This document shows positions 1 to 64,000 of a DNA stretch of 64,000 nucleotides, piece after piece. Where the stretch lies: assembly GCA_902564295.1 (NCBI GenBank), contig CACFAO010000003.1, positions 1 to 64,000 of the forward strand, in the 5' to 3' direction. The position numbers and the translations under genes are program-made. This stretch comes from an uncultured Pelagibacteraceae bacterium (GTDB lineage: Bacteria; Pseudomonadota; Alphaproteobacteria; Pelagibacterales; AG-422-B15). The notes under the pieces are model-generated. The model was not told where the DNA came from, did not search any database, and saw only the letters and a list, made by a program, of their open reading frames with translations. Positions within the stretch are counted from its first letter, which is position 1; each line of letters starts with the position of its first letter.

Positions 1-297
1 GAAACTAATATTAAGATTTGCTAAAAAGAAAGGAAGGGAACCAAAAATACAAATAAAAACCCAGGATAAAGTAGTTATTAAAAATGCATCTTGAGTTTGG
101 ATTTTATTCTCTCCGGCATTTCTTGTTGAAATAAAAAAAGTAATACCAAATCCAAGAGTAATTATTGAACTGATTACAAATGATTGCCATGTTTCATTAC
201 GAAAAGCTAGATCTAATATAGCTGGAACGAGTAAAACAAAACTCAAAGCAATCAATAAGAACCCTAATACGTTAAGTATTAATTTAAAATTTAGCAT
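1..297 (-). CDS. trkH: TrkH-family potassium uptake protein, N-terminal part (truncated by window edge)
   Basis: Reverse-strand reading from ATG at 297 gives MLNFKLILNVLGFLLIALSFVLLVPAILDLAFRNETWQSFVISS...TQDAFLITTLSWVFICIFGSLPFFLA, resembling TrkH N-termini; open to the window edge. Confidence 0.7.
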   Translation of the reverse strand, partial: MLNFKLILNVLGFLLIALSFVLLVPAILDLAFRNETWQSFVISSIITLGFGITFFISTRNAGENKIQTQDAFLITTLSWVFICIFGSLPFFLANLNISF

Positions 298-315
298 GTA
301 GATGATAAATATATA

Positions 316-921
316 TTAGCTTTTTTTCAGTATGGGACCTTGATTTAGCATACTATAGAATTCTCTACGTGTAGAGGCATCAGTTCTAAATTTTCCTAGA
401 AGTTTACTGGTGACCATTGATATACCTGGCATATGCACTCCTCTAGTGGTCATACACTCATGTTGCGCTTCAACCACAACTGCAACTCCTTTAGGCTTCA
501 AACAATCCTGTATACATGTTGCGATCTCAGAAGTTAGTTTTTCTTGAACCTGCATTCGCTTAGCAAATATATTGGTAATTCGTGCCAATTTACTAATGCC
601 AACAACTCTTTTGTTAGGAAGATATGCAACGTGAGCATTTCCAATAAATGGGGCTATATGATGTTCACAATGTGATTCAATTCTAATGTCTTTTAACATT
701 ATGACTTCATCGTAACCACCTGTCTCTGAAAATGTTCTTTTTAAAATCTCTTTTGGATCTTCATCATATCCAGAAAACCAGTCCTTATATGCCTTGGCCA
801 CTCTTTTCGGCGTGTCGAGTAAACCTTCGCGTGTTACATCGTCCCCAGCCCACTTAATTAATGTACGAACCGCTTCTTCTGCTTCACTTTGAGTAGGTTT
901 CCTTGTTTTATTTTTTTTCAT
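316..921 (-). CDS. folE: GTP cyclohydrolase I
   Basis: [36 protein letters not shown] and [12 protein letters not shown] signature motifs. Confidence 0.95.
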
Positions 922-1072
922 AATCAGATAGGAGTACTATATTAAATTTAATTAAATTTATAGCTTTATTATTATCTCTATAAACCCAAATAGTTCTTTT
1001 TTAATTTACTTCAATTAAAAAAATTGTTTGTTTTTCACCGAATTACCGCTTATTTATGTTATTGTCACTTAT

Positions 1073-2629
1073 ATGACAATAGTAAATGAAAATTCAAAAG
1101 CATGGCCATTTATAGAAGCTAGAAAGATAGTCGAAAGAGCTAAGCTCAAAGACTATTCAAAAATCAAGCTACAGACTGGTTATGGACCAAGTGGACTTCC
1201 ACACATAGGAACTTTCGGAGAAGTCGCAAGAACCACGATGGTGCTAAATGCTATAAAAGCGGTATCTGACTATGAAGTTGAATTGATTGCTTTTTCTGAT
1301 GATATGGATGGATTAAGAAAAGTTCCTGATAATGTTCCTAATCAGGACATTTTAGAAAAAAATTTGCACAAACCACTCACCTCGATTCCAGATCCCTTTG
1401 AAACATCAACGAGTTTTGGAAGCCATAACAATGAGATGTTACAAGCATTTCTTGATAAGTTTGGGTTCAAATATTCTTTTAAGAGTGCGACAGAGCTCTA
1501 TAAATCAGGTTTTTTTAACGACCAATTAATTAAAGTTTTAAATTCTTATGATGAGATTAAAAAAATAATATTACCAACATTAGGAGAGGAAAGAAAAAAA
1601 ACTTACAGTCCTTTTTTGCCAATTTGCCCAGAAACAGGACACGTACTCGAAGTTGAAATTATTTCAATTAATACTGAAAAAAATACGGTTGTGTATCTTC
1701 AGAATAATAAGGAAATTGAACAGTCTATTTTAGACGGTAATTGCAAATTACAATGGAAAGTGGACTGGGCAATGAGGTGGTGTGCTTTAGATATTGATTA
1801 TGAAATGTACGGTAAAGACTTGATACCGACTTTTCAACTTTCATCGAAAGTATGCCGTGCATTAGGGCATCAACCTCCTGAAAATTATTTCTACGAATTG
1901 TTTCTTGATCAGAATGGTGAAAAGATTTCAAAATCAAAGGGAAATGGTTTGAGTATAGAAGAATGGCTATCTTATGCGCCTAAGGAAACATTAAGCTACT
2001 TTATGTACCAAAATCCAAGAAGAGCAAAAAAACTATTTCTGGATGTGATCCCCAAATCAGTTGATGAATTTTTGAATCATCTAAATAAATTTAATGACCA
2101 AAATGATGAGGAAAAAATTGAAAATCCAGTTTGGCATATCATGAATAGTCATAATCATATTGGTTCAATACCTATCTCATTTAATTTAATATTAAATTTA
2201 GTTTCAGCTAGTGGCAAGAGTGATCCAGATTTCATTTTAGATTTTATAAAAAAATATGATAATTCGGTTATCAATTCAGATCATAATTTTATGTTAGAAC
2301 TTATAACTGGAGCAATATCATTTGAAAAGAATGTGAATGCCGATAAAATTCAATTTAAAGTGCCCAGTGAAGAAGAGAAAAGTATTTTTTTAGATTTGAT
2401 TAATCGAATAGAGCTTTTGCCAGACAATGTTGATGCTGAGACTATACAGACTGAAATCTATCAAATTGGTAAAGATTATAAGTTTGATAATTTAAGAGAC
2501 TGGTTCAAACTTATTTATCAGGTTCTTTTTGGCAAAAGTGATGGACCAAGATTTGGTACTTTTATTGCCATCTACGGTATAAAAGAAACAATACAGCTTA
2601 TTAAAGAAAGAATAAAATTGAGTAAGTGA
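1073..2629 (+). CDS. lysK: Lysyl-tRNA synthetase, class I type
   Basis: HIGH-like GPSGLPHIGTFGEVART and KISKSKGNG motifs of class I LysRS; start placed at MTIVNENSKAWPF (1073) rather than the ORF start at 1028. Confidence 0.88.
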   Translation: MTIVNENSKAWPFIEARKIVERAKLKDYSKIKLQTGYGPSGLPHIGTFGEVARTTMVLNAIKAVSDYEVELIAFSDDMDGLRKVPDNVPNQDILEKNLHKPLTSIPDPFETSTSFGSHNNEMLQAFLDKFGFKYSFKSATELYKSGFFNDQLIKVLNSYDEIKKIILPTLGEERKKTYSPFLPICPETGHVLEVEIISINTEKNTVVYLQNNKEIEQSILDGNCKLQWKVDWAMRWCALDIDYEMYGKDLIPTFQLSSKVCRALGHQPPENYFYELFLDQNGEKISKSKGNGLSIEEWLSYAPKETLSYFMYQNPRRAKKLFLDVIPKSVDEFLNHLNKFNDQNDEEKIENPVWHIMNSHNHIGSIPISFNLILNLVSASGKSDPDFILDFIKKYDNSVINSDHNFMLELITGAISFEKNVNADKIQFKVPSEEEKSIFLDLINRIELLPDNVDAETIQTEIYQIGKDYKFDNLRDWFKLIYQVLFGKSDGPRFGTFIAIYGIKETIQLIKERIKLSK

Positions 2630-3669
2630 TGAGTTTGTTAACCGGTATGCTTCAGCTTTTACCACCAGAGACAGCCCATAATGTCACAATACAATTAACA
2701 AAATATGGAAGTCCCTTACTAAGTAAAGGTTTTCAAGATCAAAGTTTACATACTAATCTCAAAGGCTTAAGCTTTAGTAACCCACTGGGTATTGCTGCTG
2801 GCTTTGATAAAAACGCTGAATTAATAGACCCTCTATTAAAGATTGGATTTGGATTTGTGGAATGTGGCACTGTTACACCGAAGCCACAATATGGAAATGA
2901 AAAGCCAAGAATTTTTAGGTTAAAAAAGGACAACGCCATAATTAATAAATTGGGTTTTAATAACAAGGGAGAAGAGAGGTTTGTAAAGAATCTTATGTCT
3001 GCAAAAAGGACAGGTATTGTGGGATCAAATATTGGACCAAATAAAGACACTAAGAATTTCATTGATGATTATCTAAAAATTTACAAAAAGATTTCAGTAT
3101 CTTGTGATTATGTAACCATTAATGTTTCATCTCCAAATACTGAAGCCCTACGGGAATTGCAAAGAAAAGAATATCTTGAAGTACTTTTAAGAGACATTTC
3201 TCAAATTAGGAATGAGGAAAACAACAGAAAACCGATCATGCTAAAAATTGATCCAGATAATACAAATGATCACTACAGTATGATACTTAATCTTGTTAAT
3301 AAACATAATATAGATGGAATTATTGCTACAAACACTTCAATTTCAAGACCAGAAATTTTACGAGATATCAATAAGAGAAGAGACGGTGGATTATCTGGCA
3401 CCCCGATAAAGGATATATCAGATAAAGTTTTAAAATTTTTATATCGAGAGACTAATCAAGAAATCATTTTAATTGGTGTAGGCGGTGTTAGTAGTGCATT
3501 AGACGCATATAATAAAATCAAACTAGGTGCATCTTTAGTACAATTGTATACCTCACTTACTTATGGTGGTCCTCAACTAATAAATAAGATTTTAATTGAT
3601 CTTGTTAAACTTATCAAAGATGATGGATTTACAAATATTTCAGAAGCTGTCGGTGTAAGTAATAAATGA
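2626..3669 (+). CDS. pyrD: Dihydroorotate dehydrogenase (quinone), class 2
   Basis: FSNPLGIAAGFDKNAE, GFVECGTVTPKPQYGNEKPRIFRL, INVSSPNT, GGLSGTPIK, GVGGV motifs; GTG (2626) or ATG (2629) start overlaps the upstream stop. Confidence 0.95.
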   Translation: MMSLLTGMLQLLPPETAHNVTIQLTKYGSPLLSKGFQDQSLHTNLKGLSFSNPLGIAAGFDKNAELIDPLLKIGFGFVECGTVTPKPQYGNEKPRIFRLKKDNAIINKLGFNNKGEERFVKNLMSAKRTGIVGSNIGPNKDTKNFIDDYLKIYKKISVSCDYVTINVSSPNTEALRELQRKEYLEVLLRDISQIRNEENNRKPIMLKIDPDNTNDHYSMILNLVNKHNIDGIIATNTSISRPEILRDINKRRDGGLSGTPIKDISDKVLKFLYRETNQEIILIGVGGVSSALDAYNKIKLGASLVQLYTSLTYGGPQLINKILIDLVKLIKDDGFTNISEAVGVSNK

Positions 3670-4280
3670 ATAAAACCCTAAATCTTCCTTTTAACAACAG
3701 AAAGAGGCAGCTTAACAAGCAACAGAATCGTGACTCCATAATTTTAGCTTCAAGAAAAGTTTTTACTGAAAAGGGTCTTGACAGTTCTAATGTAAGGGAG
3801 ATTGTATCTGAGGCTGGTTTAGGTTCTGGGACATTTTATAATTACTTTGATGATAAAGTTGAAGTTTTTTTGGTTATTGTAAATAGGCTTATTAACGAAT
3901 TTAGTAACTTTATCATTCCCGAAATTAATAAAGCCAAAACTTTTGATGAATTAGTTAGTATTGCTTTTAGTAGCTGGTTTAATTGGATATCCAACGATGC
4001 AGAAAATTATATTTTTTTTAAAAATAATAAAAAATATATATTAGATCTTAAATGGTTGGGTCAAAATTCGAGAGAATACCAAAATTTTAATAAAAAACTG
4101 CTAGAAGTAACAGTAAATATATCAAAAATTATTAAATTTCCTCAAAACGATATTTCTCTTATGGTAACATCTGTCATTGCCGTTAGTGTTAATCTTGGTG
4201 ACCAATTATTGGAAAGAAATGATTTGAAACCGTCTGAGGTAAGCTTATTTGCAACTAAATTATTTTTAAAAGGACTATAG
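3666..4280 (+). CDS. TetR/AcrR family transcriptional regulator
   Basis: N-terminal HTH: ILASRKVFTEKGLDSSNVREIVSEAGLGSGTFYNYFDDK. Confidence 0.88.
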   Translation: MNKTLNLPFNNRKRQLNKQQNRDSIILASRKVFTEKGLDSSNVREIVSEAGLGSGTFYNYFDDKVEVFLVIVNRLINEFSNFIIPEINKAKTFDELVSIAFSSWFNWISNDAENYIFFKNNKKYILDLKWLGQNSREYQNFNKKLLEVTVNISKIIKFPQNDISLMVTSVIAVSVNLGDQLLERNDLKPSEVSLFATKLFLKGL

Positions 4281-4286
4281 CTTAAG

Positions 4287-5090
4287 ATGACAAAAAGTAT
4301 TTTTATAACTGGAGCAGCATCAGGAATCGGTAAGGCGACTGCAATATCGTTTGCTGAAAATGGATGGAATGTAGGGCTTTTTGATATTAATAAAGAAGGT
4401 CTGAAAGAAGTAGCCGACATCATTGGTCATAATAAGTGTATGTATCAAAAGTTGGATGTAACAAATATTAAAGATTGGATTGAAGCAGAAAAAAGTTTTT
4501 CACAATATACAGGTGGTAGATGCGATATATTCTTTAATAATGCAGGTATAGCAAACTTTGCAGGAGCATTTGAGGATATAAAGATTGAGGAAATGAACAA
4601 AATAATTGATGTAAACTTTAAAGGCGTTGTTAATGGATGTTTTGCAATGCTTGAAATTTTAAAAAGTACGAAAAACAGCATGCTACTTAACACCAGTTCA
4701 GTTGCAGGACTTATTACAGCGCCAGGCATATCAGTTTATGGAGCAACAAAGCATGCCGTAAGCTCTCTTACAGAAAATCTACGTATTGAGTTTGAGCGAT
4801 ATGGCATTAAGGTATCTGAAATTAATCCTTGGTTCACCGAAACACCTATCTTAGATGCTGAAGCTGTTACTACAGGTGCAAAAAGTCAATTGGACCGTGA
4901 ATTTGTCAATCAAAAAACAAAAGTTTATCCAGTTGAAAAGGTCGTAAGCTCAGTTTGGTCAGCTTATGACTCAAGTAGAATCCATCATCCAGTTGGATTT
5001 GAAGCAAAATTTGCGTCTTTTTTTATGAGACACCTTCCATCACTAATAAGAGGTCTTAGCAAAAAGCTTTTTAAGGACTCTTTTATCTAG
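4287..5090 (+). CDS. SDR family oxidoreductase
   Basis: TGAASGIGKA, NNAGIANF, YGATKHA (YxxxK). Confidence 0.9.
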   Translation: MTKSIFITGAASGIGKATAISFAENGWNVGLFDINKEGLKEVADIIGHNKCMYQKLDVTNIKDWIEAEKSFSQYTGGRCDIFFNNAGIANFAGAFEDIKIEEMNKIIDVNFKGVVNGCFAMLEILKSTKNSMLLNTSSVAGLITAPGISVYGATKHAVSSLTENLRIEFERYGIKVSEINPWFTETPILDAEAVTTGAKSQLDREFVNQKTKVYPVEKVVSSVWSAYDSSRIHHPVGFEAKFASFFMRHLPSLIRGLSKKLFKDSFI

Positions 5091-5980
5091 ACAGACCTTT
5101 TTGCTTTATCAGCGTCGTTTGAAGCCTTTATCATATTTCTAAGCTGCTCCCACTCTTGATCAGTAACATCTTTCAACATTTCATAGAAGTTACCTGCGTG
5201 ATTTAACCATTGAGCTCCGTCAATTGTAATGATTTCTCCTGTTAGGTAGTCAACTCCGTCTGCCATTAAGAAAGTAGCTAAATTTGCAAGCTCACTAAGC
5301 TCTCCCGTTCTTTTCATTGGAATTGACTCCATCATATTTGCACCTTTACCACCTGGAGCTAGTCTATCCCAAGCACCTTTAGTTGGAAATGGTCCAGGCG
5401 AAATAGCATTTAATCTTATTCCTCTGTTTCCCCATTCTGCTGCAAGAGATCTAGTCATTGTAGCTAAACCAGATTTTGACATTGCTGATGGAACTGTATA
5501 TGGGCCACTACTATCAATCCATGTAGTTAAAATAGATATTATACTTCCTTTTAAATTTTCAGCTAACCACCTCTTACCTATTGCATTTGTCATATAAAAT
5601 GTCCCATTGAAAACAATATTAGAAATAGCAGTAAATGCTCTTGGAGATAAATCTTCTGTTCTTGAAATAAAATTCCCTGCGGCATTGTTTAATAGTCCAG
5701 TCAGTGGTCCTTCACTCCAAATTTCATTCACCATATCCTCTATTGCCTCAGGAACCTTGATATCGCATGAGATTGCTTTCACAGATCCCCCATGCATATC
5801 CATAAGCTCTTTAGCCGTTTCATCTAGTACCGACTTTCTTCTGCCACAGATATAGACATTGGCACCAAGTTCTAAATACCTTGTTGCCATAGCTTTACCA
5901 AGTCCCGATCCTCCTCCGGAAACTAAAATTCTCTTATTTTTTAATAAATCTTTTTGAAACATATTTACTCCTTTATCCAA
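5087..5980 (-). CDS. SDR family oxidoreductase (2,4-dienoyl-CoA reductase-like)
   Basis: VSGGGSGLGKAMA, NNAAGNF, SAMSKSGL, NAISPGPFPT; resembles peroxisomal-type dienoyl-CoA reductase-like SDRs. Confidence 0.85.
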   Translation of the reverse strand: MDKGVNMFQKDLLKNKRILVSGGGSGLGKAMATRYLELGANVYICGRRKSVLDETAKELMDMHGGSVKAISCDIKVPEAIEDMVNEIWSEGPLTGLLNNAAGNFISRTEDLSPRAFTAISNIVFNGTFYMTNAIGKRWLAENLKGSIISILTTWIDSSGPYTVPSAMSKSGLATMTRSLAAEWGNRGIRLNAISPGPFPTKGAWDRLAPGGKGANMMESIPMKRTGELSELANLATFLMADGVDYLTGEIITIDGAQWLNHAGNFYEMLKDVTDQEWEQLRNMIKASNDADKAKRSV

Positions 5981-6704
5981 ATTGCGCTAAGAATGGAAAA
6001 TACTTTATAAAAAAGAAAGCCAATTCTTGAATTCTGTTTGTTAGTATTAGGATACCAAATAAAATTAGCAAAAGACCAGTAAAAATTTCGATTACCCTAA
6101 TATAGCTTCTTATTCTTGATAAAAATTTCATAAAGCCGTTTATCGCATAGGCTGCAATTAAAAAAGGTATACCCAAGCCTGCTGAGTAGAGCATTAGTAA
6201 AACTATTCCATAAGTTACTGTTTCTGAGCTTGCAGCTATTGATAAAACGCTTCCAAGAATAGGTCCAATGCAAGGTGTCCATCCAAATGCAAATGACAAA
6301 CCAATTATATAAGAACCAACTATGCCAGGCCTATAACTCTCAATTTGGTATCTCATCTCCCTGTTTAAAAAAGGTATCTGCACTATTTGCATAAAATGAA
6401 TACCAAATATGATAATTATTATTCCCCCCAAAATACGTAAAAAATCCAGATATTCATAAACTAAGCTGCTTAATAAAGTTGCTGACGCACCAAGTATTAC
6501 AAACACAGTTGAAAAACCAAACACAAAGCTTAATGAAAAACTAAAAACCTTTTTTTTTATTTCATCACTCTCATCCAATTGTAATTTATCTAAACTAGTT
6601 CCTGCCATAAAACACAAGTAACCTGGCACAATTGGCAATACGCATGGGGAGAGAAAACTAAGAAGTCCTGCAAGGACTACATAAAAATATGAAATTTCAG
6701 TCAC
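5973..6704 (-). CDS. ccdA: CcdA-type cytochrome c biogenesis / thiol:disulfide transmembrane protein
   Basis: GLLSFLSPCVLPIVPGYLCFMAG and FGWTPCIGPILGSVL motifs, six-TM pattern. Confidence 0.92.
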   Translation of the reverse strand: MTEISYFYVVLAGLLSFLSPCVLPIVPGYLCFMAGTSLDKLQLDESDEIKKKVFSFSLSFVFGFSTVFVILGASATLLSSLVYEYLDFLRILGGIIIIIFGIHFMQIVQIPFLNREMRYQIESYRPGIVGSYIIGLSFAFGWTPCIGPILGSVLSIAASSETVTYGIVLLMLYSAGLGIPFLIAAYAINGFMKFLSRIRSYIRVIEIFTGLLLILFGILILTNRIQELAFFFIKYFPFLAQFG

Positions 6705-7495
6705 TATACTTTTCTAAATCTTTTAAATATTTCAGCGCCACTCCATCCAATAACTATTGCAATTACTAGAGAAATCAATCCGTAAAAGAACGGGTAGTTT
6801 TTTGAAAATGAGTAAATTGCTTCTTCAATTCCAACTCTAGTAACCATAAAGTTATATGAATATTCCTGTGATACCTCATTGTCTATGATTAGATGAAGAT
6901 TAACATTGTATTCTCCTACAGGAACTGTATTAGGAATATCAATATAGGATCTGAATAGATTTCCATCAATTATTTCAATTTCATCAGAAACCTGTTTGTA
7001 TAAACTATCATTTTGTTTTGTTCTAATTAAAGCATTATAAAATTCTTTTTTTTCTTTTTCATTAACAACGCTACCCCAATCAGTAGTAAGTGAGCTCCAA
7101 TCAATCATTTCTGATTTCTCTTTCTCAAGTAGCCCGATCTGATTGTTCACTAAAAATTCATTTGTAAGTTCAGATGTACTCGAAAGATAATAAAATCCAG
7201 GCACATCTCTGAAAGTTACACTTTTAGAATTTAACCAAAATCCAAAATATGAGTCTTTCTTTCTCAACGCAACATCCTCTAGAGGACCAACAACTTCGAT
7301 AAGTATATCACTTTTACTATCTCTTGACTGAGATGGATCAGAATAAAACGCTCCGAAAACAAGAAGCTCTTCACCAGAGAAATTTGCATCTATATATATT
7401 TCTTCCTGGTCTGAGCCAATAACAAGCGCAAATAAAACTGAGGGCATTAACACACCAATCAATACATAAAATAAAATAATCAATTGTCTTACCAT
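6704..7495 (-). CDS. TIGR02186-like transmembrane protein
   Basis: Signal peptide, beta-rich periplasmic region beginning IGSDQEEIYIDANFSGEELLVFGA, C-terminal TM; position next to CcdA and TSUP genes is typical. Confidence 0.65.
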   Translation of the reverse strand: MVRQLIILFYVLIGVLMPSVLFALVIGSDQEEIYIDANFSGEELLVFGAFYSDPSQSRDSKSDILIEVVGPLEDVALRKKDSYFGFWLNSKSVTFRDVPGFYYLSSTSELTNEFLVNNQIGLLEKEKSEMIDWSSLTTDWGSVVNEKEKKEFYNALIRTKQNDSLYKQVSDEIEIIDGNLFRSYIDIPNTVPVGEYNVNLHLIIDNEVSQEYSYNFMVTRVGIEEAIYSFSKNYPFFYGLISLVIAIVIGWSGAEIFKRFRKV

Positions 7496-8418
7496 TAGAT
7501 GACCAATCGTATTACAGATAAATTAAAAATTTCGTTAGGCTCTACTAACAAATCAAGTGCAATTTTAGTTGCAACACCAAGTACTATTATAGCCAGTAAA
7601 GCTCTTATTTCTTCACCTCTTAATTTATTAGCTGCTAATACCCCGACTTGAGCACCGATAACAGACGAGAGTATTAAAAAGAAAGCTAGTACCGCATCTA
7701 CAGCAAAAGTAGTAGTTGCATGAAGAATAGTAACTAGCGCAGTTATAAAAATAATTTGAAATAATGATGTACCAATTACTTTTGAGGTAGGCATTCCCAA
7801 AAAATAAATCATCGCAGGAATTAATATGAAAGCACCACCAATTCCCATTGTTGCTGACAAGATCCCAATTACAAAGCCAATAATAATTGGAGGAATAACA
7901 CTTATGTATAATTTAGATTTATAAAATCTTACCTTGAAAGGCAGTCTATGAGCCCAGTTATGGTAATGAATTTTTTGTTTAACACTTTTTCTTCTTATTC
8001 TGTCCCTTATTACTTTGGAGCTTTCAACAAGCATTGATAAACCTATACCTGTTAAAAGAGCAAAATATAAAATTGAGATTACAGTATCAATTTGTCCAAT
8101 TGAAACAAGCTTACTGAATATCCAAACGCCCAAGATTGATCCAAAGAAGGCACCAATAAGCAATATTCCTCCCATTTTGAAATCTACAAGACCTTGTCTC
8201 CAGTGACCTAATGTTCCAGAAATTGAAGATGCAACGATCTGGTTTGCTGATGTTGCAACAGCAACGTTAGTAGGTATACCTATGAATATTAGCAATGGCG
8301 TCATTAAAAAGCCTCCACCTAAACCAAACATGCCAGATAGAAATCCTACAACTCCACCTAAAGACAATAATAGAAAAATGTTAACTGAGAGCTCTGCAAT
8401 AGGCAGATAAATACTCAT
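7495..8418 (-). CDS. Sulfite exporter TauE/SafE (TSUP) family protein
   Basis: GGVVGFLSGMFGLGGGFLMTPLL and IGILSATMGIGGAFILIPAMIY paired motifs. Confidence 0.88.
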   Translation of the reverse strand: MSIYLPIAELSVNIFLLLSLGGVVGFLSGMFGLGGGFLMTPLLIFIGIPTNVAVATSANQIVASSISGTLGHWRQGLVDFKMGGILLIGAFFGSILGVWIFSKLVSIGQIDTVISILYFALLTGIGLSMLVESSKVIRDRIRRKSVKQKIHYHNWAHRLPFKVRFYKSKLYISVIPPIIIGFVIGILSATMGIGGAFILIPAMIYFLGMPTSKVIGTSLFQIIFITALVTILHATTTFAVDAVLAFFLILSSVIGAQVGVLAANKLRGEEIRALLAIIVLGVATKIALDLLVEPNEIFNLSVIRLVI

Positions 8419-8530
8419 AATTCTAAACTTTTCAGACTTTTCCCATAGATATGGTCAACAAAATTAGAAATTTGCAATTTATGAGACAAAGGTTATATAT
8501 ATTTAAATTACAATAATTATTCTTAAACCT

Positions 8531-10300
8531 ATGTCGTACAAAAGTCCAATAGAAGATTTCAGATACAATCTGGCTATGCTTAATTACGATGAGGTCATTG
8601 CTGGCATAGAGAAGTTCAAGGAATATGACTCCGAAACACTCATGAGCGTTGTTTCTGAAATAGGGCGCCTTAATGAGCAAGAAGTACTAGACAGTAATAA
8701 AATTGGCGATAGAGAGGGCTTAAAATATGTAACTGATGGAGCAGAAGGTCCTGAAGTTCATACCCCTGAAAGATTTAAAAAATTGTATGATGCAGTAAAG
8801 TCGTCAGGCTATGTTGGTGCTACTATGCCCACTCAATATGGTGGCGGTGGAGCACCGTTTACGACTGCCATACTTGCAGGTGAGATTGGTATAGCTGCTA
8901 ATATGGCATTCTATATGGGTCCAGGATTAAGTCATGGAGCAATGAAGACCATCTTAAAAAAAGCTACAGAGGAACTTAAAGATAAATATCTACCTAATAT
9001 GACTTCTGGTGAGTGGATGGGAACAATGTGTCTCACAGAACCACAATGCGGAACTGACCTTGGCTTAATAAAATCAACTGCAGTACCTAAAGATGATCAT
9101 TATGAATTAACAGGTCAAAAAATTTGGATTTCATTTGGTGAACATGACTTAACAGAAAATATTATTCATCTTGTGCTTGCAAGAACACCAGACGCACCCG
9201 AGGGTATTAAAGGAATAAGTTTATTTCTTGTACCAAAGCGACTAGATGATAATTCTCGTAATACAATTTATTGTGGTGGTTTAGAACATAAACTTGGAAT
9301 AAATTTGTCACCAACCTGCGTTATGAATCTTGAGAATGCAAAAGGTTGGCTAGTTGGAGAAAAAAATAAAGGAATGGAAGCTATGTTTCTGATGATGAAT
9401 GATGCGCGCTTAAAAGTTGGACTTCAAGGTATAGCAATGTCAGAGATCTCGTACCAAAATGCTTTAGAATTTGCAAAAGAAAGAAAACAAATGAGATCTG
9501 TTGTTAAGGATAAGCAAGATAAAGATAGTAAAGCAGACAATATAATTGTTCATCCTGATGTAAGAAGAATGTTAATGAATGTCAAAGCAACGACTGAGGC
9601 AATGCGTGCATTATGTATTTATACAGCGATGAAAATTGATCTTGCAGAAGATCATCCTGATGAAAAAGTAAGACAAGAAGCTGACGATTTTGCTGCATTA
9701 ATGACGCCAATAATTAAGGCTTACTGCACTGATAGAGGTTTTTTAAATTGCTCAGAGTCTCTGCAAGTCTTAGGTGGTAGTGGTTTTACAAAAGAATATC
9801 CTCTTGAGCAGTACATGCGAGATGTAAGAATTACAATGATATATGAAGGTACAAATGGCATTCAGGCGTTAGACCTAGTTGGAAGAAAATTAACAATGCA
9901 TCAGGGACGGTTGTTACAAAATTTCCAAAAAGAAGTGCAAAAATTTCTGTCTGAAAATAAGGATAATCCAGAAATATCCTCATTTATTAAACCTCTCGAA
10001 AATGCTCTTAATGAAGTTACTGCTTCAACAATGTGGTTAATGCAAAACGGCATGCAGGATCCTGAAAATGCCCTTGCTTCTGCCACTGATTACCTAAATT
10101 TAGTGGCTCTATCGTCGATGACTTATATGTGGGCGCGTATGGCAAAATTCTCTATTGGCAAAAATGAACCAATTCATAAAAATAAAATAAAAACTGGAAC
10201 TTATTTTGTAGAAAAGATTATGCCAGAGCTAACTATGTACTCAAAAAAAGTGCAAGCTGGCAAGTCTTCAATGATGGATATGGAAGTTGCAGAGTTTTAA
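8531..10300 (+). CDS. Acyl-CoA dehydrogenase (long, C-terminally extended type)
   Basis: CLTEPQCGTDLG, KIWISFGEHDL, QVLGGSGFTKEYPLEQYMRDVRITMIYEGTNGIQALDLVGRK. Confidence 0.93.
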   Translation: MSYKSPIEDFRYNLAMLNYDEVIAGIEKFKEYDSETLMSVVSEIGRLNEQEVLDSNKIGDREGLKYVTDGAEGPEVHTPERFKKLYDAVKSSGYVGATMPTQYGGGGAPFTTAILAGEIGIAANMAFYMGPGLSHGAMKTILKKATEELKDKYLPNMTSGEWMGTMCLTEPQCGTDLGLIKSTAVPKDDHYELTGQKIWISFGEHDLTENIIHLVLARTPDAPEGIKGISLFLVPKRLDDNSRNTIYCGGLEHKLGINLSPTCVMNLENAKGWLVGEKNKGMEAMFLMMNDARLKVGLQGIAMSEISYQNALEFAKERKQMRSVVKDKQDKDSKADNIIVHPDVRRMLMNVKATTEAMRALCIYTAMKIDLAEDHPDEKVRQEADDFAALMTPIIKAYCTDRGFLNCSESLQVLGGSGFTKEYPLEQYMRDVRITMIYEGTNGIQALDLVGRKLTMHQGRLLQNFQKEVQKFLSENKDNPEISSFIKPLENALNEVTASTMWLMQNGMQDPENALASATDYLNLVALSSMTYMWARMAKFSIGKNEPIHKNKIKTGTYFVEKIMPELTMYSKKVQAGKSSMMDMEVAEF

Positions 10301-11488
10301 TTAAGACCTATATCCCAATTGTCTTGCAGCTAAATCGTACATTATTTCTTCCGATCCACCACCAATTGCATTAACCCTTACTTCTCTATAAATTCTCTCG
10401 ACTTTTCCAGGTCCGCTATTAGCTCGAAGATATCCTGCTCCACCAAGTATTTGCATTGCTTCTCTTGCACATAGTTCCATTGCTTTACTTGCATGAACTT
10501 TTAGCATTGCCAAGTCTGCAATAGGACTTTCACCATTCATTACTCTCCAAGACAGTAATTCGGTCCAAGCCCTTGATGTTTTAACTGCTCTGTTCATATC
10601 AACGAGTTTATGTTTTATCACTTGATTATCAATCAATGGCTTACCAAATGTTTTTCGCTCTTTTGCCCATGCTACTGCTTCATCAATACAAATTTGAGAA
10701 TATGCATTCATACCAGCTGCCATACCAAGTCTTTCTTGACTGAAGTTGCTCATTACACCAATCCAGCCACTGTTTTCTCCGCCAATCAAATTTTCTACAG
10801 GCACTTTACAATCATCAAAATAAAGTACAGCTGTATCGGAGCTGAGCCATCCCATTTTTTTGAGAGGTGTTTGCGTGAAACCGGGTGTATCCTTTTCAAT
10901 AACCAGAACTGATATTCCTGTAGCTCCTTCTCCACCAGTTCTTACACCAACTACATATGTATCAGCACGCATTCCGCTAGTAATGAACATTTTTGAGCCA
11001 TTAACAATGAAATGGTCACCTTTTCTAACTGCTTTAGTTTTCAAACTTGCAACATCGGATCCTCCAGAAGGCTCTGTCATTGCAAGAGCTGCTATCTTCT
11101 CACCTCTTACAACTGGAGGAATAAATTTCTCTTTTTGCTCTTCTGTACCCAAAGATTGTATCAATGGTATTGCAATATTGTGTGATAAAAGACTTGCTGA
11201 AACACCACCACATCCATGGGCGAATTCCTCAGCTGTTACGATACCGTGAAAAATATCAATGCCTTCTGTTGTACCGCCATACTTTTCATCATAGCCCATT
11301 CCCATTAGACCTACATCGGCGGCTTTTTTATAGAGTTCTCTTGGAAACTCACCAGCTTCTTCCCATTCTTCAACAAAAGGAGCAATTTCCTTTGAAACAA
11401 ATTTTCTTACTTCTTCTCTCCATGCATGATGAGACTCATTATAAAAAAGAGGTTCTTTACCCTCAGAAATTCCAACTTTTGGTATCAT
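10301..11488 (-). CDS. Acyl-CoA dehydrogenase
   Basis: AMTEPSGGSDVASLKT, SKMFITSGM, QILGGAGYL, EVRVNAIGGGSEEIM. Confidence 0.93.
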   Translation of the reverse strand: MIPKVGISEGKEPLFYNESHHAWREEVRKFVSKEIAPFVEEWEEAGEFPRELYKKAADVGLMGMGYDEKYGGTTEGIDIFHGIVTAEEFAHGCGGVSASLLSHNIAIPLIQSLGTEEQKEKFIPPVVRGEKIAALAMTEPSGGSDVASLKTKAVRKGDHFIVNGSKMFITSGMRADTYVVGVRTGGEGATGISVLVIEKDTPGFTQTPLKKMGWLSSDTAVLYFDDCKVPVENLIGGENSGWIGVMSNFSQERLGMAAGMNAYSQICIDEAVAWAKERKTFGKPLIDNQVIKHKLVDMNRAVKTSRAWTELLSWRVMNGESPIADLAMLKVHASKAMELCAREAMQILGGAGYLRANSGPGKVERIYREVRVNAIGGGSEEIMYDLAARQLGYRS

Positions 11489-12333
11489 ATTATTTCACTT
11501 ACTCCATTTTTAATTACTATTTTATCGCGTTCTTTTACTTTGGATTGATAATAAACATTATTACCATCTTTCCACATTTCTGTAACTATTGTTTCTCCAG
11601 GATATACAGGTGATGAAAAACGACAATCAAATCTTTTAAGTTTTTTTACATCTTTATCGCAGACACTTTCAATAATTGATCTGCACGCAATACCGTATGT
11701 GCACATGCCATGTAGAATTGGCCGTTCAAAACCAGCAGACTTTGCAAAATTTGGATCAGAGTGTAATGGGTTATAATCACCTGAAAGTCTAAAAATTAAG
11801 GCTTGATCAGATTTGGTATTAATTTCGTGCACATAATCTGGTTTACCTTCAGGTCTTACTAATTCTTTTTTTGGAGACTCAGGTCCACCAAAGCCCCCAT
11901 CGCCCCTTGCGAATGTTGTACTTACAAGTTTACAGATTTCCGTATTATCTTTTTTAAGATTTACAGTTGTTTCAACCTCAATAACAGCACCCTTACCAGG
12001 ACCTTTATCATAACAACCTATAACTTTTGCGTTGGTTACAAAATCTCCTGAGACAGGTAAAGGATTGGTTACAGATAATTTCTGTTCACCATGAACAACC
12101 ATAATGAAATTAATATTTGTCTTCAGCAATAATGGTGAGTGATATTGAAAATTAGTAGCCATTGACGGCAATGCAATTTGTGAATTTTCATAGACAAACC
12201 TTAATTCATTTAAATTCATTGGGTCATTCCCAAGACCGACACCTAGACTATAGAGAATTGAGTCTTTATCAGTGTAGGAAACTTCAATGTTTTCTGAAGT
12301 CATGGACATTATTTCTTCGTAATTAATAGCCAT
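11485..12333 (-). CDS. MaoC-family (hydroxysteroid-type) enoyl-CoA hydratase
   Basis: Double hot-dog; hydratase motif FRLSGDYNPLHSDPNFAKSAGFERPILHGMCTYG. Confidence 0.9.
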   Translation of the reverse strand: MAINYEEIMSMTSENIEVSYTDKDSILYSLGVGLGNDPMNLNELRFVYENSQIALPSMATNFQYHSPLLLKTNINFIMVVHGEQKLSVTNPLPVSGDFVTNAKVIGCYDKGPGKGAVIEVETTVNLKKDNTEICKLVSTTFARGDGGFGGPESPKKELVRPEGKPDYVHEINTKSDQALIFRLSGDYNPLHSDPNFAKSAGFERPILHGMCTYGIACRSIIESVCDKDVKKLKRFDCRFSSPVYPGETIVTEMWKDGNNVYYQSKVKERDKIVIKNGVSEII

Positions 12334-12408
12334 TTTTTATGTATTTCTCTAATTTTTAAATGTATATATACTTTATATATATCACTTATCTAAAGCGAGG
12401 AAAAAAAT

Positions 12409-13260
12409 ATGCCAAAACCCTTTGATGTTGAAATAAATAATTCAATTGCTCATATTAGGTTCAATAGGCCTGAAAAAAGAAATTCAATGAACGAGGATTT
12501 TTGGAGATTATTTCCAAAGGAAGTTGAAGAGCTGGATGATAGTGGAGAGATTAGAGCTTTAATTGTATCTTCCACGGGACCACACTTTTCTGCTGGAATA
12601 GACCTTAGCATGTTTAAAGATGATGTGGTCGAACATGAAACAAACCAGGAGCTTGGCAGAAGTAGAGGATATTTTATTCAACAGTTAAGGTTTCTTCAAC
12701 GTGCTGCTTCATGTTTAGAAGATGCGAGATTTCCAGTTGTCGCTGCTGTCCAAGGAGGATGTATTGGTGGAGGTATCGATTTAATCACTGCCGCTGATAT
12801 AAGACTTTGTACAAAAGATGCGTTTTTTTTAATTGAGGAAATAAATGTAGGTTTAGCAGCAGATATAGGAACTATCCAAAGATTACCAAAAATTATTCCT
12901 GCTGGTATCGCACGTGAATGGACTATGATGGGAGAAAAGGTATCTGCTGAAAGAGCTAAAGATGTTGGTCTTGTGAGCTCTTTACATGAAAGTCATGAAG
13001 AAATGATTGATAGTGCTTTTGAAATAGCTGAAAAATTAGCGTCAAAAACACCACTTGCGATGTGGGTTACAAAAGAAGTTCTCAATTATTCAAGAGATCA
13101 CTCTGTTAAAGAAGGCTTAGATAATGTGGCGCTATGGAACGCAGCTACACTGCACAAGGAAGATGTAATGACAACAATGATGTCAAAAATGCAAAAGAAA
13201 AAGCCTGAGTATAGGAATTTAAGGGACAAAAATTTCTTGAAACATAAATCAAGTAAATAG
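12409..13260 (+). CDS. Enoyl-CoA hydratase/isomerase (crotonase family)
   Basis: HIRFNRPEKRNSMN, FSAGIDL, AAVQGGCIGGGIDLITAADIRLC. Confidence 0.92.
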   Translation: MPKPFDVEINNSIAHIRFNRPEKRNSMNEDFWRLFPKEVEELDDSGEIRALIVSSTGPHFSAGIDLSMFKDDVVEHETNQELGRSRGYFIQQLRFLQRAASCLEDARFPVVAAVQGGCIGGGIDLITAADIRLCTKDAFFLIEEINVGLAADIGTIQRLPKIIPAGIAREWTMMGEKVSAERAKDVGLVSSLHESHEEMIDSAFEIAEKLASKTPLAMWVTKEVLNYSRDHSVKEGLDNVALWNAATLHKEDVMTTMMSKMQKKKPEYRNLRDKNFLKHKSSK

Positions 13261-13283
13261 TATTTTAAACAATTTAAATTTAA

Positions 13284-14153
13284 ATGAGATTTAAAAAAGG
13301 CATTATCCTCGCTGCCGGCAAGGGAACTCGACTTTCGCCTGCAACAAAAGTAACAGTGAAGCCTCTTCTGCCTTTATATGACAAACCTTTACTTTATTAC
13401 GCGTTATCGAACTTAATTAAGGCTGGTGTTCGCGAGGTGCTATTTATATCTCAAAAGAAAGATATACCAGAATTTAGAAAACTATTTGGCTCGGGAAAAC
13501 AGCTTGGCATGAAATTCAGTTACACATTTCAAAAAAAACAAGTTGGAATTCCTGATGCAGTTAATATTGCCAAAAAATTTATTAATAAAAAACCATATGT
13601 TTTAGCCTTGGCTGATAATTTATTTGTTGGCAAGAGCTTCACATCAACTTTAAAAAAAGTTCAGTCAGTTAAGGATGGAGCTGCTGTTTTAGCTGTAAAA
13701 ACAAAATATCCACACAAATCAGCAGTGATTGAATACGATAGAGAAAAAAATATAAAATCAATTATTGAGAAACCAGAAAAACCAAGGAGTAACCTTACAA
13801 TACCTGGTCTTTATTTTTATGACAAGGATTCTATATCAATTGTTAAGAATTTAAAGCCCTCCAAAAGAAAAGAATTAGAAATAGTTGATGTTCATCAATC
13901 TTATCTAAGAAAGAAGCTTTTAAAAATTTTTGCATTAAAAAAAGATGTTAAGTGGTTTGACACTGGTGATGCTGAAGAAATGCTTGAAGCTTCAAACTAT
14001 ATTAACAGATATCAAAAAAAGGAAAAAAAGCTGTTAGGATCTATCGAAATGGACTCATATCTAAATGGATGGATTACAAAGAAACAACTTAGAATTCTTA
14101 TTAATCAAATGCCTGACTCAAAGTATAAAGAAAAATTAAGTTCTCTTGCTTAA
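13284..14153 (+). CDS. Nucleotidyltransferase (glucose-1-phosphate thymidylyl/uridylyltransferase-like)
   Basis: GIILAAGKGTRLSPATKVTVKPLLPLYDKPLLYYAL signature. Confidence 0.88.
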   Translation: MRFKKGIILAAGKGTRLSPATKVTVKPLLPLYDKPLLYYALSNLIKAGVREVLFISQKKDIPEFRKLFGSGKQLGMKFSYTFQKKQVGIPDAVNIAKKFINKKPYVLALADNLFVGKSFTSTLKKVQSVKDGAAVLAVKTKYPHKSAVIEYDREKNIKSIIEKPEKPRSNLTIPGLYFYDKDSISIVKNLKPSKRKELEIVDVHQSYLRKKLLKIFALKKDVKWFDTGDAEEMLEASNYINRYQKKEKKLLGSIEMDSYLNGWITKKQLRILINQMPDSKYKEKLSSLA

Positions 14154-14653
14154 TGTTTGATAAAAATTCATTAATAAATTTGTTAGACTCAAATTCTATT
14201 AGTTACAAGATTACAGAACATAAACCACTGTTTACAGTTGAAGACTCTAAAAATCTTAGAGGTTCAATTGATGGTGCACATTCAAAGAATCTTTTTTTAA
14301 AAGATAAAAAAAATAATTTTTTTTTAGTAAGTTTTATTGAGGATATCATTGCTGATTTAAAAAAAGCATCAGTGCCTTTAAACTCAAAAAAATTATCATT
14401 TGCAAATGAGGATTATTTAATGAACATTCTTGGTATCAAACCTGGATCAGTATCTCCATTTGGATTATTGAATGATAAAGAAAAAAAAGTTAAGTTTTTT
14501 TTCGATCAAGAGTTTATGGAGTATAAAATTGTGAATTTTCATCCTTTAATCAATACATCAACAGTATCGATAGCGCCAAATGACCTGATCAATCTAATTG
14601 AACAGCGTCACTCAAAGGTTAAGTTTATTAATATGAGAGATTTTCAAAAATGA
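14153..14653 (+). CDS. YbaK/ProX-type aminoacyl-tRNA deacylase domain protein
   Basis: HSKNLFLKDKKNNFFLVSF, PGSVSPFGLLND motifs. Confidence 0.85.
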   Translation: MFDKNSLINLLDSNSISYKITEHKPLFTVEDSKNLRGSIDGAHSKNLFLKDKKNNFFLVSFIEDIIADLKKASVPLNSKKLSFANEDYLMNILGIKPGSVSPFGLLNDKEKKVKFFFDQEFMEYKIVNFHPLINTSTVSIAPNDLINLIEQRHSKVKFINMRDFQK

Positions 14654-15183
14654 CTTCAAGAAAAGCAAAATTTATTCAAACAAAGAAAAAAATCAAAGCG
14701 AATGTTTTTGATTTACATTTTGATGAAGTTGAATGGGTAAATGGTAATAAAACTATCAGAGATCTTATTGTTCATAACGGCATCACTTGTATTGTTCCAA
14801 TAATTGATAAGAAATTTATAGTTTTGCTCAAACAATATCGCTATGGATCAGATCAAATCATGCTTGAAGTACCAGCTGGAACTATTGATCCAGGGGAAAA
14901 GCCATTAAGTTGCGCTAAAAGAGAACTAATTGAGGAAACGGGTTATCATGGAAAAAATTGGAAACTGATTGGCAAATACTATTCAACACCAGCATATAAC
15001 ACTTGCTTAGTGCACTGCTATCTAACTCATTGCTATAAGAAGAGTGAAACAAATTTTGATGAAGATGAGGTCCTAGAGACAAAAATTTATTCAGTTCAAG
15101 AAGTGAAAAGACTGCTTAAATCAAATAAAATTAATGATATGAAAACTTATATCAGCCTTGACCGATTTATGAATTATTATTGA
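14650..15183 (+). CDS. NUDIX hydrolase
   Basis: Nudix box GTIDPGEKPLSCAKRELIEETGY. Confidence 0.92.
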   Translation: MTSRKAKFIQTKKKIKANVFDLHFDEVEWVNGNKTIRDLIVHNGITCIVPIIDKKFIVLLKQYRYGSDQIMLEVPAGTIDPGEKPLSCAKRELIEETGYHGKNWKLIGKYYSTPAYNTCLVHCYLTHCYKKSETNFDEDEVLETKIYSVQEVKRLLKSNKINDMKTYISLDRFMNYY

Positions 15184-15614
15184 CTCAATATTTTCCAAAT
15201 ACCTGAAGCGGATAAAATAATTTTATCTTGTGAGATTAAATTACCTTCAATAAAGACGAGTGATTTCGTAGTTCTTGTAACCTTAGCATCACATTCAACA
15301 ATATCATCTTGAAGACCTGGACTTACAAAATTACAATTCAGTGAAATAGTACTGCAAGGTTTTTTTCCACATGCAGCGAATACCATAGAACCTAGGAAAA
15401 TATCTGCTAATGACATAGAGTAGCCACCATGTGCAATACCATGAGCATTGAGATGCTTATCCAAAATTTTAGTAATGAATTTATATTGGTTATTCTCTTC
15501 TCGCTTAAAATACATTGGTCCAATCAAAACATCAAAGCCAGCATGCCATCCAAGTTTTTTGTATCCTTCTGGTACCCAACTTGGCGCTGATATTTCTGTC
15601 TTTAACATGACCAT
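15177..15614 (-). CDS. PaaI-family thioesterase
   Basis: Hot-dog motif AHGIAHGGYSMSLADIFLGSMVF. Confidence 0.85.
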   Translation of the reverse strand: MVMLKTEISAPSWVPEGYKKLGWHAGFDVLIGPMYFKREENNQYKFITKILDKHLNAHGIAHGGYSMSLADIFLGSMVFAACGKKPCSTISLNCNFVSPGLQDDIVECDAKVTRTTKSLVFIEGNLISQDKIILSASGIWKILSQ

Positions 15615-15804
15615 AGAGATTCTCCCTAATACAAAGAATGCGACTTTCTAGACTTCAATTCGGATATGGTCAAGCAGAATAAAGAAAAATATTTGCCAAA
15701 ATTGAGGGTATTTTTGATATATTTTTTTAAATAATTTTAAACTTTTTTTTTTTAATAAAAAGTCTATCTTACGGTTTTCTAAATATTTATAGGGGCAATA
15801 TAGT

Positions 15805-16986
15805 ATGAGAGAAGCTGCAATAATTTCAACTGCAAGAACTGGATTAGCAAAAGCTATGAGAGGTGGATTTAACAAAACTCACGGTATTACGATGGGTGGC
15901 CATACAGTTAAATATGCTATTGAAAGAGCAGGAGTTGAAGCTGGAGAAGTAGAGGATGTAATTTTTGGATGTGGACAACCAGAGGGAGCAACAGGTCATA
16001 ATATTGGAAGAAATGTTGCAATTGCTGGAGGATGCCCTGTAACTGTTCCTGGAACTACTATAAATCGTTTTTGTTCATCAGGCTTACAATCAATCGCGGT
16101 AGCCGCTCAAAGAATTATTGTCGATGGAATTAAAGTAGCTATTGGTGGGGGAGTAGAGTCAATCTCCATGACACAGCAAAACATGAATATGAAACATCTT
16201 ATTGAGCCTGAACTTCAAAAGATTTGTCCTGCATTATGGATGCCTATGATTAATACTGCAGACGTTGTAGCAGATCGATACAAAGTAAGCAGAGAATACC
16301 AAGATGAATATTCACTACAAAGTCAACAACGAACAGCTGCAGCTCAAACAGCAGGAAAGTTTAAAGACGAGATTGTTCCTTTAACGACAAAAATGGATGT
16401 AATGAACAAAGAAACAAAGGAAGTTACAGAACAAGAAGTAACAGTTGATAAAGATGAGTGTAATCGACCACAAACTACACTTGAGAGCCTTGCTGGTTTA
16501 ATGCCAGTTATGGGACCTGATAAATATATTACTGCGGGTAATGCTAGTCAGCTGTCAGATGGAGCATCTTCCTGTTTGTTAATGGATCTTAAAGAAGCTG
16601 AAAAAAGAAATATTGAGCCTATGGGAATTTTTAGAGGACTTTCTGTTGCAGCTTGTGAGCCCGATGAGATGGGTATAGGACCAGTATTTGCTGTCCCAAA
16701 GCTCCTAGAGCAACATGGCTTAAAGGTAGATGATATCGATATATGGGAACTTAACGAGGCATTTGCAGTTCAAGTTTTATACTGTAGAGACAAGCTAGGA
16801 ATTGATAATGAGAAATTAAATGTAAACGGAGGATCAATTTCTATTGGACACCCATATGGTATGACTGGCTCTAGAATGACTGGACATATTTTAATAGAAG
16901 GTAAGAGACGAAACGCTAAATATGCTGTTGTAACAATGTGCGTTGGTGGCGGGATGGGAGCAGCAGGTCTTTTTGAGATTTTATGA
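15805..16986 (+). CDS. Acetyl-CoA acyltransferase (thiolase)
   Basis: TINRFCSSGLQSIAVAAQRI, NVNGGSISIGHPYGMTGSR, CVGGGMGAAGLFE. Confidence 0.94.
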   Translation: MREAAIISTARTGLAKAMRGGFNKTHGITMGGHTVKYAIERAGVEAGEVEDVIFGCGQPEGATGHNIGRNVAIAGGCPVTVPGTTINRFCSSGLQSIAVAAQRIIVDGIKVAIGGGVESISMTQQNMNMKHLIEPELQKICPALWMPMINTADVVADRYKVSREYQDEYSLQSQQRTAAAQTAGKFKDEIVPLTTKMDVMNKETKEVTEQEVTVDKDECNRPQTTLESLAGLMPVMGPDKYITAGNASQLSDGASSCLLMDLKEAEKRNIEPMGIFRGLSVAACEPDEMGIGPVFAVPKLLEQHGLKVDDIDIWELNEAFAVQVLYCRDKLGIDNEKLNVNGGSISIGHPYGMTGSRMTGHILIEGKRRNAKYAVVTMCVGGGMGAAGLFEIL

Positions 16987-17354
16987 TAGATACAATTAAA
17001 TACATTGAAAAAATAGCTCTGGTAATAATTATTTTTGCTACGGTTATAGCTATTGGCTACGAAATATATGCAATGTACGAGAAAAATCTTGTCGAACTTG
17101 CTGACTTGCTTTTGTTATTTATTTATCTCGAAGTTATACAAATGATTAGAGAATATTGGACACTAAATAGAATTAGAATAAGTATACCGCTGTTTATTGC
17201 TATTACTGCTGTTGCACGTTTAATAATCTTACAGGGCAAAACTATGGATCCAAGCATGTTGCTTTACGAGGGTGGTGCCATTTTATTGATTGCCATAGCT
17301 GTTCTTATATTAAAAGCAAGAAAGCTTAAAATATTTGCCGATGTTGACGACTAA
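16983..17354 (+). CDS. PsiE-like phosphate-starvation-inducible membrane protein
   Basis: Four-TM protein with LLLLFIYLEVIQMIREYW typical of the PsiE family. Confidence 0.7.
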   Translation: MIDTIKYIEKIALVIIIFATVIAIGYEIYAMYEKNLVELADLLLLFIYLEVIQMIREYWTLNRIRISIPLFIAITAVARLIILQGKTMDPSMLLYEGGAILLIAIAVLILKARKLKIFADVDD

Positions 17355-17775
17355 GATTGTCAAAGGATTAGTACTTCCATTTTTAGTTGTCCTTTTAATA
17401 AGCACATCTGCATTTTCACTTACTGATGAGGATGAACAAGAGATTATTTCTGTTGTAAGTCAGCAGCTGCAGGCATTTCAAGATGATGATTTTGAGAAAG
17501 CCTATTCTTTTGCATCACCGATTATCAAGAAAATATTTCCTAATTCAAAAGTATTTGGTGAAATGGTAGTAGGCCAATATCAGGCTGTTTATCGTCCCAA
17601 AAGTGTGAACTTTGGTAAGATTTCACTTAAAGATGGAGTACCTTCCCTAGAAGTATATTTAGTTGATCCCGAAGGTGAATTCGTAACTGCAATTTACTCA
17701 ATGCAGCAACAAGAAGACGGTGAATGGCTGATTAATGGATGTTTTCTTACTCAGGCAGAGAGTAACGAAATTTAG
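17335..17775 (+). CDS. DUF4864-like secreted protein
   Basis: Signal peptide; IISVVSQQLQAFQDDDFEKAYSFASPIIKKIFPN pattern. Confidence 0.65.
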   Translation: MPMLTTKIVKGLVLPFLVVLLISTSAFSLTDEDEQEIISVVSQQLQAFQDDDFEKAYSFASPIIKKIFPNSKVFGEMVVGQYQAVYRPKSVNFGKISLKDGVPSLEVYLVDPEGEFVTAIYSMQQQEDGEWLINGCFLTQAESNEI

Positions 17776-19016
17776 GATTGAGAGTTTCTGATAACTTGCT
17801 CGTAAAATTTTAGACTTTCTTTGCTTTTTCTTTCTAAAGTATCTCTATTTACCTCGATTAAACCAAAACGCGGTTTGTAACCATATATCCATTCAAAGTT
17901 GTCCAGAAATGACCAATAGTAATAACCTCGAATATCTAAACCGTCATCTAAACAGCTTTGAAGTCCTTTTAATGCTGTAGTCACATATTTTATTCTTTGA
18001 TTATCATCATCTGTGCCAATTCCGTTTTCAGTCACAATCATCGGGCAATTTATTTTTGGAGCAACATACCTCAATACATTTTCTAATGACTCAGGATAAT
18101 ATTCATATCCCATAACAAGCATATTTTCATCATTGACGTTAGGTTTCATGATTCCCTCAGGACCATAGGTGTGACGTGTATAAGTTTGAATACCAATGAA
18201 ATCGTCGTCTTTAGTTTGTTCCAAGCACACGTCTACAGTTTCAGCATGAGCAATGTCGCGTGTTTGTTCGCCTCCTTCAGCTGCTTGGTAATCCATAATT
18301 GAAAGTGTAATACCAACAGGCTGATTTTTTGTAAGTAGACCTTTGATAACTGGAAACGCTTTTACATGCGCCGCCATCATACAGTCACGTATTTTATAGG
18401 GATGGCCAAATAGGAATGGGCCAAAATTATCTAGAGTTGACCCGCATGATTTAGCAGCATCTTCAAAAAATGGCATGATTGTTTTCATACCTTGTTCAGG
18501 GTAGCTAGGAAATGTGTGTGCAAAACATGCAGTTAGATTTGCCTCATTTATTGTACAAACAGTATCTATACGGTCACCCAGCTCTTTTGTTACAAATTCA
18601 GCATATTTAACATATAAATCTGCGTTTTCCTTTTTTTCCCAACCTCCTTTAGCCGTAAACCAAAGTGGGGAAGTGAAGTGTTGGAATGTGACGCACGTTT
18701 GAAGATTATTTTCATGACAACAATCTAAAACTTTTTTGTAATGATCAATTGCCAAATTTGAAAATTTTCCCTCGGACTCTTCGATACGAGCCCATTCAAT
18801 AGATAGTCTATAGGACTGTATTGCGTGAGATGACATAAGTTTAATATCTTCCTCATATCTATTCAATTGATCACAAGCAATTCCTGACGGTTCAGCAAAT
18901 GTGGTATTTTTTGTATTTTCAAGCAGCCAAAAATCTGAGTTTGTATTATTTCCTTCTACTTGATGAGCAGCAGTCGCTGTACCCCATATAAAGTCTTTTG
19001 GTAAATTAAGTTTCAT
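17772..19016 (-). CDS. GH1 family beta-glucosidase/beta-galactosidase
   Basis: FIWGTATAAHQVEG, TINEANL, TENGIG, GYYYWSFLDNFEW. Confidence 0.94.
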   Translation of the reverse strand: MKLNLPKDFIWGTATAAHQVEGNNTNSDFWLLENTKNTTFAEPSGIACDQLNRYEEDIKLMSSHAIQSYRLSIEWARIEESEGKFSNLAIDHYKKVLDCCHENNLQTCVTFQHFTSPLWFTAKGGWEKKENADLYVKYAEFVTKELGDRIDTVCTINEANLTACFAHTFPSYPEQGMKTIMPFFEDAAKSCGSTLDNFGPFLFGHPYKIRDCMMAAHVKAFPVIKGLLTKNQPVGITLSIMDYQAAEGGEQTRDIAHAETVDVCLEQTKDDDFIGIQTYTRHTYGPEGIMKPNVNDENMLVMGYEYYPESLENVLRYVAPKINCPMIVTENGIGTDDDNQRIKYVTTALKGLQSCLDDGLDIRGYYYWSFLDNFEWIYGYKPRFGLIEVNRDTLERKSKESLKFYEQVIRNSQS

Positions 19017-19018
19017 AA

Positions 19019-20050
19019 TTATATAAATTTAGCATTTGGATACCCATCAAGAATATACTTTTTAAGTTCTTCAACCAGCTCTTTTTTTACTAATGTTACG
19101 ATTGCTCCACCAAAACCAGCTCCAGTAAGTTTAGATCCTAAAGCGCCAAAGGAATTAGATAGATCAACCAACTTATTCAAAATATCAGTTGAAACTCTAT
19201 AGTGTCGTGATAAAGAAATATGACTTTCTGTCATTAATTTTCCAAATTCTTTAGCATTATTATCTTTTAAATATTGAGCTGCTTTTACAACTCTCAAATT
19301 TTCCTCAATTACATGTTTACTAACATTAAGCTCTTCATCTGAAAGTAATTGAATATCATTTTCATCAATTTTTATTTTTGCACAGAGGTTTTGAATTTTC
19401 ATTTTTTTTGCAGCATTGAGACATAATTCTTTTTTTTTGTTAAACTCACTATTTGATAAAATCCTTTGTGTATTGCTATCAATTATTAGAAATTGATAAT
19501 CTTGAAAAATTGGTATCAATTCATAATTTTTATTAAAAGTATCAAGAAAAAGAGCTTCATAATGATTTCCTAAGACCGATACAAATTGATCCATAACTCC
19601 ACCGCCCACACCAACAAAATCATTTTCAACTTCAAATGCTAAATTAATTAAATCTTCATCTGCCAAATTTTTTTGAAAATAGCAACTTAGTGATTTTAAA
19701 GTGCTAACGGTGATAGCAGCAGAGGAAGAGAGACCGATTCCCAATGGAAGGCTGCTTTTGATATAAATTGAGATATTGTTAATCTTAACTGAAAACTTCT
19801 TCTCAAAATAAAGACATGATCCAATAACGAAATCTGCCCAATTATTTCTTTTTTCGAGATTCTTAACATTTAAAGAATTTTTGTATTTATCTGAAACTAT
19901 TGAAATAGATTCACTATTTTTATTTTCAACGATCTCACAGATAATTGAGTTCTTGATTTGTAACGGTAAAACATGTCCACCATTATAGTCTAAATGCTCT
20001 CCAATTAGGTTAACTCTGCCAAAGCCCTCACCAATCGAGACTGTGTTCAT
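19019..20050 (-). CDS. galK: Galactokinase (GHMP family)
   Basis: GRVNLIGEHLDYNGGHVLP and LPLGIGLSSSAAITVSTL, GSKLTGAGFGGAIV. Confidence 0.9.
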   Translation of the reverse strand: MNTVSIGEGFGRVNLIGEHLDYNGGHVLPLQIKNSIICEIVENKNSESISIVSDKYKNSLNVKNLEKRNNWADFVIGSCLYFEKKFSVKINNISIYIKSSLPLGIGLSSSAAITVSTLKSLSCYFQKNLADEDLINLAFEVENDFVGVGGGVMDQFVSVLGNHYEALFLDTFNKNYELIPIFQDYQFLIIDSNTQRILSNSEFNKKKELCLNAAKKMKIQNLCAKIKIDENDIQLLSDEELNVSKHVIEENLRVVKAAQYLKDNNAKEFGKLMTESHISLSRHYRVSTDILNKLVDLSNSFGALGSKLTGAGFGGAIVTLVKKELVEELKKYILDGYPNAKFI

Positions 20051-20053
20051 AAC

Positions 20054-21385
20054 TTAACTTTGTCTTTGTTTTAATTCAGAAAATATTCTTTCATAAAAGT
20101 TACTATCGTACCTATTAAAGTACGTAACTATTATTGCTATAGTTCCGGCAACAGCTGGAAAAATATATCCCATAATAAATAGACCATTCAATGTTTCTGG
20201 GCTTTGATCTATTGCATTTGCCACATAATCTGTGCTTTCAAGAATTACACCAGCAAGCCATGCACTGAAACCAACACTTAATTTAAAAACGAATACGTGA
20301 GCTGCGTTTAGGACTCCTTCAGCACGAAATCCAGATTTCCATTCCCCGTACTCGATTGTATCAGCTATCATTGACCAGGCCATGACACCTGCCATACCGA
20401 AACCAATGAAGCCAAAGGTTGCAATAAAAGCTAATAACCAAAAGTTTTCATACCCAGTAATATAAAAGATTATTAAATCTGTGATTACGTAGAGAAATGT
20501 CCCAATCATGAATAATGTCTTTTTCTCAAACCTATGTTTTACTAAGTTAACTAAATATGCGCCAAACATAATTTGCAGAATCACACCAAGCAAAATTGGA
20601 CTAAAGTAAGCCTCTAATTGCAGATTATATTTAACAAAGTAGACAACTGTTAGTTGCTTTATATTATTTGCAACCCAAGTTGTTAAAAGTGCCAGTATCA
20701 CGAAATGTAATGGATAATTATTAAATACCATTTTGGTAACTTTCTTAATACCAATGGTTTCTTCGTATGGTTTAGAATAAACTTCTTTAGTATTAAAAAA
20801 ACACAGAAAGGCAAAAATAGCCCCAAGCACTGCCAAACAACCTACTACAATTGGAAATCCAAACTGTGGTGAGCTAAAAAGTCCAACCAGGGGCAATGTA
20901 AGAACTGCAACTGCAATTGATCCAGAGCTAGCACCTAAAAATCTGAAAGATGCGAGTGACGTTCTTTCATCTCTATCTTGTGTCATTGCTGGTATGAGCG
21001 AACCAACTGGAATAGCAATGATGGTATATAAAGTAGTGAATGTAATATATGTAAAAAGGGCCCAGTAAAATTTACCCGTTTGTGATAAATCGGGTGATGT
21101 AAAACAAAGAATAATCATTATTAGTGCAGGAACTGATCCAAACAAAATATAAGGTCTAAACTTCCCCCATCTGGTTGATGTATTGTCTGCAATATACCCC
21201 ATGATTGGATCGGTAAATGCGTCCCAGATTTTTGCTATAAAGAAAACTAAACCAGCATCTGCAGGTGATAATCCAAAAATATCTGTATAAAAAAATAGTA
21301 AGTAGAAGACAGTCAGTTGCCACATTATATTAATGGCAAAATCACCACCACCGTAAAACAATTTTGATCTAAAACTTATTTTCAT
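20054..21385 (-). CDS. MFS (GPH) sugar transporter
   Basis: GGGDFAINIMWQ, WDAFTDPIMGYIADNTSTRWGKFRPYIL, FGFIGFGMAGVMAWSMIADTIEYGEW. Confidence 0.92.
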   Translation of the reverse strand: MKISFRSKLFYGGGDFAINIMWQLTVFYLLFFYTDIFGLSPADAGLVFFIAKIWDAFTDPIMGYIADNTSTRWGKFRPYILFGSVPALIMIILCFTSPDLSQTGKFYWALFTYITFTTLYTIIAIPVGSLIPAMTQDRDERTSLASFRFLGASSGSIAVAVLTLPLVGLFSSPQFGFPIVVGCLAVLGAIFAFLCFFNTKEVYSKPYEETIGIKKVTKMVFNNYPLHFVILALLTTWVANNIKQLTVVYFVKYNLQLEAYFSPILLGVILQIMFGAYLVNLVKHRFEKKTLFMIGTFLYVITDLIIFYITGYENFWLLAFIATFGFIGFGMAGVMAWSMIADTIEYGEWKSGFRAEGVLNAAHVFVFKLSVGFSAWLAGVILESTDYVANAIDQSPETLNGLFIMGYIFPAVAGTIAIIVTYFNRYDSNFYERIFSELKQRQS

Positions 21386-22524
21386 ATAGTATCATATATT
21401 GTTTCAACTAATTTTAACGCTCTCTGATCACCGAGCATGGAACCAGTTAATAAATTCATAGTGTAAGCGCAGCTAATTCCATTTTCAGGATCACCAAATG
21501 CCATAGAACCACCCCAACCGGTATGACCAAATGCCTTACTGCTTTTGCCAAATAATTTACCACCACCGACACTGTAACCCACATGTGACCACTGCATAGG
21601 CGACTTCATTACATGATCGTCTCCACTTACAGCAGCTGAAGTAAGAGTTTCAAAGGTATTTGATGAAATAAATTTATTTGATAAATGTGATAAGAAAAAA
21701 TCATAAATTTTTGCAAGTGACCCTGAATTAGAGTGACAGTTCATAGCTGGAATTTCCGCAAGTCGCCATTCAGCTGTGTTTGCTGTTTTTGTTCTGTTTG
21801 CAGGATTAAGAAACGCAGTAATAAGATACTCATCTACATTTGTCGGATCACTAAAAGCCTTTCTAAGACTTTCAGAACTAATTAGTTCAGCAATATTGTC
21901 ATGATATGCTGAAGGTGTACCTATAAAACATTTAGTTTCAAGAGGACTATTCAGTAACTCCTCCAAGTTTTTACCAACTGATTTATTAGTTACTCGTTTA
22001 ATTAATTCACCAACTAAAAAACCAATTGTTTTTGGATGATAACATATTTTTTCATCAGCCTTATGATAGGGCTCTTGTTCTGCTAACAGATCAACTACAT
22101 AATCCCATTTATAAAAATCGGTTTCATCTATGGGCTGTTTCCATCCATACATACCTGCTTGATGAGAGAGTAATGTCTTTACTTTTATATTTTCTTTTCC
22201 ACCATTTGCAAACTCAGGCCAGTAGTCAGCAACATTTTTCTCTAAATCTAATTTATTTTCATCAATCAATTTAGCAACAATCATCGCAACAATACCCTTA
22301 CTGGTCGAATGGATGTTCACTATTGTATTTTGGTCCCACTTGTTCTTTTTATCACGATCTCGATAGCCGCCATAAAGGTTCACCAAAACCTCTCCATTTT
22401 GATAAACGGCAAAAGATGCACCCACTTCTTCATCATTCTCCAAGTTTTTCTTAAATAATTCAAATGTGTTTTCGAACTTTTTATTAAACTCACCCAATGC
22501 TGTTATTTCATTATCTTTAGTCAT
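21382..22524 (-). CDS. Serine hydrolase (class C beta-lactamase/esterase family)
   Basis: SxxK-like STSKGI, LLSHQAGMYGW, FGHTGWGGSMAF. Confidence 0.88.
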   Translation of the reverse strand: MTKDNEITALGEFNKKFENTFELFKKNLENDEEVGASFAVYQNGEVLVNLYGGYRDRDKKNKWDQNTIVNIHSTSKGIVAMIVAKLIDENKLDLEKNVADYWPEFANGGKENIKVKTLLSHQAGMYGWKQPIDETDFYKWDYVVDLLAEQEPYHKADEKICYHPKTIGFLVGELIKRVTNKSVGKNLEELLNSPLETKCFIGTPSAYHDNIAELISSESLRKAFSDPTNVDEYLITAFLNPANRTKTANTAEWRLAEIPAMNCHSNSGSLAKIYDFFLSHLSNKFISSNTFETLTSAAVSGDDHVMKSPMQWSHVGYSVGGGKLFGKSSKAFGHTGWGGSMAFGDPENGISCAYTMNLLTGSMLGDQRALKLVETIYDTI

Positions 22525-22570
22525 TTATAGTGTCATAAGGCTATTATTTATATATTCTGCAGTAGATTAT

Positions 22571-23479
22571 ATGACAGAGCAGAATAACAAAACATATTTA
22601 ATAGGTTTTATACTGGCACTATCTGCTGGTTTGATATGGAGTTTTGGAGCACCTACCGTTAGGTATATGGTAGATGCTCAGGTCTATCAATGGCATTATC
22701 TTTTTTATAGAGGTATAGTTGTCGCAACAATCTTGTTGATATATTTGCTCTATAACGAAGGTATATCTTTCTATCATAATTTTAATAGAGTTGGATCATC
22801 TGGTTTATTGGGTGGAGTTGGTCTTGCTGCGGCTTTTATATTTTTTATTTTTGGAATGACTTATACCTCTGCGGCTACCACATTATTTATGATCGGCACA
22901 CAACCATTATTTGCGGGTCTCTTTGCATATATCTTTCTAAAAGAAAAAGTTGGCATCACAACTGCGATTGCATGTTTCGTTTCTTTGTTTGGTATCTTTC
23001 TAATGGCTTATAACGACTGGTATGCAGGAACTTTTTTAGGTTGGGTATTTGGTTTATTCTGTTCCATTGGATTTGCAATATTTGCGACGACTCTCAGATG
23101 GCAGCCAAATACGCCTAAATTTACAACAATCATTATTGCAGGCATTACTTGCTCACTTTTTTCAATAATTATGATTGTTTTATTTTCAGATAGTTACTCA
23201 ATGCCTATACAAAATATTTTTCTGAGTATGCTTCATGGTACCTTAGTGGGAACTGGTCTTATTCTTCTAAGTTTAGGTGCACGTTACCTTCCTGCAGCAG
23301 AATTTATGTTACTTTCTTTAACTGAAGTTGTGGGTGGGGTCATCTGGTGTTGGATACCTCTATTTGGAGTAAACGAAGTTCCTTCAAACATAACTTTAAT
23401 GGGTGGCTTGATAATAATTATTGCAATTAGTTTTTATGCTTTAGGTTCTTCAAAAAAATCTACACCTCCCACACTATAG
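22571..23479 (+). CDS. DMT/EamA family transporter
   Basis: Ten-TM EamA pattern; likely start MTEQNNKTYLIGF at 22571, since the upstream part of the ORF overlaps the divergent hydrolase. Confidence 0.85.
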   Translation: MTEQNNKTYLIGFILALSAGLIWSFGAPTVRYMVDAQVYQWHYLFYRGIVVATILLIYLLYNEGISFYHNFNRVGSSGLLGGVGLAAAFIFFIFGMTYTSAATTLFMIGTQPLFAGLFAYIFLKEKVGITTAIACFVSLFGIFLMAYNDWYAGTFLGWVFGLFCSIGFAIFATTLRWQPNTPKFTTIIIAGITCSLFSIIMIVLFSDSYSMPIQNIFLSMLHGTLVGTGLILLSLGARYLPAAEFMLLSLTEVVGGVIWCWIPLFGVNEVPSNITLMGGLIIIIAISFYALGSSKKSTPPTL

Positions 23480-23485
23480 AAAAGT

Positions 23486-24649
23486 ATGAGTGAAATTGAA
23501 AATGTAACTTGGCATTATCCTACCCCAATATGGTTCGGTTTAGACCGTTCTTTAGAGATTGCAAATGCGTTAGAATCTCTCAGCATGCAAAATCCTCTAC
23601 TCGTTACAGATCCTGATTTTTCAACTAATAAAAACTTTACAAAAATTGTTGAATTATTAAAAAATAATAAAATCAAACACTCAATATTCTCAAATATAAA
23701 AGGCAATCCAACAGGCAAGAACGTAATGGACGGCGTTGAACATTTTTTGTCTAACAATAACGATGGTGTAATAGCGATTGGTGGAGGCAGTTCTCTTGAT
23801 GCTGGTAAAGCAATTGCATTTATGACAAAACAAAAGGAAAACCTATGGTTTTTCGAAGATATTGGGGATAATTGGACAAGGGCAATTACAGATCAACTTC
23901 CAAAAGTAATTGCGATACCAACTACGGCTGGGACAGGTTCTGAAACAGGCCGCGCATCACTTATTTTAGACGAAGGTGACAAGACAAAAAAAATAATATT
24001 TCATCCCTCGTTCTTACCAGACCTTGTAATACTTGATCCAAATTTAACTTTATCTCTTCCACCTCATCTCACAGCTGCAACAGGTATGGATGCTTTAGCT
24101 CATTGTTTAGAGGCATATTGTGCTAGAGGTTTTCATCCTATGGCGGATGGCATTGCACTAGAAGGGATGAAGAACGTGAAAGATAGTCTTATAAGTGCAT
24201 ATAAAAATCCAGATGATATATTTGCAAGATCAAAAATGTTAGTAACATCATCAATGGGATCAACTGCATTTCAAAAAGGACTAGGAGCAATACATTCTCT
24301 CTCTCATCCTATAAATGCAGTTAATGATATTCATCACGGTCTTTCAAATGCAATATTTATGCCATATGTACTTAAGTTTAATGAACCGATTATAAATCAG
24401 AGGATACAACTATTAACAAAATACTTAGAATTAGAAAATTCTACATTTGATGGATTTCTGTCTTGGATATTGAAGCTAAGAGATGAACTCGCTATTCCTC
24501 ATACACTGAAGGAGCTTAATCAAGAATTTGATTTTGAGCGACTTAGTGAAATGGCCCTGAAAGATCCATCCACGGGACCAAACCCACGCGATATAAGTTT
24601 TGATGAAATGAAGCAACTTTACATTAACTCATATGAGGGTATCTTATAA
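23486..24649 (+). CDS. Iron-containing alcohol dehydrogenase
   Basis: GGGSSLDAGKAIA, PTTAGTGSETGRASLI, GMDALAHCLEAYCARGFHPMADG, HGLSNAIFMPYVL. Confidence 0.93.
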   Translation: MSEIENVTWHYPTPIWFGLDRSLEIANALESLSMQNPLLVTDPDFSTNKNFTKIVELLKNNKIKHSIFSNIKGNPTGKNVMDGVEHFLSNNNDGVIAIGGGSSLDAGKAIAFMTKQKENLWFFEDIGDNWTRAITDQLPKVIAIPTTAGTGSETGRASLILDEGDKTKKIIFHPSFLPDLVILDPNLTLSLPPHLTAATGMDALAHCLEAYCARGFHPMADGIALEGMKNVKDSLISAYKNPDDIFARSKMLVTSSMGSTAFQKGLGAIHSLSHPINAVNDIHHGLSNAIFMPYVLKFNEPIINQRIQLLTKYLELENSTFDGFLSWILKLRDELAIPHTLKELNQEFDFERLSEMALKDPSTGPNPRDISFDEMKQLYINSYEGIL

Positions 24650-24651
24650 GT

Positions 24652-25392
24652 ATGATCAAAACAGAAAAACTAGTTTATGGATCTGCTAATTCTAGTGTGC
24701 AATTTGAAGGTTCAATAAGTTATGAAGATAGTTTTGACACACCAAGACCAGGAGTTCTCGTTTGTCATGCTTATGGAGGCCATTCTGATTTTGATATCAA
24801 GAAATCAGAACAACTTGCTGGGCTTGGGTACTTTGCATTTGCTATGGATTTATATGGACAGGGAAGAAGAGGTTCAAATCCCCAAGAGTCAATGGAGTTG
24901 ATGAATGAATTTAATTCTGACCGAGTTTTACTTCAACAAAGAATGATCCATGCTTTTGAAACCCTCAAGAATTTTGATAAAGTTGATGAAAACAAAACTG
25001 GAGCAATTGGATTTTGTTTTGGAGGAAAATGTGCACTTGATTTGGCTAGGGCAGGTGAAGATGTAAAAGGGGTTGTTAGTTTTCATGGATTATATGACGC
25101 ACCATCGGCAAGTTCAGGAAAGCAATTAAAAGGTACAATAAAAATTGATTCATCGATTTTAATTCTACATGGATACGATGATCCCATGGCCACTCCACAA
25201 AATATGATTGATTTAGCTGATGAATTAAATTCAAAAAAAGCAAATTGGCAAATTCATGCCTACGGCAATGTTGGACATGCCTTTACAAACCCTGCAGCTA
25301 ATGATCGAAACTCAGGATTATTCTATGATGCGTATGCCGATCAGCATTCATGGCGAGAAATGTCTAATTTTTTTGAAAAAATTTTTTCTTAA
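24652..25392 (+). CDS. Dienelactone hydrolase family protein
   Basis: GAIGFCFGGKCALDLAR, GNVGHAFTNP. Confidence 0.9.
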   Translation: MIKTEKLVYGSANSSVQFEGSISYEDSFDTPRPGVLVCHAYGGHSDFDIKKSEQLAGLGYFAFAMDLYGQGRRGSNPQESMELMNEFNSDRVLLQQRMIHAFETLKNFDKVDENKTGAIGFCFGGKCALDLARAGEDVKGVVSFHGLYDAPSASSGKQLKGTIKIDSSILILHGYDDPMATPQNMIDLADELNSKKANWQIHAYGNVGHAFTNPAANDRNSGLFYDAYADQHSWREMSNFFEKIFS

Positions 25393-25397
25393 ATTTA

Positions 25398-25754
25398 TTA
25401 TTCAGACTTCCAATTGATATTTTTCATTGAATTAAGATAATTTTTAAATTCTTTTATCAATTCTGAGCTTGGTTTGACTGTTTTTCGTCTTTTATCGTTC
25501 TCTGTTTTCTCTAAATGTATGAAACCTCTGTCACAAGCCTCATTAATCATCATTGATGACTTAGGCCGAGATGTATGGAAGAGTTTTGTCTTTAATTCTT
25601 CAACACATAGCTTTTCTTTATTTTGATGGGCTGACATTACAAGGAGCATCATATGATAATGAGATGGGGTCTTTCTGAAAAAGTGCTTACTTGAGCGGTG
25701 TGACGTTCCCATTTGTTCTTCCCAAAATCTTAGGAGTGAATTTGTTGCGCTCAT
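25398..25754 (-). CDS. Small MarR-like winged-helix protein
   Basis: LKTKLFHTSRPKSSMMINEACDRGFIHLEKTENDKRRKTVKPS resembles the wing of MarR-type regulators. Confidence 0.6.
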   Translation of the reverse strand: MSATNSLLRFWEEQMGTSHRSSKHFFRKTPSHYHMMLLVMSAHQNKEKLCVEELKTKLFHTSRPKSSMMINEACDRGFIHLEKTENDKRRKTVKPSSELIKEFKNYLNSMKNINWKSE

Positions 25755-25815
25755 AAAGAAAAAATATTACAGCAAATAGAGCGATCGTCTAATTAAATTT
25801 TATAAAAATTACTAT

Positions 25816-27489
25816 TTAATTATCCCAATAAGTGAACTCATCGCCATCTTGAAATGCATACCCATTGTGCTTATCAATTAATATAGGAGCAGACATTGTG
25901 TTATCATATAGTGGAGGAGGTTGAACCTTTTTATGATCATTTAATAGTCTTTTCAGCTCTTCAACTTTCAACGTCATTTCGCTTGCAAGATTAATTCTCT
26001 CATAGGGGTCACTCTCAACATTAAACAACCAGTCTTTACCAGTTCGGTGATCAGTAATGAGCTTCCAACTTTTGTGAAGAACAGTTTGAAGGCGACCTTG
26101 TAGCCAATAAAGTGTTTCATGCGGCATGTCTGAATTGTGATTTTGTAAAAAGGGCAATAAGTTTACTCCGTCAATGATTCTATCATCTGGCAATTCCGCT
26201 CCAGCTGCAGCAGCAAATGTTGGTAAAATATCATTTGCGTGAATAGGAGCGTTAAATTCTATTCCTGGTTCAATGTTATTTGGCCACTTAGCCATAAAAG
26301 GGACATGCAAACCACCTTCGAAATGAGTTAGTTTCCATCCACGATAAGGTTTATTAATATCAGATAAATGAATGTAGTTAGCTCCACCGTTATCGCTGGT
26401 TAATACAATTAATGTATTATCTGTTAGATTATTCTTTTCGAGTGTATCTAATATTCTGCCAACACTCCTATCAAGAGCTTTTAACATTGCAGAATATACT
26501 TTTAATTCTTCACTGGATTCACCCTCGATATGGTGAAAATGATCGTAGTCGTCTCTAAGAGCTTGAAGTGGATTATGAGGCGCAAAGTGAGATAGGTATA
26601 AAAAGAAGGGCCTGTTCTTATTTTTTTCAATAACTTTGATTGCTTCATCTGTGTAGTAGTCAGTAATATATCCACGAGGTTCAAATGGTTCACTCTTATT
26701 ATTTCTTGCTGCGTATTGAGTGCTGGCCCAAACCATCTCGTCAATAATTTCCCCAGTTCTAGCATTTACAACATCTGGATGATTCTCTGGAAGATAAAGT
26801 CCGCCCATTAATTGAAGGCTGTCATCAAATCCCTGATCAGTTGGACCATAACTTGGAGCAGTTCCAAGATGCCACTTTCCAATTATTGCACTGTAATATC
26901 CTTCATTTTTTAGTACCTCTGGAATAGTTATTTCGCTAGATGGCATGCCTGGGTATCCAATATTACCATCATTATCTAAAGCAGTGAGTTCAGCTTCATC
27001 ATCAAAAATTATAGACAACCCCGTATCGTTTAATTCTTCACCCCATTTTGCTATAGTAATGAGTGATTTAAAAGTAGGGGTAAATTCAAATCCAAATCTT
27101 GATGAGTAGCGACCAGTCATAATTGAAGCACGTGAAGGAGAGCAGCTTGCACTTGCCGCATAACCATTATTAAATTTTATACCTTCTAAACCAATACGAT
27201 CTATGTTTGGTGTCATTAAACTGCCATCCCCAGCACCCCCATTATAAAGTGATACATCATTGAATCCTAAATCATCAGCCAGTATTAAAATTATGTTTGG
27301 TTTATTAGCTAAGGTAGGATCTCTTTCTGATGGCCCGTCTGGCCAAATGACCTCACGGTTTTCAGCAACTGGTCTTGTAAACTCAAATATAGTTGGTAGT
27401 GACCAAAGAAATATTTGAAGTTTGTACGTCCATAGGATTAAAGCGAAAATAAGAACAAAAAAAACTGAAAGAGATATTTTTTTTATCAT
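25816..27489 (-). CDS. Membrane-anchored sulfatase (arylsulfatase family)
   Basis: N-terminal TM; PNIILILADDLGFND and ASASCSPSRASIMTGRY (CxPSR sulfatase signature). Confidence 0.93.
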   Translation of the reverse strand: MIKKISLSVFFVLIFALILWTYKLQIFLWSLPTIFEFTRPVAENREVIWPDGPSERDPTLANKPNIILILADDLGFNDVSLYNGGAGDGSLMTPNIDRIGLEGIKFNNGYAASASCSPSRASIMTGRYSSRFGFEFTPTFKSLITIAKWGEELNDTGLSIIFDDEAELTALDNDGNIGYPGMPSSEITIPEVLKNEGYYSAIIGKWHLGTAPSYGPTDQGFDDSLQLMGGLYLPENHPDVVNARTGEIIDEMVWASTQYAARNNKSEPFEPRGYITDYYTDEAIKVIEKNKNRPFFLYLSHFAPHNPLQALRDDYDHFHHIEGESSEELKVYSAMLKALDRSVGRILDTLEKNNLTDNTLIVLTSDNGGANYIHLSDINKPYRGWKLTHFEGGLHVPFMAKWPNNIEPGIEFNAPIHANDILPTFAAAAGAELPDDRIIDGVNLLPFLQNHNSDMPHETLYWLQGRLQTVLHKSWKLITDHRTGKDWLFNVESDPYERINLASEMTLKVEELKRLLNDHKKVQPPPLYDNTMSAPILIDKHNGYAFQDGDEFTYWDN

Positions 27490-28556
27490 TATTCAATATT
27501 TGTAATTGTAACATCCTCTGAATTAACTGGTAAAATAGCGATTGTACCATCATCAGCTAATGTCCAGTTATCAGGTCGAACTTCGCTTACCCCTTTTACG
27601 AAAATTATTTTAGCAATAAAACTATCAGGAGCTGGTATCAGGTGATAAAAAATTAACTCTTTAACATTTGCTTCATTTGCGGCTTGCGCAGCTTCGACAG
27701 GTGATGCGTGATATCCCTGGATATCATAAAAAACTCGTGAAATTTGAGGTTGTATAATCTCGGATATATCCTCAGCTCTACCTATCATATTATAGGACAA
27801 AGCATCATGAAAAAGTAAGTCAGCATTTTTTGATTGTTCAATTAAATTTGTGCTGTAATCCGTATCCCCACTAATTACGATTGATCTTCCCTTATAATCA
27901 AAGCGAAATCCCATTGAGGGATAAACAGGCAGATGTTCAACTTCAAATGCTGTTATCTTCAGACTGCCATCGTCAAAAATAACTGGATTATTTAAATCAA
28001 TTATTTTTGTATCAAAGCCGGCAATATCAGATGGTGCTACTTCCTCTCCATGATGCAGCGTTCTCCATTCATAATCAAGCTCGTAAGCCCTTGTTATCCC
28101 TTCAGTAACTAATTGCGTTCCCTCTGGACCATAGACTGGAAGTTTTCCCTCTCTATTTTGAGTTACCCATGAATAAAGATGAAAATCAGCCAAATCAGAA
28201 ATATGGTCTGAGTGCAGGTGAGTAAACAGTACGGCATCTAAATTACCAAGATCTATCTGCCAGTTCATCAAATTTTGTCTACTTCCATCACCAGTATCTA
28301 CAATAAACATATGGTCAGGTGTTTTTATCATGATACATGGCTCAGCTCTTCCTTTACCAGGCAATGGACCTCGAGATCCGCAGACAAGCCCAATTATATA
28401 ATCACCTTCAAAGGTAACCAATTTATCTTGATTATTTAATTGAGACTCAAAAATTAAGTCGATAAAGAAATTTTGAACTGACGTATTTCTTATTCCAAAG
28501 AACCCAACAACAAATATTAAGATCGCAACTATTAAAAAATAATAGATTTTCCTCAT
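27489..28556 (-). CDS. Membrane-anchored MBL-fold metallohydrolase
   Basis: N-terminal TM; HLHSDHISDL, VISGDTDYS. Confidence 0.9.
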   Translation of the reverse strand: MRKIYYFLIVAILIFVVGFFGIRNTSVQNFFIDLIFESQLNNQDKLVTFEGDYIIGLVCGSRGPLPGKGRAEPCIMIKTPDHMFIVDTGDGSRQNLMNWQIDLGNLDAVLFTHLHSDHISDLADFHLYSWVTQNREGKLPVYGPEGTQLVTEGITRAYELDYEWRTLHHGEEVAPSDIAGFDTKIIDLNNPVIFDDGSLKITAFEVEHLPVYPSMGFRFDYKGRSIVISGDTDYSTNLIEQSKNADLLFHDALSYNMIGRAEDISEIIQPQISRVFYDIQGYHASPVEAAQAANEANVKELIFYHLIPAPDSFIAKIIFVKGVSEVRPDNWTLADDGTIAILPVNSEDVTITNIE

Positions 28557-28558
28557 AG

Positions 28559-28936
28559 TTAATTATCAGAAACCTTTTTGGATGTAATAAGTAATATTAC
28601 AACAAGAACAATTTCAATTATAATAAATTGTGTTGCAAAAGTTGCATCATGTGCTGCCCACGATATAATTCTAAATATTGCTGTGACACTTAAAAGCATT
28701 GCAGGAGCATAAAACCAGATATTTTTTAGAGTATAAGCAGCAAGTATCATCATCAAACCAATGCAAAAGAAATAACTTCCAACATCGCCAATCAGACTGC
28801 TTCGACCTAATCCTTCTGGAATTACTAATATGCCGAAATTTGCTCCAGCATCGTAAGGGGATATTATCCAAACAAGACCAAGTACGATAAATATAAATCC
28901 GTTTATTGTATTTAGAATAATTAAAAATTTATTCAT
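28559..28936 (-). CDS. Small integral membrane protein, unknown function
   Basis: Four predicted TM segments. Confidence 0.7.
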   Translation of the reverse strand: MNKFLIILNTINGFIFIVLGLVWIISPYDAGANFGILVIPEGLGRSSLIGDVGSYFFCIGLMMILAAYTLKNIWFYAPAMLLSVTAIFRIISWAAHDATFATQFIIIEIVLVVILLITSKKVSDN

Positions 28937-29784
28937 GACGACTCCTCTATTATTTCCATAATTCTTTGTGCTGTTTCATGCCCTGAATTTTGATTCTGGC
29001 CAGTTACAAATCTTTTTTCATCATCAACAACTACGTGATAAGCAAACTGGTCAAGAAATTTGGTTTTAGCTTCAAACAATGCGCCTGCTGTTTTTAATTC
29101 TTCTTCTGGATGCATTGGTGTCATTGTAATATTAAGTTCTTTAACTTGTTTGTTAGTTACACCAGTCATTTTTCTTCCAGCAATGAGAATGTTGCCGTTT
29201 TTATCTTTTGAATTAATTAACCCCAAAGGACCATGGCAGATTGCTCCTATGATGCTTCCAGAGTAATATGCTTCAGAAATTCCTGCAGCTAAGGTATCTG
29301 AGAAGCCCAAGTCATATGCAGCTCCCCATCCACCCGCTAGAAATACAATATCATACACAGAGAAATCTATTTCATTGATATTGATTGAATTGTTAAGTTT
29401 TTCAACCGCCTCTGTATCCTTATAAAATCTTTTATCAGATGAAGACCTTACAAAATATGATGTTGTTTGTGGATCCACAGGAATTTCTCCACCTTTTATA
29501 CTTGCAATATCAACACTTATGTTAGCATCTATAAATTCGAAATAGGGAGCAGTTAATTCAGAACTCGCGAGACCAGAGGGTTTACCAGATGTTTCTCCCG
29601 GATAATTTAAAAACCCATGACTTGTTGTAATTATAAGCGCTTTTTTTCCAGCTAAATCAAATGTATTTCCATCATAGTCTGGATGTAAACCCAAGTTTTT
29701 AAGAATATATGGCAAAAGAATAATTACTGTAATGACAATAAGTATGAGAGATAATAAAGTTTTTCTAACTGTTGATTGATGCAT
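28933..29784 (-). CDS. Membrane-anchored DJ-1/PfpI-like (type 1 glutamine amidotransferase-like) protein
   Basis: N-terminal TM; DIVFLAGGWGAAYDL, GSIIGAICHGPLGLIN (nucleophile-elbow C). Confidence 0.85.
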   Translation of the reverse strand: MHQSTVRKTLLSLILIVITVIILLPYILKNLGLHPDYDGNTFDLAGKKALIITTSHGFLNYPGETSGKPSGLASSELTAPYFEFIDANISVDIASIKGGEIPVDPQTTSYFVRSSSDKRFYKDTEAVEKLNNSININEIDFSVYDIVFLAGGWGAAYDLGFSDTLAAGISEAYYSGSIIGAICHGPLGLINSKDKNGNILIAGRKMTGVTNKQVKELNITMTPMHPEEELKTAGALFEAKTKFLDQFAYHVVVDDEKRFVTGQNQNSGHETAQRIMEIIEESS

Positions 29785-29791
29785 AATTATC

Positions 29792-30379
29792 TTATTTAAG
29801 TTTTATTAAAAATAGTAACTTTAATTCTTCAACAAATTTTTCTTCTTTCGTGTTATTAAATTTGGTCATACGAAACCATGCAGCGTATGAAATTAGGGTA
29901 TCGATCAGATTTTGTTTATCTTTATTAATTACTTTAATTTCTGGTATTAAATCTTCAAATCTCTGTCTCAAAATACGATTAAATTTTATAAATCCAGTTC
30001 TTATTGCATTAGAATTATTTAAACTTGTAATGGTTAAATTAAATACGTGCTGGTAAGTGTTATATAAATAAAAACGCTCTTTAATTATATGTTCAATTCT
30101 CTGATCTATGCTGTTTTGTTTTGGATTATTTTTTGTAATATAGCTCTCAAGATCGTTTAGATAACGACGATTTACTTCCTCAATTAATCCTTCCATATCG
30201 TCAATGTGCCTAAAAACAGTTCTTATTCCAACTCCAGATTTTACAGCAATTTCCTGGGCGGTTGGGATTTGACCGTTGTTATTTTTTCTTAATAAAGAAA
30301 TAGTGGCTGCAACAATTTTATTTAATGTTGTTTTACTTCTGTTGATGCGTCCATCGTTAACAATTGGTGTAATTACCAT
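29792..30379 (-). CDS. TetR-family transcriptional regulator
   Basis: IAVKSGVGIRTVFRHIDDMEGLIEEV HTH. Confidence 0.8.
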   Translation of the reverse strand: MVITPIVNDGRINRSKTTLNKIVAATISLLRKNNNGQIPTAQEIAVKSGVGIRTVFRHIDDMEGLIEEVNRRYLNDLESYITKNNPKQNSIDQRIEHIIKERFYLYNTYQHVFNLTITSLNNSNAIRTGFIKFNRILRQRFEDLIPEIKVINKDKQNLIDTLISYAAWFRMTKFNNTKEEKFVEELKLLFLIKLK

Positions 30380-30393
30380 AGATAAAAATTATC

Positions 30394-30416
30394 TATTGAC
30401 AGTGTTTATGTCAATA
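30394..30416. promoter_or_regulatory. Candidate TetR operator palindrome TATTGACA-N7-TGTCAATA
   Basis: 8-bp perfect inverted repeat in the divergent region between the TetR gene (starts 30379, -) and nitronate monooxygenase gene (starts 30446, +). Confidence 0.6.
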
Positions 30417-30445
30417 CTTTAGGCTTTATTAAAAATATAAAATTC

Positions 30446-31375
30446 GTGAATAGAATTACAGAAATACTTGGTTCTAAATATCCAATTATACAGGCTCCAA
30501 TGGGATGGATAGCAAGAAGTGCATTAGCTTCAGCAGTTTCTAATGCTGGGGGGTTTGGAATTATTGAAACTTCATCAGGCGAGCTTGAGGAGTGTAAGCA
30601 GGAAATCAAAAAAATGAGTACACTCACCAATCGACCCTTTGGCGTGAATCTTCCAATTCTTTTTTTACGTGATGAAAGTATGATCAATTTAGTCATTGAG
30701 GAAAAAGTAAAATTTGTAACTACATCTGCAGGCGATCCAGCAAAATATATTCATATTTTAAAAGATGCAGGTATTAAAGTGTTTCATGCTGTACCAAGTT
30801 TAGCAGGTGCACTAAAAGCAATAAAAGCTGGTGTAGATGGCTTAGTAGTTGAAGGAACTGAGGGAGGTGGATTTAAAAATCCTGAAGAAGTTGGACTTTA
30901 CGTATTATTACAGTCTATTAGAAAGCATTCTGATATACCAATGGTTGCGGCTGGAGGTATAGTTGATGGCATAGGAATGGCTGCAGCATTTGCAGCAGGA
31001 GCTGAGGGAATACAAATGGGGACAAGGTTTGTATCATCTAAAGAGAGTCCGGTGCATCAAAATTACAAGCAAGCAATTTTAGACTCAGACGAACAAGGAA
31101 CTTACATATTAAATAAAAAATCTAAACCCTGTGTTCGTGCAATAAAAACTGACTTCACTCACGGTATTTATGAAAAAGGTGAAATGGATATGTCCGCAAT
31201 GTTTGGTATTAAGAAACTTTATTTTGAGGGTGACATGAACGCAGCTCCAGCATTGGCAGGACAATCGATGGGCTTAATTGATGAGATCAAAGGTGTTGAA
31301 GAAATTATCAATGAAACCATTTCACAGTTTAATGAAGTGTGTAAAAAAATGGGAAATCACAATTTTGCTAATTAA
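30446..31375 (+). CDS. Nitronate monooxygenase (2-nitropropane dioxygenase family)
   Basis: PIIQAPMGWIARSALASAVSNAGGFGII, VEGTEGGGF, AAGGIVDGIGMAAAFAAGAEGIQMGTRF. Confidence 0.93.
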   Translation: MNRITEILGSKYPIIQAPMGWIARSALASAVSNAGGFGIIETSSGELEECKQEIKKMSTLTNRPFGVNLPILFLRDESMINLVIEEKVKFVTTSAGDPAKYIHILKDAGIKVFHAVPSLAGALKAIKAGVDGLVVEGTEGGGFKNPEEVGLYVLLQSIRKHSDIPMVAAGGIVDGIGMAAAFAAGAEGIQMGTRFVSSKESPVHQNYKQAILDSDEQGTYILNKKSKPCVRAIKTDFTHGIYEKGEMDMSAMFGIKKLYFEGDMNAAPALAGQSMGLIDEIKGVEEIINETISQFNEVCKKMGNHNFAN

Positions 31376-31849
31376 ATGAAATTTATTACCCCTTTGCCAA
31401 AGGAAGCAAACAACAATTATCAGGGTTTAAAATTTGCACTTTGGTTTTTTTATTTATATCTCGCATTAGTAGCGTTCAGGTCTTTTACCCATATGTTTGC
31501 TCAAGATGCTGGTTTAAACTCAATTGCTTCAATAATAATTTTTCCAGAGGTTAATAATTTAAATCCTAATAGTGTAATTTATCTTATAGGTTCTTTATGG
31601 GGTGGATCGCAGATTGTAGTACTTTTTATATCAATAATAATTCTTATTAAATACAAAAGCCTTTTATCACTAGCCTGGCTAGTTTTCGTATTCGATAATA
31701 TATTAAGAATTATAACGATGACGATGCATAATTTAGATCAGGATTATCTCACTTCAACTGCTCCAGGAGGTTTAGTTGGGACAAGTGTCATGTTATTTGT
31801 TACACTTTTAATGTTTTTTATCTCGACCATTGAAAGGAAACAGAAATGA
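31376..31849 (+). CDS. Integral membrane protein, unknown function
   Basis: Four hydrophobic segments; operon-like spacing. Confidence 0.65.
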   Translation: MKFITPLPKEANNNYQGLKFALWFFYLYLALVAFRSFTHMFAQDAGLNSIASIIIFPEVNNLNPNSVIYLIGSLWGGSQIVVLFISIIILIKYKSLLSLAWLVFVFDNILRIITMTMHNLDQDYLTSTAPGGLVGTSVMLFVTLLMFFISTIERKQK

Positions 31850-32268
31850 AAGTAGAAAATCGTGTTTTTCCAAACAGAGAACAAATGAAAGGTTTTTTTG
31901 AGAATACGAATGACGATGAGCCAATATTCATGCTCAATCTTCTCAAGTTCAAAGAGAAAGCGGAATATAAAGATGGGAGAGAAACCAACCTAACCGGAAG
32001 AGAGGCTTATACAATTTATGCTGAGTTTATGGGTAAACATCTAAAGGAAATTGGAGGAGAATTAGTTTTGCATACAGATGTAAAACGTTTAGCGGTCGGT
32101 AAAGTTGAAGAATTATGGGACGTTGTTGCTATTGCAAAATGGCCTTCAAGAAAAATAATGGGTGAAAATATGATGCCCAGTGATCCAGAATATCTTGAAG
32201 CTTATCAGCACCGTGAAGCAGGATTAGCAGGCCAATTAAACATTGAAACAAAAGAAATTAATGATTGA
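31846..32268 (+). CDS. DUF1330-like protein
   Basis: [22 protein letters not shown]...[23 protein letters not shown]. Confidence 0.7.
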
Positions 32269-32947
32269 ATTATATACTTCACCTACACCAAATGGATATA
32301 AGATTTCAGTAGCTCTTGAGGAGTTGGAAATACCTTACAATGTTCATGTTGTGAATTTACAAGCTGGTGATCAAAAGAAGCCTGAATTTTTAGCAATGAA
32401 TCCTAATGGGCGTATTCCCGTAATAGTTGATACTGAAAATGATAACCTTTCAATAATGGAAAGTGGTGCACAACTAATTTATTTAGCTGAGAAAGCAGGC
32501 AAACTACTGCCTACAGAGTCAATTGCACGTTCAAAAGTTATTCAGTGGTTAATGTTTCAAATGGGAGGAATTGGTCCGATGATGGGGCAGGCCAATGTTT
32601 TCTTTCGTTATTGGCCTGGTGAAAAATTACAGCCAGCAATCGACCGTTATCAAAACGAAGGAAGACGCTTGTTTGAAGTTATGGAGACACGTTTAAAAGA
32701 TAATGAGTTTCTCGCTGATGATTTTAGTATAGCTGATATTGCAAATTGGTGTTGGGTAAGAACATATAAATGGTCAGGTGTGAATATCGACGGTCTTGAA
32801 GGTGTAAAAAGATGGATGCAGATGATGGAGGATAGACCGGCTTGCAAAAAAGGGGTTGCAGTACCAATCGATATTATGGAGTTGATGAGAAATATGAAAC
32901 AGTCAAAAGATCTAACCGATACCGGTTCAAAAATAATTCAGAAGTAG
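32243..32947 (+). CDS. Glutathione S-transferase (YghU/YfcG-like)
   Basis: [56 protein letters not shown]. Confidence 0.9.
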
Positions 32948-32954
32948 GAGAATA

Positions 32955-33995
32955 ATGATGAGTTTACCAAATCCATTAGTTGTTCTCGGCGGTGTTGGCT
33001 CACCCTATACACGTAAGATGCTTTCATATCTTAGGTATAAACGTATTCCTCATAAAATGATTTGGGGAGACCCTTCAAAATATCTTGATAAAGAGGGTAT
33101 TGAAAAGCCCAAGCCTGGATTACTACCAACATTTGTTTTACCTGATGAAAATGGAAATTTAAAAGCTGTAACAGATTCGACTCCGTTAATAAGAAGGATT
33201 GATAAAGAGGTTAGTGAGCGAAGCACTATTCCATCTGATCCTGCACTTGCGTTTATAAATTATTTAATTGAAGATTTTGCTGATGAGTGGGGAACGAAAT
33301 ATATGTTTCATTATAGATGGCACGATCAAAAAGATGCTGAAAATGCAGGAACAATTTTACCTCTTCAAACCGTAGGAATGATGCCAAATGAAATGCTAGA
33401 TAATTTAAAGGGAATGATAAGTAAAAGGCAGATAGACAGGTTATGGGTAGTGGGTTCCAACAATGATACAGCTCCTATCATTGATGCAAGTTTCAAACGC
33501 TTATTGGGTATACTTGAGAAACATTTCACATCAACACCCTATTTGATAAGTAATAGACCCTCATCAAGTGATTTTGCAATGTATGGTCAACTGTCTCAAC
33601 TTGTAAACTTTGATCCCACGCCAAGAGAAATTTGTCATGAAGTTTCTCTAAGGACAGTAGCATGGGTTGGTTTAATTGAAGATCAGTCTGGTATTGAGGT
33701 AGATGACGAACAATGGGGATCAATTGATACTTTGCCGTCAACGGTAAAAGATTTACTGACAGAAATTGGAAAGGGATATGTTCATGCGCAGTTATCAAAT
33801 GCTAAAGCAATTGAAAATGGCGATAAAGAATGGCAAACAGAGATTGATGGATGTCTATGGAAACAAAAATCATTTCCTTACCAGGCAAAGTGTTTAAAGT
33901 GGCTTAACGAAGAATATAAAATGCTTAAAGAAAATGATCAGAAAAAAGTGAATGATCTTTTTAAAGATACTGGATGTGAAAGGTTAATATTTTAG
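32955..33995 (+). CDS. Glutathione S-transferase-like protein
   Basis: GGVGSPYTRKMLSYLRYKRIPHKMIWGDP thioredoxin-fold N-terminus; alpha-helical C-terminus. Confidence 0.8.
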   Translation: MMSLPNPLVVLGGVGSPYTRKMLSYLRYKRIPHKMIWGDPSKYLDKEGIEKPKPGLLPTFVLPDENGNLKAVTDSTPLIRRIDKEVSERSTIPSDPALAFINYLIEDFADEWGTKYMFHYRWHDQKDAENAGTILPLQTVGMMPNEMLDNLKGMISKRQIDRLWVVGSNNDTAPIIDASFKRLLGILEKHFTSTPYLISNRPSSSDFAMYGQLSQLVNFDPTPREICHEVSLRTVAWVGLIEDQSGIEVDDEQWGSIDTLPSTVKDLLTEIGKGYVHAQLSNAKAIENGDKEWQTEIDGCLWKQKSFPYQAKCLKWLNEEYKMLKENDQKKVNDLFKDTGCERLIF

Positions 33996-33997
33996 AT

Positions 33998-34636
33998 ATG
34001 AAAGTAGATTTATATTTCTCTTTTAGAAGTCCATACTCTTATTTTATCTTACCACGCATCGTTTTGTTAAGAGATAAGCACGGTGTTGATATAAACTTTA
34101 AACAAGTCTATCCGTTAGCAATAAGAGAACCAGAATTCTTTAAAGGTAAGAACATATTTACATATTTTCTTCCAAAACGATTTGATTATTTTTTACAGGC
34201 AAACAAACTGGGTATGGTATTTAAAAAACCAAATCCCGATCCAATAAAACAAAATATGCTAACTGGTAAAATTTCTGACGATCAGCCACGTATATTTAAG
34301 TTATGTCATTACTGCCAGGCAATAGAAAAAGAAAGACAACTTGATTTTGCCGTAGAAGTTTCAAGCAAGATTTGGAGTGGTATGAAAAATTGGAATTCTG
34401 ATGATTCAATTTCTGAGTCATCATCAAAATTAGGCTTAAATCATAATGATATTGAAAAAAAACGAACAGAGGCTGAGCAAAGCTTGATTGATGAAATAAA
34501 ATTAAACCAAAAGGAACAGTTAGAAGCAGGTCATCATGGAGTTCCACTAACAGTCTATAAAGACAAGTTTTTCTTTGGGCAAGACCGATTTAATGATCTC
34601 TTAAGAGTATTAAAAAAAGATGGACTTGAGTTATAG
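33998..34636 (+). CDS. 2-hydroxychromene-2-carboxylate isomerase/DsbA-like thioredoxin-fold protein
   Basis: VDLYFSFRSPYSYFILPRI and HHGVPLTVYKDKFFFGQDRFNDLL. Confidence 0.85.
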   Translation: MKVDLYFSFRSPYSYFILPRIVLLRDKHGVDINFKQVYPLAIREPEFFKGKNIFTYFLPKRFDYFLQANKLGMVFKKPNPDPIKQNMLTGKISDDQPRIFKLCHYCQAIEKERQLDFAVEVSSKIWSGMKNWNSDDSISESSSKLGLNHNDIEKKRTEAEQSLIDEIKLNQKEQLEAGHHGVPLTVYKDKFFFGQDRFNDLLRVLKKDGLEL

Positions 34637-34661
34637 TATATTTAATGAATAGTCATAACTT

Positions 34662-35534
34662 TTATTGAGCTGAAATTCCTCTTATTCTCTCAGATCTTCT
34701 TCTCAATAACTCAGTCACAATTAGTATTAGCGTCGAAAGTACAATTAAGCATGTAGCAACAGCCATGATCGTCGGGCTGAGCTGCTCTCTCAAACCAGTC
34801 CACATTTGAAGTGGGATAGTTGTAAGATTTCTATCTCCTCCTGCCACGAAAAGAATTACAACGATTTCATCAAAAGAAGTAACAAATGCAAATAAAGCAC
34901 CTGAGATTATACCAGGTGTTATTAGAGGTAATGTAATTTTAAAAAAGGTGTTTGTTGGTGTACTTCCAAGACTTGAAGCTGCACGCGTAATACTATCATC
35001 AAATCCGCTTAATGTCGCAGTAACTGTTATAACAACAAATGGTGTACCTAAGATAATATGAGCAATGATGATGCCAGGAAAAGTTGCAGCTAATCCAAGT
35101 TTTGCAAGTGAAAAGAAGATAGCTGAGCCAGAAATAATTAATGGAATAATCATCGGTGAAATTAATACGCTCATGATTAACTGTTTGTAAGGCATGTAAC
35201 GACTGCTAAGACCTAATGCTGCAACAGTTCCAAGTACGGTTGCACCTATTGTTGAGAAAAATGCATAATACACACTGTTTCGAGCTGCTATTCCCCAAGG
35301 ATTCTTAGTTCCATAAATCATGTCTTCATACCACCTAAGTGAGAACGCCTCTGGCTGTAATGCAAGCATGCCATCAGAAAAGTGGATATACTGCTCAGCA
35401 TTGAATGACAGAGGTATGATTACAAAAAGAGGTGCAATTAAAAATACAAAAACTGCAGTACAGATAACTATGTAAGAGTAGTGCCAAACTCTGTACCTCA
35501 TTTCTGTATATTTTGGTAATGCCATATTATCCAA
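34662..35534 (-). CDS. potC: Polyamine-type ABC transporter permease (PotC-like)
   Basis: Binding-protein-dependent permease EAA-like motif AASSLGSTPTNTFFKITLPLITPGI. Confidence 0.88.
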   Translation of the reverse strand: MDNMALPKYTEMRYRVWHYSYIVICTAVFVFLIAPLFVIIPLSFNAEQYIHFSDGMLALQPEAFSLRWYEDMIYGTKNPWGIAARNSVYYAFFSTIGATVLGTVAALGLSSRYMPYKQLIMSVLISPMIIPLIISGSAIFFSLAKLGLAATFPGIIIAHIILGTPFVVITVTATLSGFDDSITRAASSLGSTPTNTFFKITLPLITPGIISGALFAFVTSFDEIVVILFVAGGDRNLTTIPLQMWTGLREQLSPTIMAVATCLIVLSTLILIVTELLRRRSERIRGISAQ

Positions 35535-36810
35535 GCCTCATGTTGTCAATGCCAACTATCTTATTATAGAGCCAGTAAACTACGAGCACTGCTATTAAAA
35601 GAACTGTTGCCATTGCCGTTGCAAGTGACCAATCAAGTGATTGCTGCATGTGATATGCAATTCTATTACTTATTAAGATCCCTTTTGCACCACCCACCAA
35701 CGCAGGCGTTATGTAGTAACCAATCGCTAAAACAAATACAAGAATTGAACCCGCACTTATACCAGCATATGTCAAAGGAAAATATATTTTTCTAAACGCA
35801 TGGAATGGTGTTGCACCCATTGAAGTTGCAGCGCGCATTAAACTTGGTGAAATTGTTTTCATTACACTATAAAGAGGCAAAACCATGAATGGCAATAAAA
35901 TTTGTGTCATTGCAATGAATGTACCTGTCATATTATACATGAGCTCAAGTCTCGACTCATCTGCAACAAATCCAAGCGACACTAAGGTATCATTTAACAC
36001 TCCTTGCTTTTGTAATAAAACCATCCAACTAGATGTTCTAACAAGCAGTGACGTCCAGAAGGGCAAGAGGACACAGATCATTAATAGATTCGAATAACGA
36101 GTTGGTAAGACTGAAAGTAAGTGTGAAATAGGGTAAGCTAGGATAAAGCAACAGAAAGTTACTCCGACGGCAACAAATATCGTTCTTAGCCACAAGGTTA
36201 CATTAATTCTAAGCTTTTCAGGAATCCTTTCAATTGAGCCATCAAATCTTTGTTCGTAATCAAATGTCGTTAAATATTTTCTAAAATGGTATGCGTCAGT
36301 TCCTCTTTTTAATGCCTGCCAATATTCAATGTCACCCCATTTTTTATGTACATCAATGAATTGATCTAGAAAGTTAGCATTTTCATCAAAGTCTTTAAGT
36401 TTCCGTGAAGTCTTTTTAATAAGACTTGTAAATCCACCTTTTTCATAATTCAAACGAGTTGCAATCTTGCCATGGTACTTATTTTCTACAGCAGTCTTTA
36501 ATTCATAATAAAATGTTGATGTTACATCCTCGCCAGGCATTTCACCACCATCCCATGTCTGCATGACCTCGTGTGTTTCTGTAAGAAATGAGTTCATTTC
36601 GGCGTTATCAATACTTCGCCCCAACATCTGAAAAATAGGAATTACGTATGCAAAAACAATGAAGAACAGAAGCGGCGCGGCCAGCAGAAAAGCAGTAGTT
36701 CTGCGTCTTCTCTCAACTTTTTTTAGTTTGACGGATAGAAGTTCTCCATCCGAGGTTCTTATTTCGGCAGTCATATTTAAAAGGATACTTAATTTGAGGT
36801 GCTTGGGCAA
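35527..36810 (-). CDS. potB: Polyamine-type ABC transporter permease (PotB-like) with large extracytoplasmic insert
   Basis: AATSMGATPFHAFRKIYFPLTYAGI EAA-like motif; ~130 residues between first and second TM. Confidence 0.86.
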   Translation of the reverse strand: MPKHLKLSILLNMTAEIRTSDGELLSVKLKKVERRRRTTAFLLAAPLLFFIVFAYVIPIFQMLGRSIDNAEMNSFLTETHEVMQTWDGGEMPGEDVTSTFYYELKTAVENKYHGKIATRLNYEKGGFTSLIKKTSRKLKDFDENANFLDQFIDVHKKWGDIEYWQALKRGTDAYHFRKYLTTFDYEQRFDGSIERIPEKLRINVTLWLRTIFVAVGVTFCCFILAYPISHLLSVLPTRYSNLLMICVLLPFWTSLLVRTSSWMVLLQKQGVLNDTLVSLGFVADESRLELMYNMTGTFIAMTQILLPFMVLPLYSVMKTISPSLMRAATSMGATPFHAFRKIYFPLTYAGISAGSILVFVLAIGYYITPALVGGAKGILISNRIAYHMQQSLDWSLATAMATVLLIAVLVVYWLYNKIVGIDNMRLG

Positions 36811-36827
36811 CCCATAGGTTGCCCAAG
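36802..36827 (-). terminator. Strong stem-loop in potD-potB intercistronic gap (attenuator/mRNA-stabilising hairpin)
   Basis: CTTGGGCAACC-CATA-GGTTGCCCAAG, 11-bp perfect stem; no T-tract follows on the minus strand. Confidence 0.6.
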
Positions 36828-36835
36828 TTTAAACC

Positions 36836-37957
36836 TTATAGGTTAGCTTTCCAAGCTTCCCAAGCGTCGTTGATTTCAGTGTTGTTATCAGCATACCACT
36901 CAGGGTTCATAAGAACGTAGTTCTCAGTATTTGATGGAGCAGTAGGCATGTGAGGCATAATCTCAACAGCACCTGCTTGCTCAGAATAGAACCACGGCTC
37001 ATCAGCCATGATCACATCAAGAGATGAGATACGGAAAGGAGCGTAAGCAATGTGCTTAGCACTTCCAGCTAAACCTTCAGAACTAGTGAAGTACTGAAGA
37101 GCTTTCATAGCTTCTTCTTGGTTTGGTCCACCTTTAACAAGTACGAAGTACTCATAATCAAGGATCTGACCATCCCATACCATTTTCATTGGTGAGCCTT
37201 CGTTCACGATGGCATTGAAGTGACGTCCATTCCAACCAGTAGCCATGATAGCTTCACCAGATACTAACTGCTCAGGTGGTTGTGCACCAGCTGACCAGAA
37301 AATGCATCCACCGTTAGGGTTTGTGCAAAGATCTGTAAGCTTATCAAGAGCTCTATCAATTCCATTATCTTCCATGTAGTCATACACATCAGATGCAGGA
37401 ACACCATCAGCAACTAGAGCAAACTCTAAGTTTGACATAGCTGAAGAGTAGATAGATCTTACTCCTGGATATTTATCTGGGTTAAAGAAGTCCTCCATTG
37501 AATCTGGATAACTTCCATCAAAATTTACATTGTCAGTGTTGTAAGCGTAGTTCCATGAATAAAGAATGTTACCCACAGCACAATCACTAGGCATTGGAGC
37601 AAAGAAATCGTCACTTGCTTTCATACCGTTAACACCAGCAGGGAAGTCGTTATCGAAATCGAATTCTACAAACAATCCTTCGTCACAACCGATAATTGTA
37701 TCACGTGCATACACATCGATAATATCCCAAGTAATCGCTCCAGACTCGACCTGAGCTTTAATTTCACTCAAACCTCCACTGTAGTCGATCCAGTTTACTT
37801 GGACGCCACTCATTTCCTGATATGGGTCCCCGTAACCTAGCTTTTGACTTTCTGTATAAGCGCCTCCCCATGACACTACGTTTACTTCCGCAGCTGTAGC
37901 CATAGATGGAGCCACCAATAAAGCAGCCAAAGAGATTAGTTTAGTTAATCTAGACAT
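36836..37957 (-). CDS. potD: Polyamine-type ABC transporter substrate-binding protein (PotD-like)
   Basis: Signal peptide MSRLTKLISLAALLVAPSMATA; VNVVSWGGAYTESQ; SBP fold. Start at 37957 preceded by GGAG-type RBS. Confidence 0.9.
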   Translation of the reverse strand: MSRLTKLISLAALLVAPSMATAAEVNVVSWGGAYTESQKLGYGDPYQEMSGVQVNWIDYSGGLSEIKAQVESGAITWDIIDVYARDTIIGCDEGLFVEFDFDNDFPAGVNGMKASDDFFAPMPSDCAVGNILYSWNYAYNTDNVNFDGSYPDSMEDFFNPDKYPGVRSIYSSAMSNLEFALVADGVPASDVYDYMEDNGIDRALDKLTDLCTNPNGGCIFWSAGAQPPEQLVSGEAIMATGWNGRHFNAIVNEGSPMKMVWDGQILDYEYFVLVKGGPNQEEAMKALQYFTSSEGLAGSAKHIAYAPFRISSLDVIMADEPWFYSEQAGAVEIMPHMPTAPSNTENYVLMNPEWYADNNTEINDAWEAWKANL

Positions 37958-38078
37958 GATTAATCGTCTCCTTTTTTTATATAAAGAAATATTACACAAG
38001 GCCTTGAGCAAAAACGCAACAAAAAAAAAGATTATTTTTCAACAAATTAATGTTGAATCTAGATGTAGTATCAAAGGA

Positions 38079-39167
38079 TTAGTAATCTAGAGCCCTGCAG
38101 TCATGAGATGACCAGCCAAGGTCCAATTTGTCGCCTACGTTAAGCTTTAAATCACTGCTCGCGTTTGGAACTTTTAAAATAAAGTCATCATTACCAAGAA
38201 GATTTACACGCACCCTAGTATGATCTCCATGGTAGATAATTTCGCGTATCTCACTTGTGAATTTATTTTCAAGTTGTTCATTTGGATCAATACTCACTCG
38301 CTCAGGTCTTAGAGAAATTCTAGATTTTTCCCCAGAAGAGTTCACAGCAATAGGATTAGCGATAATAGTTTCACCAGAGTCAGTTTCAATCTTTGCTGAA
38401 CCAGATGCGATTTCTTTTACAGTTCCGGTGAAAGTATTATTTTCTCCGATAAAGCTTGCAACAAACGAATTTACCGGCGTTTCATATAATTCATTAGGTC
38501 CAGAAAGCTGTTGAACCTTACCGTCATTAAATACAGCAATTCGGTTTGACATGGTCAGAGCTTCACCTTGGTCGTGCGTAACATAAACAACAGTTACTCC
38601 TAATGACTCGTGAATGTGCTTTAATTCATACTGCATACTCTCTCGTAAATTTTTATCAAGAGCTCCAAGAGGTTCATCCATTAATACAAGTTTTGGATCA
38701 AACACAAGCGCGCGAGCAACAGCAACTCTCTGTTGCTGACCACCAGATAATTGTGCAGGCATTCTGTTTTCAAAACCTGTTAATGAAACCATTTTCAAAG
38801 TTTTATTAATTCTCTCTTCAATTTCTGATTTATTCACTTTTCTTACTTTAAGAGGAAAAGCTAAATTTTCATAAACTGATAAATGCGGAAACAAAGCATA
38901 ATTCTGAAAGACCATACCGATGCCACGTTTATGAGGAGGAATATTGTTTATTGGACGTCCATCAAAATATATCTCTCCGTTAGTTGGAGTTTCAAAGCCA
39001 GCAAGCATCATGAGGGTTGTTGTTTTACCAGATCCCGAAGGACCAAGTAATGTAAGAAACTCTCCTTCAGCTATGTCTAAATCGAGACCTTTAACAACAA
39101 GCTCTTTACCATCGTAACTTTTGTCAACTTGTTCGAATTTTACAAAATCAGACTTGTTTGAATTCAT
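38079..39167 (-). CDS. potA: Polyamine-type ABC transporter ATPase (PotA-like)
   Basis: Walker A GPSGSGKTT, LSGGQQQRVAVARAL signature, TOBE-like C-terminus. Confidence 0.94.
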   Translation of the reverse strand: MNSNKSDFVKFEQVDKSYDGKELVVKGLDLDIAEGEFLTLLGPSGSGKTTTLMMLAGFETPTNGEIYFDGRPINNIPPHKRGIGMVFQNYALFPHLSVYENLAFPLKVRKVNKSEIEERINKTLKMVSLTGFENRMPAQLSGGQQQRVAVARALVFDPKLVLMDEPLGALDKNLRESMQYELKHIHESLGVTVVYVTHDQGEALTMSNRIAVFNDGKVQQLSGPNELYETPVNSFVASFIGENNTFTGTVKEIASGSAKIETDSGETIIANPIAVNSSGEKSRISLRPERVSIDPNEQLENKFTSEIREIIYHGDHTRVRVNLLGNDDFILKVPNASSDLKLNVGDKLDLGWSSHDCRALDY

Positions 39168-39222
39168 GACGGTAAGACTAAGGTAAAAATAGTTGGGAAT
39201 CTAGGAATTTTTGAACTAAATT

Positions 39223-39256
39223 AATACTGACCTTATTATAAAAATAGATCAGTATT
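39223..39256. promoter_or_regulatory. Inverted repeat AATACTGA-N18-TCAGTATT in the divergent promoter region
   Basis: 8-bp perfect inverted repeat between potA-like (-) and aldehyde dehydrogenase (+) genes. Confidence 0.5.
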
Positions 39257-39277
39257 TAACATGAAAGAATCTCACTT

Positions 39278-40711
39278 ATGAAAAAATACCAGCACTATAT
39301 AAACGGTAGATGGACCGATGCGTCAACTAAAGAACTTATTCCAGTTATTAATCCTGCGAATGAAGAGGTCATTGGTGAAGTAACTTGCGCAAAAGATGAT
39401 GATATTAATCAAGCAGTAGAGTCTGCTAAAAAAGCATACGAGTCTCGAATTCTTGTAGATATGAATCCGATGGAACGAGCAAAACTAATGCGACGTATTG
39501 CTGAAGAGCTTCGCAAGGTCAGTAAAGAAGGTGGGGCATTACTTTGTGCTGAAAATGGGAAACTGCTTACTGCTTCTGAATATGAATTTGTTGATGCAGC
39601 AAACTACTTTGATTACTACAGTGGCTTAACAGATAAAATTGAAGGTCAAACTATTCCTGTAAACAGTCAGGTCATGGATTATACAGTTTATGAACCTTAC
39701 GGTGTGTCAGGACATATTGTTCCTTGGAACTTTCCCATTGCAATGATTGCTCGTTCTTTGGCATGTTCGTTCGCAGCAGGAAATTCTACAGTCATAAAAC
39801 CTGCAGAATTAACACCTTTAGCAACCACTTCTTATTTTGCCCAAGCAATTCATAATGCTGAAGTTCCAAAAGGTTTAATAAACATAGTCACGGGTTATGG
39901 AAGTGAAGCAGGAGCCGCGCTAACTGCTCATCCGGACGTTGCTCAAATAACTTTTACTGGATCTGTAAAAACTGGAAAAGCAATTTTACACGCTGCAGCT
40001 GAAAGAGCTGTACCTGCTGTTGTAGAGTTGGGAGGAAAATCTGCTGCTGTTGTTTTACCGGATGCGGATATTGATAAAGTTGTAAATGCAACTAAGGTTG
40101 GAATTTTTAGCCAAGCTGGACAAATTTGTTCTGCAATGTCGAGAATGATAGTCCATAAATCTATCAAGGATGAGGTGCTTGAGAAGTTATCAAAGTTAGC
40201 AGCTTCAATAAAAGTAGGCCCTGGTGATGAAGAAGGTGTTGATCTAACACCTGTAATATCTGAGGAACAGCTTCAAAAAGTAGAAAATTATGCTCGTTCA
40301 GGTTTACAAGCTGGCGCTAAAGTAGTCTCAGGTGGCAACATAGTAGATAGAAAAGGTTTCTTCTTTGAACCCACAATTTATTCAGATGTTAAGCCCGATA
40401 TGACAATTGCACAGGAAGAAATTTTTGGACCATTCTTATCTGTTTTAGATTATGAAGATCATGAAGAAGCAATCCATATTGCAAACGACACAGATTATGG
40501 TTTAGCGGCTGGTGTATTTACTAAAGATGTTGACATGGCTACAAAAACAGCTTCACGTTTAAATGGTGGTCAAGTTTACGTGAATAGTTGGTTCACAGGA
40601 AGTATCGCAACTCCATTTGGAGGTTATAAGCAATCTGGTTACAGTCGCGAGAAGGGTCAACAAGCAATTAAAAGCTACTTACAGCTCAAGAACGTAGGAA
40701 TACAACTTTAA
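39278..40711 (+). CDS. NAD(P)-dependent aldehyde dehydrogenase (succinate-semialdehyde dehydrogenase-like)
   Basis: PWNFPIAMIARSLACSFAAGN, VELGGKSAAVVLPDAD, GQICSAMSRM catalytic Cys. Confidence 0.93.
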   Translation: MKKYQHYINGRWTDASTKELIPVINPANEEVIGEVTCAKDDDINQAVESAKKAYESRILVDMNPMERAKLMRRIAEELRKVSKEGGALLCAENGKLLTASEYEFVDAANYFDYYSGLTDKIEGQTIPVNSQVMDYTVYEPYGVSGHIVPWNFPIAMIARSLACSFAAGNSTVIKPAELTPLATTSYFAQAIHNAEVPKGLINIVTGYGSEAGAALTAHPDVAQITFTGSVKTGKAILHAAAERAVPAVVELGGKSAAVVLPDADIDKVVNATKVGIFSQAGQICSAMSRMIVHKSIKDEVLEKLSKLAASIKVGPGDEEGVDLTPVISEEQLQKVENYARSGLQAGAKVVSGGNIVDRKGFFFEPTIYSDVKPDMTIAQEEIFGPFLSVLDYEDHEEAIHIANDTDYGLAAGVFTKDVDMATKTASRLNGGQVYVNSWFTGSIATPFGGYKQSGYSREKGQQAIKSYLQLKNVGIQL

Positions 40712-40714
40712 GTA

Positions 40715-41344
40715 TTAATCGTTATCTTGAAGGCCAGCCCCAGCCCCAGTTTGTTTTGACTGTTCTGTTTCCTCAACAAATGTCTCTGATGACATTTTGT
40801 ATAACTCATTCCAAGTTTTGCTGGAAAAACTATCTTCATTCTCTAAAATATTAATTGCCACTGTATTAGCTTTTTTAATAATTAAAGATTTGATTTGACG
40901 ATCAGCAAGTACACATGTGTTTAGATTGCATTCTGCATTTATATTATCAATAGAAATTTCAATTCTCTTACCAATTAAATACGAAAGTTTATTTACAAAA
41001 GGTAAAAGTAACAATGGATAATCTAGGTTAATAAAGTTTAATACTTTTATTCCATCTACAGAGTTGTAGTTATCAATTAATTTTAATCCTGTGTAGATAG
41101 GGCAGAGACTTTTATCATTCAATTTATTATTTTTTTCAATTTGCTTTGGTCCTTCTGGTTTAATATCTTTTATGGTTTTAAAATAACTATTTAAATTTTC
41201 TACTCCAGAAATTCCAAACATCTCTATTGAACTTATATATTTTCCAACTTCTTCTGCCACTCCCCATGAATAGCCAACCGCTCTTGCAGCCCTCTTTGAT
41301 ATAGTATTAATTTCACTTGATGATTGCATTAATCGTAAATCCAT
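40715..41344 (-). CDS. DUF3726-like protein
   Basis: EINTISKRAARAVGYSWGVAEEVGKYI...C-terminal GAGAGLQDND, as I recall for the DUF3726 family. Confidence 0.6.
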   Translation of the reverse strand: MDLRLMQSSSEINTISKRAARAVGYSWGVAEEVGKYISSIEMFGISGVENLNSYFKTIKDIKPEGPKQIEKNNKLNDKSLCPIYTGLKLIDNYNSVDGIKVLNFINLDYPLLLLPFVNKLSYLIGKRIEISIDNINAECNLNTCVLADRQIKSLIIKKANTVAINILENEDSFSSKTWNELYKMSSETFVEETEQSKQTGAGAGLQDND

Positions 41345-42984
41345 GTGTCATTTGATTTGTTTATTTCATGCATCAATGGTGCTCCCTGATACATGCAAAT
41401 TCTCAGCCACTTTTCTGATCGAGGATCAAATTTTTGGGCTCCAAAAAAGGATAATTTTAGTCTTAGCATATCAATAGGCATCAACTCTGCGCCAATGGAG
41501 TTGTCTTGAATTTCTGCATATGGCAACTTTTCAACAATGTGGCATCTTCTAACAACATGTCTTAGGTCTCCGTTTTCGTCTAAAAATTGAGATAATTTCT
41601 GATTTTTGTTGGACGATAACCGAACATAAAGTTCTTTAATATCTCGAGCTATTGCCAGAGGTTGTTCTAATTCTGCTCCTACCTCATCAAAGCGGCTTGC
41701 TAATCGTGGCTCTTCTTTATTTTTTGAAATATACCAAAAATTTTCATTACTTTTATCAACTGAGAAGTCCATTTTAATTATATTTGGATACGATTTTTCT
41801 ATTGATGATCTCAATTGATCTGTGCTTCTATTTGTGGGTATATCAAAATATTGGTCTTCATCAGAACTCATTTGAGGTACTAGCAAATTAATAATATTAT
41901 CGTATGGTTCCATCATGAGAGAAACAATATATTCTACACCTTCATGAGTTAAATTTTCTTCCACCCATTCATACATCTCATTCCAAAAATATTCTTTAAC
42001 AACTGTTATGTTATTTAGACAATTCTTTTCAAATTTTTGAATATCTTCTTTTAGTTGATTAATTTTATTATTTTGAAATTCACTATCTGTGTTCCAATTA
42101 TTTATATTTTTCTTTGAAAGTTCTAAGAATTTTTTAAACATCTCGACATCATCGTTCGAAACATTTTTAATTTCTCTAATCTGCCTCAAAGCTTCCTCTC
42201 TCACATATATCCATTGGTGTAGTAGAGCTGGGTGATTGATAATAAAGGGAGCCATGCCAAGGCCAGTTGAATTGCCAATACCAAGTTGCCTGGATAACTC
42301 AAGATCTAGTTTAACAGATTGATTTGGATTCTTTTTATTAGCAATGTGATTAACTTGATCAAAAGTAAACTGACGAACCAGATAAACAAGCATCATTTCA
42401 ATTCTAAATGGACCATTTATTTCAGGACGATCTTTAATTCTATATCGATCTGCTAACCCAAACTTACCTGAACCATAAACAGCGGTGGTTCTATATAAGT
42501 AGCCTACTTCAGCAAGTAGTTTTTTATTAGGTTGAATTCCATTTGATAGACTATCAATTACATGATTAAAAACTCTTACGGAGCGATTTGCTCTTGATAA
42601 AGCAAGTTCCTTATATGAACATCTTCCCACTTCTTGTCTTGGTACATTTTCACGAAGTCTTTCAATATCATCTTTACTAGGAAGTCCATCATGAATCACG
42701 AATGCTGCATCCCATTTAGTGGCTATCACTCGATCAGATCTTTCAGTATTATCTAATTTGTTTGCAAAGCATACAAGAGAGTATGTGCGCTCCTTATTTG
42801 ATACAGAATATACAGCAGTTCCATAACCTTCTTTATCAAGCTCGAAGATCTCGCTTTTAAATTCCCAATCTTTAAACTCTCTTATAAAACTTCTTAAAAA
42901 TGATAGCTTAGATTGATGGAAACACCCTAATCGACTGAGCTTCATGATTTGATTTGGATCTCTGTGCTGAACTTTTATTGCCAT
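41329..42984 (-). CDS. Uncharacterised 551-aa protein in the DUF3726/dipeptidase neighbourhood
   Basis: Long ORF with coding-like composition, translationally overlapping the DUF3726-like gene; no family recognised. Confidence 0.75.
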   Translation of the reverse strand: MAIKVQHRDPNQIMKLSRLGCFHQSKLSFLRSFIREFKDWEFKSEIFELDKEGYGTAVYSVSNKERTYSLVCFANKLDNTERSDRVIATKWDAAFVIHDGLPSKDDIERLRENVPRQEVGRCSYKELALSRANRSVRVFNHVIDSLSNGIQPNKKLLAEVGYLYRTTAVYGSGKFGLADRYRIKDRPEINGPFRIEMMLVYLVRQFTFDQVNHIANKKNPNQSVKLDLELSRQLGIGNSTGLGMAPFIINHPALLHQWIYVREEALRQIREIKNVSNDDVEMFKKFLELSKKNINNWNTDSEFQNNKINQLKEDIQKFEKNCLNNITVVKEYFWNEMYEWVEENLTHEGVEYIVSLMMEPYDNIINLLVPQMSSDEDQYFDIPTNRSTDQLRSSIEKSYPNIIKMDFSVDKSNENFWYISKNKEEPRLASRFDEVGAELEQPLAIARDIKELYVRLSSNKNQKLSQFLDENGDLRHVVRRCHIVEKLPYAEIQDNSIGAELMPIDMLRLKLSFFGAQKFDPRSEKWLRICMYQGAPLMHEINKSNDTWIYD

Positions 42985-42987
42985 ATG

Positions 42988-43959
42988 TTAACCAATATAG
43001 TTTTTATAAAAATTAAACCAATTATTGCCTAAGATGCCATTTGTCTCATCTTTATTGAACCCCGCACTTTTTAATCCTCTCTCAATATTGTCAAAGCCAG
43101 TAGCATTTTTGAACCATTCCGGTTGTTTCGGAAAAGCTGCATTATCTTTTGAGCCTTCACCATAATCTTTTGTCTTAGTCCAAGTTCCGTTTCGCATCCA
43201 ATCTACCACTGAGTCAGGTTGGTTTAAGCATAAATCAGATCCAATACCAATGTGTTCTGCTCCCATAATGTCTGCAGTTCGGGCAACCATTTCACAAAAA
43301 CTCTCAAGAGTACAATTTGTGCCGTTCGACAGATGATGGGGATAAAGTGAGAGTCCAATCATTCCATTTGATTGACTCAATTCTCTGAGTAATGTTTCAG
43401 ATTTATTTCTTTTTGCCTCATGCCAGAAAGAAGGGTTGGCATGTGTTATGGCAATTGGCTTATCAGAAATTTCAATTGCATCCAAAGTAGATTTTTCTGC
43501 TGAGTGTGACATGTCAACTATGATTCCAACACGATTCATTTCTTTAATAACTTCTTTTCCCATTCTAGTTACGCCACTGTCATTTTCTTCGTAGCAACCT
43601 GTAGCTAATAAAGACTGATTATTGTAAGTTAATTGCATAAATACTGTTCCCATTTTGTGAACAGATTCAACCAAATTTATATCATCCTCTATAGGCGAAC
43701 AGTTTTGAAAACCAAAGAAAATAGCAGTCTTATTTTCTTCATTAGCTTTTTCAATATCTTTATACGACTTACCGTGAAAAATCAGTTTATTGAATTTCTC
43801 AAAATTAGTGTCCCATTCGTCAATATTTTTTTGAACTTCATCATAGTCTTCATGATATGCAATTGTGACATGAACGGCATCTAATTTTGCTTGCCTGTTA
43901 ATCTTAAATACATCTTCATTCCAATTACAATATTGAAGATTATCGATTCTATAATTCAT
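42988..43959 (-). CDS. Membrane-dipeptidase (M19) family protein
   Basis: MSHSAEKSTLDAIEISDKPIAITHANP, HIGIGSDLCL, GILGNNWFNFYKN. Confidence 0.9.
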   Translation of the reverse strand: MNYRIDNLQYCNWNEDVFKINRQAKLDAVHVTIAYHEDYDEVQKNIDEWDTNFEKFNKLIFHGKSYKDIEKANEENKTAIFFGFQNCSPIEDDINLVESVHKMGTVFMQLTYNNQSLLATGCYEENDSGVTRMGKEVIKEMNRVGIIVDMSHSAEKSTLDAIEISDKPIAITHANPSFWHEAKRNKSETLLRELSQSNGMIGLSLYPHHLSNGTNCTLESFCEMVARTADIMGAEHIGIGSDLCLNQPDSVVDWMRNGTWTKTKDYGEGSKDNAAFPKQPEWFKNATGFDNIERGLKSAGFNKDETNGILGNNWFNFYKNYIG

Positions 43960-44042
43960 AAAGTAGTTTTTGAGTTATAAATCTTACTTATCTCTTACCA
44001 AGGGTTGATTGCAAACAAATAAAACTGAATTTTACTTAATTT

Positions 44043-44068
44043 TCGCAGTTTTAATGAGAAAACTGCGA
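44043..44068. promoter_or_regulatory. Perfect 10-bp inverted repeat TCGCAGTTTT-N6-AAAACTGCGA
   Basis: Lies between divergently transcribed dipeptidase (-) and hydroxylase-like (+) genes, so not an end-of-operon terminator. Confidence 0.55.
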
Positions 44069-44150
44069 CAATTTAAGCATGGTTCATTCTTTGTAGATCT
44101 TTTAATTGTCATAGAAAATACTATATTGATTCAGGATACTAAGAAAAAAA

Positions 44151-44750
44151 ATGTACACACCAATTAATCAATATATTGAAAGGCTTGAGAATATTTCATT
44201 TGACGTTGATAAGTTAAATCAAGCTGTTAGCGATTTAGTCAAGATCAGACCTTTTGAAAATTCCGAACAGAAACCAGGCATGCTTAAGTCAAATGCTATT
44301 TGTCTTAATTATGATGAGAAAGAATTAGATGAGTGGTTTGGAGGAAATATTAGAGGTAAATATTGGACAAAACCAGACTCTTCATTCGAGGAGATGGAAA
44401 GGGAACCATACATTGATGAATCAAGGTACACGCTCTTTAACCCAAAATTAAATAATACTTACTTCAAGTACGTATATGATAAAATAAATGAATTTTTTGA
44501 AATAGGGAGATGTCGTGTGATTAAAATGCCACCACGCACCACTTTAAGCTGGCATAGAGATCCAGAAAGAAGACTCCATATTGCAATCAAAACCAATTAT
44601 GGCGCTCGAATGTTCATTGAACATACTGGCCATCACATACCTGCTGATGGAAACATTTATTTAACTGATAACACTAAATATCACACAGCTATTAATGGTG
44701 GAGAAGAAGATAGAATTCACTTGGTAGCTACTTTACTAGGCACAAAATAA
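44151..44750 (+). CDS. Aspartyl/asparaginyl beta-hydroxylase-like (2-oxoglutarate-dependent) protein
   Basis: LSWHRDPERRLHIAIKTNYGARMFIE...YLTDNTKYHTAINGGEEDRIHLVATL (H..D..H-like and R). Confidence 0.6.
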   Translation: MYTPINQYIERLENISFDVDKLNQAVSDLVKIRPFENSEQKPGMLKSNAICLNYDEKELDEWFGGNIRGKYWTKPDSSFEEMEREPYIDESRYTLFNPKLNNTYFKYVYDKINEFFEIGRCRVIKMPPRTTLSWHRDPERRLHIAIKTNYGARMFIEHTGHHIPADGNIYLTDNTKYHTAINGGEEDRIHLVATLLGTK

Positions 44751-44752
44751 TT

Positions 44753-46093
44753 TTAACAATCAATTATATTTTTACGTATCCAGCTAGCTTTGTTTGCTTC
44801 AAGTACTTGACTAAATTCTTTTAACTCACGTTTCTTCAATTTTACATACTTCGAGACAACTTTTGCGCCGATTGACTTTTTAACAATTGTGTCGTTGCTA
44901 AATTTTTTTATAGCTTGCTCTAGACTGTTTGGTAGTTTTTTCACTCTTTTTAGTTTGTGACCCTGTTTATACATATTTATATCAAGGCGTTTTCCAGGGC
45001 TGCGTTTGTTTTTCATTCCATCGATACCCATTGCTATTATTCCTGATTGAAGCAGGTACGGGTTAACAGCACCATCTGCAGCTCTAAATTCAAATCGTCC
45101 TTCATCTGGAATTCGTATCATATGTGTACGGTTATTTCCTGAGTACGTCACAGCGGTTGGAGAATAAGTTGAACCAGAGTTTGTTGTTTTTGCATTTAAT
45201 CTTTCATAACTGTTTAGACACGGATTTAGCCATGCAGCAAAAGAGTCTACTGATTTTATAATACCGCCAATGAATTGATAACCCATTTTTGATAGACCTA
45301 GTTGGTCAGAGGAGTCCTGGAATAAGTTTTTTTTCTTTTTTTTATCCCAAACAGACACATGTGCATGACAACCATTGCCTGTTAGTTGAGTAAATGGTTT
45401 AGGCATGAACGTTGCTCTCAATCCATGCTTTTCAGCAATTGATTTTACCATAAATTTGAAGAATACGTGACGATCTGCAGTGGTTAAGCAATCTGCATAG
45501 TCCCAATTCATTTCAAACTGTCCATTTGCATCTTCATGGTCATTTTGATAGGGCTTCCAGCCTAATTTAATCATAGAGTCACAAATTTCACTCAAGACAT
45601 CAAAGCGTCTCATCAAAGCGGCAACATCATAGCAAGGTTTTAGGGCATCATCGCGGTTGTCAGCAACTTCAGTACCATCTTCATTTAAAATAAAGAATTC
45701 GCATTCTACGCCAGTCATCATTTGAAGGTTTAAGTTGTCTAAATTGTTAATTTGATTTTTTAAAATCACACGTGGACACTGGTCCATAAATTTATTATTC
45801 ATGATCAGGTCACTTGCCATCCAGCCAACGTCTGGCTGCCAGGGTAGTTGAATGAGGCTGTCTGGGTCTGGTAAAGCAAACATATCAGGTTCAGAAAAAG
45901 ATAGATCTAAGTGTGTTGCAAACCCGCCAAAGCCCGCACCTGTTTTTTGCATTTCTCCGATAGCTCGAGTTGGCACGAGTTTTGCCCTTTGCACTCCAAA
46001 AAGATCAACAAATGTAACAAGGAAGTACTTAATTTTCTTTTGCTTTGCGATTTTTTCTAAGTTTTTTACCATGGAGAGAATTATGCGCAGCAT
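44753..46093 (-). CDS. glnT: Glutamine synthetase-family protein (type III glutamate-ammonia ligase, GlnT-like)
   Basis: VECEFFILNEDG, GCHAHVSVWD, NRTHMIRIPDEGRFEFRAADGAVNPYL. Start uncertain (46093 or 46072). Confidence 0.85.
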   Translation of the reverse strand: MLRIILSMVKNLEKIAKQKKIKYFLVTFVDLFGVQRAKLVPTRAIGEMQKTGAGFGGFATHLDLSFSEPDMFALPDPDSLIQLPWQPDVGWMASDLIMNNKFMDQCPRVILKNQINNLDNLNLQMMTGVECEFFILNEDGTEVADNRDDALKPCYDVAALMRRFDVLSEICDSMIKLGWKPYQNDHEDANGQFEMNWDYADCLTTADRHVFFKFMVKSIAEKHGLRATFMPKPFTQLTGNGCHAHVSVWDKKKKKNLFQDSSDQLGLSKMGYQFIGGIIKSVDSFAAWLNPCLNSYERLNAKTTNSGSTYSPTAVTYSGNNRTHMIRIPDEGRFEFRAADGAVNPYLLQSGIIAMGIDGMKNKRSPGKRLDINMYKQGHKLKRVKKLPNSLEQAIKKFSNDTIVKKSIGAKVVSKYVKLKKRELKEFSQVLEANKASWIRKNIIDC

Positions 46094-46141
46094 TGATGAT
46101 TATTCAATAGGTAAATGTTGATTGATATTTAAGTAAAAAAA

Positions 46142-46154
46142 ACCCATATTGGGT
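46142..46154. promoter_or_regulatory. Palindrome ACCCA-TAT-TGGGT upstream of the double-HTH regulator gene
   Basis: 5-bp perfect half-sites; CCCA-N3-TGGG core also found at 50166-50176. Confidence 0.5.
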
Positions 46155-46164
46155 ATGTTAAAGA

Positions 46165-47226
46165 ATGAATCCTAATTTAAAAAAATTACGAGACACTGTC
46201 GTAGAGCACACCTTAAAGTTGGACAACGACCGACTTGCACTTTTATTGTTAATTCAACTTTCTCGTCATCAAAATCTATTTATTCACGAACCATCAGATT
46301 GGAATGATAGTCCTACAGACTGGATCACACAGAATCAAAGAATTCAAGATGAAGTCATTGCTATTTTATCTTTTATTATACTTTTTTCATTCACGAATGC
46401 ATATCATGACGAAAATTTATTCAAAGAGTATAGGAAGGATATTTTAGATATGCATCCTGAGGACTTTCTAAATAATTCAATTTATCAATCAGCATTTAGT
46501 GAATTTATTGGCAAAAAAATTACAATCAGTTCACTTTCAAGTCATTTCAATATTCCAAAAGAAAGTATGAGAAGATATTTAAATGCAGTTTTAGAAAGTG
46601 CTTTAATTACCAAGGATTCAAAATACGGATATCTTGTAGATTTTGATGCTTATCAAGCATATATATTTACAAATTCATTAAACAATATCTATAAATCAGT
46701 CATGCGCTCATTGAATGATTTCATAGTAAATCTAGAGGATTATTTTGAAACTAATTTTAATTTAAAGCCTCTAACTTCAATTAATACAAAAAAATTTTCT
46801 CAGTCTAAATGGAACAGAGTACGATTACATTTATATCATTTCTGGGTAAGAATTCTTACTCTAGATGGAAGTGATCAATCACTTTTACCAGCAGATCGCA
46901 TTATACTTTCAGCTGCCGTGTATTTCAAAAACAGAAAAGGCATATTGAAATATGAATCTATTGAAGAATTGTATGAAAGTGGACATTTGCTACCAACAAA
47001 CCTTTCATCAATTTCTGAGGCCGCAAAAATGCCTCGTGAAACTGTAAGACGGTCTAGTAAGAAATTAATTGAATTGAAACATTTGGAGAAAAAAGGCAGA
47101 AATATTTATCGAATTAATTATCCAAAACTAAATGGAGAAGTGGATATTTTTTTAAAATATAAAGAGTTGACTTTCACTGAAATGATGAATTTTTATTTCA
47201 ATATTTACGAAGATTTAACTAATTAA
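46165..47226 (+). CDS. Putative transcriptional regulator with two helix-turn-helix-like segments
   Basis: HTH-like ISSLSSHFNIPKESMRRYLNAVLESALI and SSISEAAKMPRETVRRSSKKLIELKHLEKKGRNIYRIN. Confidence 0.7.
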   Translation: MNPNLKKLRDTVVEHTLKLDNDRLALLLLIQLSRHQNLFIHEPSDWNDSPTDWITQNQRIQDEVIAILSFIILFSFTNAYHDENLFKEYRKDILDMHPEDFLNNSIYQSAFSEFIGKKITISSLSSHFNIPKESMRRYLNAVLESALITKDSKYGYLVDFDAYQAYIFTNSLNNIYKSVMRSLNDFIVNLEDYFETNFNLKPLTSINTKKFSQSKWNRVRLHLYHFWVRILTLDGSDQSLLPADRIILSAAVYFKNRKGILKYESIEELYESGHLLPTNLSSISEAAKMPRETVRRSSKKLIELKHLEKKGRNIYRINYPKLNGEVDIFLKYKELTFTEMMNFYFNIYEDLTN

Positions 47227-50066
47227 ATCGAGCACATCAAAATGACTTCTTCATTGCAAGTTAGCTCAGCATCAACAATTGAACTATTTTCTGAACTTAG
47301 TTGAGTATCAAGCTCCTCCAACATTGATTTGGCTTCGTTCATTGGAACAGGTCCAATTACTACTGAGAAATCATTTTTATCAAATTTTTCAACGTTGATA
47401 TCGTATTTAAGGAAACGGGTATCAAAACCCATCAAATCGTATATGTAATTCATTAGGCTATTTGCCGAATTTCCTCGTGTATATGAGCCGATTTTAATAT
47501 ATGCATACTCAGCACTAGATGAACTTTCGGAGAGATTATTATCAGCAGTTGTTGCTTCACTCGCTTGAGCACTGAATGAACTAGTTTCAGAATCTGTAGT
47601 CGTATCAACAAGTTCAGTTAAGTTCGCTAAAGCCTCTTCAGCTTCTTTGGCTAATTTATCTTCAAGTTCTTCTTGAGCTTTTTTTTCTGCGATCTCTTTT
47701 TGTTTATTTTCCTCTATTACTTGAGCTAATTCTTCTTTTGCTTCAGCTGCTTCAGTAGAAAGTTGGTCATAATCAGCTAGCAATTGTTCATTTTCTGCTA
47801 GCAGTTGTTCGTTTTCTTGGATAATTTTTTTTGTCGGTAATATTGTGTCATTCTCAATCACTTCAGGAATTATTGTGTTTTCAGTCATTACTTCTTCTTG
47901 AGTATTCACATCAGTACTTTCGTCAAAGATTTCATTATTAAATTCTATTGAACTCTCCTCACCATTTAGTTCATCAATAGAATTTCCAAGTAATTGGTCA
48001 ACAGAGTCCAATAGATTATTCAAATCCTCAGCTGACACATTAGTAAACTCGTATTGCGTTTCCATTGAGTTAGCATCGGTTTCTTCAACTTTTATTGTTT
48101 CATCAATCACAACTTTCTCAACAGCAGTATCTTCAACTTCCTCAGTAGCATTTTCTTCAACTTGCTCAATTGATAATGGTTCATCTTCATTACTTAATTT
48201 AGACATACGTGCAAGTTCTTCTCTTGCTTTTGCAGCTTCATTTGCAAGGAATGTTTCCTCATCAACAAATTGAAGTATGAAATCATCTTCTGTTGATACT
48301 AAAGCATTTGCAACTGAGATTTTAAGCTTGATACCTGAAACATCCTCAGGTGGGTTACCAACTATAGATAAGTCTGAAGTTAAAAATGCGAGCCATCGAG
48401 GGAGATCACTACCGTCTTGTTGAGTGACTGAATATCTTAATTTTCCTGGACCAGTAATATCAAATGTATCTTTAGAAATTTTAAATTTATTACTCGATTG
48501 CTTTGTATTAATTGGATCGGTGATAATTAGAAGTTGTGGGTTTTGATCATCTAATGGAATATTAATGTTTGCTTCATAAGTCATACCCCATTCTGCCAAA
48601 TTGGCTTTTATGCTGCTGCTTAAATCCTCAATCGATAAGTTTTGATGATCCTCAGGTAAAATATCTTTACCAATTGACGCGTAAATTTGTCCGATACTAT
48701 GCTGCATCTCAGAGAAGGCTAAATCTTTCCTTAATTCTGCAACTAAAAGACTTGCCTCTTCTCGAATAACTTCAAGCTCTCCAAATCGAGAGACTTTTTG
48801 GGCATTTTGAACTTGTTTACTTATTCTTCGAGCTACATCTAAATATCTTTGTGCTGTGTCGTATTCTTCAATGGCGAGATCGTAATTTATGTTTGATAGA
48901 TGCACTTGAGAAAGCACTGTCATAGCTATTGCAAGATGCCTTTCGGCAATAAGTTCTTGGTTAGCTTTAGAAGCTTTCCTAGTAGCCCCAATTGAAAAAA
49001 TATCAAAAAGATTTCCACCAATTGATGCACCGTATTCTGTGGTATCTTGGTTTAGTAAGTAGTCATTGTCAGTATAGCCATATGCTGCATTAAATTTTAA
49101 ACTTGGAATGAGAGCCAACATCGCAGCACGTGTGTCTTTGCTTGATATTCTCTTCTGGTAACGACTTTCCATCAACTCTGGTCTTGAAATAAGAGCAACT
49201 TCTTCCATGGTTTGAATATCCAGCTTAAGGTTCGTTAGGTATGTATCATTACTAGCAAGTGTGAAATCCTGACCTGGTAAAAGCCCCATTAGTGTTTTTA
49301 ATTCGTTCTTTGAATTTATGAGAGCCCTTTGCTGCGTTTGCAGTGTTCGCTGAACATCAAGTAATTCTTTTTGATAAAGCAATGAGTCCATTGGAGCTGA
49401 TATCAATAACTCTTCAATGTATTGAGAGTCTGCTAGTGCATCTTCTACTCTTTTTAAAAGCGGATTAAGCTTTTTTAGTAGATTTTCAGAGGCCTGTGCT
49501 TTCCAGTAAGATCTAATCACATCTCTAGTAATGTTCTGAACTGCTTTTCTCTCAAGTTCTTTAGCAATTAAATATCTATCAGCCTGTTGTCCTGCTCTAA
49601 TATATGAAAGACCAAAGTCAAGGGCATTCCATGTAAATTCAATTCCTCGAGTTTCCTGTCCTTTGCCTCTAGAAATTGTATAAGATTCAGTTCCATCTAA
49701 AGCAGGCTCAGCGTCTGTATCATAATTAACAGTCATACTGGTTGATGGTTGTAATTCAGTAAATTCTGAGTAACCAGCATTGAGAGCAATGTCTGGTAAC
49801 ATATCAAATTTTTGTAAGTCTCTTTGACTGTTTGCTAGTGCAGACTCCATAACACTTATTCTTAGATCACGATTGTTTCTAACAGCAATTGCAATTGCAG
49901 TGTGTAAATCAATATTTTTTAAAGATGAATCAATTTCAAGTTCAGCAATCTCTTCAGCAATTGAAATGCTCAATGACTCTGAATCAATTACTTTTGGAGC
50001 GCGCGCGCAAGCAACGAGTACCAAACATATGAAAAGTATAAATAATTTTTTTATAGAGTATACCAT
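47223..50066 (-). CDS. TolC-like outer-membrane efflux lipoprotein with CADG-like, coiled-coil and SPOR-like C-terminal extensions
   Basis: Lipobox LVLVAC; DLHTAIAIAVRNNRDLRISVMESALANSQ...TolC-like heptads; DLPRWLAFLTSDLSIVGNPPEDVSG (CADG-like); C-terminal YIKIGSYTRGNSANSLMNYIYDLMG...DFSVVIGPVPMNEAKSMLEEL (SPOR-like). Confidence 0.85.
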   Translation of the reverse strand: MVYSIKKLFILFICLVLVACARAPKVIDSESLSISIAEEIAELEIDSSLKNIDLHTAIAIAVRNNRDLRISVMESALANSQRDLQKFDMLPDIALNAGYSEFTELQPSTSMTVNYDTDAEPALDGTESYTISRGKGQETRGIEFTWNALDFGLSYIRAGQQADRYLIAKELERKAVQNITRDVIRSYWKAQASENLLKKLNPLLKRVEDALADSQYIEELLISAPMDSLLYQKELLDVQRTLQTQQRALINSKNELKTLMGLLPGQDFTLASNDTYLTNLKLDIQTMEEVALISRPELMESRYQKRISSKDTRAAMLALIPSLKFNAAYGYTDNDYLLNQDTTEYGASIGGNLFDIFSIGATRKASKANQELIAERHLAIAMTVLSQVHLSNINYDLAIEEYDTAQRYLDVARRISKQVQNAQKVSRFGELEVIREEASLLVAELRKDLAFSEMQHSIGQIYASIGKDILPEDHQNLSIEDLSSSIKANLAEWGMTYEANINIPLDDQNPQLLIITDPINTKQSSNKFKISKDTFDITGPGKLRYSVTQQDGSDLPRWLAFLTSDLSIVGNPPEDVSGIKLKISVANALVSTEDDFILQFVDEETFLANEAAKAREELARMSKLSNEDEPLSIEQVEENATEEVEDTAVEKVVIDETIKVEETDANSMETQYEFTNVSAEDLNNLLDSVDQLLGNSIDELNGEESSIEFNNEIFDESTDVNTQEEVMTENTIIPEVIENDTILPTKKIIQENEQLLAENEQLLADYDQLSTEAAEAKEELAQVIEENKQKEIAEKKAQEELEDKLAKEAEEALANLTELVDTTTDSETSSFSAQASEATTADNNLSESSSSAEYAYIKIGSYTRGNSANSLMNYIYDLMGFDTRFLKYDINVEKFDKNDFSVVIGPVPMNEAKSMLEELDTQLSSENSSIVDAELTCNEEVILMCSI

Positions 50067-50087
50067 TTGACTGTTTTTTTAAAAAAA

Positions 50088-50208
50088 CCAGATACACTCT
50101 AATCGACTTAATGTATCTGGCGCAAGTAATACCAAACTTTAATAATTTGAGAGTGTACATAACCGCCCATTTTGGGTTTTTTTTTCGATCTTGCTACATT
50201 TGGTAGCA
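50088..50208. promoter_or_regulatory. Divergent promoter region with clustered inverted repeats
   Basis: CCAGATACA(50088-50096)/TGTATCTGG(50112-50120); TACACTCT(50093-50100)/AGAGTGTA(50150-50157); CCCA-TTT-TGGG(50166-50176); TGCTAC(50192-50197)/GTAGCA(50203-50208). Confidence 0.55.
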
Positions 50209-50274
50209 TTACTGCTGTATATAGAAAAGGTATATTTATCAATAAATTACTAAATTTTATTTATAAAAATTAAC

Positions 50275-53200
50275 ATGACCAAAAAACTAATTCAGGCACT
50301 TGAACCTCGCATGATGCTCGATGGAGCTGCAGTTGCAACTGCAATCGACACAATCGATGATTTATCGAACTTGAATAAAACTGATTTAGATAAAAAATCA
50401 AAGGAAAATAATTTTAAAACTGATCAAGATACAAAACTTCCATTCGTTAATCGTGAAAGTACAAATCAGAATGCAAGAACCAAACAGTTTGTATTCATTG
50501 ACAGTGCAGTTGATGACATTGAAGTTTTAATTAAAAGTTTTGATAACAATACTGAAGTATATGTCATTCAAAGTGAGCAGGACGGTTTTGCTGAAATTGA
50601 AAATATTTTATCTAGCAAGTCAGATATTGATGCGTTGCACATCATCGGTCACGGAAGTGTTGGGCAGATAGCATTTGGAACGGCTGTTTTAAACAGTGAT
50701 ACACTTGATACTTACAGAGATACGTTAAAAACTATTGGTTTAAGTTTAACTAAGCAAGGAGATATTTTATTTTATGGTTGTAATGTTGCAGCTGATCTAA
50801 ATGGAGAGGTCTTCATTAAACAACTCGCTGATATAACCCAGTCGGATATTGCAGCATCTAATGATATTACTGGTCAAGGTGGAGATTGGGATTTAGAGAA
50901 ACATGTTGGCATTGTAGAAACTCAAAATATAAGCGTTATCAATTATAAACATTCTCTGAGCAATGATGTGACTGCTGTTCAAAATGCTGTTGAAATACAC
51001 GGAGCGACAAATTTAAAAGCAGGTGGAGGAAATTTCTCAGGCAATAAAAATGGACAACAAGACAGCAGCGATCGATGGATCATCACACAGGAAAAAGCTA
51101 ATGTGACTACTGGTAGCACACTGACCTTTGATGTTGGAGTGGCTGTAAACAGTTGGGATCCAGATACAGATGGCCCGGTAAACGTGTACATGGTCTATCT
51201 GAACGATGAAATCAATCGACGAGGATCGAGTGACCGAGGTATAGTTGACTTTACTTACGAAATTTTAGGTGTGTTCACGATACCTGATAACACCATTTTT
51301 ATGTCAGGTTATACGGATAAGGGAAGTTCTGCTTATCCTTCTAGTAGTGCTCAGAAAGTTGGTAAAAGGGATTTTGAGTATTCTGGCGGTGCGCCTGGAA
51401 GTTTGACATCGGGCAGTGACGGTTGGCTTGTTTCAAATTCTAATAAAAGAATAACATTGTCAGCTGATAACGGTGAAAAAGGTGACTTTATTCGTGTGGT
51501 TACCAGAGCTGCACAAGATGACCCCGTGGTCGCAAACAATGATTCTGGTTATATCAATGAAGGCTCAACATTAAGTGTTTCTAATGGTGCAAGTGCAAAT
51601 GATAGCACACCTGATACATCAGGCGAGCATACAGGGGATGTGTTGCTTAATGACACCGGAGGTGTAGCAAGTTTATATGTAAGTGCTATCACTGGAGGAT
51701 CTCTTGGATCGGCTGTATCAGGGACTTATGGACAGCTGACTTTATATTCAAATGGATCATACAGTTATAATGCTAATAATGCTGAAGCCCTAGATGCAGG
51801 AGATATCGTTACTGACTCATTTACTTATACAGCAGATGATGGAACCACTGATAATAATGCAACGATTACGATTACTGTTAAAGGAGTGAATGATGCTCCT
51901 GTTGGAACAGCTGATACGGGATCTGTCAATGAAGATAAACAGCTCACGGTCAGTGCAGGAAGTGGTGTTTTAACAAACGATACTGATGTGGACGCTAGTT
52001 CAAGTTTAACAGTATCTGCTGTCCAAGGACAGGCAAGTAATGTTAACTCAAATGTTACAGGCACTTATGGTACATTAAATTTAGATGCTGATGGATCTTA
52101 CACTTATATTGCTGATCAAAGCGCTGCAGATGCAATCGTTGCCGGGCAGACGGCAACAGATACATTCGCATATACTGTAAGCGATACTATGGCTACGAGT
52201 ACGGTTAATTTAGTCATCACGGTAACGGGTGTGGGACCCGGAGCAGTCAACGACACTGACACAGTTGCTGAAAATGGTGCTCTTGATCGTAATGAAGCCG
52301 CCGGAGTACTCGCCAATGATGATGATAATGCAGCAAAAGATTCAGAAAATTTAATTGTCACAGAGATCTCATCCGATAGTACAGGTAATAGCGGCAATGC
52401 TACTCAGGGTGTGCTTGGAACCTATGGTACTCTAACCGTTGCAGCTGATGGTAGTTACACATACACCGCTAATACCGCTGCTGCAGAGGCTTTAGCCGCA
52501 GGCGATAACAGTCAAACTGATGTATTCACTTATAAAATGAAAGATGATAATGGCGTTAATGAAGATACCGCAACTCTAACCATCACAATACAAGGTCAAG
52601 ATGATGATCCCGTTGCATCAGCAGACACCGGAACAGCCAGTGAAGACGGCCCACAAGTTTCAGTAATTGCTGCTGCTGGTGTTTTAGCCAATGATACCGA
52701 TGTAGATGCTGGAGAAAACCTATTCGTTTCAGCTGTCGGAGGTAACGCTTTAAACGTAGGTGGAGATGTCACGGGATCTCTTGGTACTCTTAATTTAGAT
52801 GCAGATGGATCTTACACGTATATTGCTGATCAAGCCGGTGCAGATGCAATCACTGCAGGACAAACTGCAACAGATACATTTAATTACACCCTAAGTGACG
52901 GTGAAGGGGACACAAGCACTGTTAACTTAGTCATTACGGTTACAGGTAAAGGGCCAGAGGGTGTTGCGGACACAGCAACAGTAACTGAAAACTCAACAGT
53001 AGAGAAAAACAACGCGGCTACTAATGGTGTATTAGCAAATGATGACGATAACGCATCATTTGATCAAGAAAGCCTTGCAGTAACTGCTATCACTGGAGCA
53101 TCAGCCGGAACAGTTGGCGGAACAACAGCTGGTACTCATGGTACTCTCACGATGAACCAAGATGGTACTTATTCTTATGCAGCTACTAACGATGCTCTTG

Positions 53201-56200
53201 ATGATGGAGAAACTGTCGATGATGTATTTACGTATACGGTTAAAGACGACGATGATAAAAACTCAAGCACCGCAACGTTAACTATTTCTGTAACTGGAGC
53301 AAATGACCCAATTACCGCAGCTGATGATACAGATGGTGTTACGGCTGGGTCAACAATAACAAGAGATGAGGCATCAACCTTTGAGTTAGACCATGACGAT
53401 ACTGACCCTGACGGCGATGATGTGTCAGGTAACTTTACTATTACTGCTGTAACTCATTCATCAGGAACTCTTATAGTTGGTCAAGAATATACAACTTCTA
53501 AAGGTAGAATTACGATCGATTCAAACGGTTCGTATACATATATAGCCGATCAAAATGACTCTACAAGCTTAGCAAATCTTGCAACAACAGATGATATTTT
53601 TACTTATACAGTGAGAGATCACAGTGGGGGTGATACAGACACTGCAACACTTACAATTACAATTACAGGTTCAACTAATACCGCTCCTGTTGCTGATGAC
53701 CCTCTTGTAGATGGCAATCCTGCAACTGGATACATTACTGAAGATCAAATATTGACAGTTACGAATGGTTCCACAGGAGTTACCGGTCTCGACAGTAATA
53801 ATAATAACGAAAGTGGTGATAACACGGGGGACGTTTTAAATAATGATACCGATGCAGATGGTGATACACTTACTGTTTCTGAAATATCAGGTGGTTCTGT
53901 TGGTGCTGGTGGTGCCACAGGAACATACGGAACATTAACCATTCAAAGTGATGGTAGTTATGAATACAACGCAAATAATGCAAACTCGATAGCAAAAGAT
54001 ACTACTGCAACTGATGTTTTCACTTATACAGTCAGCGATGGCAATGGCGGAACGGATACTGCTAACATAACAATTACTATTTTAGGAGTAAATGACGCTC
54101 CAAGTGCAAGCAATGATACGAATGCTGTTGATGAAGATGCTACAGCAACAAAAACTGCTGGTACGGGAGTACTATCAAATGATAGTGATGCTGATACAGG
54201 TTCAAGCATGACGGTGACAGCAATTACCGGTGCATCAGCAGGCTCAGTTGGTGGATCAACAAATGGAACTTATGGTACTTTGACCCTTAATTCTGATGGT
54301 AGTTATTCTTATACTGCTGACAAAGCAGCTGCAGACCAATTGGCACACAACGCTACGGCAAATGACGTATTTACTTACACGGTCACAGATAACGAGGGCG
54401 CTACTGCCACTGCAACTTTGACTATTGTGGTAACCGGTAAGGGACCTGTTGGTTCAGCCGACACTGCTTCAGTCAATGAGAATGTTTTACTTGAAAAGAA
54501 TGAGGCAAGTGGAGTGTTAACAAACGACTCAGGTGGAGATACTGAGAATCAAATTGTAACTAATATTTCATCAAATGATACAAGCAATACAGGTACTGCA
54601 GGTCAAGGAGTCTTAGGAACTTATGGTACTTTAACTATTAATGCTAATGGCAGTTATTCGTATACACCGAATACAGCTGCTGCGGAAGCTTTAGATAAAG
54701 ATGATGTTGTCACTGAAGTCTTTACCTACACGGTAAAAGATGACAATGGCGTTAACTCAAGTACTGCTACTCTCACATTTACCATAACTGGAGTGAATGA
54801 TGCAATTGTAGCAGTTGACGATACAGATAGTGTTGATGAGGACGGTACAGTTACAAGACTAATCAGTGACGATCAAGAACTAGATCATGATGATACCGAT
54901 GTTGATACAGATGATGTAAGCGGTAGTCTTACAATTACAGACATAAGAACTGGTCCAAAAGATGGAACTGGAACTGATGGGACAGTAGGTGTGGCGCTAA
55001 CTGGTGAATTTGGAACACTGACAGTTAATGCAAATGGTTCATACACCTATGCTGCTGATCAGGATAAATCAGATCAATTGGTCACAAACCAAACCGGAAC
55101 TGATACATTTACATACACAGTAAGTGATGGCAATGAAACTTCAACGGCCGAACTTTCATTCACAGTTACAGGTATCAATGATAATGACCCAGTAGCAGTA
55201 GATGACACAGATACTGTTAAACGTGATTCATCAATCACCCGTGATAAAGATTCAACGCTTGCAATTAACGCAGATGATACTGACGCTGATGGAGAGACTC
55301 TAACCATTTCTGCAGTTCGAACTGGTCAAGTTGAGGGTGGAGGTAAAGGAGGTCCCGCTAAAGTTGGCACTACCTTGAAGGGAACCTATGGTACTTTAAC
55401 TCTAAATGCTGATGGAAGTTATACTTATGCTGCGGATCAGGATGCAGCTAATGTTCTTAAAAGAGGCGATAGTGCTATTGATTATTTCAACTATACTGTA
55501 ACTGACGGCGAAAGAACAGACACGGGAGTGATTGCATTCACAGTTGAAGGTATCAGTGACCCACCAGAACCTGTTGATGATACTTTAGAAATCGGTGCAG
55601 GTGCACAAACAGAAAAAGATGCTTCTGAAGGAGTGCTTAAAAATGATACCGACCCTGACGGAGATACTTTAACTGTCGATACAATTAGAACTGGCCGTGA
55701 AAATAAAACAGGGACATCAGGTACCATTGGTACAGCCTTACCTGGAAGTTATGGTAGTTTAACGATGAACGCTGATGGTAGCTATAGCTATACTGCCGAT
55801 AACGCTAAAGCATTAAATCCTGGGGAAACAGCTACAGAGTACTTTACATATACAGCTAATGACACGGACACTTCAGTTGCAGCTGAAATTGCAATTACTG
55901 TTACGGGTAAAAACGATCCACCTGAAGTCTTATACCCTATAGATGATCCCATTGTCTTCACAGGCCAAACAATCAATATCAGACATAAGCAAATTTTTGA
56001 TGATCCAGATCGAGGCGCATTTGATATTACTGAATATAAAATAATTGATGAAGAAACAGAGGCAGAAACAAGTCTTCCAGATGGCCTTAGATTAAAGCAA
56101 AATAAATTAACTGGAAGTATTAGTGAGCCAGGAACATACATAATCACAATCAGAGCAATAGATGGAGCAGGGCTTTACGCTGATTTCACGTTCACGATTA

Positions 56201-57297
56201 CAGTAAGACCTGCACCAGGATATATAGGTGAAAAAGAAATAGTTGAAGAAGCTCCACAAAACTTTGACCCATTAATAATTAAACCAAAAAAAGATTACTT
56301 GGCAGCTATTAAAGAAATAATTAATGAAGGATCTTCAATTGATAGTGATGACGGCTTTACACTTGATACAGTATCAATTGCCGATACTGCATCTCTTTCA
56401 AGACCTCTAAAATTTAATGGCGGTTTAAGATTGATGGATGCGGTTGCAAATGAAGTTTCTGGAGATACAGACTCAGATCTAAAAGTCGGTGTCAAATTAA
56501 ATGACGATAATCAAAAAAATGTTGAATTGTATTCAGGCCAGCTCTCAAACGGTGAGGCATTGCCTGAATGGATAAAAGTAAACCCTGAAACAGGCGAAAC
56601 AACTGCAGACATGCCTGAAGGTGTTGAAGCAGTTGAAGTTCAATTAGTTGCTCTTGATAAGGATGGAAATACCAGAGATATTAATATTGTTTTAGATAAA
56701 GCTAAAATTAAAGGTGACCAAGACTTTGCAAGGGGAGCAATTGATCAGGCAAGAGTTGTTGTCGATAATGATGCAAATGTAAATTTGATTAGAGATAACA
56801 ATAGTTCATCTAATAATACTGAAAATAACAATTTAAATGCACAGACAGACTTTGATGGCACAATGAAGTTAAGCGGTCTTCAAATGGATGCGGGCCAATA
56901 CACAATAGATGTAATAGATGATAATCAGTCAAATGTAAAATTGTATAAAGCAGAGCTTAAAGGTGGTGGGGCATTGCCTGATTGGATTACAATCGATCCT
57001 GAGACTGGAAAAATTGCAGCCGATCCCTCAAAAGGTCGAACTGGCTCCGCAGCTCCTGCATTCTTAATAGAAAGCCTCCAAGTTCTCGAACTAAAAATTA
57101 TTGCTGAAGATGAAGATGGAAAAGAAAGAGTTATTGAAGTTGAGATTGATCTAAATGAAATAACAGAAACTGAGTCCGATAGTGAAAATTCAGAAACAAA
57201 TGACGAAATTTCCTTCATTCCACTTGATGAACAATTAAAGCTTCATGCTAAAGCAGCAGATAGCTATGGCGAAAAGATTGTATCTCTAGTAAGTTAA
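50275..57297 (+). CDS. Giant secreted/surface protein: LEPR motif + DUF4347-like + ~12 VCBS/cadherin-like repeats + CADG-like and duplicated C-terminal modules
   Basis: N-terminus [43 protein letters not shown]...[14 protein letters not shown]...[15 protein letters not shown] (DUF4347-like); repeated [19 protein letters not shown]...TDxFTYTVxD...ATLTITVTG. Confidence 0.93.
51520..55920 (+). repeat. About 12 tandem VCBS-type coding repeats (~120 aa each)
   Basis: Recurring DTxxVxEx...GVLxNDxD...GTYGTLTxxADGSYTYxA motifs in the translation. Confidence 0.9.
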
Positions 57298-57308
57298 TAA
57301 ATACCTTT

Positions 57309-58028
57309 ATGAACAAAATTGTAACATTTGCGGTAACAGCGTGCTGCATATTATTGCCTTATAATTTGTCAGCAGAAGAATATTCCACACGTGTTTTAGT
57401 AACTGCAACAGAAGAGGCAACACTCTCAAGTGAACTTGCTGCAAAAGTTGAGTCAATTCCAATTGATGAAGGATCTAAATTTAAAGAGTCTGATATTTTA
57501 ATTAAATTTGATTGTTCATTTTTTGAAGAACAAAGAAAAGTTGTTGAAGCGCAATTAGAGAGCGCAAGAGTAACTCTAAAGAGCAATCAAGACCTTGCAT
57601 TAATGAGATCCATTGGTGAATATGAGGTTCAGTTATCAGAAATCGATGTAAAGCGTGCAGAAGCTGAATTACAGATTGCTAAACTCAATACAGATCGGTG
57701 CATAATTAAAGCCCCATATGATGGCAAAGTTTCTAAAGTTTTTGTAAACGAGTTTGAAAGCATTGAAAGGCAACAGCCATTAGTTGAAATCATTGGTTCT
57801 GGCATTCTTGAGGCCAAATTGATTGTTTCGAGCAAATGGCTAGCTTGGATTGATGAGGGTTATCCAATGAAAATCAGCATTGATGAAAATGGGCAAACAT
57901 ATAACGCCAAAATTCATACTATCGGCGTTGATATTGATCCCGTCAGCCAAACCATCGACATTACTGCAAAATTTGATGAAAATTATGATACATTACTGCC
58001 AGGCATGAGTGGGACAGCAACGTTTTGA
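57309..58028 (+). CDS. HlyD/RND-type periplasmic adaptor (short membrane-fusion protein)
   Basis: Signal peptide; split lipoyl motifs KVESIPIDEGSKFKESDILIKFDCSFFEEQ and TDRCIIKAPYDGKVSKVFVNEFESI. Confidence 0.88.
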   Translation: MNKIVTFAVTACCILLPYNLSAEEYSTRVLVTATEEATLSSELAAKVESIPIDEGSKFKESDILIKFDCSFFEEQRKVVEAQLESARVTLKSNQDLALMRSIGEYEVQLSEIDVKRAEAELQIAKLNTDRCIIKAPYDGKVSKVFVNEFESIERQQPLVEIIGSGILEAKLIVSSKWLAWIDEGYPMKISIDENGQTYNAKIHTIGVDIDPVSQTIDITAKFDENYDTLLPGMSGTATF

Positions 58029-59362
58029 ATGATAATACTTCAATAAAAATAGCAAGATTAATTACTCTTGAGAAAAAATTTCGGACAGCAGAAAACTTAT
58101 CCGAACTCGGATTCGTCTGTGCAAATGAGTTAAGAAGTGTTGTTGATTATAATTTTTTATTTTTTCTTACAAAGTCTGCTACAGGTCGACAGAATGTACA
58201 AACGATCTCTGATATTTCAGTCGTTGATAGAACAGCGCCGACAGTCACGTTTGTTGAAAGATTAATAAATAAAAAGAAGGTTGAAACGGGAGTCTTTTCA
58301 GAAGTTTCAATAAGTGATTTAAGAGAAGATGGTTCAAATTTAGACTTACCTGAAAATTTTCCAAACGAGTTAATGGTTGTTCCATTAATTTCAAGAACAA
58401 AGGGTGATTTAGGTTCTCTAGTTATTGTACGATCTGTTAAAGTTTCAAATACAGAAAAAGAACTGCTGCAGCACATCGCAGAAACATTCAGCCATGCATT
58501 GGACTCATTTTTATCAAGAGGATCGATTTTATCCTTTTTTGTTAGAATCTTCTCAGGTTGGCTAAAGTGGCTAATATTATCAGCAATTACATTTGCAATG
58601 TTTATACCAATTAATATTTCTGCTGTTGCGCCAGTTGAAGTGATTGCTAAAAATCCGTCAGTTGTCACATCGCCAGTGAATGGTGTAGTGAAAAAAGTAT
58701 TAGTTAACACAAATGATGCTGTTGATATTGGTATGGAGCTTGTAAAATTAGACGATCTCAATTTTAAATCTCAATACGAAATAAACTTACAAGAATTAGA
58801 AGTTGCTGAAGCAGAATTGCTTAGAGCTAAACAATCCTCATTTACAAACGATGAGGCAAAAGCAAAGCTGGTTGAACTATCAACTGAAGTTGCGTTGAAG
58901 AAAAAGCAAGTTGCTTATGCCGAGGAACAATTAAAATATTCTGTCATAAAAGCGGAGGTTTCGGGAGTTGCTGTTGTTGAAGATTTTATTGATTGGCAAG
59001 GTCGTCCTGTAAATATAGGTGAAAAGATATTAACGATTGCCAATTCAAATGATATTGAGTTTTTAATCTACTTACCAACTAAAGACTCACTTTTTATTGA
59101 AAAATCAGCAAGAGTTAAGGTGTTTTTGGACAGTAGCCCACTAAGCTCAATTGATGGTAAAATATTAAGAACTTCTTACAAACCTGAATTAACAGCTGAG
59201 AATATTTTAGCTTATAAAATATACGCGAGCCTCGAGGATAATATTGAGCCGCCGCGTATTGGATTACGAGGGTCAGCAAAAATTTATGGAGATCGGACAT
59301 CTCTTTTTTATTATATCTTTAGAGTTCCAATCAATATCAGCAGACAGTTTTTAGGAATATAA
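58025..59362 (+). CDS. GAF-like domain + TM + HlyD-type adaptor
   Basis: N-terminal GAF-like LSELGFVCANELRSVVDYNFLFFL...LMVVPLISRTKGDLGSLVIV; TM FVRIFSGWLKWLILSAITFAMFIPINI; lipoyl-like SPVNGVVKKVLVNTNDAVDIGMELVKLDD. Confidence 0.82.
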   Translation: MNDNTSIKIARLITLEKKFRTAENLSELGFVCANELRSVVDYNFLFFLTKSATGRQNVQTISDISVVDRTAPTVTFVERLINKKKVETGVFSEVSISDLREDGSNLDLPENFPNELMVVPLISRTKGDLGSLVIVRSVKVSNTEKELLQHIAETFSHALDSFLSRGSILSFFVRIFSGWLKWLILSAITFAMFIPINISAVAPVEVIAKNPSVVTSPVNGVVKKVLVNTNDAVDIGMELVKLDDLNFKSQYEINLQELEVAEAELLRAKQSSFTNDEAKAKLVELSTEVALKKKQVAYAEEQLKYSVIKAEVSGVAVVEDFIDWQGRPVNIGEKILTIANSNDIEFLIYLPTKDSLFIEKSARVKVFLDSSPLSSIDGKILRTSYKPELTAENILAYKIYASLEDNIEPPRIGLRGSAKIYGDRTSLFYYIFRVPINISRQFLGI

Positions 59363-61471
59363 ATGATTGTACCGTCTATCCGACAAGATTTGAAACTCAG
59401 TGAGGGACCAAAGAAAGAAGACGGATCAGCATCGTGGCTTCTTTATGACTCATTAAGGAATAAATACTTTTCAATAAACAAAAAAGCATTTGATCTCCTT
59501 AAAAATTGGTCAAGTGGAATTGAGACGACAGAATTTATTGAAAAAATAAAAAAAAGTAATCTTTCTATCACACAAGAAGAAATTGAAGAATTTATCAGTT
59601 TTCTAAACCTCAATAATTTAACTATTAAAAAAACAGGTGATGAAGTGAAATCTTTAGTTGTTCAAAAAGAGAAACTTAACAAGCATTGGCTGTTAAAAAT
59701 TATTCATAATTATTTATTCTTTAAAATCCCTTTGTTCAAACCAGGAAATGGTCTTGAAAACAGTTTGCCTTTTGTATTGTTTCTTGGATCGCAAACTAGC
59801 AGACTTATAATCTATATTCTCGGGATTATTGGTATTTTTTTAACAATCCAAAATTATGAAACATTTTTAACAACATTTTCCTATTTCTTTAATGTTAATG
59901 GATTGATTTTGTTTGGCATAACGATTGTCTTTGTAAAAGCCTTGCACGAACTTGGGCATGCTTATGTTGCCACTTATTATAAATGCAAAGTTTCTTCAAT
60001 TGGTCTTGCAATGCTGGTTTTTTTTCCCTTCTTGTACACAGATACAACCGATGCTTATAAATTAACTGATCATCGAAAACGCTTACTGATTAATTTTGCT
60101 GGCATGCTGACAGAATTGCATCTTGCCCTTCTCGCTACATTTGTTTGGGCTGTAAGCCCTGAAGGCGTTATCAAAAGTGCTTCATTTTTTATTGCGACTT
60201 CAAGCTGGATATCATCACTTCTTATTAATATTAGCCCGTTTATGAGATTTGACGGTTACTATGTGCTCTCGGATTTTCTTAAAGCGGAAAATCTTCAACC
60301 GCGCTCTTTTGCTTTAGGTCGATGGCAGATTAGAGAATGGATCTTTGGATTTAAATTCCAACCACCGGAGCAACTCATGAGTCAAAGACGGTGGACTTTC
60401 ATTATTTACGCTTGGATGACATGGATATATCGCTTCTTCATATTTATTGGAATTGCCTTATTAGTTTATTATTTAACATTCAAAATTCTTGGTATCATTC
60501 TGTTCATAATTGAGATTGTTTGGTTCATTTTACTACCAATTTGGAGAGAAATTAAACAGTGGTGGGGACTTAGAAGGTACATGCGTTTTAATTGGACTTC
60601 TTTAAGATCAATTATTATTTTCTCAGTATTTTTGGCAGCAATGTTGGTACCATGGCGAAGTTCACTCAGTCTTCCAGCGGTGATTGATCGAGGTGAAGTA
60701 GTCGATATCTATCCAACAGAAGATTCAGAGATAAAAGAGATTTTTGTTATCTCAGATCAACAAGTCGAAAAAGGTGATTTATTAATAACAATGATGAGCC
60801 CATCTCTATCAAATAAAGTTGATAAAGCAATTGAGCGCGTGAAGATGATACAACAAAAACTAGACCGTCGAATTGGATCAGAGGCTGATATGAAAAACCT
60901 CATGGTATTAGAAAACCAATTAAAAGTAGAATTTGAAATTCTTAAAAGTCTCAAAGAGGAAAATGAAAATCTATCCATTTATGCACCAATGGGTGGGGTG
61001 ATAAAAGATCTTAAGTATTTAAATAATGGACAGTGGGTGAATATAAAAGAAAAATTATTTTCTATTGTTCAATTCAATGACACAAAAGTTGTTGCATTCA
61101 TTAGCGAAAATGATTTGTATAAACTTGAAGATAATACTAGTGGTTATTTTGTGCCAAAAAATAATGAATTTGATGAAGCAGAAGTTGTCTTGGTTTCACA
61201 AAATAATACATCGACAGAAGAACTTCCTTACTTATCATTAGTATCTACTTATGGTGGATCAATTGCATCTCGTGAAGTGAAGGGAGATGGAAAAATTATT
61301 TATCGACCAGAAGAAGCATTATATCAGCTTAATTTTTCTACAAGTACAGAAGTTGAGACTGTTCAATGGCAAACAGCAGGAAAAGTAAAAATTCAAACTG
61401 AAAACTATAATATTTTTCAAAATCTATTTAATTTGGTTTCATCAACATTAATTAGAGAAAGTGGATTTTAG
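59363..61471 (+). CDS. M50-family (site-2-type) metalloprotease fused to HlyD-like adaptor, with PqqD/RRE-like N-terminus
   Basis: HELGH zinc motif in LHELGHAYVATYYKCKVSSIGLAMLVF; SPFMRFDGYYVLSDFLKAENL; C-terminal EVVDIYPTEDSEIKEIFVISDQQVEKGDLLITM and IYAPMGGVIKDL; N-terminal SWLLYDSLRNKYFSINKKAFDLLKNWSSGIETTEFIEKI...EEIEEFISFLNLNNLT. Confidence 0.85.
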   Translation: MIVPSIRQDLKLSEGPKKEDGSASWLLYDSLRNKYFSINKKAFDLLKNWSSGIETTEFIEKIKKSNLSITQEEIEEFISFLNLNNLTIKKTGDEVKSLVVQKEKLNKHWLLKIIHNYLFFKIPLFKPGNGLENSLPFVLFLGSQTSRLIIYILGIIGIFLTIQNYETFLTTFSYFFNVNGLILFGITIVFVKALHELGHAYVATYYKCKVSSIGLAMLVFFPFLYTDTTDAYKLTDHRKRLLINFAGMLTELHLALLATFVWAVSPEGVIKSASFFIATSSWISSLLINISPFMRFDGYYVLSDFLKAENLQPRSFALGRWQIREWIFGFKFQPPEQLMSQRRWTFIIYAWMTWIYRFFIFIGIALLVYYLTFKILGIILFIIEIVWFILLPIWREIKQWWGLRRYMRFNWTSLRSIIIFSVFLAAMLVPWRSSLSLPAVIDRGEVVDIYPTEDSEIKEIFVISDQQVEKGDLLITMMSPSLSNKVDKAIERVKMIQQKLDRRIGSEADMKNLMVLENQLKVEFEILKSLKEENENLSIYAPMGGVIKDLKYLNNGQWVNIKEKLFSIVQFNDTKVVAFISENDLYKLEDNTSGYFVPKNNEFDEAEVVLVSQNNTSTEELPYLSLVSTYGGSIASREVKGDGKIIYRPEEALYQLNFSTSTEVETVQWQTAGKVKIQTENYNIFQNLFNLVSSTLIRESGF

Positions 61472-61545
61472 TGGTGCCCCTAGCTGGTTACGCTCCAGCG
61501 GCTGATCATTACCAATGACCTGCTTTACTATTAAGCGATAGGGGC
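61472..61545 (-). tRNA. tRNA-Thr(GGU)-like gene or pseudogene with atypical D/T loops and encoded CCA
   Basis: Minus strand GCCCCTA TC GCTT-AATAGTA-AAGC A GGTCA-TTGGTAA-TGATC AGCC GCTGG-AGCGTAA-CCAGC TAGGGGC A CCA: 7/4/5/5-bp stems, T33, anticodon GGT, A37, 4-nt variable loop. T-loop lacks TTCRA; D-loop lacks GG. Confidence 0.5.
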
Positions 61546-61712
61546 AAAGCATTGATATCAAACAGTAATATCGTTTATACAATGTTGAATTATTTTCTGT
61601 GTAGCAATAATGCAGCAGTTACACAGACTGTAATTTCTAGCTTTTATGCATAATAACACATTTTTTTCATGATTGGATATGATTTAAGCCATTGATATAT
61701 ATGCATACATGA

Positions 61713-61779
61713 ATGAACACCTTACAAAACATATTTAATACTACTACCTCAATACTCATTCAGGAAAGTGGATTTTAGT
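61713..61779 (+). repeat. Diverged duplicate of the 3' end of the M50-HlyD gene
   Basis: ATG...TAG at 61713-61778 reads [21 protein letters not shown], versus the M50 protein C-terminus YNIFQNLFNLVSSTLIRESGF* (12/21 identical). 16-bp exact DNA repeat GAAAGTGGATTTTAGT at 61457-61472 and 61764-61779. Confidence 0.75.
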
Positions 61780-62395
61780 TTATTTCAAGGCCACCTTCAG
61801 TTTTGAGAAACTCAGCAATATTTTCTATACCCTTATTATTCTTCATTTCACAAAAAATATAAGGCATGCCTGATCGGGCAGTTTCAACATCTAATTTCAT
61901 TTGATCCAAATCAACATTTACGTGATTTGCTAAATCAGTTTTATTGATGATTAGTAAATCAGATTTTCTTATTGCTGGCCCACCTTTGCGAGGGATATCA
62001 CCTCCCATTCCAACATCAATCACATAGATTGATAAATCTACTAACTCTGGACTAAACGTTGCAGCCAAATTATCTCCACCTGACTCAATCAATAGCAATT
62101 GTAAATCAGGAAATTTTTGTTTCATTTCTTCTACAGCTAAGAGGTTAATCGAAGCATCCTCTCGAATTGCGGTATGAGGGCATCCACCAGTTTCAACACC
62201 TTTAATTCTCTCAATTGGTAAAACTTGAGCTCTCATTAAATACTCGGCATCTTCTATTGTATAAATATCATTCGATATAACTGCCATTGAAATATTTTTA
62301 GATAAATTTTTGCACAAAGCCTCAGTAAGACTTGTTTTACCTGCACCGACGGGGCCGCCAATACCAATTTTTAAAGGTCCTCGAAAATTATTCAC
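61775..62395 (-). CDS. ureG: Urease accessory protein UreG (GTPase)
   Basis: [49 protein letters not shown]. Confidence 0.97.
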
Positions 62396-63051
62396 GTGAC
62401 GTAAATTCTAGATTTAAGATTTTCGTGTTTCATACTATAAATATCCGCACAAAACATTGAACTGCGTAAATCGTCTAAGCTTAATTCTTTCATCGTATTA
62501 TGAAAACTTTTCATCATACCAAGAAATGAAAACATACAATCTTGACCATCTTTTTGACTTAAAGGTATATGTTTAACGCACATATTAATTAAGTTTGAGA
62601 TGAATGATTGAATATAAAAATCAACTAAATCATCAAAAGCAATATGAAATTTAATCCCTGCTTGAGCAATACAGACTGGAAAAGCAGTCTCATTATTTAT
62701 TGTATAGTTCCAACTCTCAGACATAATTTTTCTGAAGGCATCGCCCATTTTGAGTGTTTCAAGTTGACGTTCCTTAGATGCGCAGCTTGCAAGCACTAAA
62801 TCATTTATATCAATACCATCATAGGTAGCCTTTATAAAGATATACTCATTTCTGCAGGTTCCCTCAAAGAGAATACTCTTAATAAATTCTAATACGTCAT
62901 TTTTATTTTTGATAAGCTTGTCATCAATTATAGCCTCGAGACCATGCGAATAAGCGTATGAACCAATAGGAAATGAAGATGAAAACCAAAGATGCAAAAT
63001 TTGATGAGATTTTAAATCTAATGGGTTTTTATCTTTAATGTTGGTGACCAT
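62392..63051 (-). CDS. ureF: Urease accessory protein UreF
   Basis: [24 protein letters not shown]; likely start MVTNIKD at 63051, with the longer ORF (63123) overlapping ureE more. Confidence 0.9.
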
Positions 63052-63478
63052 GCGTTCTTCCCATACCATAAGCCCCTCCTTCAGGATTAAATTGTTCAAC
63101 CACAGATTTTGTCTTCCCCCCAAGTCTTCTCACCATATCCTCAATGATATGGTCATTTTGTATTAAGATTCTTGTAGCTTCAATCTGACAGGGGATATGT
63201 CTATTTCCGATATGCCATATTAACTTATTTAAATTTTCTGACTTGATCTCAATTAAATTTTCTTTTTTTGATTTTATAGTAATTAATTTTCCACTCTGAA
63301 GTTTGAAAGCTTGATTACTCAAGACTGATTTCATTTCATCAAGATCAACTAGAAATTCATGGCCTTTGTCAGAAACTAATTTTTTGCGTCGCATGAATCT
63401 CTCCTCATAAGATAGGGAAATTATATCCACCACTTCAGAGAAATCATAGTAACTTAAAATTGAATTACAAATTTCCAT
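63035..63478 (-). CDS. ureE: Urease accessory protein UreE
   Basis: IWHIGNRHIPCQIEATRILIQNDHIIEDMVRRLGG; C-terminal HGHQH. Confidence 0.93.
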   Translation of the reverse strand: MEICNSILSYYDFSEVVDIISLSYEERFMRRKKLVSDKGHEFLVDLDEMKSVLSNQAFKLQSGKLITIKSKKENLIEIKSENLNKLIWHIGNRHIPCQIEATRILIQNDHIIEDMVRRLGGKTKSVVEQFNPEGGAYGMGRTHGHQH

Positions 63479-63480
63479 AG

Positions 63481-64000
63481 TCAGTACATAAAATATTTTT
63501 GTGCCATTGGTAATTCTTCTGCCGGTTCACATGTTATAATTTCTCCATTTGCTCTAACCTCATATGTTTCAGGATTTACATCTATAGTTGGGCAAACATC
63601 GTTTAATACCATATCTTTTTTTGAAATTGACCTTGTATTGCTTACTGGTAACAAAGTTTTTTGTATATTCAGATGATTTAGGCTATCTGCTTCCAGTGAA
63701 CTCTTACTGACAAAAGTTACCGATGAATTTTCAAGCGATCTTCCATAACTTCCAAACATTGGACGTGTATACACAGGTTGAGGAGTTGAAATCGATGCGT
63801 TTGGATCGCCCATTTGAGCGCAGGCAATACTTCCACCCATTATTATAATCTCAGGCTTAACACCAAAAAAAGCTGGGTCCCAGATAACGATATCGGCTCT
63901 TTTATTTTTTTCGAGACTGCCAACATAAGAAGAGATTCCATGAGCAATTGATGGGTTTATTGTATATTTTGCAAGGTAACGTTTAACTCTTAAATTATCA
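63481..64000 (-). CDS. ureC: Urease alpha subunit UreC, C-terminal part (continues past window edge)
   Basis: [29 protein letters not shown]...[27 protein letters not shown] matches the UreC C-terminus; frame stays open to 64000. Confidence 0.93.

Follow-up and report, generated by a model that had tools for sequence, protein, structure and literature searches.

Gene content and structure of the locus

The window, i.e. the whole 64-kb stretch of DNA that was analysed, carries close to its right-hand end a small gene on the minus strand, placed between a convergent gene for an M50 peptidase and a block of urease genes. The features referred to below are as follows.

59363-61471, plus strand: M50 peptidase/HlyD-like gene running towards the tRNA gene, its stop adjoining the CCA (open reading frame; Pfam Peptidase_M50 and HlyD)
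61472-61545, minus strand: tRNA-Thr(GGU) gene including the encoded CCA at 61472-61474 (RF00005, 50.9 bits; many relatives carry an identical or nearly identical copy)
61488-61494, minus strand: T-loop AGCGTAA, with A54 = 61494, G55 = 61493, C56 = 61492 and U58 = 61490 (invariant in seven distinct variants; covariation of 18-55, 19-56 and 54-58)
61508-61545, minus strand: nt 1-38 of the tRNA (its 5' half), the core of the attachment site, found as direct repeats on either side of islands in four relatives
61511-61513, minus strand: anticodon GGT, within loop TTGGTAA at 61509-61515 (read from the sequence)
61526-61532, minus strand: D-loop AATAGTA, with A18 = 61529 and G19 = 61528 (invariant in seven distinct variants from two groups; covaries with the T-loop)
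61722-61779, plus strand: remnant of the 3' end of a second M50 gene, beside ureG, between the tRNA gene and ureG (direct repeat, 72% identical to 61415-61472)
61546-64000, minus strand: urease block on the 5' side of the tRNA gene, with ureG at 61775-62395 and further ure genes, continuing past the window end

The minus strand at 61472-61545 forms a complete cloverleaf with anticodon GGU and an encoded CCA. It consists of a 7-bp acceptor stem (GCCCCTA/TAGGGGC) with discriminator A, a D stem (GCTT/AAGC) closing a D-loop AATAGTA that lacks GG, an anticodon arm GGTCA-TTGGTAA-TGATC with one G-T pair, a 4-nt variable loop (AGCC), and a T stem (GCTGG/CCAGC) closing the T-loop AGCGTAA. The encoded CCA starts at 61472, directly after the M50 stop (61471). 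The anatomy given in the sequence-only reading is therefore correct for every stem and loop, the discriminator, the CCA and the abutment on the M50 stop. As CCA is encoded by every other tRNA gene of the host genome too, its presence here is no mark of foreign origin. No consensus sigma-70 promoter was found upstream of the tRNA gene.

When the whole window was compared with all Rfam families, the only match was that of RF00005 to 61472-61545, at 50.9 bits against a cut-off of 29 bits (E = 5.7e-8; model positions 1-71 of 71), which is far above chance. The fold has a z-score of -3.07, and none of 200 shuffled sequences was equally stable. ARAGORN reported no tRNA in the window, as had been anticipated from the atypical loops, and this serves as a warning that a tRNA finder can overlook the sole gene for an anticodon.

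On the far side of the M50 gene, the window includes at 50275-57297 a gene for a 2340-aa repeat protein, followed by HlyD, HlyD and M50-HlyD genes. The large protein presumably has a DUF4347-like start and cadherin-like repeats, and the region looks like a giant surface-protein export cluster. In the relative G022, a complete M50 gene ends at the place of the remnant, overlapping ureG.

Distribution of the gene and selection on its stems

When 84,980 GTDB species genomes were scanned for GGU tRNA genes having the T-loop AGCGTAA, 50 loci were found in 50 genomes. The carriers are genomes of family f1, the family of the window genome, taken here as the SAR11 AG-422-B15 group, and of a second alphaproteobacterial group, one member of which is titled HIMB59-MED-G10. 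A pattern for the AGCGTAA form applied to the genomes of relatives, which are small genomes of one order, matched 31 genomes, all from f1. In the gene of the second group, GCCCTCTTAGTTTAATAGTAAAACAGGGTCTTGGTAAGACTCAGCCACTGGAGCGTAACCAGTAGAGGGC, the acceptor, D, anticodon and T stems differ from those in the window and both loops are the same. The AG-422-B15 group and HIMB59 are placed in separate orders under current taxonomy (PMC10734472). The gene could be common to them through descent or transfer, being too short to tell which.

Among the seven distinct variants, the D-loop AATAGTA and the T-loop AGCGTAA never vary, and 99.3% of cells at the 21 stem pairs are paired. Double changes occur at 10 of the 21 pairs, and compensatory changes, which were to be sought in relatives, are present in all four stems. 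Stem covariation over these variants is 0.494, as compared with 0.192 when shuffled and no more than 0.07 when slid, in tests that ignore relatedness; independent events are fewer. As judged by this selection, the tRNA is functional.

The sequence-only reading had proposed a decaying tRNA-Thr copy, and decay of a tRNA or pseudo-tRNA carried with the locus would account for the non-canonical D- and T-loops, the negative ARAGORN result and the variable island surroundings described below. It is refuted by the combination of compensatory changes in all four stems with loops that are invariant, in a gene kept in 50 genomes, and it is opposed by the gene being the only one for tRNA-Thr(GGU) found; decay is accordingly given almost no weight.

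An apparent sole tRNA-Thr(GGU)

The host assembly comprises 1.09 Mb in 35 contigs and is 79% complete. Its 30 other tRNA genes, all with TTCRA T-loops, were extracted and typed, and include one for Thr(UGU) and none for Thr(GGU). Likewise, the variant is the only Thr(GGU) gene among the typed tRNAs of a 99% complete relative (G019). A canonical Thr(GGU) pattern, which recovers Thr(GGU) in many f2 genomes, returned no Thr gene from 53 f1 genomes, all matches being Leu or Gln. In 16 genomes of the second group, the variant was the only Thr(GGU) gene matched by a pattern blind to the T-loop. Hence, the canonical tRNA-Thr(GGU) for which a search elsewhere had been advised was found neither in the window genome or G019 nor by pattern in the 53 family genomes. 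Both the window genome and G019 are without tRNA-Asp, showing that gaps exist in the assemblies, and for the window genome, with its 79% completeness, the sole-copy claim is one that rests on the relatives. It is unlikely that a canonical copy lies hidden in all these genomes.

ACC and ACU make up ~47% of the Thr codons in long open reading frames of the window, and in both the window genome and G019 the variant is the only GGU-anticodon tRNA found for these codons, which are in use. However, the typed tRNA list of G052 (98% complete) includes Thr(UGU) and not Thr(GGU), and neither the canonical nor the T-loop-blind pattern found Thr(GGU) in the g6 genomes G052, G054, G078, G097, G105, G107 and G112. 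This suggests that a GGU tRNA may be partly dispensable, and the gene may be less than essential, since some Pelagibacterales appear to be without Thr(GGU).

A rewired elbow

The residues of the D-loop, numbered in the standard way, are A14 A15 U16 A18 G19 U20 A21, and those of the T-loop are A54 G55 C56 G57 U58 A59 A60. The canonical elbow, formed by G18G19 and a TTCRANY T-loop, is thus absent from this tRNA, in contrast to the other 30 host tRNAs with their TTCRA loops. In the canonical form, residues 18 and 55 pair through a single hydrogen bond, with residue 18 inserted in the T-loop, and residues 19 and 56 form a Watson-Crick pair that lies exposed at the elbow (PMC4810234). The latter is present here as G19-C56.

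A comparison of 34 distinct Thr(GGU) genes revealed few combinations at these positions: only G-U or A-G at 18-55, only G-C, U-A or A-U at 19-56, and only U-A, G-G or A-U at 54-58. In 200,000 shuffles, with relatedness ignored, other combinations were avoided 0, 4 and 0 times, respectively. This covariation indicates an elbow that is rewired and selected, rather than broken. Hence, the earlier statement that tertiary-contact residues are not retained stands for the canonical residues, which are gone, but not for the contacts as such, as covarying replacements A18-G55 and A54-U58 are found and G19-C56 is kept. A15-C48 is no standard Levitt pair, and the elbow is therefore not fully explained.

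Further odd T-loops in Pelagibacterales were found by T-loop-blind searches, namely GTCAGTA, ATCATTA, TGCAAGT, TTAGATT and TTTGATT, and elbow changes sit in several lineages. The A18/G55 combination was encountered again in a Thr subgroup that is Pelagibacter-like, in the tRNA-His of G036 (L054; D-loop AGTTAGTTA, T-loop TGCAACT) and in the tRNA-Phe of G052 (L282; D-loop AGTAGTA, T-loop TGCGATT); counted by lineage or isotype, its independent occurrences number at least four. The open-access literature searched yielded no report of these T-loops from SAR11. The tRNA itself is of a known kind, and it is the elbow that is a new variant.

These data also bear on the possibility that the tRNA is specialised for a role outside ordinary translation, as an amino-acid donor or regulator, with tRNA-Thr(UGU) reading all ACN codons. 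An altered elbow could weaken contacts with elongation factor or ribosome, and, with Thr(UGU) alone found in at least one relative, G052, the order may include cases of a single tRNA reading four codons. Nevertheless, such a role is unlikely, given that no ordinary Thr(GGU) stands beside the variant, unlike the staphylococcal case considered below, that the anticodon arm, discriminator and acceptor resemble those of ordinary tRNA-Thr, that no donor enzyme is linked to the tRNA, and that the same elbow change affects His and Phe tRNAs.

Relation to TruB

The pseudouridine-55 synthase TruB was sought with TruB_N in the f2 genomes G042, G044, G053, G041, G173, G103 (genus g3) and G052 (genus g6), and was found in none of the seven, whereas controls and other relatives gave matches. 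Loss of TruB in Pelagibacter-like genomes is thus apparent from these searches. The second group and G036 have TruB, as do the f1 genomes with the exception of a single incomplete one. TruB loss was considered as the cause of the variant in the window and rejected, because the enzyme is present in f1. In Pelagibacter-like genomes, its loss may have freed the elbow forms found there.

An island attachment site in the 5' half of the tRNA gene

Relatives have the segment from the M50 gene to the 5' end of the tRNA gene in common and diverge beyond it. Direct repeats of nt 1-38, lying upstream of the full gene, bound segments of 8.5 kb in G032, 9.6 kb in G009, 2.7 kb in G033 and 3.7 kb in G028, and the site is empty in G014, G011, G026 and G059. 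The native 5' flank of the empty sites continues from the outer repeat in G032, G033 and G028. The suggestion that the gene is a possible integration target is borne out by these repeats and empty sites, in which the 5' half of a tRNA is seen acting as an island attachment site.

The island ends are conserved, and a doubled 9-mer is found at both, ~130 nt inside each core and at matching positions; three islands have TGTGTCCTA, and the one in G009 has TGCTACATA. In IMG/VR, doubled TGTGTCCTA has one match, just upstream of an integrase gene on an unrelated viral contig (L310), and doubled TGCTACATA has five, one of which overlaps the end of an integrase gene on another unrelated viral contig (L314). 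These matches support, but do not prove, an assignment of the doubled 9-mers as putative recombinase arm sites. IMG/VR contained no exact match to fragments of 30 and 19 nt taken from the 5' half of the tRNA or to the conserved end of the islands, and no phage with the attachment site was identified in this way.

The cargo differs between islands and includes a helicase with a type IIG-like restriction enzyme, a helicase with a CHAT protein, and T5orf172 with DUF4116 genes. The four islands (L114 2943-11486, L115 4034-13625, L168 4166-6895 and L169 3032-6729) share the 38-bp repeat and doubled 9-mers, are without an integrase and carry cargo that is partly of defence type. In two of them, a related unannotated gene pair (L114 3220-4558 and L115 11916-13225) encodes proteins of ~232 and 196 aa with signal-peptide-like starts, the cargo being otherwise different. 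A further exact copy of nt 1-38, followed by similar island-end sequence, occurs in G009 on contig 6 (L170 5815-5852).

No tyrosine recombinase was found in the islands by a Phage_integrase search, and the island genes tested were others or without a family. For two small proteins that the islands of G032 and G009 have in common, a role as recombinase was considered but dismissed, as they appear by eye to be secreted or membrane-anchored and have no Pfam match. Phage_integrase matches number at most two per searched genome and are XerC/XerD-like. A helper acting in trans is therefore inferred.

In the window genome itself, the far edge of the urease block in the contig lies 2 nt ahead of the point at which the tRNA would begin in the empty site. 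An intact tRNA repeat at this far end is absent from the window genome, and 20 nt of the repeat are kept there in G010 (95% identical).

The duplication of the 5' half at islands and the variation of 5'-side flanks among relatives could also mean that the tRNA is kept chiefly as part of mobile islands, as an element-borne tRNA or attachment site, and is not a host gene. This is very unlikely, as the gene also occurs where the site is empty and there is no island, lies in L228 and L206 of the second group beside a transporter-like gene without any such island being seen, and is the only Thr(GGU) gene found.

Proposed function and mechanism

The explanation favoured here, with a probability of about 0.85, is that the gene encodes a working elongator tRNA-Thr(GGU), apparently the sole GGU-anticodon tRNA for ACC and ACU, in which the residues of the elbow have been exchanged as a matched set and nt 1-38 provide the attachment core for islands. 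Expression of the tRNA, its charging by ThrRS and the geometry of the 18-55 and 54-58 pairs are presumed from the sequence comparisons. A18 with G55 would replace G18 with pseudouridine-55, and A54 with U58 would replace U54 with A58, the exposed G19-C56 pair being kept. G55 could turn the chain in the way that the G of a GNRA loop does. Given the lack of U54 and U55, the usual modifications there, m5U54 and pseudouridine-55, could not form, and the tRNA would not receive them. At the DNA level, a recombinase, probably supplied in trans, would carry out the exchange within the first 38 nt of the tRNA gene. Through the incoming element, this half would be restored and an upstream region belonging to the element added, and the native half would persist as the 38-bp repeat that marks the island's far end.

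More broadly, free-living marine Alphaproteobacteria have probably evolved an alternative elbow more than once, with A18-G55 in place of G18-pseudouridine-55 and with 19-56 or 54-58 switching as covarying pairs, to give working elongators without a need for pseudouridine-55. The GGU tRNA-Thr would be a hot spot for this change, perhaps since tRNA-Thr(UGU) partly covers its codons, and in Pelagibacter-like genomes the change stands beside the apparent loss of TruB. Except in organelles and in a few special tRNAs, the contacts between D-loop and T-loop are regarded as nearly invariant. The genomes of these very abundant ocean bacteria show such contacts replaced, as clean covariation between paired positions, and there are canonical relatives to compare them with. 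This makes it testable which elbow pairs are truly required by the ribosome, EF-Tu, RNase P and TruB.

Comparison with known systems

In islands located at tRNA genes, the repeated part is more usually the 3' half. Islands and satellites of the tyrosine-recombinase class that integrate in tRNA genes include the hitcher elements (PMC11389934). The islands reported here are alike in having a fragment of the tRNA repeated at the island ends, arm-like repeats, and both empty and filled sites. They differ in that the 5' half is repeated and in that the integrase is absent from the island, the genomes having only a XerC/XerD-like pair.

The canonical elongator tRNA-Thr(GGU) of G036 and the tRNA in the window share the cloverleaf, GGU anticodon, acceptor start GC, discriminator A, encoded CCA and short variable loop. 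The former has a GG D-loop and the T-loop TTCAATT, whereas the latter has AATAGTA and AGCGTAA, resulting in A18/G55 and A54/U58. D- and T-loop residues are also altered in the staphylococcal cell-wall tRNA-Gly, which coexists with ordinary tRNA-Gly; the tRNA in the window is similar in its altered loops but appears to have no ordinary partner.

Other tRNAs with an altered elbow are tRNA-Pyl, which is without G18/G19 and U54, pseudouridine-55 and C56, and animal mitochondrial type II tRNAs (PMC7609411), and A54 is carried by the eukaryotic initiator tRNA (PMC7912444). All of these resemble the tRNA described here in deviating from the GG/TpsiC arrangement with the cloverleaf retained. In contrast to them, the present case is that of an ordinary-looking elongator from a free-living bacterium, with full-size arms, one-for-one covarying replacements and retention of G19-C56.
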